Shown here in pieces: positions 1 through 36,038 of a DNA stretch of 36,038 bases; the stretch's first letter is position 1; the number at the start of each line of letters is the position of its first letter. A program made the position numbers and the translations under genes. The notes beneath the pieces are model-generated. The model was not told where the DNA came from, searched no databases, and worked only from the letters and a program-made list of their open reading frames with translations. Source of the stretch: Prevotellaceae bacterium (lineage in GTDB: Bacteria; Bacteroidota; Bacteroidia; Bacteroidales; Bacteroidaceae); contig JAUNOM010000025.1 in the NCBI GenBank assembly GCA_030531085.1, positions 1 through 36,038 on the forward strand. The letters run 5' to 3'.

Positions 1-25
1 TCTTCAGACTAACAAGATTGTATGC

Positions 26-115
26 TTAATCCACACACTTTTTCAGGTGAGCCGGAAATACCCCCTGAATCCAAGAAGTCCGGACCAAATGTACCGCACA
101 AAACGTTAGCATCAT
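26..115 (-). CDS. Possible 29-residue small ORF
   Basis: A short reading frame starts MMLTFCAVHL and ends KKCVD. A GGAGGA box lies 7 nt upstream of the ATG, which is notable because most genes here lack a Shine-Dalgarno sequence. No signal peptide or known domain is visible and no TAnnTTTG promoter was seen upstream. It may be the end of a dispersed repeat rather than a gene. It lies between the window edge and the divergent purE promoter. Confidence 0.2.
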   Translation of the reverse strand: MMLTFCAVHLVRTSWIQGVFPAHLKKCVD

Positions 116-200
116 TCCGCTTTCCTCCATCACTTCTTTTTCAAAAACACGGCACTTGGTTCAATTTACAGGCAACGTAACCACTTTTCATGCCTAAAAC

Positions 201-231
201 TTGCTTTTCTCACTTATTTTTCTTAACTTTG
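201..231 (+). promoter_or_regulatory. purE operon promoter
   Basis: TTG at 201-203, a 20-nt spacer and TAACTTTG at 224-231 match the Bacteroidetes housekeeping promoter (TTTG, 19-21 nt, TAnnTTTG). The expected start near 238 gives a leader of about 30 nt before purE. The upstream 116-200 shows nothing else recognisable. Confidence 0.75.
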
Positions 232-266
232 CCAAGTTTAAGTAACTTATAATAATTCATCAGATA

Positions 267-773
267 ATGACACCTATAGTAAGCATCATCATGGGCAGCA
301 CAAGTGATATGCCCGTCATGGAGAAAGCCATGCAGTTTCTTAACGACCAGAAGATACCGTTCGAGGTCAACGCTCTCTCTGCTCACCGCACGCCGGATGC
401 CGTCGAGGACTTCGCCCGTTCGGCCGAGGGGCGCGGCATACGCGTGATAATAGCGGCGGCAGGGATGGCTGCGGCGCTGCCGGGAGTGATAGCGGCAAGC
501 ACCACACTACCCGTAATAGGCGTGCCCATCAAGGGTATGCTGGACGGACTGGACGCCATGCTCTCCATAATACAGATGCCGCCGGGCATACCTGTGGCTA
601 CAGTGGGAGTGAACGGGGCCATGAACGCCGCCATACTGGCCATGGAGATGCTGGCACTGACAGACAATGACATCGCGGCAAGGCTGAAGGACTACAAGGC
701 CGGACTGGGAGCGAAGATTGAAAAGGCCAACAGGGAGCTGGCAGAGGTGAGGTATGACTTCAAGTGCAACTAA
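267..773 (+). CDS. purE: 5-(carboxyamino)imidazole ribonucleotide mutase PurE
   Basis: PurE shifts the carboxyl group of N5-CAIR to give CAIR in cytosolic de novo purine synthesis. At 168 residues it has normal family length. The nucleotide-binding GSTSD is at residues 10-14, followed by the SAHRTP segment with the catalytic His near residue 40, a glycine/alanine-rich AAAGMAAALPG loop, and the QMPPGIPVATV stretch. The ATG at 267 follows a good promoter. It is the first gene of a + strand run and lies 15 bp from ispG, so the two are probably co-transcribed. No purK (the N5-CAIR synthetase partner) lies in the window. Confidence 0.95.
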   Translation: MTPIVSIIMGSTSDMPVMEKAMQFLNDQKIPFEVNALSAHRTPDAVEDFARSAEGRGIRVIIAAAGMAAALPGVIAASTTLPVIGVPIKGMLDGLDAMLSIIQMPPGIPVATVGVNGAMNAAILAMEMLALTDNDIAARLKDYKAGLGAKIEKANRELAEVRYDFKCN

Positions 774-788
774 ATACCACGGGGCGAG

Positions 789-2177
789 ATGATACGCAGA
801 CAATCTACCACGGCACGCGTCGGCACGCTGACCATAGGCGGTGACAGCCCGATAAGGGTGCAGTCCATGACTACCACCAACACTAATGATACCGAGGCCT
901 GCGTGGAGCAGGCCGGACGCATCATCGACGCGGGCGGAGAGCTGGTGAGACTGACCACGCAGGGACGCAGGGAGGCGGAGAACATGGCCCGGATAGCGGC
1001 AGGACTGAGAGCCCGGGGGTATACGACCCCACTGGTGGCCGACGTCCATTTCAACGCCAACGTGGCCGACATAGCCGCGCGCCACTGCGAGAAGGTACGT
1101 GTCAACCCGGGAAACTATGTGGACCCGGCCAGGACTTTCAAGAAACTGGAGTACACGGACGAGGAGTACGCCGACGAACTGAAGAAGATTGAGGAGCGTT
1201 TCGTGCCCTTCCTCAATATATGCAGGGAACACGGCACCGCCATACGCATAGGAGTGAACCACGGCTCGCTGTCCGACCGCATCATGTCACGCTACGGTGA
1301 CACCCCCGAGGGCATCGTGGAGTCGTGCATGGAGTTCCTAAGGATATGCCGCAGTGAGGACTTCAACGATGTGGTACTGTCCATAAAGGCCTCCAACACC
1401 GTGGTGATGGTGACGTCAGTGCGCCTGCTTGTCAAGGCTATGGACAACGAGGGGATGCACTATCCGCTGCACCTTGGAGTGACAGAGGCCGGAGAGGGCG
1501 AGGACGGAAGGATAAAGTCCGCCGTGGGCATAGGCGCGCTGCTGACCGAGGGCATAGGCGACACGATACGCGTGTCACTGTCCGAGGAGCCGGAATGCGA
1601 GATACCCGTAGCTAAAAAGATTGTGGCGTTCACGGAAGAGTGCGCCGAGATGAGGGAGAACGCCGACATAACGGACGGCACTCTGCACCTGAGGCTGCGC
1701 GAGGAGTGCATGGAGGACCTGCAGCTCAAGGCGGCCATGGCGGCAGGGGCGCTGCTGATAGACCGCAAGGCCACCGCCCTCGTGATAGAGAACGAGGGAT
1801 GCGGCACCGCGGAGGAGCTGGCATCGCTGGCCGACAGCATACTGCAGGCGGCGCGTGTACGCTTCACCAAGACGGAATACATATCATGTCCCGGCTGCGG
1901 ACGCACGCTGTACGACCTGCAGGGCACCATAGCGCGCATCAAGGAGGCCGTAAAGAGGGCGGCGGAAGAGGACAGCCGCCTCGCAACCCTAAAGATAGGA
2001 ATAATGGGATGCATAGTGAACGGACCGGGAGAGATGGCCGATGCGGACTACGGATATGTGGGTGCCGGACCCAACAAGATTTCCCTGTACAAGGGAAAGG
2101 TATGCGTGGAGAAGGCGATACCGGAGAACGAGGCCGTGGAACGGCTGCTCGCATTCATCAAGGAGGACATGGCGTGA
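789..2177 (+). CDS. ispG: 4-hydroxy-3-methylbut-2-enyl-diphosphate synthase IspG, intermediate-length form
   Basis: IspG (GcpE) reductively converts MEcPP to HMBPP in the non-mevalonate isoprenoid pathway using a 4Fe-4S cluster. Residues 1-283 form the TIM barrel (start MIRRQSTTARVG, with VRVNPGNY and RIGVNHGSL). The C-terminal iron-sulfur domain carries ISCPGCGRTLYDL (Cys367, Cys370), GIMGC (Cys408) and NGPGE (Glu415), the expected cluster ligands. Bacteroidetes, chlamydiae and plants normally carry a large extra domain between the two parts and total about 600 residues or more. Here only about 80 residues separate them (about 284-365), giving 462 in total, longer than the roughly 370-residue E. 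coli type. The end of the insert, ILQAARVRFTKTE, is retained, which suggests internal shortening. Sits between purE and pyrE. Confidence 0.93.
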   Translation: MIRRQSTTARVGTLTIGGDSPIRVQSMTTTNTNDTEACVEQAGRIIDAGGELVRLTTQGRREAENMARIAAGLRARGYTTPLVADVHFNANVADIAARHCEKVRVNPGNYVDPARTFKKLEYTDEEYADELKKIEERFVPFLNICREHGTAIRIGVNHGSLSDRIMSRYGDTPEGIVESCMEFLRICRSEDFNDVVLSIKASNTVVMVTSVRLLVKAMDNEGMHYPLHLGVTEAGEGEDGRIKSAVGIGALLTEGIGDTIRVSLSEEPECEIPVAKKIVAFTEECAEMRENADITDGTLHLRLREECMEDLQLKAAMAAGALLIDRKATALVIENEGCGTAEELASLADSILQAARVRFTKTEYISCPGCGRTLYDLQGTIARIKEAVKRAAEEDSRLATLKIGIMGCIVNGPGEMADADYGYVGAGPNKISLYKGKVCVEKAIPENEAVERLLAFIKEDMA

Positions 2178-2230
2178 GGGCCATGGCCGTCATGACACCA
2201 ATCAGGAACAACATAATTATATATAAAGAT

Positions 2231-2863
2231 ATGGAAATACAAAACGCTTTCGCAGAGAAACTGCTCGCCGTAAAGGCCATCAAACTACAGCCGAACGACC
2301 CGTTCACATGGGCTTCGGGATGGAAGTCACCCATCTATACCGACAACCGCAAGACGCTCGCATATCCAGAGCTGCGCTCATTCGTGAAGCAGGAGCTGGT
2401 GCACCTCATACACACCGAGTTCCCCGAGGCCACCGCTGTGGCCGGAGTGGCTACAGGTGCCATAGCGCAAGGGGCGCTGGTGGCCGACGAACTGCTTCTG
2501 CCATACTGCTATGTACGTCCGAAGCCGAAGGACCACGGCATGGGTAACCAGATAGAGGGCACCATCCCCGAGGGTTCAAAGGTTGTGGTGGTAGAGGACC
2601 TGATATCAACCGGCGGCTCATCACTGAAGGCTGTGGACGCACTGCGCAAGGCCGGCTTTGAGGTTGTAGGCATGGTGGCAAGCTACACATACGGCTTCCC
2701 CGTGGCACAGCAGGCCTTTGAGGAGGCTGGAGTGAGGCTCGTGACCCTCTCGGACTATGAGCACACCACGGCAATAGCGGCAAAGACGGGATACATAAAG
2801 GAGGAGGACCTCAGCGTTCTCGCCGAGTGGCGCAAGTCACCATCCACATGGAAGCAGCAATAA
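2231..2863 (+). CDS. pyrE: Orotate phosphoribosyltransferase PyrE
   Basis: PyrE joins orotate to PRPP to form OMP in pyrimidine synthesis. The 210-residue protein starts MEIQNAFAEKLL. This ATG was chosen because the open frame upstream of it overlaps ispG in another frame and has no family similarity. The PRPP-binding motif VVVVEDLISTGGSS is at residues 118-131 and the orotate-contacting TWASGWKSPIYTDNR is near 26-40. It lies 53 bp after ispG and 42 bp before the SRPBCC gene, consistent with one transcription unit. Confidence 0.95.
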   Translation: MEIQNAFAEKLLAVKAIKLQPNDPFTWASGWKSPIYTDNRKTLAYPELRSFVKQELVHLIHTEFPEATAVAGVATGAIAQGALVADELLLPYCYVRPKPKDHGMGNQIEGTIPEGSKVVVVEDLISTGGSSLKAVDALRKAGFEVVGMVASYTYGFPVAQQAFEEAGVRLVTLSDYEHTTAIAAKTGYIKEEDLSVLAEWRKSPSTWKQQ

Positions 2864-2905
2864 AAGGGCTGACAGGGAAACAGAAACACCAAAGAAGTTA
2901 CGATA

Positions 2906-3373
2906 ATGGCTAAATACGAAAGTAAGGTTAAACAGATAAACGCCCCCGTTCAGAATGTCTACGCCATACTAAGCAACCTTGAGAACTTCCGTCCCATGCT
3001 GGAAGGGCTCAAGGATAACGAGATGATAAGGGAGAAGCTGCGCGAGGCCGGACAGGACCCTGCACAGCTTGACAGCCTGAAGGACGTCTCCCTCACGGCG
3101 GACCGCATAGCCTTTCCCGCGCCGATGGTGGGAGAGGTGGCGCTGCGGATAGTGGACCTGGAGGAGAACAGGTGCATAAAGTTCCAGACGGAGCAGTCGC
3201 CAGTGGAGGCGAACCTATGGATACAGGTGCTGCCAGTGACGGACTGCACGTCAAAGCTGCGCCTTACGCTGAAGGCGGACCTCAACCCCATGGTGAAGAT
3301 GATGATAGGCTCTAAGATAGAGAAAGGCATTGACGCCTTCGCGGATATGCTTGCGATGATACAGTACAACTAA
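2906..3373 (+). CDS. SRPBCC/START-like domain protein
   Basis: A 155-residue cytosolic protein that begins MAKYESKVKQINAPVQNVYAILSNL, the typical first strand and helix of the SRPBCC (polyketide cyclase/START) helix-grip fold. The middle PAPMVGEVALRIVD and the closing helix (SKIEKGIDAFADMLAMI) fit the family. These proteins hold hydrophobic ligands in a cavity, but no ligand or catalytic residue can be assigned here. It follows pyrE by 42 bp and precedes argH by 148 bp. I see no signal peptide or membrane segment. Confidence 0.75.
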   Translation: MAKYESKVKQINAPVQNVYAILSNLENFRPMLEGLKDNEMIREKLREAGQDPAQLDSLKDVSLTADRIAFPAPMVGEVALRIVDLEENRCIKFQTEQSPVEANLWIQVLPVTDCTSKLRLTLKADLNPMVKMMIGSKIEKGIDAFADMLAMIQYN

Positions 3374-3521
3374 TGGTTATATGGTTGTGGGTTGTGGGTT
3401 TTAGGTTTTAGGCTGTTGGTTATTTGTTGTAGGTCTTTTTAAGATTGCAACCAATAACCAACACGCCCCACGACCTAAAGACCTACAACCCACAACCTAC
3501 AACCCACAACCAAGAAAAGAC
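3374..3521 (+). repeat. Word-repeat tract A (G/T arm then A/C arm)
   Basis: This gap between the SRPBCC gene and argH consists of repeated G/T-rich words (GGTTGTGGG, TTTTAGG, TTGTTGTAGG) up to about 3437. It then has a short unique loop and the complementary A/C-rich words (CCTACAACCC, ACAACC) from about 3451 to 3513. The arms are imperfect complements and could form a long hairpin. No gene was seen. The same vocabulary recurs in at least seven other gaps of this window. Confidence 0.8.
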
Positions 3522-4862
3522 ATGAAACTCTGGGAGAAAAACTATTCCATTAACCAGGAGATAGAGCGCTTCACCGTGGGGCGCGACCGTGACATGGACC
3601 TATACCTTGCCAAGTACGACGTGCTTGGCTCCATGGCACACATCACAATGCTTAACTCCATTGGCCTGATAGGCGATGACGAGCTGCCGGTACTGCTCAA
3701 GGAGCTGCGCAACATCTATGATATATGCGAGAAGGGGGACTTCCGCATAGAGGACGACATAGAGGATGTGCACTCGCAGGTGGAGCTGATGCTCACACGC
3801 GCCCTTGGCGATATGGGCAAGAAGATACACTCCGGACGCAGCCGTAACGACCAGGTGCTGGTGGACCTGAAGCTCTTCACGCGCGCCGCACTGCGTGAGG
3901 TGGTGAATGAGACAAAGGCCCTGTTCGACGAACTGATAGCAAAGTCGGAGCAGTTCAAGGACGTTCTGATGCCGGGATACACCCATCTGCAGATTGCCAT
4001 GCCGTCAAGTTTCGGGCTATGGTTCGGCGCTTACGCCGAATCCCTTACTGACGATATGCTATATCTACAGGCTGCCTACCGGATGACTAACCGCAACCCT
4101 CTCGGATCAGCGGCCGGCTACGGCTCCTCATTCCCTCTCAACCGCCAGATGACTACAGATCTGCTGGGATTTGACTCCATGAACTACAACGTGGTGTACG
4201 CCCAGATGGGAAGAGGAAAGATGGAGCGCAACGTTGCCTTCTCCATTGCGGGACTGGCAGGCACAATGGCCAAGCTGGCCTTTGACGCCTGTATGTTCAA
4301 CTCGCAGAACTTCCAGTTCGTCAAGCTGCCTAAGGAGTGCACAACAGGCTCAAGCATCATGCCACACAAGAAGAACCCCGACGTGTTTGAGCTGATACGC
4401 GCCAAGTGCAACAAGCTGCAGGCACTGCCCGTGCAGGTAACCATGATCCAGAACAACCTGCCATGCGGATACTTCCGCGACCTGCAGATAATCAAGGAGG
4501 TGTTCCTTCCCGCCTTCGATGAGCTGAAGGACTGTCTGGAGATGTGCGCATACATCATCAACAGGATTGAGGTACGGAAGGACATACTTGACAATCCGAT
4601 GTACGACGCGATATTCTCCGTGGAGGAGGTGAACAGACTCGCCGCAAACGGTATGCCGTTCCGCGACGCGTACAAGAAGGTTGGCCTCGACATCGAGGCA
4701 GGCAACTTCACGCCGGACAAGAACATACACCACACTCACGAAGGCTCCATAGGCAATCTGTGCAACGACCGCATCGCAACACTGATGCAGAGCATACTGG
4801 AAGGCTTCCACTTTGAAAGGGTGGACAAGGCGGAACAGGCCCTGCTCGCTACGGGACGGTAG
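3522..4862 (+). CDS. argH: Argininosuccinate lyase ArgH
   Basis: ArgH splits argininosuccinate into arginine and fumarate, the last step of arginine synthesis, as a cytosolic homotetramer of the fumarase/aspartase superfamily. Conserved blocks are HSGRSRNDQ (residues 103-111), PGYTHLQ with the catalytic-region His155, and the family signature GSSIMPHKKNP (276-286), which holds the catalytic Ser loop. Its 446 residues match the compact Bacteroidetes form. The ATG at 3522 directly follows repeat tract A, so the tract is probably transcribed. The lipoprotein gene starts 21 bp downstream. Confidence 0.95.
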   Translation: MKLWEKNYSINQEIERFTVGRDRDMDLYLAKYDVLGSMAHITMLNSIGLIGDDELPVLLKELRNIYDICEKGDFRIEDDIEDVHSQVELMLTRALGDMGKKIHSGRSRNDQVLVDLKLFTRAALREVVNETKALFDELIAKSEQFKDVLMPGYTHLQIAMPSSFGLWFGAYAESLTDDMLYLQAAYRMTNRNPLGSAAGYGSSFPLNRQMTTDLLGFDSMNYNVVYAQMGRGKMERNVAFSIAGLAGTMAKLAFDACMFNSQNFQFVKLPKECTTGSSIMPHKKNPDVFELIRAKCNKLQALPVQVTMIQNNLPCGYFRDLQIIKEVFLPAFDELKDCLEMCAYIINRIEVRKDILDNPMYDAIFSVEEVNRLAANGMPFRDAYKKVGLDIEAGNFTPDKNIHHTHEGSIGNLCNDRIATLMQSILEGFHFERVDKAEQALLATGR

Positions 4863-4883
4863 GCCGGCTTACGGACTCCAACA

Positions 4884-5477
4884 ATGTTAAACACCGCAAT
4901 CCCCCAAAAGACATTGGAAAGAATAAAGCACATAACACTGACACTGCTCGCCCTCCTCTTCATGGCGTCATGCCAGAAGGCGGAGGACGAGTTCACCACC
5001 CACGAGTGTTACTTCTCCTTCAACTGCACCTATCACAACGCGTCGCAGCTCATCAACGCAGTAAACTCATACGAGACGTTCGCAATCGTCACCACCAAGC
5101 CGCTCAGCGGCAAGGCCTACACCGTGGTGACATCAATATACGGCGCGGCAGACGGCGAGGATCACATCACCAACGAGATGGAGACGCAGCGCGCGCACAT
5201 ACTCGGACTGTCCAACGGGCTGGTGATAGGGCGCTCATCAATGGACCAGACGCTCTATGCCTTTGACAGACAGTGCCCCAACTGCTATGCCGCAAGCGGC
5301 GTAACGGCCGCACCCCTGTCGTGGGCGGACAACGGGAACACGCTGAAATGTCCCAAGTGCAGCCGCAAGTACAACGTGAGCGGCGGCGGAATCATATCAG
5401 AGGGCGAGCAGGGACAGAAGCTGTTACGCTACCGCATAACCTACGACGGCACCTACATATATGTACAGAACCGGTAG
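4884..5477 (+). CDS. Lipoprotein with two CxxC knuckles (Rieske-like or zinc-ribbon-like)
   Basis: A 197-residue predicted lipoprotein. The hydrophobic stretch TLLALLFMASC ends at the lipobox Cys30. The C-terminal half contains CPNC (131-134) and CPKC (156-159), followed by SRKYNVSGGGIISEG and a LLRYRITYDG strand. That layout resembles Rieske-type [2Fe-2S] domains, but those use two Cys-His pairs and here all four candidate ligands are Cys, so a structural zinc site or rubredoxin-like site is equally possible. It starts 21 bp after argH on the same strand and is probably the last gene of the operon. No function is assigned. Confidence 0.7.
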   Translation: MLNTAIPQKTLERIKHITLTLLALLFMASCQKAEDEFTTHECYFSFNCTYHNASQLINAVNSYETFAIVTTKPLSGKAYTVVTSIYGAADGEDHITNEMETQRAHILGLSNGLVIGRSSMDQTLYAFDRQCPNCYAASGVTAAPLSWADNGNTLKCPKCSRKYNVSGGGIISEGEQGQKLLRYRITYDGTYIYVQNR

Positions 5478-5487
5478 ACGCTGTATC

Positions 5488-5570
5488 TTAGTTATGAGTT
5501 GTGAGTTATGAATGATGAGTGATTAGTTATCAATTATAAGTTGTGAATGATAAGTTATCATCAGTAAACA
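5488..5570 (+). repeat. Word-repeat tract B
   Basis: Short degenerate tandem words of the type GAGTTATGAGTTGTGAATGATGAG run through this stretch just after the lipoprotein gene. Only the G/T-rich arm is present. The same words appear inverted at 7845-7950 and in direct orientation near 31156. Confidence 0.7.
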
Positions 5571-5647
5571 CTGATGGAAAAGAATTGGGGGGCGTATCAT
5601 GCGGAACGCCCTCCGACACATTTTACAAAGTGTCAGAAAAGTCCCTC

Positions 5648-6019
5648 TTTTTCTGACACTTTGATTTTCGGCACTCGCGGAGAATGGCGGTGTTTGAAAA
5701 TTATTTCCCTACGGACGCGTACAGCGCATTCTCCGCATTTTCGCTAATCCGCTAACATTCTTACAGTTACGATTTTTAGCGTTTTAAAATACACATAAAA
5801 GCGCCCTAAAAGCATAGATATTACATAGTAATCTGATAGAGATTACTGTGTGAAAGGATAGCTTTAGCAGTGTAATCTCTATCAAATAGCACCCCAATCA
5901 CTATCTTTTTACTCTCGGACCGGCATCCAACGGCCGCAAAAGGGATGAAAAACGTGCCTCGCGCTCTCTAAAACGCAAGGCGGAGCCGACAGTCTCGAAA
6001 AAGCAAAGTGTCACAAAAA
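5648..6019 (+). repeat. 372-bp inverted-repeat element, copy 1
   Basis: Non-coding block whose ends are imperfect ~24-bp terminal inverted repeats (TTTTTCTGACACTTTG at 5648 and its counterpart CAAAGTGTCACAAAAA ending at 6019). Copy 2 at 20763-21134 is in opposite orientation and about 95% identical by eye, with mostly transition differences. Similarity extends more weakly to about 5590-6048. Nested inverted repeats include GCGGAGAATG/CATTCTCCGC, GATAGAGATTAC (5835-5846) with GTAATCTCTATC (5872-5883), and the competing hairpin AGTAATCT-GATAG-AGATTACT at 5828-5847. The left end also forms a 15-bp hairpin (5626-5640 with 5649-5663). No convincing ORF. It resembles a non-autonomous (MITE-like) element or a dispersed structured-RNA locus. 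Confidence 0.85.
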
Positions 6020-6099
6020 CGGGGCAAAAAGTAACGTTTTGTCAAAAACGGACATTTGACATCACAGCATGAAAACACACGATTTACGGTGTCTGAAAA

Positions 6100-6405
6100 T
6101 TACTCTATGGTCTTCACTACCTCCACCCTCATTCCAAGCGCATTGATGATGCGGTAGAACGCACCAACACTTGGAATGATTATTCCATTCTCTACCTTGG
6201 AGATATATGACTTGGTAGAGTTGATACGTCTTGCCAACTCTGTCTGAGTCACCCTTGCCTCCTTGCGTGCATCAAGCAGTATCTGGCCCGAATAGAAAGA
6301 GAGTGCATCCTCTTCTGCCTTGATACGCTCAGGAGTTCCCTCCTTACCAAACTTCTCGTCAAGCACGATATCGTAGTCAACAATTTGATGATTGTTTGTC
6401 TGCAT
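6100..6405 (-). CDS. XRE-family helix-turn-helix regulator, antitoxin-like orphan
   Basis: A 101-residue DNA-binding protein. A Cro/C1-type HTH spans about residues 42-95 (QTELARRINSTKSYISKVENG is the turn and recognition helix). The N-terminal VLDEKFGKEGTPERIKAEEDALSFY is of a type found in HigA-like antitoxins. The start MQTNNHQ at 6405 is preferred over a longer frame because a promoter (6413-6443) ends only 7 bp upstream. No intact toxin gene lies next to it; upstream there is only a short open fragment and repeat tract C. The 3' side abuts the 372-bp element. It may be an orphan regulator or antitoxin remnant acting on its own promoter. Confidence 0.8.
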   Translation of the reverse strand: MQTNNHQIVDYDIVLDEKFGKEGTPERIKAEEDALSFYSGQILLDARKEARVTQTELARRINSTKSYISKVENGIIIPSVGAFYRIINALGMRVEVVKTIE

Positions 6406-6412
6406 AATGTTA

Positions 6413-6443
6413 CAAAGATAGTAAAAGTTATCCAACCTTACAA
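6413..6443 (-). promoter_or_regulatory. Promoter of the XRE gene
   Basis: On the - strand, TTG (6443-6441), a 20-nt spacer and TATCTTTG (6420-6413) fit the Bacteroidetes consensus. The transcript would begin at or next to the start codon, giving a nearly leaderless mRNA. Confidence 0.65.
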
Positions 6444-6574
6444 CCTCATAACTACTTTTCAACTAAAATTTATCATAATATTGATTTGTAGCAGTCAAAA
6501 ACAAGGCTATTTGACCATTATTGCACGAGAAAAGATACAAAATCCACGGTCTTTCACATATTGGCAGCGATTTT

Positions 6575-6655
6575 TTGGGGTTGTTGGTTGTAGGTTTTAG
6601 GTTGTGGGGAAGCACTTTTTGGTTTTTGGGTTGTAGGTTGTTGGTTGTAGGTAAA
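6575..6655 (+). repeat. Word-repeat tract C
   Basis: G/T-rich words (GGTTGTTGGTTGTAGG, TTTTAGGTTGTGGGG, TTTTTGGGTTGTAGG) with no A/C partner arm nearby. The rest of the gap 6463-6752 holds no gene I can support, apart from a short open C-terminus-like fragment at 6463-6575 on the - strand. Confidence 0.7.
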
Positions 6656-6752
6656 TGCCAATGACATATTAAAGCAAGTGTCTTTATGGTTAATTTTTCT
6701 TAACAGTACAATAAAATCATTACTGCACATTATGAATTCAGAAACTTTTTTG

Positions 6753-6760
6753 TAACTTTG
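6753..6760 (+). promoter_or_regulatory. Promoter -7 box for the small secreted protein
   Basis: TAACTTTG matches TAnnTTTG exactly. The -33 element is weak. It would give a leader of about 60 nt before the ATG at 6827. Confidence 0.5.
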
Positions 6761-6826
6761 CAGGTGATGTATACATCATATATCTATGAGAGATACAACC
6801 TATACAGAACAAAAGACCTTACGCCT

Positions 6827-7147
6827 ATGACAAGACATATACTCACACTAATCACACTGATAGCTGCGATCAGCTTCACACCGGCCATGCAGACCAGCGC
6901 CAGGGCAAGCATAGAGCTTGGCGAGGTGGAGGCGCAGCAGCCGAAAATAGTGCAGAAGGGCAACTCCATCATTGTATACGGAGCGGCCGGAAAGACTGTG
7001 CAGGTGTTCAACCTCATCGGAGTGGAGATAATAAGCATACGTCCGGAGGCGCAACAGCATAGGATTGACCTCAGCCAGCAGAAGAAAGGCATCTACGTTG
7101 TGAAGGTGGGCAATGTGTCCAAGAAGGTAAACATCAGCGGAAGATAA
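6827..7147 (+). CDS. Small secreted protein made mostly of a T9SS-type C-terminal sorting domain
   Basis: A 106-residue protein starting MTRHILTLITLIAAISFTPAM, a clear signal peptide. A longer in-frame start exists upstream, but it would put charged residues before the signal and overlap the promoter. The remainder (KGNSIIVYGAAGKTVQVFNLIGVEI ... KKGIYVVKVGNVSKKVNI) has the strand pattern and closing KGIYVVKV...KKV of Por/type IX secretion sorting domains. Here that domain is nearly the whole mature protein, so it may instead be a free-standing periplasmic beta-sandwich. It lies 65 bp upstream of the ECF sigma gene and may share its transcript. Confidence 0.7.
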   Translation: MTRHILTLITLIAAISFTPAMQTSARASIELGEVEAQQPKIVQKGNSIIVYGAAGKTVQVFNLIGVEIISIRPEAQQHRIDLSQQKKGIYVVKVGNVSKKVNISGR

Positions 7148-7212
7148 CGGATTTCACACACGTAGGCCACATAATATATTATATATAATGTAACCCAGCC
7201 TACCCATGCACC

Positions 7213-7743
7213 ATGGATGAGCAGGCACTGATAGAGAGACTGAAGGACGGGAAGACGCGGCGGAAGGCGTTCGCCGTGCTTGTGGAACAGTACAGTGAGA
7301 CGCTGTACTGGACGATAAGGCATATAGTGGGCAGACACGAGGATGCCGACGATGCGCTGCAGAACACTTTTATTAAAGTATGGAACAAACTTGACGGGTT
7401 CAGAGGCGACGCCAAACTAAGCACCTGGCTGCACCGTGTCGCAGTGAACGAGGCAATAGACCTTTTAAGGAGAGAGAGGAGATACACTGACAGCCAGGCG
7501 GATGTCAGCGAGACGTGTCATGCCTTCTCGGACGAGTACTTTGACGGTGACGAGGCGGAACAGCTGCTGCGGGATGCCATGGAGACACTGCCGGAGGCGC
7601 AACGCGCCGTGTTTGCGCTGAAATACTACGAGGACAGGCCATACAAGGAGATAAGTGAGATACTCGGCACATCGGAGGGAGGACTGAAGGCCAACTACCA
7701 TCATGCGGTGGAGAAGATAAAGAAATTCCTGAAAGGAAGGTAG
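7213..7743 (+). CDS. ECF-type RNA polymerase sigma factor
   Basis: A 176-residue sigma-70 family protein with only regions 2 and 4. Region 2 spans about residues 25-90 (HEDADDALQNTFIKVWNKLDGFRG, then LSTWLHRVAVNEAIDLLRRERR). Region 4 is about 117-170 (LPEAQRAVFALKYYEDRPYKEISEILGTSEG). It should direct RNA polymerase to a specific regulon under control of the downstream membrane protein. The ATG at 7213 starts MDEQALIERLKDG, the usual family start. Downstream is a 350-bp repeat tract before the putative anti-sigma gene. Confidence 0.9.
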   Translation: MDEQALIERLKDGKTRRKAFAVLVEQYSETLYWTIRHIVGRHEDADDALQNTFIKVWNKLDGFRGDAKLSTWLHRVAVNEAIDLLRRERRYTDSQADVSETCHAFSDEYFDGDEAEQLLRDAMETLPEAQRAVFALKYYEDRPYKEISEILGTSEGGLKANYHHAVEKIKKFLKGR

Positions 7744-8000
7744 TTGTTTAGTTGTTTGGTGGTTTTGTGGTTTGGTTGTTTGGTTGAGTGCTTAGCTGGT
7801 TGGTTGATTGATGAAGTGTGTTGCGGTTGGTTTGAAACCAAAAACTCATCACTCATAATTCACAACTAAAAACTAAAAGCGCTCATCACTCATAATTCAC
7901 AACTAAAAACAAAAGCAACTCATCCCTCATAATTCATAACTCATAATTAAGTTTGTGCAACCAAACAACTAAAAACAAAACAACAAAAAAGCACGACGCA
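7741..8000 (+). repeat. Word-repeat tract D with a 29-bp direct repeat
   Basis: A G/T-rich arm (TTGTTTAGTTGTTTGGTGG and similar, to about 7835) is followed by an A/C-rich arm (7836-8000). Inside the second arm a 29-bp unit beginning CTCATCACTCATAATTC is repeated exactly at 7845-7873 and 7882-7910, and a degraded third unit follows to about 7950. The tract separates the sigma factor from its likely anti-sigma gene. 8001-8097 shows nothing more that I can name. Confidence 0.8.
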
Positions 8001-8097
8001 TTAAACCTTGCATCATTAATAACGTCATAGTAATAGAAAAACGGCGGATGGCTGTGGTCCATCACACTGGAACGGCGTCCGCATAAAATGTAAAGAT

Positions 8098-8463
8098 ATG
8101 AGAAAAATGGAGGAAATACTCAACAAGCCCTACCGCGACCATGGTGCATACCGTGTGCCAGAGGGGTATTTCGACTCCCTGAACAGGCGCGTGATGGATG
8201 CGCTGCCGGACGGGGAGAGGCAGACTCCACGCGGATTGAGGCTGTGGCTGACAACAAAGGCAAGGTATGCGGCTGCCGCCTGCATAGCGGCAGCGGCCAT
8301 GCTGGCGGGAACAGCGGTGTACTATGCGCATGACGGCGCGGAGCAGGAGACCGTAACGGCCGCCATACAGCAGGAGACCATGACGGACGACTACGTACAG
8401 GAGTGCATGGACTATGCCATGGTTGACGGCAACGACCTGTACTCATACCTGTCGGAGCAGTAA
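8098..8463 (+). CDS. Small membrane protein, putative anti-sigma factor
   Basis: A 121-residue protein. Its cytosolic N-terminus carries the YRVPEGYFDSLNRRVMDALP motif, typical of small Bacteroidetes membrane proteins encoded beside ECF sigma factors. One transmembrane helix follows at about residues 58-78 (YAAAACIAAAAMLAGTAVYYA), then a short acidic periplasmic tail. By position between an ECF sigma gene and a Spy-like gene it probably holds the sigma factor at the membrane; that role is inferred. The next gene starts 36 bp downstream. Confidence 0.65.
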   Translation: MRKMEEILNKPYRDHGAYRVPEGYFDSLNRRVMDALPDGERQTPRGLRLWLTTKARYAAAACIAAAAMLAGTAVYYAHDGAEQETVTAAIQQETMTDDYVQECMDYAMVDGNDLYSYLSEQ

Positions 8464-8499
8464 ACGGAAGTTCTATAACATTATAATAAAGGCATCACT

Positions 8500-8988
8500 A
8501 TGAGGAGACTGGTTTGCATTATAATAATGGCCGTGATGACAATGGCCGCCAGTGCGGAAAGGGAGGAGCAGAGATTCAATCCGCAGAAGTTCAGGATGGA
8601 GCAGAGGGAGTTCATAACCAGGGAGGCGAAGCTGACACCGCAGGAGGCTGCCAAGTTCTTCCCACTGTTCAATGAGCTGCAGGACAAGCAGCGCGCGCTG
8701 TTCAACAGGCAGAGACAGCTGGCCCGGCAGAAGCCGGCAAGCGAGAAGGAGGCGGCGGACATAATAGAGGACATGGACGAGATAGATATGCAGATAGCGA
8801 AGCTGCGCGCGCAGTACCACCGCAAGTTCTGCAAGGCCATACCGGCAACAAAGGTGAACATGAGCATAAAGGCAGAGGAGAAGTTCAAGCACAAGATGAT
8901 GGACAGGCTCGTGCGCAGGCCGAACGCGCCCAAGGCTCCTGCAAAGGCCGACAGGCAACACAGGGGCAGGAAGCCGAACAGTAAATAA
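8500..8988 (+). CDS. Periplasmic Spy/CpxP-like protein
   Basis: A 162-residue secreted protein with signal peptide MRRLVCIIIMAVMTMAASA. The mature part is helical and charged, with the repeated LTPQEAAKFFPLFNELQDKQR and AEEKFKHKMMDRL patterns typical of Spy/CpxP-type periplasmic chaperones and sensors. The tail is basic and rich in Arg/Lys. As the third gene after an ECF sigma factor and a small membrane protein it may sense envelope stress or be a regulon product. It ends before a bidirectional terminator shared with korB. Confidence 0.7.
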   Translation: MRRLVCIIIMAVMTMAASAEREEQRFNPQKFRMEQREFITREAKLTPQEAAKFFPLFNELQDKQRALFNRQRQLARQKPASEKEAADIIEDMDEIDMQIAKLRAQYHRKFCKAIPATKVNMSIKAEEKFKHKMMDRLVRRPNAPKAPAKADRQHRGRKPNSK

Positions 8989-9101
8989 CACGTGACTAAT
9001 CATATACAATACTAACCACTATACTTACTGATAACGTTTTGTATTTAGGGTAGACACCGGAGTGAAAAATCTCCTTTCCCCCGAAAGGGAGGGAAAAATT
9101 A

Positions 9102-9140
9102 AGAGCCATCCACGTCAGAAACGTGGATGGCTCTCGCTTT
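9102..9140 (+). terminator. Bidirectional terminator between the Spy-like gene and korB
   Basis: A perfect 14-bp stem (AGAGCCATCCACGT at 9102-9115 with its complement at 9121-9134) has a 5-nt loop and is followed by a T-rich run. It lies between convergent genes. A smaller hairpin (CCTTTC-CCCC-GAAAGG) lies just before it. Confidence 0.85.
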
Positions 9141-9184
9141 TATTATTATGTCTGTGTTATTCCCTCCTGTATGAGAGGCTGTCA

Positions 9185-10189
9185 TCACTTAACCTCCCAG
9201 ATGTCATTTGTCTCAAGCAGCTCGGCGAAGTTGTGGTACTTCTTCGCAGCCTTCACCTCCTCTATCTGCGCTGTAACGGCGTCATCGTATGTCGGGGCCT
9301 CAACGTCACGTATCACACCGAGAGCCACAGGGAAGCCGTCACCGTTGCCCATAAGGGCAAGCTTCAGCTGCAGGGTGTTGTCCTCGCAGTGCGCGTCGTG
9401 CACCAGTATGTCCTTCTCCGTGATGCCGTTCTCGCCAATCTTCACGACCTTCAGTCCGAAACCCTCCTGCACAAGGCCATACTCCCTGTCCTTGCCGAAT
9501 ATCAGAGGCTGTCCGTGCTCCACGTAGATGGCGTTCTCCGCACGCCCGGCCTTGTTGTATACCGCGCTGTGACAGCCGTCATTGAATATCACACAGTTCT
9601 GCAGCACCTCCACAACACTGGCGCCCTTGTGGGCGTTCGCGGCCTTGAGGACCTCCACAGTGTGCGCACCGTCGGTGGCAACGGTACGCGCGAAGAAGTG
9701 TCCGCGTGCGCCAAAGCACAGCTCGGCAGGACGGAACGGGTCCTCAACAGTGCCGTAAGGTGACGACTTGCTGACAAAGCCGCGCGGCGATGTCGGTGAG
9801 TACTGTCCCTTGGTAAGGCCGTATATGCGGTTGTTAAGCAGTATCATGTTGAGGTTTATATTACGGCGGTTGGCGTGGATGAAATGGTTTCCGCCGATGG
9901 CGAGGCCGTCACCGTCACCGCTTATCTGCCATACAGTGAGCGCAGGGTTGGCAACCTTGGCGCCTGTGGCGATGGCCGCTGCACGGCCGTGGATGGTGTT
10001 CATGCCGTATGTGGCCATATAGTGCGGCAGTCGGCTTGAGCAACCGATACCGGAGATGACCGCTGTATTCCAAGGCTCTACGCCTATCTCCGCCATAGCC
10101 TTGTGTAATGATGCGAGGAAGAAGTGGTCGCCGCATCCCGGACACCAGCGTGGCTGTCCTTTCTTATAGTCAGAAGCTGTAAATGCCAT
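9185..10189 (-). CDS. korB: 2-oxoacid:ferredoxin oxidoreductase, beta subunit
   Basis: The thiamine-diphosphate-binding subunit of a 2-oxoacid (probably 2-oxoglutarate) ferredoxin oxidoreductase, which makes or carboxylates acyl-CoA with reduced ferredoxin in anaerobes. CPGCG is at residues 16-20. The TPP/Mg motif is GDGD (91-94) with LNNRIYGLT (118-126). At 334 residues it has normal length. It follows korA by 27 bp. The 2-oxoglutarate assignment rests on the fused alpha partner and family look; a pyruvate or branched-chain preference cannot be excluded. Confidence 0.9.
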   Translation of the reverse strand: MAFTASDYKKGQPRWCPGCGDHFFLASLHKAMAEIGVEPWNTAVISGIGCSSRLPHYMATYGMNTIHGRAAAIATGAKVANPALTVWQISGDGDGLAIGGNHFIHANRRNINLNMILLNNRIYGLTKGQYSPTSPRGFVSKSSPYGTVEDPFRPAELCFGARGHFFARTVATDGAHTVEVLKAANAHKGASVVEVLQNCVIFNDGCHSAVYNKAGRAENAIYVEHGQPLIFGKDREYGLVQEGFGLKVVKIGENGITEKDILVHDAHCEDNTLQLKLALMGNGDGFPVALGVIRDVEAPTYDDAVTAQIEEVKAAKKYHNFAELLETNDIWEVK

Positions 10190-10216
10190 AATCGTTTTAT
10201 TTCTACTTTAGTCCGT

Positions 10217-12064
10217 TTACTTGTTAATGATTGCTGTGAATGCCTCCACGAGTTCGTTGACAATAAATGGCTGTCCCTTAACCTGGTTGAACTGTTCCGG
10301 CAAAAATCCGTCAACCTTCATGCGGAGGAAGGCCGCAAGCTGTCCCATGTTCTGCTCTGCCACAACCACCTTCGGGTACTTCTTCAGCACTTCTGCGGTG
10401 TTCTTAGGCAGAGGATTGATGAACTTGAAGTGCGCCTGCGCCACCTTCATGCCCTTGGCGCGCATCTCCTCCATCGCTGCGCGCAGGTGGCCGTATGTTC
10501 CACCGAAGCCAACGATGAGCAGCTCCGCGTCATCAGCGTCACCCAGCACCTCAAGGTCAGGCACCTGGATGTTGTCTATCTTTGCCTGACGGCGGCGTGT
10601 CATGAGGTCGTGATTGTCAGGTGCGGTTGATATGGCGCCGGTCTTGTCGTCCTTCTCCAGTCCTCCAAGCACGTGCTGGAAGCCCTCGCGCCCAGGTACG
10701 GCCCAATAGCGTGTGCCATTCTCCGCGCGCATATACGGTGTCCACTCGCCCTTCATCTCTTCCGGAACGTATGGCGGGTTGATGGCGGCCATGGCGTTAA
10801 GGTCCGGCAGACGGAAGGCTCCGGAGCCGTTGGCAACGAATGCGTCCGTGAGCAGAACCACAGGGGTCATGTGCTCCAGAGCTATCTTTGAGGCCTGATA
10901 GGCGGCGTCAAAGCAGTCCGTAGGACTTGTGGCCGCGAGAACAGGCATAGGAGATTCGCCGTTACGGCCGAAGAGAACCTGAAGCAGGTCGGTCTGTTCA
11001 GACTTGGTAGGCAGGCCTGTGGCAGGTCCGCCACGCTGAACATCGAGCACAACGAGCGGCAGCTCCATGATGACCGCAAGGTTCATGGCCTCTGACTTCA
11101 GACAGATGCCGGGGCCGGACGTGGATGTCACGGCGAGAGCGCCGGCAAATGACGCGCCTACTGATGACGCGCAGCCTGCTATCTCATCCTCACACTGCAC
11201 TGTTGTCACCCCAAGTGACTTGTGCTTTGACAGCTCATGGAGCACGTCTGTGGCAGGAGTGATAGGGTAAGAGCCAAGATACAGCTTGAGACCGGCCTTC
11301 TCTGCGGCGGCGATGAAGCCGTATGCGGTGGCCTTGTTGCCCGTGATGTCCATGTAACGGCCGGGAGTCTTGGTCTTGGACTCGATGCGGTACACGTTGA
11401 CAGCGGACGAGTGTGTGTTATGTCCATAGTCATATCCGGCCTGTATCACCTTGATATTGGCTTCAGCGACACCCGGCTTCTTGGCGAACTTGTCCCTGAG
11501 GAAGTTGAACACCAGCTCAAGGTCACGGCTGAACAGCCAGCATACCAGTCCGAGTGCGAACATATTACGGCACTTCAGCATAGCCTTGTTGTCCATGCCG
11601 CTGTCGGTCAGAGCGTCCTTCACCATCTTTGTGATCGGGCACTGTATCACACGGTCCGGGTCAATGCCCATCTCGCCGAGATAGTCTGCGGTCTGGAACT
11701 GGGCCTTGTCAAGGTCTGACTGCTGGAAGGAGTCAGTGTCTATGATTATCGTGGCCTGCGGCTTGGCATACTTGTACTGTGTCTTTAGGGCGGCGGCGTT
11801 CATCGCGACGAGAACATCACACTGGTCACCCGGAGTGAACACCTGTGAGGCTCCTATATGCACCTGAAAGCCGGACACACCTGTAAGAGATCCTTGCGGA
11901 GCACGTATGTCAGCGGGATAGTCAGGAAAAGTAGAAATACTGTTACCAACGGTAGCCGATACCGTGGAGAAGATGTTTCCGGCGAGCTGCATACCGTCAC
12001 CGGAATCACCGGAGAAGCGAACTACAACCTGTTCCAACTCCTTAATGTCCAATTCTTCTGCCAT
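10217..12064 (-). CDS. korA: 2-oxoacid:ferredoxin oxidoreductase, fused gamma-alpha subunit
   Basis: A 615-residue protein. Residues about 1-200 form the gamma domain (VVVRFSGDSGDGMQLAGN at 14-30). From about 240 comes the pyrimidine-binding alpha domain with YPITPATD (266-273) and the QCEDEIAGC segment. It forms the active enzyme with KorB. This gamma-alpha fusion is the normal Bacteroidetes arrangement. A good promoter at 12151-12182 and a palindrome over its -33 box precede it, so korAB is probably an independently regulated two-gene operon. Start MAEELDIKELEQ. Confidence 0.92.
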   Translation of the reverse strand: MAEELDIKELEQVVVRFSGDSGDGMQLAGNIFSTVSATVGNSISTFPDYPADIRAPQGSLTGVSGFQVHIGASQVFTPGDQCDVLVAMNAAALKTQYKYAKPQATIIIDTDSFQQSDLDKAQFQTADYLGEMGIDPDRVIQCPITKMVKDALTDSGMDNKAMLKCRNMFALGLVCWLFSRDLELVFNFLRDKFAKKPGVAEANIKVIQAGYDYGHNTHSSAVNVYRIESKTKTPGRYMDITGNKATAYGFIAAAEKAGLKLYLGSYPITPATDVLHELSKHKSLGVTTVQCEDEIAGCASSVGASFAGALAVTSTSGPGICLKSEAMNLAVIMELPLVVLDVQRGGPATGLPTKSEQTDLLQVLFGRNGESPMPVLAATSPTDCFDAAYQASKIALEHMTPVVLLTDAFVANGSGAFRLPDLNAMAAINPPYVPEEMKGEWTPYMRAENGTRYWAVPGREGFQHVLGGLEKDDKTGAISTAPDNHDLMTRRRQAKIDNIQVPDLEVLGDADDAELLIVGFGGTYGHLRAAMEEMRAKGMKVAQAHFKFINPLPKNTAEVLKKYPKVVVAEQNMGQLAAFLRMKVDGFLPEQFNQVKGQPFIVNELVEAFTAIINK

Positions 12065-12150
12065 AATAGTCTTTATTCTGTTATAATTTGATTGTCAAAA
12101 TATTGAGAGTGAGAATACACTCGCTTGTTATCCTATGAAGTAAACAAGTG

Positions 12151-12193
12151 CAAAATTACTCATTTCTTATGAAATGACAAAACGTTTTGACAT
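12151..12193 (-). promoter_or_regulatory. korAB promoter with palindromic operator
   Basis: On the - strand TTTTG near 12182-12178, a 19-nt spacer and TAATTTTG (12158-12151) give a consensus promoter. The 20-bp palindrome ATGACAAAACGTTTTGACAT at 12174-12193 (one mismatched pair) covers the -33 box and is a likely operator. The leader is about 80 nt. The rest of the 12065-12259 gap shows nothing else. Confidence 0.65.
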
Positions 12194-12259
12194 AAAAATG
12201 CCCTGAATACTATCGTTTTGCTACTTTAAGACAAGTTTTTACCACTTTGTGTCACTTTT

Positions 12260-12736
12260 TTACCCTGCGCGCCTGCACAGAAAATCCATATAAGTGCGTA
12301 TGGCCAGCTCCACCATACGTACGCATGGGCGCTTTCTGTAATACTCGTCAGTGCGCTCATCAGGGGTCGGATTCGTGTTGACATTGGAGACATAGCCCTT
12401 CAACAGCTCACGGCATATCAGGCTGCCTGTCTGTTCCTTGAACGCAGCCGCCAGCTCCTGCACCGCCTTGTAGTTCAAAGCCTTCACCTCCTTGTCCGCC
12501 TTTTCAGAGGCAATCTCAAGGCCTGCGAGCATAAACATGCCCGACGCGGTGCCGCAAGTCTCGCGCATACGGCCTATTCCACCTCCAAACGAGGCGGAGA
12601 TACGCGCCATCAGCCCCTCTGGCACACCGTACCAGTCGGCAAAGGCAAGAGTAACAGACTGCGAGCAGTTGTAACCTTGCTTGAAATATTCCACACCTTT
12701 AGCCACACGGCGTTCCGTCTCTTCCTTCCAGTCCAT
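12260..12736 (-). CDS. C_GCAxxG_C_C family redox-active protein
   Basis: A 158-residue protein with the family's spaced cysteines: Cys24 (YNCSQSV), Cys61 in GRMRETCGTASG, Cys108 (SLICREL) and Cys138 (KRPCVRM). The family motif is C...GCAxxG...C...C and its members are thought to bind a metal or undergo redox chemistry; the substrate is unknown. Start MDWKEETERR fits the family. It lies 77 bp after the DUF554 gene on the same strand and is likely the last gene of that operon. No signal peptide. Confidence 0.85.
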   Translation of the reverse strand: MDWKEETERRVAKGVEYFKQGYNCSQSVTLAFADWYGVPEGLMARISASFGGGIGRMRETCGTASGMFMLAGLEIASEKADKEVKALNYKAVQELAAAFKEQTGSLICRELLKGYVSNVNTNPTPDERTDEYYRKRPCVRMVELAIRTYMDFLCRRAG

Positions 12737-12813
12737 AGTCTTTATACATTTTAATGTTCATGATGGGTGCGTTCCCCACCTTAAATATTTATGTTGTCTC
12801 TTGATATTCACAG

Positions 12814-13515
12814 TCAGCACAGCACACTCCTAAGCAGGAAGAACAGCGGCGGCACCAGCAATGCCGGCAGCATCTGCAGTGTATGACAGTCACGCAGCTT
12901 CAGAATATCTATCCCTGAAGCGGTTATCAGTATTCCTCCTATTATGGACAGCTCCGTCATCAGCTCCGGAGAGATGGCCGATGCGCTCACCTTGGCTATG
13001 AGATAGAACATTCCCTGCCAGCAGAACAGCACGGGAGCGGCCCAAAGCATTCCGATACCATACGTTGCGGACAGCACCATGGAGGACACAAGGTCAAGCG
13101 TGGCGTTGGTAAAGAGATAGGTATTGTCACCTTGCAGCGCCGACATGACAGGGCCAAGCATTGAGAATGTGCCTATGCAGTAGAGCAGACAGCCTGTTGT
13201 AAGACCGTCGGCAAGGCTGCCGCCGCCCTGTTCCGCGGTCTCACCGGACTGCCGTCCGCACCCCAGGGAGCGGATACGCTCCAGCTTCATGGCGCATCCT
13301 GCCAGTGATCCTACAGCCATCGCCACGATGAAGAGCAACGGATACTGGCTGTCAGGCATATTATGCGCAAAGGCGTTGGCCCCAAGCAGCAGAGTACACA
13401 CGCCAAGGGCGGTGAACAAAGCCTCCTGATACTGTTTCTTTATGCCGCGGCGCAGTATGCTTCCGGCAACGGTACCGGCCACAATACAGCACGTGTTCAC
13501 TATCGTCCCAATCAT
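12814..13515 (-). CDS. DUF554 family integral membrane protein
   Basis: A 233-residue protein starting MIGTIVNTCCIVAGTVAGSILRRG, the characteristic DUF554 N-terminus. About seven hydrophobic helices follow, with conserved FTALGVCTLLLGANAF and a glycine-rich end. The start at 13515 is fixed by the family and by a 4-bp ATGA overlap with the stop of the upstream peptidase-like gene, a sign of translational coupling. A longer upstream frame lies inside that gene and is ignored. Function is unknown; a transporter role is often suggested for the family. Confidence 0.85.
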   Translation of the reverse strand: MIGTIVNTCCIVAGTVAGSILRRGIKKQYQEALFTALGVCTLLLGANAFAHNMPDSQYPLLFIVAMAVGSLAGCAMKLERIRSLGCGRQSGETAEQGGGSLADGLTTGCLLYCIGTFSMLGPVMSALQGDNTYLFTNATLDLVSSMVLSATYGIGMLWAAPVLFCWQGMFYLIAKVSASAISPELMTELSIIGGILITASGIDILKLRDCHTLQMLPALLVPPLFFLLRSVLC

Positions 13516-14534
13516 TCTGTTATCTCTATAATGCCGACATTGCTTGTATGCTTCATGAAAAACTCCTCGCTGACGAGCCTGCATCCCTTCATTCCCCAGT
13601 CCGGGCCGTATGAGTTCAGACACAGGAACTTGCCGTCCACCATGCCGATTATTGCCACGGCATGGTCTGACGCAGCACCTCCGCCGCGCTTCTGGTGCGA
13701 GGGCTCACACCCGTACTCCCAATATACGGCGTGCCCCTGGCCCAATGACTCGCGTACCATAGCCAGCAACTGACGCATAGGCAGATTGCGGTATTCATGA
13801 TAACGGCGGTTATCGGACACCTCAAGAGCCACCACCGCGCCCCATGGATGTGTATCCTCCGAGGCATACCACCGCCATGTCTGGTAATACATGACACTCT
13901 CCGCAAACTGTTGGGGGGTATAGCGCATGGACAGATAGTAGAAGGATTCCGTTTCGGGCTTCAGAAAATCATGAGTCAGCCGCTTATGGCGCGTTACAGT
14001 GAATGTTGGCAGCAGTTCCTTCATCCGCCGTCTCATGTCTTCGGGCGACTGTCTCATCGCAACCGCACTGGCCGCCATCAGAGAAAGCTTCCTTTCCAGG
14101 ACACTGCTGTTGGTGATGGCACGCCGCTCGTGCATATACGGCACCAGACCATACTGTGCTATGAGGCGCAAAGCGTCGGGTCCCACTCCAGTCATGGAGA
14201 TAGTGCCGCGTCCACCGTCTGTAATCTTACCGCCACTGCGCAGTATGTCATAGCGTTCCATAGCCTGTTCCTCCATCAGATGGCCCATAAGCCACTGCCT
14301 GGACAAGGTAACGCTGTCACCGCGCCGGGCCGCCTCATGCTCTATACACGCACACATCGCATAAATCCAGCAGGCGGATGTCCGCCCCTGGTCATACAGC
14401 AGGCCGGGACTGTGTGGCAAAAGGACGCTGACACTGTCTGCCAAACGCGCCTCATGGCCGTCTGTCCCGGCAGGACGGCCACAACCTGCCGCCACAAGAG
14501 CGGCGGTAATCATCAGCAATAGAAACCTTGTCAT
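13512..14534 (-). CDS. Lipoprotein with papain-like (C1/bleomycin-hydrolase-type) cysteine peptidase domain
   Basis: A 340-residue protein with lipobox LVAAGC (Cys18), so probably anchored in the envelope. The catalytic set of clan CA C1 peptidases is visible: Gln49 and Cys55 in YDQGRTSACWIYAM, His291 in ASDHAVAIIG, and Asn307 in FLCLNSYGPDWG. The Cys-Trp and the NSYG box are closest to C1B aminopeptidase C/bleomycin hydrolase. It may trim peptides at the cell surface or in the periplasm. It overlaps the DUF554 start by 4 bp and leads a likely three-gene operon. Confidence 0.82.
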   Translation of the reverse strand: MTRFLLLMITAALVAAGCGRPAGTDGHEARLADSVSVLLPHSPGLLYDQGRTSACWIYAMCACIEHEAARRGDSVTLSRQWLMGHLMEEQAMERYDILRSGGKITDGGRGTISMTGVGPDALRLIAQYGLVPYMHERRAITNSSVLERKLSLMAASAVAMRQSPEDMRRRMKELLPTFTVTRHKRLTHDFLKPETESFYYLSMRYTPQQFAESVMYYQTWRWYASEDTHPWGAVVALEVSDNRRYHEYRNLPMRQLLAMVRESLGQGHAVYWEYGCEPSHQKRGGGAASDHAVAIIGMVDGKFLCLNSYGPDWGMKGCRLVSEEFFMKHTSNVGIIEITE

Positions 14535-14559
14535 CTGTCCGAATAATCTTTTACGGATG

Positions 14560-14567
14560 CAAAATTA
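14560..14567 (-). promoter_or_regulatory. Promoter -7 box for the peptidase operon
   Basis: On the - strand TAATTTTG (14567-14560) lies 25 nt before the ATG. A clear -33 box is not visible in the AT-rich sequence upstream. Confidence 0.5.
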
Positions 14568-14705
14568 CAAAAAAAATCAAACATACATTATTATATATAA
14601 TATTTTAACAGTCAAAATAACACTATTTTGCAACATTCACTTTGCAAAATGATAGAAATTGCACTCTATTTCTCGCTTTTTTGATTTATTAAACAGTATT
14701 CCTGC

Positions 14706-14735
14706 TTGTTATACAAAATATTTTTTGTAACTTTG
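14706..14735 (+). promoter_or_regulatory. pckA promoter
   Basis: TTG (14706-14708), a 19-nt spacer and TAACTTTG (14728-14735) match the Bacteroidetes consensus. The leader is about 110 nt with no obvious known riboswitch. The AT-rich 14568-14705 divergent region holds no gene. Confidence 0.75.
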
Positions 14736-14851
14736 CAGCAAATATGGAGTGTAAGGTTTTCATGCTGACGCAGAAGCGTTGTGGGATATCTTGCAGGGAA
14801 TATTCAGGAGTGACACACTTTAAGTTCATTAAATAAATTTTCTATCAAGTA

Positions 14852-16453
14852 ATGGCAACATTAGATCTGACACAGTATGGCATCACTGGCTCAACAGTGA
14901 TTGCGCACAATCCATCCTACGAGCAGCTGTTCGAGGAGGAGACAAAGGCAGGCCTCGAGGGCTACGAGGTTGGTAAGAACACTGAGCTTGGCGCGGTAAA
15001 CGTCATGACAGGCATCTACACTGGCCGTTCTCCTAAGGACAAGTACATCGTGATGGATGCTAACTCAAAGGACACTGTATGGTGGACCACAGAGGAATAC
15101 AAGAATGACAACCACCCAATGTCCGAGGAGGTATGGGCCCAGGTCAAGGAGATAGCCAAGAAGGAGCTTTGTAACAAGAACCTCTACGTGGTTGACGCCT
15201 TCTGCGGTGCTAACAAGGACACACGCATGGCCGTACGCTTCATCGTTGAGGTAGCATGGCAGGCACACTTCGTTACCAATATGTTCATACAGCCAACAGC
15301 AGAGGAGCTTGCTGACTTCACACCTGACTTCGTTGTCTACAACGCGTCAAAGGCTAAGGTTGCCAACTACGCAGAGCTGGGACTCAACTCTGAGACCTGT
15401 GTGGCTTTCAACACAACAAGCAAGGAGCAGGTTATCATCAACACATGGTACGGCGGCGAGATGAAGAAGGGTATGTTCTCTATGATGAACTACTTCCTCC
15501 CACTCAAGGGCATCGCGTCAATGCACTGCTCTGCCAACTGCGACATGAACGGTGAGAACACAGCCATATTCTTCGGTCTCTCCGGTACAGGTAAGACCAC
15601 ACTGTCAACTGATCCTAAGCGCCGCCTCATCGGTGACGACGAGCACGGCTGGGACGACAACGGCGTGTTCAACTTCGAGGGCGGATGCTACGCTAAGGTT
15701 ATCGGTCTCTCCAAGGAGCACGAGCCAGACATCTACGGAGCCATCAAGCGCAACGCTCTTCTTGAGAACGTTACAGTGGCTGAGGACGGCACAATCGACT
15801 TCAACGACAAGTCCGTTACCGAGAACACACGTGTGTCTTACCCTATCAACCACATCAACAACATACAGCCAGGCTCATCAGCACCTGCTGCGAAGAACGT
15901 CATCTTCCTCTCTGCTGACGCATTCGGCGTGCTTCCTCCAGTGTCTATCCTGACACCAGAGCAGACTCAGTACTACTTCCTCTCTGGCTTCACAGCAAAG
16001 CTTGCAGGCACAGAGCGCGGTATAACCGAGCCTACACCTACATTCTCCGCTTGCTTCGGTCAGGCTTTCCTTGAGCTTCACCCAACAAAGTACGCAGAGG
16101 AGCTGGTTAAGAAGATGCAGAAGTCTGGCGCCAAGGCATATCTCGTTAACACCGGATGGAACGGTACTGGCAAGCGTATCTCAATACCTGACACACGCGG
16201 TATCATCGACGCCATCCTTGACGGCTCTATCCTCAAGGCTGAGACCAAGAAGATTCCAATGTTCGACTTCGAGGTTCCAACATCTCTGCCTAACGTTAAC
16301 CCTGCCATCCTTGACCCACGCGACACATACGACTGCGCTTGCAAGTGGGAGGAGAAGGCTAAGGACCTCGCAGGCCGCTTCATCAAGAACTTCGCTAAGT
16401 ACACTACCAACGAGGCAGGTAAGGCTCTCGTCGCAGCTGGCCCACAGCTCTAA
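14852..16453 (+). CDS. pckA: Phosphoenolpyruvate carboxykinase (ATP)
   Basis: PEPCK interconverts oxaloacetate and PEP. In fermentative Bacteroidales it mainly fixes CO2 on PEP to form oxaloacetate for succinate production. The P-loop GLSGTGKTT is at residues 242-250 and the kinase-2 motif LIGDDEHGW at 259-267; YTGRSPKDK is near 56-64. It has 533 residues, normal length. Codon use differs visibly from the neighbours (ATC rather than ATA for Ile, many GTT and TCT), as expected for a very highly expressed gene rather than for transfer. It is a single-gene unit with its own promoter and terminator. Confidence 0.97.
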
Positions 16454-16508
16454 GCCTGCGCTTAGACACACACCGGCTATAGGTGCGGTGGACTAAACAT
16501 AAAGAATG

Positions 16509-16548
16509 ACGCCACATTGTCTTGCATAAAAGACAGTGTGGCGTTTAT
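16509..16548 (+). terminator. pckA terminator
   Basis: The arms ACGCCACATTGTCTT (16509-16523) and AAGACAGTGTGGCGT (16530-16544) pair with one mismatch and a short loop, followed by TTATTA. Confidence 0.85.
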
Positions 16549-16620
16549 TATATGCGTTGAAAAAAAGTATAACACTATCCACCGCGTATGGAAGATCATG
16601 TTACCGGAGCAACAAGCACA

Positions 16621-16654
16621 AAGGCACAGATGCCGGAAAGCGCATCTGTGCCTT
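16621..16654 (-). terminator. Hairpin, likely terminator of the 16.7-18.4 kb lipoprotein operon
   Basis: A perfect 13-bp stem (AAGGCACAGATGC at 16621-16633 with its complement at 16642-16654) has an 8-nt loop. It lies 30 bp past the stop of the - strand lipoprotein gene. A T-run is weak, so strength is uncertain. Confidence 0.65.
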
Positions 16655-16683
16655 AATTGTCATCCATACGTCATACGGTGATT

Positions 16684-17418
16684 TCAGTCACCTACATAGA
16701 CAGGACGTACTGTCATGCCCTCCCACCTGTAGTAACTGGTGGCCCTAACGTAATCACCGCCAAGAATGAATAGTGCCGCAGCATGAGACGCAACGGTTGT
16801 GGAGGCTCCAATCTCGCCGCACCAATAGTAGCCAAGATTACCTACTTCCACTATAGAATTAGCAAAAATGCCTGCCATAGGCAGAAATATGCTGTTGCCA
16901 TTAGCCGCCGTGCCGCGCACTCCCCGTACGCCATTCTGCGTCTCTTCCTGCCATGTACAACCATTGACCAACTCCTGCATCTCCGCCTGTGTGGGCATAC
17001 GCCATCCCTCTCCCAGTTTAGCAAGAGCAGCATCACGGTTTGTTCCGCTTATTTTTTTCTTGCCATTTATGCCAAATTGGGTATAGCTCTTATCAAAATA
17101 GTTTGCCTCAGAGTGACTGCCCTTGGTTGCTGTCTCACCCCATGAATAGAAATCGCCACTCTGTGACGGTGTTTCCGCACCGAGATTGCACGTGGCCCAT
17201 TTTACGCTAAAGCCAAGGTCCACCACCTTCTCAGTCTGACCAGGCGCCTCAGTAGTAGTATTGTCGTCCCCACCAACCTGTTCCTCATCCGGATTAGTCA
17301 CTGTAGGGGGAGCGGAAGGTACATAATCATCATCCGTGTCACAACAAGAAGTGAATGCCATACCCACGATGGCGAATAGAAGGAATGTAAGTCTTTTCAG
17401 AATACTCATATCTTTCAT
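16684..17418 (-). CDS. Lipoprotein with FISUMP-like (Fibrobacter major paralogous) domain
   Basis: A 244-residue lipoprotein. The signal ends AFTSCCDTDDD; the first Cys of the pair is the likely anchor, and the acidic residues that follow fit the Bacteroidetes surface-export signal. After a Pro/Thr/Asp-rich linker (to about residue 64) comes VDLGFSVKWATCNLGAETPSQSGDFYSWGET, then GEGWRMPTQAEMQELVNGC and a C-terminal MTVRPV. This is the FISUMP-type domain common in Bacteroidetes outer-surface proteins; its ligand is unknown. It begins 10 bp after the stop of the preceding lipoprotein, so the two form an operon. It shares the CCDTDD motif with the gene at 35591. Confidence 0.8.
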   Translation of the reverse strand: MKDMSILKRLTFLLFAIVGMAFTSCCDTDDDYVPSAPPTVTNPDEEQVGGDDNTTTEAPGQTEKVVDLGFSVKWATCNLGAETPSQSGDFYSWGETATKGSHSEANYFDKSYTQFGINGKKKISGTNRDAALAKLGEGWRMPTQAEMQELVNGCTWQEETQNGVRGVRGTAANGNSIFLPMAGIFANSIVEVGNLGYYWCGEIGASTTVASHAAALFILGGDYVRATSYYRWEGMTVRPVYVGD

Positions 17419-17428
17419 TTCTTTTTAT

Positions 17429-18418
17429 TTATTTTCTTACACTTTTATGTCTGAACATTTTCCTGATGTCAGACAGTTTCAGAAGAGCAGCCTTAGTGTC
17501 ATTCGCACTCTGTATCACGCCAGCACGCGTAACAGCATTGCTGTAAATGTATGCGTATGAGTTGTAGTCTCTCTTCTCTGTGTTAATACTTCCATTGTCA
17601 TTCAATATGAAGTTATAGGTATAATTATGTGTCTCTGTGTCATAACGATCTCCTGTCTCCACCTCCGTGCATTGCGTAGGCAGATATGCCGGACCTACAC
17701 CGTACAAACCGAGCACGCAGAATACATCAATTCCATCGCCCAAGAAACCATTGGCCATATAATAAGGCAGCTGCCTGAACACATTGGGCTGATTGCCGTA
17801 TGTGTATGTTGACGTACCTGACTCCTTGTAATTAAATGTCTCACCGTCCTCTGTCTCTGTTCCAGAGCATTCCATCACATACTTTTCTAAATTACCATTA
17901 TTCCATGTCAATCTGTAAGCACCTGAGGTTTTATCTATATAATGTGAGTTTTCACTCTTATCATAAGTATCATAGTTGGTGAAACCAGAAACTGACACAA
18001 GCTGGCGGTCGCCATTATACTGATAGTTTATCACGCCATCTCCCTTATTATAACTACCATCCTCATCTACTTCGTCAAGAGTCATGGATATACGGGAGAT
18101 AAGCCCCTGCCCATTCAGGGCAATGTTATACGTACCATCTTCCGTTTCCAAAGTAAATACGTCTTCTTTAAAGTCGTACATTTTACCATATTCACCGAAA
18201 GATGTTAGCTTTCCGCTCTCATCATAACGGAACTGCACACTGCCACCGAATGACGTGACACGCAGCCTGTTTCCTTGTGAATCAGTCAGCACCGGAGACG
18301 GCACTTCCGAGGGAGTCACAGGACCCGTATCCTCCTCATCATCACTGCTGCATGACACAAGTCCAACAGCCGGGCATACCGCCAGCACCATGGACATTAC
18401 AAACATAAACTTCTTCAT
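17429..18418 (-). CDS. DUF4595-like lipoprotein
   Basis: A 329-residue lipoprotein with signal MKKFMFVMSMVLAVCPAVGLVSC and CSSDDEED after the lipobox, a strong candidate surface-export signal. The mature part is built from short antiparallel strands with Tyr/Asp/Gly-rich turns (VQFRYDESGKLTSFGEYGK, YQYNGDRQLVSVSG), as in Bacteroidetes DUF4595 (porin-like fold) proteins. No catalytic residues can be named. It is the first gene of a two-lipoprotein operon, downstream of a 780-bp gap that contains a candidate structured RNA; the RNA could be its leader. Confidence 0.65.
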   Translation of the reverse strand: MKKFMFVMSMVLAVCPAVGLVSCSSDDEEDTGPVTPSEVPSPVLTDSQGNRLRVTSFGGSVQFRYDESGKLTSFGEYGKMYDFKEDVFTLETEDGTYNIALNGQGLISRISMTLDEVDEDGSYNKGDGVINYQYNGDRQLVSVSGFTNYDTYDKSENSHYIDKTSGAYRLTWNNGNLEKYVMECSGTETEDGETFNYKESGTSTYTYGNQPNVFRQLPYYMANGFLGDGIDVFCVLGLYGVGPAYLPTQCTEVETGDRYDTETHNYTYNFILNDNGSINTEKRDYNSYAYIYSNAVTRAGVIQSANDTKAALLKLSDIRKMFRHKSVRK

Positions 18419-18504
18419 TTTGATAAAAAATTAATTCTTCCCGTCTGAGAGACATCCGGCATCAGACTCATTTCCTTTAAAAAAATATCACATACCTTAC
18501 ATAA

Positions 18505-18885
18505 ATAAAAAAGCGGGATGTCTGGCCTCTGCCCGTTTACTGCCTTAGGTCCTGAGAAAACCCCGAAAAATAAACAAACAGTCTTGACACCCACGCCGTT
18601 GGCACAATATAAGTATACCCATAAAGTGTGCATGAAGGCCTTTGACCCTCCGCACACTAACGGGCTACGTATAATACCTTCCCGTAGCATCTACCCTGCA
18701 TTGTTCTTGATTTTTCGTATCTTTTTGAATTTCTCAGGTTCAAAGCAATCAAAAACAAAGCGTTAGCAAACACTTCTCTAATATGTAGGCCACCTCCCTA
18801 TCCATATCGCGCAAGGTATAGGAACCTGCTGAGATACCGCCCCAGTCCCCTTGAAAAGAGGTTTCTACGGCATGGGTGTAGCGAT
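18505..18885 (-). ncRNA. Candidate structured RNA or long leader
   Basis: A - strand promoter box TACCTTTG (18895-18888) begins a 380-nt non-coding stretch that ends in a T-rich run (18512-18505). Inside, GTAG-AA-ACCTC (18868-18858) pairs with GAGGT-GGC-CTAC (18796-18785), enclosing smaller stems (GGTAT/ATACC, CCTAT/ATAGG). Further on, GCTACG pairs with CGTAGC and GTGTGC (18657-18652) with GCACAC (18631-18626). No known RNA family is recognised. It could be a free RNA, the leader of the downstream lipoprotein operon, or part of a dispersed repeat, since one frame through its 5' half stays open for about 49 codons. Confidence 0.4.
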
Positions 18886-18979
18886 TGCAAAGGTACAGAA
18901 AAATTTTGTAACTGACACAATTTCCGCCGCTTTTTTTATCCTTTACGCATAAATTTGCATTACAGGGACAATCCTGCGC

Positions 18980-19004
18980 ATATTTTTCCTGCCAGATAGA
19001 AGAA
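18980..19004 (+). repeat. 25-bp direct repeat, left copy
   Basis: The unit beginning ATATTTTTCCTGCCAGATAG is identical to 20516-20540 and lies upstream of the AAA ATPase promoter. A looser relative (TTTTCCTGCCCAATCCAAG) occurs at about 20707. The pair could mark the ends of an inserted segment. Confidence 0.8.
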
Positions 19005-19075
19005 AGGTGTCACTCTTCAAACACACTCAAAACAAAAAGTCAAGACATATAATTTACAGACCATTGTATATATAG

Positions 19076-19115
19076 CGCCAAATTGCCAAACGGGAAAACG
19101 CCAAATTGCCAAACG
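19076..19115 (+). repeat. Tandem 17-bp repeat upstream of the ATPase
   Basis: CGCCAAATTGCCAAACG occurs exactly at 19076-19092 and 19099-19115, with a 23-bp period (about two helical turns). It lies 60-100 bp upstream of the promoter box at 19175. It looks like a paired binding site for a regulator. Confidence 0.7.
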
Positions 19116-19174
19116 ATATTACGTCATTTTTCCAAATAATTTTCAAAAGCAACCTGAATTACAAATAAATATAT

Positions 19175-19182
19175 TACCTTTG
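19175..19182 (+). promoter_or_regulatory. Promoter -7 box of the AAA ATPase
   Basis: TACCTTTG fits TAnnTTTG. Transcription would begin within about 10 nt of the ATG. The -33 box is not clear. Confidence 0.55.
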
Positions 19183-19199
19183 TAGAAAAATACAATTAT

Positions 19200-20474
19200 A
19201 TGGAATATAAGCATAGAATAGCGGATCAACTACTTCGGGAAAAATTAGAGGCTATGGGAGCAGTAGTAATAGAAGGTCCCAAGGCTTGCGGCAAAACGAC
19301 CACTGCAGAACAGCAGGCTAAGAGCGTTATTTATATAGATGATCCTACAAAACAGGGTCAATACAAACAAATGGCGCAAACAAACATAAGTTTCTTGCTT
19401 GAAGGAGAAACGCCACGCCTTATTGACGAGTGGCAAGAAATTCCCCAATTCTGGGATGCCATACGGTTTGAGGTGGATCACAGGGATGAAGATGGACAAT
19501 TCATGCTTACTGGTTCTGCCGTTCCTACAGACGCTGAAAGCATCCATCATACTGGAACAGGAAGATATGGATGGCTTACCATGCGTCCTATGAGCTTGTG
19601 GGAGTCAGGAGAATCCACAGGTGAAATACGTTTGTCAGACTTATTTCTTGCTCCAAATAAAATAGGAGCCTCGAATAAATTAACATTGTCAACACTTGCA
19701 TTTGTCATTTGTCGTGGAGGATGGCCTAAGGCACTTAAGAAGAAAACAGAAAAGGCGGCACTGTTACAAGCGACGGAATACTATAAAGCCATTACCAATG
19801 TCGATATATCACGTGTTGACAATATAAAACGGAATGCAGAAAGAGCAAAAAGAATTATGCGCTCTTATGCCAGGCATCAAGGCTCACAAGCAAGTATAGC
19901 GACAATTCTTGCTGACATATCAACTAACGAGCCGGCAGTTGTCAGCGACGAAACAGTAGGCTCATACCTCACTGCCCTACGGAAAATATTTGTAATTGAG
20001 GACATGCCTGCATGGAATCCCAACCTGAGAAGCAAAACTGCCATTCGCACATCAGACACAAGATATTATGTAGACCCATCAGTTGGCGTTGCTGCTCTCG
20101 GCCTTGGGCCGAATGATTTGATTAACGATTTAAACACATTCGGACTGTTTTTTGAAACGATGTGCATTCGGGACCTGCGGGTATATGCCGATGCATTGGA
20201 TGGTTCCGTTTATCATTATAGAGACAAGAACGGTCTGGAATGCGATGCTGTGGTGCATCTGCATAACGGATCGTATGGCCTTATAGAAATAAAGCTGGGT
20301 GGAGAGAAATTAATTGATGATGGAGCTAAAACACTAACTGCACTTGCAAACATCATAGACACTTCCAAAATGAAAGCACCTGCATTCTGTATGGTGCTGA
20401 CAGGTGTTGGTAATTTCGCCTACAAACGGACAGATGGAATATATGTGGTGCCTATTGGATGTCTGAAGAATTAA
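19200..20474 (+). CDS. AAA ATPase with DUF4143 domain
   Basis: A 424-residue ATPase of the family often found as a mobile or accessory gene in Bacteroidetes. Walker A GPKACGKTT is at residues 26-34, Walker B RLIDEWQ at 73-79, and the sensor-like FMLTGSA at 101-107. The C-terminal DUF4143 part has the nuclease-like strand order (YHYRDKNGLECDAVVHLHNG ... YGLIEIKLGG), resembling a PD-(D/E)XK core with Asp, Glu and Lys present. Its biological role is unknown. It is visibly more AT-rich than its neighbours, is flanked by 25-bp direct repeats and is followed by a 372-bp element, all suggesting transfer. Confidence 0.85.
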   Translation: MEYKHRIADQLLREKLEAMGAVVIEGPKACGKTTTAEQQAKSVIYIDDPTKQGQYKQMAQTNISFLLEGETPRLIDEWQEIPQFWDAIRFEVDHRDEDGQFMLTGSAVPTDAESIHHTGTGRYGWLTMRPMSLWESGESTGEIRLSDLFLAPNKIGASNKLTLSTLAFVICRGGWPKALKKKTEKAALLQATEYYKAITNVDISRVDNIKRNAERAKRIMRSYARHQGSQASIATILADISTNEPAVVSDETVGSYLTALRKIFVIEDMPAWNPNLRSKTAIRTSDTRYYVDPSVGVAALGLGPNDLINDLNTFGLFFETMCIRDLRVYADALDGSVYHYRDKNGLECDAVVHLHNGSYGLIEIKLGGEKLIDDGAKTLTALANIIDTSKMKAPAFCMVLTGVGNFAYKRTDGIYVVPIGCLKN

Positions 20475-20515
20475 TGATGGAAATAGTAATGTCATACCGG
20501 TTCACTTCACACAAG

Positions 20516-20540
20516 ATATTTTTCCTGCCAGATAGAAGAA
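20516..20540 (+). repeat. 25-bp direct repeat, right copy
   Basis: Exact match to 18980-19004, 42 bp after the ATPase stop codon. Further down, a nested hairpin (AATTCTC at 20571, TGCACTGA-AC-TCAGTGCA at 20601-20618, GAGAATT ending at 20630) may end the ATPase transcript. Confidence 0.8.
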
Positions 20541-20762
20541 TACACCGTTTTGAGAGAAAACACCTTTTAAAATTCTCTTTTTACAGAAAACCGCCAAAAA
20601 TGCACTGAACTCAGTGCACTTTGGAGAATTAGTCAGTGAATTTGTTGCTTACAATGCATTTCCGCCCACGCAGTAATTTGTCATGCTGTGAGTGTTCCGC
20701 GCACTGTTTTCCTGCCCAATCCAAGAAAAGGCCATTTTGACAAAACGTTACTTTTGGGGTCA

Positions 20763-21134
20763 TTTTTGTGACACTTTGCTTTTTCGAGACTGTCGGCCTC
20801 ACCTTGCGTTTTAGAGAGCGCGAGGCACGTTTTTCATCCCTTTTGCGGCCACTGGATGCCGGTCCGAGGGCGAAAAGATAGTGGTTGGGGCGCTATTTGA
20901 TAGAGATTACACTGCTAAAGCTATCCTTTCACTCAGTAATCTCTATCAGATTACTGTGTAATATCTATGCTTTTAGGGCGCTTTTATGTGTATTTTAAAA
21001 CGCCAAAAATTGTAACTGTAAGAATGTTAGCGGATTAGCGAAAACGCGGAGAATGCGCTGTACGCGTCCGTGGGGAAATAATTTTCAAACACCGCCATTC
21101 TCCGCGAGTGCCGAAAATCAAAGTGTCAGAAAAA
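20763..21134 (-). repeat. 372-bp inverted-repeat element, copy 2
   Basis: Reverse-oriented copy of 5648-6019, about 95% identical by eye and of identical length, with the same terminal inverted repeats and nested stems. Weaker similarity continues to about 20735 on the left (TTTTGACAAAACGTTAC) and 21195 on the right. An open frame on the - strand (21035-21274) crosses its right edge but looks fortuitous. Confidence 0.85.
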
Positions 21135-21338
21135 GAGGGGCTTTTCTGACACACCGTAAAAACAGGGCGTGTCCACAGAGGGGGCATCCGCATACGTGTC
21201 ATGATACGGGGATATGAAGAACCGCTGCCATAACACTCGCGTACATTATATAATATATAGGGAGCGTACCGCACTGGATGACATTGGCGGAAATTACTCT
21301 GTTACACCTACCATAAATTACAAAAACAGCCCCTTCAC

Positions 21339-21352
21339 TTGACTATAGTCAA
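21339..21352 (+). promoter_or_regulatory. Perfect 14-bp palindrome upstream of the micropeptide
   Basis: TTGACTATAGTCAA reads the same on both strands and lies about 40 bp upstream of the -33 box. It may be a second regulator site. The preceding 21196-21338 shows only AT-rich sequence and no gene. Confidence 0.45.
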
Positions 21353-21387
21353 ATAAAAGGAGCTTTAAAGAATTATTATAGGAAAAT

Positions 21388-21420
21388 AATTGTGTGCGCA
21401 CACAATTCTGCTTAACTTTG
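21388..21420 (+). promoter_or_regulatory. Promoter containing a perfect 20-bp palindrome
   Basis: TTG (21390-21392), 20 nt and TAACTTTG (21413-21420) form a consensus promoter. The perfect palindrome AATTGTGTGCGCACACAATT (21388-21407) covers the -33 box and most of the spacer, the place where a dimeric repressor would block RNA polymerase. It resembles the TTGTG...CACAA arms of Rex sites, but the half-site spacing is shorter. Confidence 0.7.
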
Positions 21421-21555
21421 CATCAGAAAAAGATTGAAAGGCCTAATATAAAGGGTCTTAAACAGGATAACATATTTAGGATAACAAGTTAAACCCAGAG
21501 GATGTGAAACAGTGACTGTCAAGCAGCCTCGTTAAAAAGAGAAAGGAAAAAAATT

Positions 21556-21657
21556 ATGATGTTAACAACATTTGCAACAGCGCTTATGCTCACTATGGTT
21601 GTAGTTTCTGCGGTATGCGGACTGTCTTCACTGAAGAACAACCACAGCACACACTAA
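21556..21657 (+). CDS. 33-residue membrane micropeptide
   Basis: A small ORF beginning MMLTTFATALMLTMVVVS, one hydrophobic helix (about residues 3-25), and ending in a polar tail (LKNNHSTH). An AAAGGA-type ribosome site lies just upstream. It has its own strong promoter with a palindromic operator, a leader of about 130 nt containing a doubled AGGATAACA, and a strong terminator. That complete unit is the main reason to believe it is real. It may be a regulatory or subunit-like membrane peptide; alternatively the transcript is a small RNA and the ORF secondary. No family is recognised. Confidence 0.6.
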   Translation: MMLTTFATALMLTMVVVSAVCGLSSLKNNHSTH

Positions 21658-21730
21658 AGCAAGCGCGTAATGCTAAGGCTCCAAGGGGGCTGACAGCATT
21701 AAGAGAGTAAACAAAACCCACTTTATATCA

Positions 21731-21769
21731 GAGTCCCGCCACCGTTCCACGGCGGCGGGACTCTTTTTT
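21731..21769 (+). terminator. Strong intrinsic terminator of the micropeptide unit
   Basis: GAGTCCCGCC (21731-21740) pairs with GGCGGGACTC (21754-21763), with further inner pairing, and is followed by six T. Confidence 0.9.
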
Positions 21770-22065
21770 GATGGTTGTTTGTTGTTGGTTTGGGGTTGTT
21801 GGTCAGCCTCGCTATTGGTTGGGGGTTGGGGGTTTTAGGTCGTTGGTCGGCAGCTTTATTGGTTTTAGGTCGGAGGTTTGGGGTTGTTGGTCAGCCTCGT
21901 TTGGATGGCAAAGCTAACGGATTGCTATAAAACCAATAACATAAAACCATTAGCCCACAACCAAATCCCCTCCGACCTACAACCTAAAACCCATACCCCA
22001 CAACCAATAGCGCTGCCGACCCACAACCTAAACAACCAAACAACTAAACAACCAAATTCCCTCCT
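21770..22065 (+). repeat. Word-repeat tract E, long inverted repeat
   Basis: The largest tract. G/T-rich words (GGTTTGGGGTTGTTGGTCAG, CTATTGGTTGGGGG, TTTTAGGTCGTTGGTCGG) run to about 21910. A 40-nt centre follows, then the A/C-rich complement (CCGACCTACAACCTAAAACC, CCACAACCAATAG, CTGCCGACC) to 22060. Order and variants of words correspond between arms, so the arms are related by inversion. It separates the micropeptide terminator from the secDF promoter. Confidence 0.8.
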
Positions 22066-22125
22066 TTTTTTCTTGGAAAGAGCAAGTTTGTAGCATTAAT
22101 ATTTCGTCATTCCACAGATTTTTAT

Positions 22126-22133
22126 TAACTTTG
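22126..22133 (+). promoter_or_regulatory. secDF promoter -7 box
   Basis: TAACTTTG matches TAnnTTTG; the -33 region has TTTCG at about the right distance. It gives a leader of about 140 nt containing a GGGCG-TATTG-CGCCC hairpin. Confidence 0.55.
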
Positions 22134-22282
22134 CACGCATTATATTCACTGTTAGGGCGTATTGCGCCCATAAACCGGCAACCGTCCGAGGGGTTTTGAA
22201 GAAAAAGGACACCTCACAGCAAGTCGGAGACGGATATGCTCAAAGCGACAAAAAAATAATAAAAAATAATAACTTAAACAAA

Positions 22283-25200
22283 ATGCAAAACAAAGGAATT
22301 GTAATTGTAACCGCCATCTTGTTGACGCTTGCAAGCATCTTCTATTTGTCGTTCTCGGCAGCCACAAGCTATTACGACGCTCAGGCAGCCAAGATCAGCG
22401 ACCCGATCGCTGCGCAGAACTACAAGGACTCCGTGAAGTATCTCGGCGTCTACTCCTACCAGAACTGTCTTGAGACACAGATAGGCCTGGGACTTGACCT
22501 CAAGGGAGGCATGAACGTCATTCTTGAGATATCAGTACCCGACGTGGTTGAGGTGCTGGCAGACCACAAGACCGACGCAGCTTTTGTGAAGGCCATGAAA
22601 GAAGCCAAGAAGGCGGAGGAGACAAGTCAGTCTGATTTCATCACACTGTTCATCAAAGCCTATCACGAGGCAGCCCCGGGACACCGCCTTGCAGAGGTGT
22701 TCGCCACACAGCAGCTGAAGGGCAAGGTGACAACACAGAGCACTGACGCCGAGGTTGAGACAGCCTTGAGGGCAGAGGTGCAGTCCGCCATCGACAACTC
22801 ATACAACGTCGTGCGCAACCGTATAGACAAGTTCGGCGTGGTACAGCCAAACATACAGAAGCTCGAGGGCCAGGAAGGCCGCCTTATGGTGGAGATGCCG
22901 GGCGTGCGTGAGCCGGAGCGTGTGCGCAAGCTGCTGCAGGGCTCCGCCAATTTGGAGTTCTGGGAGACCCACAACGCGTCTGACGTGCTGCCATACCTCG
23001 TGCAGCTGGACACAAGACTGGCCAACGGCCCTGCCGCAGAGAACGCTGCAGCCGACAGCGTGAAGGCTGACAACAGCGCGGAGGAGCCTGCCGTAGCACA
23101 GGCGGACACCGCAACAAAGGAGGCAGCACCTAAGTTTGAGCTGAAGAAGGAGACCACCAACACTGCGGCCAAGGAGGCGGAGAAGAACAATGACGCACAG
23201 CTGGCACAGGCAAAGAAGCAGCATCCGCTGCTGGCACTGCTCCAGACAGTACAGGGTCAGAGCCTCTCTACAGTGGGATATGCCCACGAGCGCGACACCG
23301 CAGAGATAAACAAGCTCATATATGGCGAGGAGGCAGGCAAGGTAATACCGTCTGACGTACGCCTGTTATGGAGCGCCAAACCCGTGGAGGGCACCAAGAA
23401 CATCTTTGAGCTCCACGCCCTGAAGGTGACATCATCAACAGGCCGCGCTCCATTGGAGGGCGATGTGGTGGTGGAGGCAAAGGATGAGTTCGACCAGTTC
23501 GGCCGTCCATGCGTCTCAATGACCATGAACAACAAGGGCGCACGCCTGTGGGCACAGCTCACAAAGCAGAATATTGACAAGGCAATAGCCATCGTTCTGG
23601 ACGGTGTGGTATACTCTGCTCCTCGCGTTAACGACGAGATAAGTGGCGGCATATCACAGATTTCAGGCAACTTCACCATCGAGGACACCAAGGACCTTGC
23701 CAATACGCTGAAGTCCGGACGTATGCCTGCCCCTGCACGCATTGTGCAGGAGGAGGTGGTAGGCCCAACACTCGGCGCGCAGTCCATACAGCAGGGCATC
23801 ATCTCATTCGTCATCGCCTTCGTACTGCTCATGGTATACATGGTACTGATGTATGACCTCATCCCGGGCATGATGGCAAACCTCGCACTGGTGGTTAACC
23901 TGTTCTTCACTCTCGGCATACTTACCTCGTTCCAGGCGGCGCTCACCATGTCAGGCATAGCCGGTATGGTGCTGTCATTGGGTACGGCGGTGGACGCCAA
24001 CGTGCTCATCTACGAGCGCATCAAGGAGGAGCAGAAGCGCGGACTGGGCATCAAGCAGGCTCTGGCAGCCGGCTACAGCAACGCCTTCTCGGCCATCTTC
24101 GACTCCAACCTCACATCCATCATCACGGGTGTGATACTCTATGTGTTCGGAACAGGCCCTATCCGCGGCTTCGCCACCACATGGATAATCGGCATTGTCT
24201 GCTCATTCTTCACAGCAGTGTTCCTCACACGTCTGGTATATGAGAACCGTCTTGGCAAGGAGAAGTGGCTGAACCAGAACTTCACCACACGCTTCTCACG
24301 CAACCTGTTGCAGAACACTGACGTGAAGTTCATGTCAATGTACCGCAAGACATTCACCCTTGTGGGCGTACTCATCGTGGCATTCGCCATCAGCTTTGCC
24401 GTGCGCGGACTCTCCAAGAGCATTGACTTCACGGGAGGACGTAACTATGTCGTGACATTCGAGCAGCCCGTGGAGCCGGAGCAGGTGCGCACCGTGCTGG
24501 GACAGGCATTCCCCGAGGCCACAACGACAGCGCTGGCACTGGGTACAGACAACAAGACCATCCGCGTGTCAACCAACTATAAGATTGAGAGCAACGACCC
24601 TAACATCGACGATGAGGCGGAGACAATACTCTATAACGCCCTGAAGAAGGCCGGACTGGTCAACCAGAAGGACGTGACAGCATTCAAGAACCCTGATGTC
24701 CGTGAGGGAGGATCCATCATTTCATCAACAAAGGTAGGCCCGTCAGTGGCTAAGGACATGACATTCGGAGCCATATACAGCGTACTCATAGCACTGGTGG
24801 CAATCTTTATATATATAATGATACGCTTCCGCAATGTGGCATTCTCCGTTGGCTCTACCTGCGCGCTGGCCGTGGACACCGTCATTGTACTCGGAATATA
24901 CTCCGTCTGCTGGGGATGGGTACCGATGTCACTTGAGGTAGACCAGACATTCATCGGCGCCATACTGACAGTGATAGGCTACTCCATCAATGATAAGGTG
25001 GTGGTATTCGACCGTATACGTGAGAATATGCAGCTGCACCCGAAGTGGGACTATCAGACCACATTCAACACATCCATCAACCAGACTCTGGCGCGTACCG
25101 TGAACACCTCGTTCTCCACGCTCCTCGTTCTGCTGATGATATTCTTCTTCGGCGGTGACAGCATACGCTCATTCTCATTCGCAATGATACTCGGCGTTGT

Positions 25201-25297
25201 CTTCGGCACCCTGTCATCCATATTCATCGCAGCCCCTGTGGCATACATCGCCATGGGCCGCAAGATAGAGAACAGACTGGAGAAGGCACAGGCATAA
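22283..25297 (+). CDS. secDF: Protein translocase subunit SecDF (fused)
   Basis: A 1004-residue inner-membrane protein that uses the proton gradient to help pull proteins out of SecYEG. The SecD half has an N-terminal helix (residues 5-27), LGLDLKGGMNVILEI near 69, a periplasmic domain and a membrane bundle. The SecF half begins near residue 686 with another helix and SIDFTGGRNYVVTF. Fusion is normal in Bacteroidetes. Residues about 249-310 form an Ala/Glu/Lys-rich low-complexity insert in the SecD periplasmic region. The start MQNKGIVIVTAILL is preferred; an upstream TTG in frame at 22196 would put a charged tail before the first helix. Ends before a strong terminator. Confidence 0.95.
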   Translation: MQNKGIVIVTAILLTLASIFYLSFSAATSYYDAQAAKISDPIAAQNYKDSVKYLGVYSYQNCLETQIGLGLDLKGGMNVILEISVPDVVEVLADHKTDAAFVKAMKEAKKAEETSQSDFITLFIKAYHEAAPGHRLAEVFATQQLKGKVTTQSTDAEVETALRAEVQSAIDNSYNVVRNRIDKFGVVQPNIQKLEGQEGRLMVEMPGVREPERVRKLLQGSANLEFWETHNASDVLPYLVQLDTRLANGPAAENAAADSVKADNSAEEPAVAQADTATKEAAPKFELKKETTNTAAKEAEKNNDAQLAQAKKQHPLLALLQTVQGQSLSTVGYAHERDTAEINKLIYGEEAGKVIPSDVRLLWSAKPVEGTKNIFELHALKVTSSTGRAPLEGDVVVEAKDEFDQFGRPCVSMTMNNKGARLWAQLTKQNIDKAIAIVLDGVVYSAPRVNDEISGGISQISGNFTIEDTKDLANTLKSGRMPAPARIVQEEVVGPTLGAQSIQQGIISFVIAFVLLMVYMVLMYDLIPGMMANLALVVNLFFTLGILTSFQAALTMSGIAGMVLSLGTAVDANVLIYERIKEEQKRGLGIKQALAAGYSNAFSAIFDSNLTSIITGVILYVFGTGPIRGFATTWIIGIVCSFFTAVFLTRLVYENRLGKEKWLNQNFTTRFSRNLLQNTDVKFMSMYRKTFTLVGVLIVAFAISFAVRGLSKSIDFTGGRNYVVTFEQPVEPEQVRTVLGQAFPEATTTALALGTDNKTIRVSTNYKIESNDPNIDDEAETILYNALKKAGLVNQKDVTAFKNPDVREGGSIISSTKVGPSVAKDMTFGAIYSVLIALVAIFIYIMIRFRNVAFSVGSTCALAVDTVIVLGIYSVCWGWVPMSLEVDQTFIGAILTVIGYSINDKVVVFDRIRENMQLHPKWDYQTTFNTSINQTLARTVNTSFSTLLVLLMIFFFGGDSIRSFSFAMILGVVFGTLSSIFIAAPVAYIAMGRKIENRLEKAQA

Positions 25298-25314
25298 GCC
25301 ATCCCTATAAAGGC

Positions 25315-25372
25315 ATGAGGCACGGCTGTCACCACTTATGGTGCTGGCCGTGCCTCATGGCGTTATAGGTTT
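25315..25372 (+). terminator. secDF terminator
   Basis: ATGAGGCACGGC (25315-25326) pairs perfectly with GCCGTGCCTCAT (25347-25358), with an inner CACCA/TGGTG stem, and a T-run follows. Confidence 0.85.
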
Positions 25373-25567
25373 TTTGGTTGTTGGTTTTGGGTTTTGGGTT
25401 GAAGGTCTTTTGGGGGTTGGTTGAAGGTTTGGGGTTGGAGGTTGAAGGTCTTTGGGGACTTTAGGCAGGAGGTCTTAGATTGAAGTTTTTGGAGGATTGG
25501 AAGTCTATCAACCAAATAACCAAACAACTAAACAACTAAAAGACCAAACAACCAATCAACTAAACAA
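25373..25567 (+). repeat. Word-repeat tract F
   Basis: G/T-rich words (GGTTGAAGGTCTTTTGGGGG and variants) run to about 25505, then a shorter A/C-rich arm (CAACCAAATAACCAAACAAC) follows. It fills the gap between convergent secDF and the acyltransferase fusion. Confidence 0.75.
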
Positions 25568-28054
25568 CTAACCCGCCATACCGTCCACGATAGCCTGCCT
25601 CACACGCAGCGCGAAGTCATCGTAGCTCTCATCCTCCCGCGCCGTCATTGGCGGCAGATACTGCAACGTTATCCTCGACGGCTTGTAGAGACGCGAGCCG
25701 CGCGGCAATGCCTCATACGCCCCACTGACGCTGACAGGAAGCACAGGCACGCCAAGTTCCTTGCTGAGTATGGCGAAAGTCTTCTTGAACACCCCTACTC
25801 CACCATTGCGAGAGCGTGTCCCCTCGGGGAAGATGATGATGTTACGCCCCTGTTTCAGCACCTCTGCCAGCTTCAGTATGGAGTTCTTCAGATTGCGGCG
25901 CTCCATTATTATGATGTTGTGACGGCTTGCCATATAGCGCAGCAGGGGGTTGTTAACATGATCCTCCGTGGCGTAGAAGTAACAGCTGTCTATCACATTG
26001 CCCGGCACTCCCGACATCACTATGGCGCCGTCAAGATAGCTCTGGTGGTTAGGAGCCATGATAAACTGCCCGTTTGCGGGTATGTTCTCAACGCCCTTGA
26101 CAAGCAGGCGGTTATAAAGTCTGAACATCAAGCGGAACGAAGCGGCCATTGCCCTGTGTGACAGGCCCGCCACTGGCAGCCGCAGATGGCCCGACTCCTC
26201 GTTCAGCAGCCTGTGCCAGTCTATGTGCTCCACCTCACAACGGGTGGAACAGGAGGCCACGCGGTCGGCCAGTTCCTGCACATTGCGGTAGGCGGACATA
26301 GTGTCCGCGCTGACGGTCACGCCGAATGTCTGCTCAATGAAGCCCTGCAGCCCCACCATGTCAAGCGAGTCAAAGGCAAGGTCTGTCTCAAGATGGCTGT
26401 CAGGACGCACCGTCACCTTCTTCTCCCCCTCTATGTAGTTCCTCAATATCTCATACTCCTCCGTATGCTGTGCCTCTACGGGCACCTCGTCAGCGTGCTG
26501 TTCCGCCTCACCCTCATCGCACAGCTCCTGCAACTTGTACCGCTTCAGCTTGTCGAGCTTGGTACGGGGCAGCTCACCACGGTACACAAAGACGCTCATC
26601 AGCTTCTTATAGTTGCTGACAGTGAGGTTGTACGGCTCCACGACATCACGCTTCAGCACCTCTTCCACCTCACGGTCAGACAGTCCGGCCGCCCACTTCT
26701 CCTGCGGAACTATTATGACGCGGAGCAGGTCACCGTACTGAATGACGGCGCACTCCTTCACCTTGTCGTCATATTTCTCTATCTTATACTCTATCTCGTT
26801 TGGCTGAACGTTCTTGCCATTGGACAGTACTATGATCTCCTTTGAGCGCCCAGTGATGTAGACACGTCCCTCATTGTCAAACCGTGCGAGGTCTCCCGTG
26901 TGCAGAAAGCCGTCACTGTCTATCACCTGCGCCGTCTCCTCGGGACGGTTATAGTATCCCAGCATAAGGTTAGGGCCCTTCACGTACAGCTCACCATCCA
27001 CTATCTTGCACTGCATTGTGGGCAGGGGCTTGCCTGCGCAGCCCGGTATTATGTCGTCAGGACGGGTGAATGTAATCATCGGCGCGGTCTCCGTCATGCC
27101 GTATCCCTCCAGCACATCGAGTCCAAGGGCACGCAGTCCCTCGCCAATCTCGCGGTCCAGAGCCGCTCCTCCGCTCACACAGTAGTCTATATGTCCGCCC
27201 ATCTTGTTGTGAACAGACCTGAACACCAGGCGTGACAGTCCCCTGCTGCCCACCGTGCGGCACAGCACAAACAGCGCGCGGGCCGCCATGCTGGCGTCAA
27301 TCTTCTTCTTTATGCCGGCATACAGCGTCTGCCACAGGCGCGGCACGCCTATCATTATGGCCACCTTGCCGCGGCAAAGGGTGTCCATGATGTCGGGACC
27401 GGACATGGAAGGGCATATAGCCACACCGCCGCCCACAAGGATTGGCGCCACCACACTGCCCATAAGCGGCAGCACATGATGCAGTGGCAGCAGCACCATG
27501 GTACGGCGTTGCTCATCGAAGATGGGCACATCACGCGCCACACTGACTATGTTTGCCATCAGATTACGGTAAGACAGCATCACACCCTTGGGCGAGCCCG
27601 TGGTGCCGGAGGTGTAGATAATGAGCGAGCACTCATCCTCCAGCTCCGTCATATTGTCTATGCCGGGCCACTTCTCCAGCTCCTCAACGGGCACAGTCTC
27701 ATAGTCATCAACAATGAACACGTCAGTATCCACACCGGCCTCGGCCACCGCCCTGCGCGCCAGAGGTTCCTTCTCCGCCGATACCCACAGGCAGTCCGGC
27801 CGGCAGTCACGCAGGATATAGACAAGGTCTGACACCGTTGACGACGCATCGACAGGCACAGCGATGCCCTGGTTCAACCAGATGGAGAAGAAGGCGTAAA
27901 TCCATCCCTCCCTGTTCTCGCAGAATATTATGGACTTGCTGCCCTTCCCGGCCGGGGTATGGCGCGCATACAGACTGATGCGCCCGAACATCTCACTATA
28001 ACTTACCTCACGCTCTGCGGTCACTATCGCCGCCTTATGGAAATTACGTATCAT
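25568..28054 (-). CDS. Acyl-activating enzyme / acyl carrier / acyltransferase fusion (Aas-like)
   Basis: An 828-residue three-part protein. Residues 1 to about 515 are an AMP-forming acyl ligase (YTSGTTGSPKG 147-157, GYGMTETAP 318-325, HTGDLA 385-390, RTKLDKLKR near 497-505). About 535-605 is a carrier domain with the phosphopantetheine serine Ser563 (AFDSLD). About 630-828 is a PlsC-type acyltransferase with NHQSYLD (669-675) and FPEGTRSR (742-749). It probably activates a free fatty acid, loads it on its own carrier and passes it to a lysophospholipid or glycerol phosphate. E. coli Aas lacks the internal carrier. Start at MIRNFHKAA is set by the promoter at 28100-28107. Confidence 0.88.
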   Translation of the reverse strand: MIRNFHKAAIVTAEREVSYSEMFGRISLYARHTPAGKGSKSIIFCENREGWIYAFFSIWLNQGIAVPVDASSTVSDLVYILRDCRPDCLWVSAEKEPLARRAVAEAGVDTDVFIVDDYETVPVEELEKWPGIDNMTELEDECSLIIYTSGTTGSPKGVMLSYRNLMANIVSVARDVPIFDEQRRTMVLLPLHHVLPLMGSVVAPILVGGGVAICPSMSGPDIMDTLCRGKVAIMIGVPRLWQTLYAGIKKKIDASMAARALFVLCRTVGSRGLSRLVFRSVHNKMGGHIDYCVSGGAALDREIGEGLRALGLDVLEGYGMTETAPMITFTRPDDIIPGCAGKPLPTMQCKIVDGELYVKGPNLMLGYYNRPEETAQVIDSDGFLHTGDLARFDNEGRVYITGRSKEIIVLSNGKNVQPNEIEYKIEKYDDKVKECAVIQYGDLLRVIIVPQEKWAAGLSDREVEEVLKRDVVEPYNLTVSNYKKLMSVFVYRGELPRTKLDKLKRYKLQELCDEGEAEQHADEVPVEAQHTEEYEILRNYIEGEKKVTVRPDSHLETDLAFDSLDMVGLQGFIEQTFGVTVSADTMSAYRNVQELADRVASCSTRCEVEHIDWHRLLNEESGHLRLPVAGLSHRAMAASFRLMFRLYNRLLVKGVENIPANGQFIMAPNHQSYLDGAIVMSGVPGNVIDSCYFYATEDHVNNPLLRYMASRHNIIIMERRNLKNSILKLAEVLKQGRNIIIFPEGTRSRNGGVGVFKKTFAILSKELGVPVLPVSVSGAYEALPRGSRLYKPSRITLQYLPPMTAREDESYDDFALRVRQAIVDGMAG

Positions 28055-28099
28055 CTGACAATTCGACTTGTAAAGGTATATTCTATAAATAGCATGGTG

Positions 28100-28107
28100 C
28101 AAAGGTA
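28100..28107 (-). promoter_or_regulatory. Promoter -7 box of the acyltransferase fusion
   Basis: TACCTTTG on the - strand, 45 nt before the chosen ATG at 28054. It excludes the longer in-frame start at 28177, which would lie upstream of the transcript. Confidence 0.6.
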
Positions 28108-28183
28108 CGAAAACTATTTCACATAACTGCCATCCCACAGCATTAAAATTGGCAGAACATTCTTTATTCTCGCACAATTTTAT

Positions 28184-28191
28184 TAACTTTG
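28184..28191 (+). promoter_or_regulatory. Promoter -7 box for the esterase gene
   Basis: TAACTTTG on the + strand. If used, the esterase mRNA has a leader of about 290 nt that consists largely of word repeats. Confidence 0.55.
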
Positions 28192-28249
28192 CACACAGGT
28201 TAGGCGTTCTGCCGCAGGTTGGACAGCTAAACTGGTGTCTGGTTTCGGG

Positions 28250-28490
28250 CTGACAGCTGGGTTGGTTTTAGGTTGTGGGTTTGGGGTTGTGGGTCTATTA
28301 CCATCCAACCAAACAAAGACTATCAACCAAAACACTAAACAACTAAACCACAAAACAACGAAACAGCCTATCAACTAAATCACAAAACAACTAAAAGAAC
28401 AAACAACTAACCAGCAACCTGCCAAGCAAATAAACACCCAAACAACAAAAAAAAAAAACAACTAATACACTAACCAACAAAACAACCAAA
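28250..28490 (+). repeat. Word-repeat tract G in a probable 5' leader
   Basis: A short G/T arm (GGTTTTAGGTTGTGGGTTTG) is followed by a long A/C-rich run (AACAACTAAACC, AACCAAACAAC and an A10-plus stretch near 28448-28460) up to the start codon. Confidence 0.75.
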
Positions 28491-28492
28491 CC

Positions 28493-29926
28493 ATGCGCAC
28501 TCTATTATCAATCATCATGGCCGCAATGACACTGGCGGCCTCAGCCCAGAGCACAGCACGCAAGCTGGTGCTCAAGAACTCCAACGACGGAAAGTCAGAG
28601 ATAACGGTATACCTTCCCGACAGCGAAGCGGCCGCCAAGGCCAACGGCCGCGCGATAGTGGACTGTCCCGGCGGCGGATACTCGCACCTGTCCATGCAGA
28701 ACGAGGGCCATGACTGGGCGGAATACTTCAACGCCAAGGGCATAGCCTATGTGGTACTGCAATACCGTATGCCCAAGGGAGACCGCAACATACCACTCTC
28801 TGACGCATACAACGCCATACGCACCGTGCGCGACTCCGCACAGGTGTGGCACATAAACCCACGCAATGTGGGCATCATGGGCTTCTCGGCCGGCGGACAT
28901 CTGGCATCAAGCGTATCGACACACGCGCCTTTTGAGGTACGGCCGGACTTCAGCATACTCTTCTATCCCGTAGTGTCAATGGCGGAACGGGACACACATA
29001 AAGGCTCTGTGGTAGGATTTCTCGGTGACAAGCGCGACGACAAGGCACTGGTAAAGGACTGGTCCAACTTCAACGCCGTGCGCAGACACCTCACGCCACC
29101 GGCCATAATACTGCTTGCCAACGATGACAGGGCGGTGCCACCGGTGACAAACGGCGTGGCATACTACAGCGCCATGCGCCGCGCCGGCAACAACTGCGAG
29201 ATGCACATATACCCTTCAGGAGGCCACGGCTTCGGCTTCAAGTCCACATACAAGTACCATGACCGTATGCTCGGCGACCTGTCACAATGGCTGGAGGACC
29301 TGAAGATGCCGGCACCGGCAGACACCAAGGTGGCCTGCATAGGCAACAGCATCACCGATGGCAGCGGCATAGACATGGCGGAACAGCTGGCATACCCCGC
29401 AATGCTGCGCAAACAGCTCGGCAAGGGCTACGAGGTAAGGAACTTCGGAGTGGGAGGCCGCACGCTGTGCACGGCAGGTGACAGGCCATACACAAAAGAA
29501 CTGGCATGGCGCGACGCCAAGGCCTACAACCCCGACATAGTGATAATAAAGCTCGGCACCAACGACACCAAGGCTGGAGCGAACAGAGAGGCGGCGGAAA
29601 AGAGCTACTACAGCGACTACCAGGCCATCATCGACACCCTGAAGGCGCTGCCGTCAAAGCCGCGGATATACCTGTGCACACCCATACCGGCATTCAAGCC
29701 CACATGGACCATAAGTGATTCCGTCATCGTGAACCTGGAGATACCGGCCATACAGAAACTGGCAAAGAAGAACAAGCTGAAGGTCATAGACCTGCACACC
29801 CTCTTTGCCGACCAGGAAAAGAATATGCTGAAGGACGGCATACACCCCGACATGAAGGGAGCCGCAAGGATGGCCGAGATAATTGCCGGGCAACTGAAGG
29901 AGGAAAAGGACGGCAAGAAGAAGTAA
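28493..29926 (+). CDS. Two-domain carbohydrate esterase (alpha/beta hydrolase plus SGNH/GDSL)
   Basis: A 477-residue secreted protein with signal peptide MRTLLSIIMAAMTLAASA. Residues 20-272 are an alpha/beta-hydrolase esterase: oxyanion CPGGGY (58-63), nucleophile Ser132 in GFSAGG, Asp212 in NDDRAVPP and His245 in SGGHGF. Residues about 278-470 are an SGNH hydrolase: Ser286 in IGNSITDG, FGVGG, GTND (Asn357), and DGIHP with Asp448 and His451. Both triads look complete. Such pairs remove acetyl or other acyl groups from xylan or pectin side chains in Bacteroidetes; the exact substrate is not visible. It stands alone, not in a polysaccharide utilisation locus. Confidence 0.85.
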   Translation: MRTLLSIIMAAMTLAASAQSTARKLVLKNSNDGKSEITVYLPDSEAAAKANGRAIVDCPGGGYSHLSMQNEGHDWAEYFNAKGIAYVVLQYRMPKGDRNIPLSDAYNAIRTVRDSAQVWHINPRNVGIMGFSAGGHLASSVSTHAPFEVRPDFSILFYPVVSMAERDTHKGSVVGFLGDKRDDKALVKDWSNFNAVRRHLTPPAIILLANDDRAVPPVTNGVAYYSAMRRAGNNCEMHIYPSGGHGFGFKSTYKYHDRMLGDLSQWLEDLKMPAPADTKVACIGNSITDGSGIDMAEQLAYPAMLRKQLGKGYEVRNFGVGGRTLCTAGDRPYTKELAWRDAKAYNPDIVIIKLGTNDTKAGANREAAEKSYYSDYQAIIDTLKALPSKPRIYLCTPIPAFKPTWTISDSVIVNLEIPAIQKLAKKNKLKVIDLHTLFADQEKNMLKDGIHPDMKGAARMAEIIAGQLKEEKDGKKK

Positions 29927-29965
29927 CACTACTTCTACCAGCGGACAATGGATATAAGTACCGCT

Positions 29966-30040
29966 GCAAAAGCTATCAGATTACCTTGTAAAAGCATAGA
30001 GATTAACCAGTAAAAGCTATCAGATTACAAGGTAATTTGA
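29966..30040 (+). repeat. Hairpin with words shared with the 372-bp element; possible terminator
   Basis: ATTACCTTGTAA (29980-29991) and TTACAAGGTAAT (30025-30036) form a perfect 12-bp stem between convergent genes. The loop and flanks carry AAAGCTATCAGATTAC twice-over style words and AAAAGCATAGAGATTA, which match AAAAGCATAGATATTA and AATCTGATAG in the core of the 372-bp element. Confidence 0.65.
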
Positions 30041-30046
30041 TTATTA

Positions 30047-31096
30047 TTATTCCTCCTTATGTTGCAAACGGAAAAATTCCTTCTGCTGTTCTATCTCGCG
30101 GCGCAATTCCTCTTCAGTAGGCATATAAGTCATATATTTGGCCGCAAAGAGTTGGTCACTATCATTCAATACAGAATAGCGTGCAATAGTGTTGTCGGTA
30201 TCCGTACAAAGTAAGACACCTATAGTGGGCTGGTCGTCTTCACCTTTTACAAGATCATCATACATTCGTACATACATATCCAGTTGGCCTATGTCCTGAT
30301 GAGTAAGGCGGTGCGTCTTCAACTCGAAGATTACAAAGCGTTTCATCTTGAAATTGTAAAACACGAGGTCTATGTAGAAGTCGGAGGTCTGTGTTACAAT
30401 ATGCTGTTGACGTTCTACGAAAGCAAAACCGCGTCCCAATTCCAGGATGAATTTTTCAAGGTTGTCTATTAAGGCTTGTTCCAATTCAGACTCGGAATAA
30501 GAGGAATTGCGGCGAAATCCCATAAACTCGGCCACCACGGGGTTCTTGATATACTCCAGTGGGCTTTTGTCTGTCGTAGTTTGAAGGGCTTCCGCGTTGG
30601 CTGGAAGTTGAGCGGCTAAACGTCGCTCAAAATACTGGGACGAGATGTTTCGATCGAGTTCGCGTACACTCCACATACCTTTTGCAGCATTCTCTAAATA
30701 CCACCATCTGGCTTCTGTACTTGTGACCGACAAGACACGGCGCACATGAGACCACTCAAGATTGTGAACACACGTGTTCACTTTTTCTGCATCAGGAAAA
30801 AGTAGATAGAACTTTCTGTAATAGTCAAGATTTCGTTTACTATAACTCCTGCCATAAATAGGAATCAGGTATTCCGCGAGATTTCTCATAAGCCTCGTGC
30901 CATAAGATGCTCTCTTCTGTCCCCCTTGTTCTTCTTCTACAATGCGCCTACCAACATTCCAATACGTGAAAATAGCTATCTGTCCTACGTTAGCATAAGC
31001 CTGCTGACGCCCCCGCTCGATGATAGAACAGACATCGTGAAACAGCACCTTCTCTTGCTGTTCCACCCTTATTTCTATATTTTTGTTCTCTTCCAT
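30047..31096 (-). CDS. YhcG/DUF1016 family PD-(D/E)XK nuclease-like protein
   Basis: A 349-residue protein. The N-terminal DUF1016 helical domain covers about residues 15-165 (ANVGQIAIFTYWNVGRRIVEEEQGG, WSHVRRVLSV). The C-terminal nuclease fold has DFYIDLVFYN (Asp243), FVIFELKTH (Glu258, Lys260) and QDIGQLDMYV (Gln271 and Tyr275), so the catalytic set looks intact. The family is widespread as an accessory gene and is often linked to restriction or mobile loci; its function is not settled. It is more AT-rich than its neighbours, suggesting transfer. Start MEENKNIEIRVEQQ. Confidence 0.88.
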   Translation of the reverse strand: MEENKNIEIRVEQQEKVLFHDVCSIIERGRQQAYANVGQIAIFTYWNVGRRIVEEEQGGQKRASYGTRLMRNLAEYLIPIYGRSYSKRNLDYYRKFYLLFPDAEKVNTCVHNLEWSHVRRVLSVTSTEARWWYLENAAKGMWSVRELDRNISSQYFERRLAAQLPANAEALQTTTDKSPLEYIKNPVVAEFMGFRRNSSYSESELEQALIDNLEKFILELGRGFAFVERQQHIVTQTSDFYIDLVFYNFKMKRFVIFELKTHRLTHQDIGQLDMYVRMYDDLVKGEDDQPTIGVLLCTDTDNTIARYSVLNDSDQLFAAKYMTYMPTEEELRREIEQQKEFFRLQHKEE

Positions 31097-31149
31097 AAAT
31101 GAATAAGTTATGAGCTTGATTTCCTCGTGTGTCGCAGGCTGTAAACAAC

Positions 31150-31223
31150 CAGTTTAGTTATGAGTTGTGAATGATGAGTTATGAGTTTCAACCAAACCAC
31201 TAAAGAACCAAACAACAAAACAA
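31150..31223 (+). repeat. Word-repeat tract H
   Basis: AGTTATGAGTTGTGAATGATGAG words (shared with tracts B and D) are followed by an A/C-rich arm (CAACCAAACCACTAAAG). The tract lies between the nuclease start and the AraC gene's 3' end. Confidence 0.7.
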
Positions 31224-32114
31224 CTAAACCACCATCCTGTACTGCGTCGGAGTCACTCCAGTATGCCGCTTGAAGAAACGCACAAAATGCTGCGGGTACT
31301 CGAAACCAAGACGTGCGGACACCTGTGTGACCGTAAGCGACAGGTCATTGAGCAGCTCCTTGGAGTAAGTCAGCATACGGTCGGAGATAAAGGACTGTGC
31401 CGTGACGCCCGTCTCCGTCTTCACCAGCTCTCCGAAATACCCCGGTGTCAGGCAGCACTTGTCCGCAAAGTAGGCCACGGTAGGCACACCATGGCGCTGA
31501 GCGTCATTAGCCAGATAGTCGTGCAGCATCTCCTCCAGGCGCATCACAACCGTATGGTTTATCTCCTCACGCATGACGAACTGCCGTTCGTAAAAGCGCA
31601 GGCAGTAGCCTAACAGCACCTCGATGTTGGCCACTATGAGCTGGCGCGAGTGGCGGTCTATGGCGTGCTGCATCTCCTGCTGTATTATGGCGAGCACGGA
31701 GCGCATCACCTCCACCTCGGCAGCGGAGAGGTGCAGAGCCTCATTGCTGCTGTATGAGAAGAAGCCATACTTGGAGATGTTACGTCCAAGGGATGTGCGG
31801 AGCAGCAGGTCGGGATGGAACGCTATGCAGGTCCATCGCGGCTTCACGCCATCGTCCGCCGGCTCCACCGTCACTGTCTGCCCGGGCGCGAAGGAGGTGA
31901 CGGTCATCTCCTCGAAGTCGTACTTGGTGCGGCCGTATGACAGCTTGCAGCTCTTGGTCTCCTTCAGAAACAGAGCATAGATACCATAGCGGTAGATGCC
32001 GCTGCGCACGGGACGGTCCCAGTCCATGCGTGCCACGGAGACAAGAGGATGGACTGTCTCGAAGCCGTTGAGGTCATTAAACTGCTGTATGGTGTCATAA
32101 ACATATTCCTTCAT
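31224..32114 (-). CDS. AraC-family transcriptional regulator
   Basis: A 296-residue regulator. The C-terminal pair of helix-turn-helix units covers about residues 190-293 (YFADKCCLTPGYFGELVKTETG and VTQVSARLGFEYPQHFVRFFKRHTGVTPTQYR, the classic AraC signature). The N-terminal part is a cupin-like sensor domain (MTVTSFAPGQTVTVEP). Start MKEYVYDTIQQFND at 32114 is chosen because the longer frame runs upstream of a probable promoter box (ACTTTGCGC region near 32140). The effector and targets are unknown. The gap 32115-32239 holds only this promoter region. Confidence 0.9.
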   Translation of the reverse strand: MKEYVYDTIQQFNDLNGFETVHPLVSVARMDWDRPVRSGIYRYGIYALFLKETKSCKLSYGRTKYDFEEMTVTSFAPGQTVTVEPADDGVKPRWTCIAFHPDLLLRTSLGRNISKYGFFSYSSNEALHLSAAEVEVMRSVLAIIQQEMQHAIDRHSRQLIVANIEVLLGYCLRFYERQFVMREEINHTVVMRLEEMLHDYLANDAQRHGVPTVAYFADKCCLTPGYFGELVKTETGVTAQSFISDRMLTYSKELLNDLSLTVTQVSARLGFEYPQHFVRFFKRHTGVTPTQYRMVV

Positions 32115-32239
32115 AATCTGCTGATATTTAAGTTTCACTGCGCAAAGTTCGTAATTTTTTCCAGATGGCGCGATACCTGCATTAGGGCAATGATTACCTT
32201 TGTTATGGCTAAGCGGCATATATGGGTAACAGACGCGCC

Positions 32240-33415
32240 CTATGTTCTTGTAGGCTCAAAACTATTTGAACCCACCTTCCTATAGGTCACGCCGTCAGAA
32301 CCATGGTATATGTATCCGTCGCTGCTTGTGGCATATACATTGCCACCCGGGGTACTGATGTTATAGTTTCCGCTGCCGTATGGAGTCTCATTACCATAAT
32401 ATTCATAAGGGCCACAATGTACTGACCCGGGACTTGTCTGACTGCCCCTCATCATGGCATATATGATGAAGCCCACAACCGTAACCGCCATTATTACGAA
32501 CACCACAACGGAGGCAAGAAGCATTATGGCGGCAGAGACCACAACATAGAGCACAGCACTGCAGACTCCAAGCAGGGTGTGGCCGCTCCGGGCGCTCCTG
32601 TATATAATAAGGGCAACCTGTACCAGCTGCATCAGGGCCAGGCCGTAATACACGTACATGGGATCATTCCTGCTGAAGACACTGAGCACTATCAGCAACG
32701 CAATGCCCACAAGCCACGAGACAAGGCCTATGCGCAAGTCTATGCGGGTGCCGCAGATAAACGATATGTCGACAAACGTCTTCAGGAAGCAGACAAGCAG
32801 ATTGATGAGCGCATAGACAAGGAACACGAAGTTTATGGCAACGTACACCCACGAGGAATAGAGCCGCGGAGTGATGAACCACATGGCGTTGCGCCCCATC
32901 TGCGCAAGGTAATAGAATATAAGGAACGAGGTGGCAAGAAGCAGCACACTGTTAATGCCGACCCACCTGCCGCATCCGTCATCATCATCGTCCGTAATGA
33001 AGTCCGTAGGCATACGGCGTACAAACTTCAGCTCGGCCCACATGACAAGCGTCAGCGCCAGGATGACGTATGCAAGGTATTGGTATCCGTCGCCTGACCA
33101 GTCCAGAAGCTCATACCAGTGCTTCCCCCTGTCATCCACGCCACGTTGCAGCGGTTGCAGATAGGATGCCTTTACATATCCTTCCTGCTCTCCGTCATAA
33201 ACCACTTTGACCCACCTGTCGTCACCATCCTGCCATTTCTCGTCAGCCTCAACGACCGCCCCGTCCGGCAGTTTCTGTATCACCGCCGCCGTGGTGGAGG
33301 GCTCCGCACGCAGATTAAGCGTGGACTGCACACTGACTTTATATGTGGCAGCACACAGCACCACCGTAAAAAACAGCGTCATCATAAACGCAATAAGTCG
33401 CTCTCTCATCATCAT
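32240..33415 (-). CDS. SH3-domain multi-pass membrane protein
   Basis: A 391-residue protein with an N-terminal signal-type helix, then a bacterial SH3 domain at about residues 24-88 (STLNLRAEPSTTAAVIQKLPDGAVVEA and GYVKASYLQPL), which usually binds cell-wall peptides. About seven hydrophobic segments follow between residues 110 and 325, and a Gly/Tyr/Ser-rich tail (YGSGNYNISTPGGNVYATSSDG). Function unknown. Its ATG overlaps the stop of the 55-residue gene upstream by 4 bp (ATGA), so the two are translationally coupled and probably act together at the membrane. Confidence 0.75.
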   Translation of the reverse strand: MMMRERLIAFMMTLFFTVVLCAATYKVSVQSTLNLRAEPSTTAAVIQKLPDGAVVEADEKWQDGDDRWVKVVYDGEQEGYVKASYLQPLQRGVDDRGKHWYELLDWSGDGYQYLAYVILALTLVMWAELKFVRRMPTDFITDDDDDGCGRWVGINSVLLLATSFLIFYYLAQMGRNAMWFITPRLYSSWVYVAINFVFLVYALINLLVCFLKTFVDISFICGTRIDLRIGLVSWLVGIALLIVLSVFSRNDPMYVYYGLALMQLVQVALIIYRSARSGHTLLGVCSAVLYVVVSAAIMLLASVVVFVIMAVTVVGFIIYAMMRGSQTSPGSVHCGPYEYYGNETPYGSGNYNISTPGGNVYATSSDGYIYHGSDGVTYRKVGSNSFEPTRT

Positions 33416-33579
33416 TCACTAAAATTAAAAGGCAGGAAAAAGGTCAATACCAGTTTAAGAACCTGTTTCAGGGAAATGAAACCGACCACAAGAATCCATT
33501 TCAATATCCAGAAACCGACACCCAATGCAATGACAGCCATGAGTATCAGTACAATAGGATTATTCTGCAAATCTTCCAT
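33412..33579 (-). CDS. 55-residue membrane protein coupled to the SH3 protein
   Basis: A short gene starting MEDLQNNPIVLILMAVIALG and ending LPFNFSE. Nearly the whole chain is hydrophobic: one helix at about residues 9-26 and a second at about 28-50. The stop TGA overlaps the ATG of the SH3/membrane protein (ATGA), and a consensus promoter lies 45-75 bp upstream. These two facts make it a convincing gene despite its size. No family is recognised; it may be a small partner subunit of the SH3 protein. Confidence 0.75.
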   Translation of the reverse strand: MEDLQNNPIVLILMAVIALGVGFWILKWILVVGFISLKQVLKLVLTFFLPFNFSE

Positions 33580-33622
33580 AAAATATAGTTTAAGCTGTAA
33601 CAGTCAATTCATTTCACTGGCA

Positions 33623-33654
33623 CAAATTTACGAATAAATTTCCATATCAACAAA
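33623..33654 (-). promoter_or_regulatory. Promoter of the 55-residue protein/SH3 operon
   Basis: On the - strand TTTG (33654-33651), a 20-nt spacer and TAAATTTG (33630-33623) match the full Bacteroidetes consensus. Confidence 0.75.
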
Positions 33655-33691
33655 CTTTACCATACAAAAATACAATATTACAGCGTGTGGG

Positions 33692-33740
33692 CGCGACATT
33701 ACGTCATGCGGAGGCACTCCGGGACGCGACATTATGACAC
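33692..33740 (+). repeat. Paired CGCGACATTA motifs upstream of hsp20
   Basis: CGCGACATTACGTCA (from 33692) and CGCGACATTATGACA (from 33725) are spaced 33 bp apart. They may be regulator sites. The rest of 33655-33967 contains no gene; no clear TAnnTTTG box for hsp20 was found. Confidence 0.4.
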
Positions 33741-33967
33741 GAAATGTGACAAGACAGTGTTGTGGGATGTTTACGAAGTTGAAAGAAGTTTATAGCCATC
33801 CCGATAAGCCCGCAGATTAGTTAACTACTCTTTAAACAGGAACAGCGGCAGGGCACGGCGCAATCATGCGGTACGCCTTTTGCACTATGCCCGGTGAGCA
33901 CGGAGGTCCAAAGGCGGAAGGGCTCATAACAGATGTTTAACAATTTAAAAATTAGGAGGTATTAATT

Positions 33968-34399
33968 ATGTTACCGGTAAAAAGATTCAGTGATCAGGGT
34001 TGGTTTCCAAGTGTATTCAACGACTTCTTCAACAACGACTTGGTGGCAAAGGCCAGCGCATCAGTACCGTCAATGAACATCATTGAGGACGAGAAAGGCT
34101 ATAATATAGAGGTTGCCGCTCCGGGAGCTGACAAGAAGGACTTCAACGTCAGTCTGAGCAACAACAAGGAACTCGTCGTGAAGATGGAGCACAAGTCAGA
34201 GAACGAGGAGAAGAAAGACCAGAAGTATCTGCGCCATGAGTTCTCATACACACAGTTCGAGCACTCCTTCATCATTCCCGACAATGTGGACAAGGACAGC
34301 ATTTCGGCAGATATGAACAACGGCGTGCTGACAATCAGACTGCCGAAGTGCAGTGAGGACTGCAAGGACAAGGAGTGCAGGGCAATAGAAATCAACTGA
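33968..34399 (+). CDS. Small heat-shock protein, Hsp20/alpha-crystallin family
   Basis: A 143-residue ATP-independent chaperone that holds unfolding proteins. The alpha-crystallin domain covers about residues 36-130 (YNIEVAAPGADKKDFNVSL, YLRHEFSYTQFEHSFIIPDNVD, ADMNNGVLTIRLPK). The C-terminal I-x-I anchor needed for oligomer assembly is present (IEI at 140-142). The start codon is preceded by AGGAGGT, an unusually strong Shine-Dalgarno site for this phylum. The lack of a housekeeping-type promoter box hints at stress-specific control. A terminator follows. Confidence 0.92.
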   Translation: MLPVKRFSDQGWFPSVFNDFFNNDLVAKASASVPSMNIIEDEKGYNIEVAAPGADKKDFNVSLSNNKELVVKMEHKSENEEKKDQKYLRHEFSYTQFEHSFIIPDNVDKDSISADMNNGVLTIRLPKCSEDCKDKECRAIEIN

Positions 34400-34434
34400 T
34401 TATGAACTGAAAACATACAGTCAGGATAAAGCGA

Positions 34435-34470
34435 GGGGGCATTGGACAGCAAGTCTGATGCCCCCTTATA
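34435..34470 (+). terminator. hsp20 terminator
   Basis: GGGGGCAT (34435-34442) pairs with ATGCCCCC (34458-34465) around a loop with a GAC/GTC inner stem, followed by TTATATAA. Confidence 0.8.
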
Positions 34471-34590
34471 TAATAATGTGTAAGCAACACTTTATTAAGA
34501 AAAAGAGGGTCGGATAATAATTCTATATCAAATTTATGCATAAAATGTAAAAAAATTAGCGGAAATTATATTTTTTACAAAAATTTTATG

Positions 34591-34598
34591 TACTTTTG
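34591..34598 (+). promoter_or_regulatory. Promoter -7 box of the beta-barrel gene
   Basis: TACTTTTG fits TAnnTTTG and predicts a transcript beginning near 34605, more than 300 nt before the coding start at 34924. 34471-34590 is AT-rich with no gene. Confidence 0.6.
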
Positions 34599-34604
34599 CA
34601 ATCG

Positions 34605-34923
34605 CAACCATGCACAAACTGTGTGTTGCAGACATACTTAGAAGGCGTTTTCGCTTCATTCTTGTTGGAGAAACCTAGGAAATTTCAGTCAACAGAATAC
34701 AGAATGAATGTGAGGGATGCTCTCTTTGGTTCGTATCTTCATGTAAACTATGAATACAGCCAAAGTGGGGTCTTTTTTCACTTATCTGTATTCATAGGCT
34801 TTCCTAGGGCCACTCCAACAGGATATGTGAAAAAGTTAGGCTCCACTTTCTTTGTTCTGTCTTTTTCATTCAACATCTTATTAAAACGTATCAGTGAGCC
34901 TTTGATACAGGGAGAACAATAAA
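34605..34923 (+). promoter_or_regulatory. Long structured 5' leader with competing stems
   Basis: Three nested pairings are visible in order: CCTAGGAAA (34674-34682) with TTTCCTAGG (34800-34808), GAATACAGA (34695-34703) with TCTGTATTC (34785-34793), and CTTTGG (34724-34729) with CCAAAG (34760-34765). A perfect alternative 12-bp stem CTATGAATACAG (34748-34759) with CTGTATTCATAG (34786-34797) excludes the second and third. AAAGTGG (34762) can also pair with CCACTTT (34843). This looks like a two-state regulatory leader. A 108-codon open frame crosses it, but without start context. Confidence 0.5.
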
Positions 34924-35532
34924 ATGAAAAAGCTTTTCATTACAATGTGTGCCGTATTATGCGGCTTGTGCGCTTCAGCGCAGGAGAAGGGCGACATGGC
35001 AGTAGGTGTGAATGTCGGCGTGGCACCATGCCTTGAGAGCGGTGCGTCACTGACAAACTTCGGTTTCGGTGGCAAGTTCCAGTACAACATCTCTAACCCC
35101 ATCCGTTTGGAGGCAGGCGTTAACTACGGGTTGAAGGACAAAGGCGTGGACGTGTTTGACGCCTCTCTTAACCTGCACTACCTGTTCAGCGTCAGCGAGA
35201 AGTTCAAGATCTATCCTTTGGTAGGTGTAGGCTACGGCCACATCGGCATCAGTGATGATGCAGACTTTGCACTTGGTGACTATGACGATATAGATTTTGA
35301 CGATATTTATGACATTATCGATCGTTTCGGAACACGTGCCAGCGGTTATGACGCAATGTACGACGAGTATGAAGTCGAGGAGCCATCAAACAGCAAGTTC
35401 CTTCTGAACGTTGGTGTTGGTGCAGAGTACTCACTCACAGACAAGCTGTCATTAGGCGCAGAGGTGAAGTACCAGTACATGAAGGACTTCAGCCGTCTGC
35501 CTATATCCGTTGGCTTGACATACCGCTTCTAA
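34924..35532 (+). CDS. Outer-membrane beta-barrel protein
   Basis: A 202-residue protein with signal peptide MKKLFITMCAVLCGLCASAQ. Alternating strands follow (MAVGVNVGVAP, FGFGGKFQYNI, IRLEAGVNYGL, DASLNLHYLF, KIYPLVGVGYG, FLLNVGVGAEYSL, LSLGAEVKYQYM) and the terminal ISVGLTYRF, whose last Phe is the usual barrel-insertion signal. About eight strands are expected, as in small OmpA/OmpW-type barrels. A strongly acidic loop (residues about 112-160, rich in Asp and Tyr) sits between strands. Preceded by a long structured leader. Confidence 0.85.
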   Translation: MKKLFITMCAVLCGLCASAQEKGDMAVGVNVGVAPCLESGASLTNFGFGGKFQYNISNPIRLEAGVNYGLKDKGVDVFDASLNLHYLFSVSEKFKIYPLVGVGYGHIGISDDADFALGDYDDIDFDDIYDIIDRFGTRASGYDAMYDEYEVEEPSNSKFLLNVGVGAEYSLTDKLSLGAEVKYQYMKDFSRLPISVGLTYRF

Positions 35533-35537
35533 AATAT

Positions 35538-35567
35538 TGGCAGGTGAGGCAGATGTCTCGCCTGCCA
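35538..35567 (+). terminator. Hairpin after the beta-barrel gene
   Basis: TGGCAGGTGAG (35538-35548) pairs with CTCGCCTGCCA (35557-35567) with one G-T pair; an A-rich rather than T-rich tail follows, so it may only attenuate transcription into the next gene. Confidence 0.6.
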
Positions 35568-35590
35568 CTTAAATAAAAAAACAGAAAATC

Positions 35591-36016
35591 ATGAAAAAGA
35601 CTTTTTTCTACACCATGATGTTACTGGCATCATTATCAATCAGCGTGTCTTCATGCTGTGATACTGATGATGTCATAAATGATGTTACACCAACCACTCC
35701 TGTAGAAGAAAACAAACCCTCTACACTGCAGTTCTATTCCACTACCGATGTACCTAACGGCTACAACATAGGAGTGGTGAACAAGGACAACAACAACGTC
35801 TACTTTGTGGCGGACAATAACGGTAACGGCACTGGTGACGTGAACAGAGTGAACTTCGTACTCAACAATGGCAACGGAGCTAACGGTAACGGTGTTGTGA
35901 TATTCAATGACAATAAGGTGCGCAGCATGACCGTCAACGGTGTGACATACACCTTCCATCAGAACGAGAACGGCAAGGTTGACGGGACCACTGGAAAAAG
36001 TGTGTGGATATCGTAG
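35591..36016 (+). CDS. Small Asn/Gly-rich lipoprotein
   Basis: A 141-residue lipoprotein. Signal MKKTFFYTMMLLASLSISVSSC ends in CCDTDDV, a double Cys followed by acidic residues nearly identical to the lipobox region of the FISUMP-like lipoprotein at 16684-17418. The mature part is rich in Asn and Gly (NNGNGTGD, NNGNGANGNG) and in short beta strands; no domain is recognised. It follows the beta-barrel gene by 58 bp on the same strand, with a hairpin between them, so partial co-transcription is possible. The last 22 bases of the window are non-coding. Confidence 0.75.
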   Translation: MKKTFFYTMMLLASLSISVSSCCDTDDVINDVTPTTPVEENKPSTLQFYSTTDVPNGYNIGVVNKDNNNVYFVADNNGNGTGDVNRVNFVLNNGNGANGNGVVIFNDNKVRSMTVNGVTYTFHQNENGKVDGTTGKSVWIS

Positions 36017-36038
36017 TACAATAAAAATACTATTTTGT

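Follow-up and report, generated by a model that had tools for sequence, protein, structure and literature searches.

We report here that a 36,038-nucleotide stretch of a Prevotellaceae bacterium genome (contig JAUNOM010000025.1 of assembly GCA_030531085.1; hereafter the window) holds two members of a repeat family that probably represents non-autonomous, MITE-like elements carrying an operator-like array, with a putative mobility and a putative binding protein. At its centre this mobile-looking element bears a helically phased row of palindromes, whose sequence varies between species while the 21-22-bp frame stays constant. If a protein does bind these arrays, they would provide a system for studying how dispersed sites and the protein that reads them change jointly.

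The first-pass annotation had described a non-coding 372-bp unit at 5648-6019, with an inverted copy at 20763-21134. These positions are correct: the two stretches are 95.7% identical over 372 bp with zero gaps, and no open reading frame (ORF) of at least 80 amino acids lies over either window copy. Their likeness extends to 427 nt (5621-6047 against 20735-21161, 94% identity) and stops sharply beyond, so that the real unit is about 425 bp and longer than first called. The terminal inverted repeat of about 24 bp is present (20 of 24 positions matched by eye) but does not mark the true end of the element, each of its arms being the inner half of one terminal hairpin. The features of the window, in window coordinates, are as follows.

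5622-6047, plus strand: element copy 1 with its two terminal hairpins, about 425 bp in all (first called as 5648-6019).
5626-5663, plus strand: left terminal hairpin of copy 1, from the predicted fold and pairing in 37 copies.
5677-5736, plus strand: leader stem-loop, in which 5677-5687 pairs with 5726-5736 and encloses a conserved TTTnAAAATTATTT block.
5806-5912, plus strand: array of copy 1, five 19-bp near-palindromes at 5806, 5828, 5850, 5872 and 5894, each with at most 2 mismatches.
5962-5993, plus strand: conserved tail block TCTCtAnAAtGCaAgGTgA.G.CGAca, from conserved columns; part of covariance model R1 (see below).
6004-6041, plus strand: right terminal hairpin of copy 1, from pairing over 40 sequences.
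20735-21161, minus strand: element copy 2, inverted, with the identities to copy 1 given above.
20892-20976, minus strand: array of copy 2, four units with at most 2 mismatches; a more degenerate fifth lies at 20870-20888.
29966-30028 (region 29952-30036), plus strand: stand-alone array of three units without element ends, from pattern matches.

The original count of two copies was far too low. A DNA search of the source genome (2,374,037 bp in 61 contigs, 81% complete) gave at least 76 matches, a lower bound with 40 of 105 candidates scored, and these were grouped into 40 places. Thirty-nine of them are elements and the other, L035, is a central array only; one element, L004, has no recognisable right end, and a model of the tail adds one full-length match beyond the BLAST set (C6:45533-45623). 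A local duplication of one locus, the fallback that had been named in case neither further copies nor stem covariation turned up, is ruled out by 39 places with differing flanks, and the terminal hairpins do covary, as described below. As far as the ORF calls can tell, the copies are mainly intergenic: an ORF of at least 80 amino acids overlaps 19 of the 39 by more than 60 bp, and the other 20 have none. Eight of the overlapping ORFs were scanned against Pfam, yielding no transposase and, for seven, no match; the single match was to an HTH gene that, in its predicted 5' part, shares at most 67 bp with element L008. Judged by the same crude calls, the nearest genes are codirectional for 22 copies, convergent for nine, divergent for seven and undetermined for one.

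When the flanks were stacked, conservation stopped on the left where A-rich sequence, TTTTAC-like in several copies, precedes TCAAAG, and on the right after GTTTTGTCAAAAT. The best flank-only geometry for a target-site duplication of at least 4 bp, the lengths covered by this test (shorter duplications could still exist), fits just 2 of the 34 copies with both flanks usable. No clean empty site was found: in genome G021 the gene preceding copy 1 is conserved with no element after it, but the next gene differs, so that the far flank is not orthologous. The family shares with MITEs its short, multi-copy, sharp-ended form, the lack of an internal transposase (none was noticed between the ends of any copy) and the terminal inverted repeats, the inner arms of the two hairpins being inverted copies of one another. 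In function it would resemble a MITE with an added operator array, but the lack of any target-site duplication in the test above keeps us from classing it as one; we place it with minisatellite-bearing elements.

From left to right, the element comprises a terminal hairpin, leader stem-loop, linker, array, variable spacer, tail block and second terminal hairpin. Over 34 complete copies (the 39 without L004, L014, L029, L030 and L036) the mean majority fraction is highest in the left hairpin (0.87), followed by leader and tail (both 0.79), right hairpin (0.77), array (0.68), linkers (0.59-0.60) and spacer (0.56). Their pairwise identity has a median of 0.61 and a minimum of 0.50. Twenty-two of them measure 423-427 bp and ten 445-447 bp, with one copy each of 382 and 436 bp, the main length steps being about one array unit up or two down. 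Four close comparisons, three of which have common members, show 26, 28, 35 and 46 substitutions and no gap; less close pairs show few gaps, the 231 pairs of the 423-427-bp class having a median of 126 substitutions and 11 gap events. Be these indels real or alignment noise, the net length hardly changes. The differences between close copies are transition-rich and of many kinds, which rules out base-specific hypermutation.

Several subgroups can be recognised in the source genome. TGTAAG-type cores occur at both ends of four copies (L010, L012, L029 and L031), and the three of this type present in our tree form a single clade (support 92 of 100). In seven copies (L005, L007, L021, L026, L027, L032 and L034) the inner arm of the right end has GTAAG and the left end GTGTCA, so left and right ends are not always matched. 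By eye, a different tandem of about 21 bp (GTTAGATTTTTTCCTGCGGAC-like) replaces the palindromes at the centre of L014, L030 and L036, and the palindrome array is therefore not essential.

Covariation was found at both ends of the element. In the left hairpin (37 copies) 91.5% of cells are paired and two-sided changes occur in 8 of 19 pairs. The leader stem by itself has 82% of cells paired and two-sided changes in 2 of 11 pairs. Taken together, these two structures reach a covariation score of 0.107, where shuffling gives 0.071 and sliding no more than 0.043. For the right hairpin (40 sequences), with 76% of cells paired and two-sided changes in 7 of 16 pairs, the score is 0.151; shuffling gives 0.083 and sliding 0.047 or less. 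Since the shuffles ignore relatedness, we take this covariation of the terminal hairpins as support rather than proof. The compensatory changes that had been proposed as a check on the stems are thus seen in the terminal hairpins, but not in the central stems to which the proposal had referred.

The array is highly regular. Its units in copy 1 are spaced exactly 22 bp, and the unit pattern has 22 matches in the window at up to 2 mismatches (2.6 expected) and 227 exact matches in the source genome, where a reversed control has 0. Twelve array columns are invariant across the 22 copies of 423-427 bp. Eight of these twelve fall on two 22-bp combs, A then T, in steps of 12, 10, 12 and 10 (window positions 5831, 5843, 5853, 5865, 5875, 5887, 5897 and 5909), a fit that 0 of 5000 random placements equalled, and ten fall on two 11-bp combs. 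Such a comb is the trace to be expected if a dimeric protein contacted the DNA along a single helical face, which may be how it arose, and the layout as a whole resembles a set of docking sites of a DNA-binding protein more than it does a folded RNA. A CRISPR array can be ruled out, the units being just 3 bp apart with no unique spacers of similar length.

Arrays also occur freely, without the element; they are numerous among those read and mostly have 3-5 units. In the window, the stand-alone array directly follows the stop codon of a minus-strand gene for a DUF1016/YhcG nuclease (30047-31096). Seven of ten genes adjoining free arrays had a Pfam match, with no family in common, and the gene neighbours include Bacteroidales-type genes (TonB-dependent receptor, Por secretion tail), which, together with the great size of the genus, would fit Prevotella in its broad sense. 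Four contigs of the source genome (L076, L077, L082 and L083) start inside a 22-bp array or within 35 bases of one, so arrays may break assemblies and hence be undercounted. Units with like halves are rarer than random pairing predicts in free arrays of the source genome (1 of 48 against 12.8; distinct units, 1 of 22 against 4.3), in its elements (2 of 33 against 5.6) and in genome G373 (2 of 64 against 10.3; distinct units, 2 of 40 against 5.6), although these counts are weak, as the copies are non-independent and like halves are visible by eye in several other genomes.

Of the two readings first offered, a mobile non-autonomous element fits better, given the dispersed copies, sharp ends, covarying hairpin ends and relatives elsewhere, with the movement itself presumed. 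The terminal hairpins would be the ends acted on by a putative enzyme supplied in trans, the leader and tail would serve as conserved accessory parts, and the centre would be a phased array of operator-like near-palindromes. Its putative half-sites would recur every 11 bp or so in alternating orientation, so that a dimeric protein could sit cooperatively on one helix face over about 110 bp. Past transposition, the trans-acting enzyme, the binding protein and any influence on nearby genes or on the nucleoid are inferences. Rows of sites at steps of about 10-11 or 20 bp, with cooperative binding on one face, are also a feature of the plasmid centromere arrays to which ParR-type proteins bind; unlike these, the present copies are dispersed by the tens over a chromosome, and their binding protein is putative. 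A more specific proposal is that a putative chromosomal protein, such as a nucleoid or segregation factor whose specificity shifts between species, docks cooperatively on the 22-bp arrays as its species-specific sites, and that the elements are vehicles seeding these sites, with the length and phase of the copies kept by selection after insertion. We regard this extension as speculative and on the whole unlikely.

The array might instead be a slipping, homogenised minisatellite within a passive selfish element, with no bound protein and with a mobilising enzyme that needs the length. Indeed, length changes in one-unit steps, three copies have a different tandem, unit sequences differ between species and unit number varies widely (0-333 pattern matches in 299 genomes of the genus). 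Yet the comb is invariant despite about 40% of sites differing between copies, and the end branches are long (median 0.19 changes per column) while net length has scarcely drifted. Passive slippage is therefore possible but, in our judgement, rather doubtful.

A dispersed structured non-coding RNA that switches between alternative central stems, the other reading first offered, seems quite improbable. RNA of copy 1 does fold better than its shuffles (z -5.0, 0 of 100), the two alternative central hairpins do exist in that copy, and compensatory changes are present in the terminal stems and, weakly, in the leader stem. In a comparison of the 22 copies of 423-427 bp with 500 shuffles, however, the alternative hairpins are not conserved as pairs: the stem of GATAGAGATTAC with GTAATCTCTATC is 63.3% paired against 62.7% shuffled (215 of 500 as high), that of AGTAATCT with AGATTACT 60.2% against 59.6% (212 of 500), and the unit palindromes 58.8% against 59.9% (464 of 500). 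The central stems do beat slid versions in cells paired, which is usual for structures derived from one member sequence. Nor is folding energy clearly better than that of controls with randomly flipped units, averaging -29.7 against -27.5 (sd 2.1; 9 of 60 controls as low) in free arrays of the source genome (n=16) and -29.5 against -27.9 (sd 1.7; 10 of 60) in its element arrays (n=14), while G373 arrays (n=19) fold worse than their controls (-31.2 against -35.0; 59 of 60 as low). With central pairing at the shuffle level and no clear gain in folding, the alternative stems are not kept as pairs; they seem to be a side effect of near-palindromes lined up in both orientations. A family defined by such stems is further opposed by the Rfam comparison, with no match at the gathering threshold and a single chance-level one (E 0.8), and by copies occurring in all gene orientations.

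That the ends are bidirectional terminators, and that the family spreads since intergenic insertions insulate genes, is highly improbable: A/T tracts border the end hairpins on both sides and one terminator-like site lies inside copy 1 (5956-5981, minus strand; 1 found, 0.5 expected), but the end hairpins of that copy went unreported in a scan requiring at least 3 G-C pairs and a T-run, the gene pairs around the copies may be codirectional (22), convergent (9) or divergent (7), in counts that carry no background expectation, and the central array is left unexplained.

The MITE-like reading also draws on relatives in other genomes, for which a search had been suggested and which we found in several species of the genus. 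A plain DNA search with one element of the source genome hit 8 of the 150 genomes from the genus and 4 of the 201 from the family, the source genome included each time; the matches were strong in the source genome only, and repeated only there and in G001. Elements in G001, which contributed to the R1 training set, have a diverged leader and, by eye, three to about six units. The unit pattern matched in 164 of 299 genus genomes (source genome included, range 0-333), with the highest counts after the source genome in G373 (333), G366 (49), G001 (36), G395 (26) and G449 (19). The remaining genus genomes mostly have 0-3 matches, near control level, and 294 other genomes of the order have 0-8, with controls at 0-4. 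Among the unit matches listed for the source genome, G373 and G395, neighbours are frequently 22 bp apart.

Covariance model R1 covers the tail only (37 sequences from the source genome and 3 from G001) and has no array sequence inside. Run within the genus, it matched at E of at most 0.01 in 32 of 299 genomes, including the source genome, and three pairs of R1 ends in opposite orientation lie 416-417 bp apart (one in G008, two in G379). Upstream of the best R1 match in each of 29 other genomes, tested with 200 shuffles, the best period is 21-22 bp at 12 loci and another at 17; this full set supersedes a hand-picked first sample, in which 9 of 13 loci had a 21-22-bp period. Nine of the 12 are clear, with at most 2 of 200 shuffles as good (L134-L137, L141-L143, L157 and L160), whereas L138 has 4 of 200 and L149 and L159 are at chance level. 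Among the ten R1 loci with E below 5e-5 (L134-L143), eight have a best period of 21-22 bp, the exceptions being L139 and L140. With another period at 17 of the 29 loci and 3 of the 12 unclear, most weak R1 matches are probably chance. Outside the source genome, the exact leader pattern had 21 matches in scattered taxa of the genome contig collection, where about 20 are expected by chance, and the plasmid and phage records searched gave no match.

Candidates for the putative enzyme were also considered. Profiles PF01609, PF02371 and PF01797 (IS4/5-, IS110- and Y1-type transposases) have no match in the source genome (81% complete), which leaves mobilisation by a RAYT/IS200-type, IS4/5 or IS110 enzyme of its own unsupported. 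Y1_Tnp matches are no commoner in the other genomes with arrays or elements (4 of 16) than in those without (5 of 8), which speaks against this family. Hairpin-only matches in G426 (15 loci), considered as possible ends of an autonomous element, gave no lead: such a hairpin is present in 2 of the 9 loci checked, L209 and L210, each alone.

In the titles and abstracts reached by a literature search, we found no description of this repeat family. As far as the description consulted goes, the nearest known kind is BrickBuilt, a MITE of Porphyromonas gingivalis with a leader, a 23-nt tandem and a tail in 19 intergenic copies (PMC4596501), though its sequence is unlike ours. Both are, on that description, short intergenic repeats of Bacteroidales in which leader and tail flank a tandem array of variable number, with units that are nearly equal in length (23 nt in BrickBuilt, 22 bp in ours), no more than tens of copies in a genome, and additional arrays lacking leader or tail. 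According to the same account, BrickBuilt ends are 12-nt, GAGACC-type and IS5-like, whereas here they are long covarying hairpins with the by-eye consensus AAAATCAAAGTGTCA / GTTTTGTCAAAAT, which is not GAGACC-type; our units, unlike those it describes, are near-palindromes with a fixed comb and have relatives in several species. The 23-nt BrickBuilt unit AGAYCATARTATCCTCTCRTRTG has 0 matches in the window at up to 3 mismatches and 0 exact matches in 233 loci. REP/BIME and REPIN sequences, as outlined in PMC3733652, are likewise high-copy extragenic palindromes found in both unit orientations and in arrays. By that outline, our units differ in beginning with GYAA without the unpaired GTAG or CGTC tag, in their strict 22-bp period, and in lying within a larger hairpin-ended element or short free arrays; in contrast to REP/REPIN with RAYT as outlined there, no Y1_Tnp gene was found in the source genome at 81% completeness.

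Other repeats were seen in the window. An 80-nt inverted repeat pair lies at 18878-18957 and 34529-34608, the two arms being 80% alike. A TTTTTCCTGCCnGATnGAAGAA-like motif occurs three times (18984-19022, 20520-20558 and 20707-20745) around an AAA_14/DUF4143 ATPase gene at 19200-20474; its exact pattern is found in 1 of 233 loci, that locus itself lying within the window. Finally, strings of 7-8-bp units (such as GGTTGTA and AACCAAAC) are present in many gene gaps, frequently as inverted pairs, including those at 3375-3511, 6573-6670, 7741-7990, 21767-22056, 25361-25571, 28249-28491 and 31153-31236.
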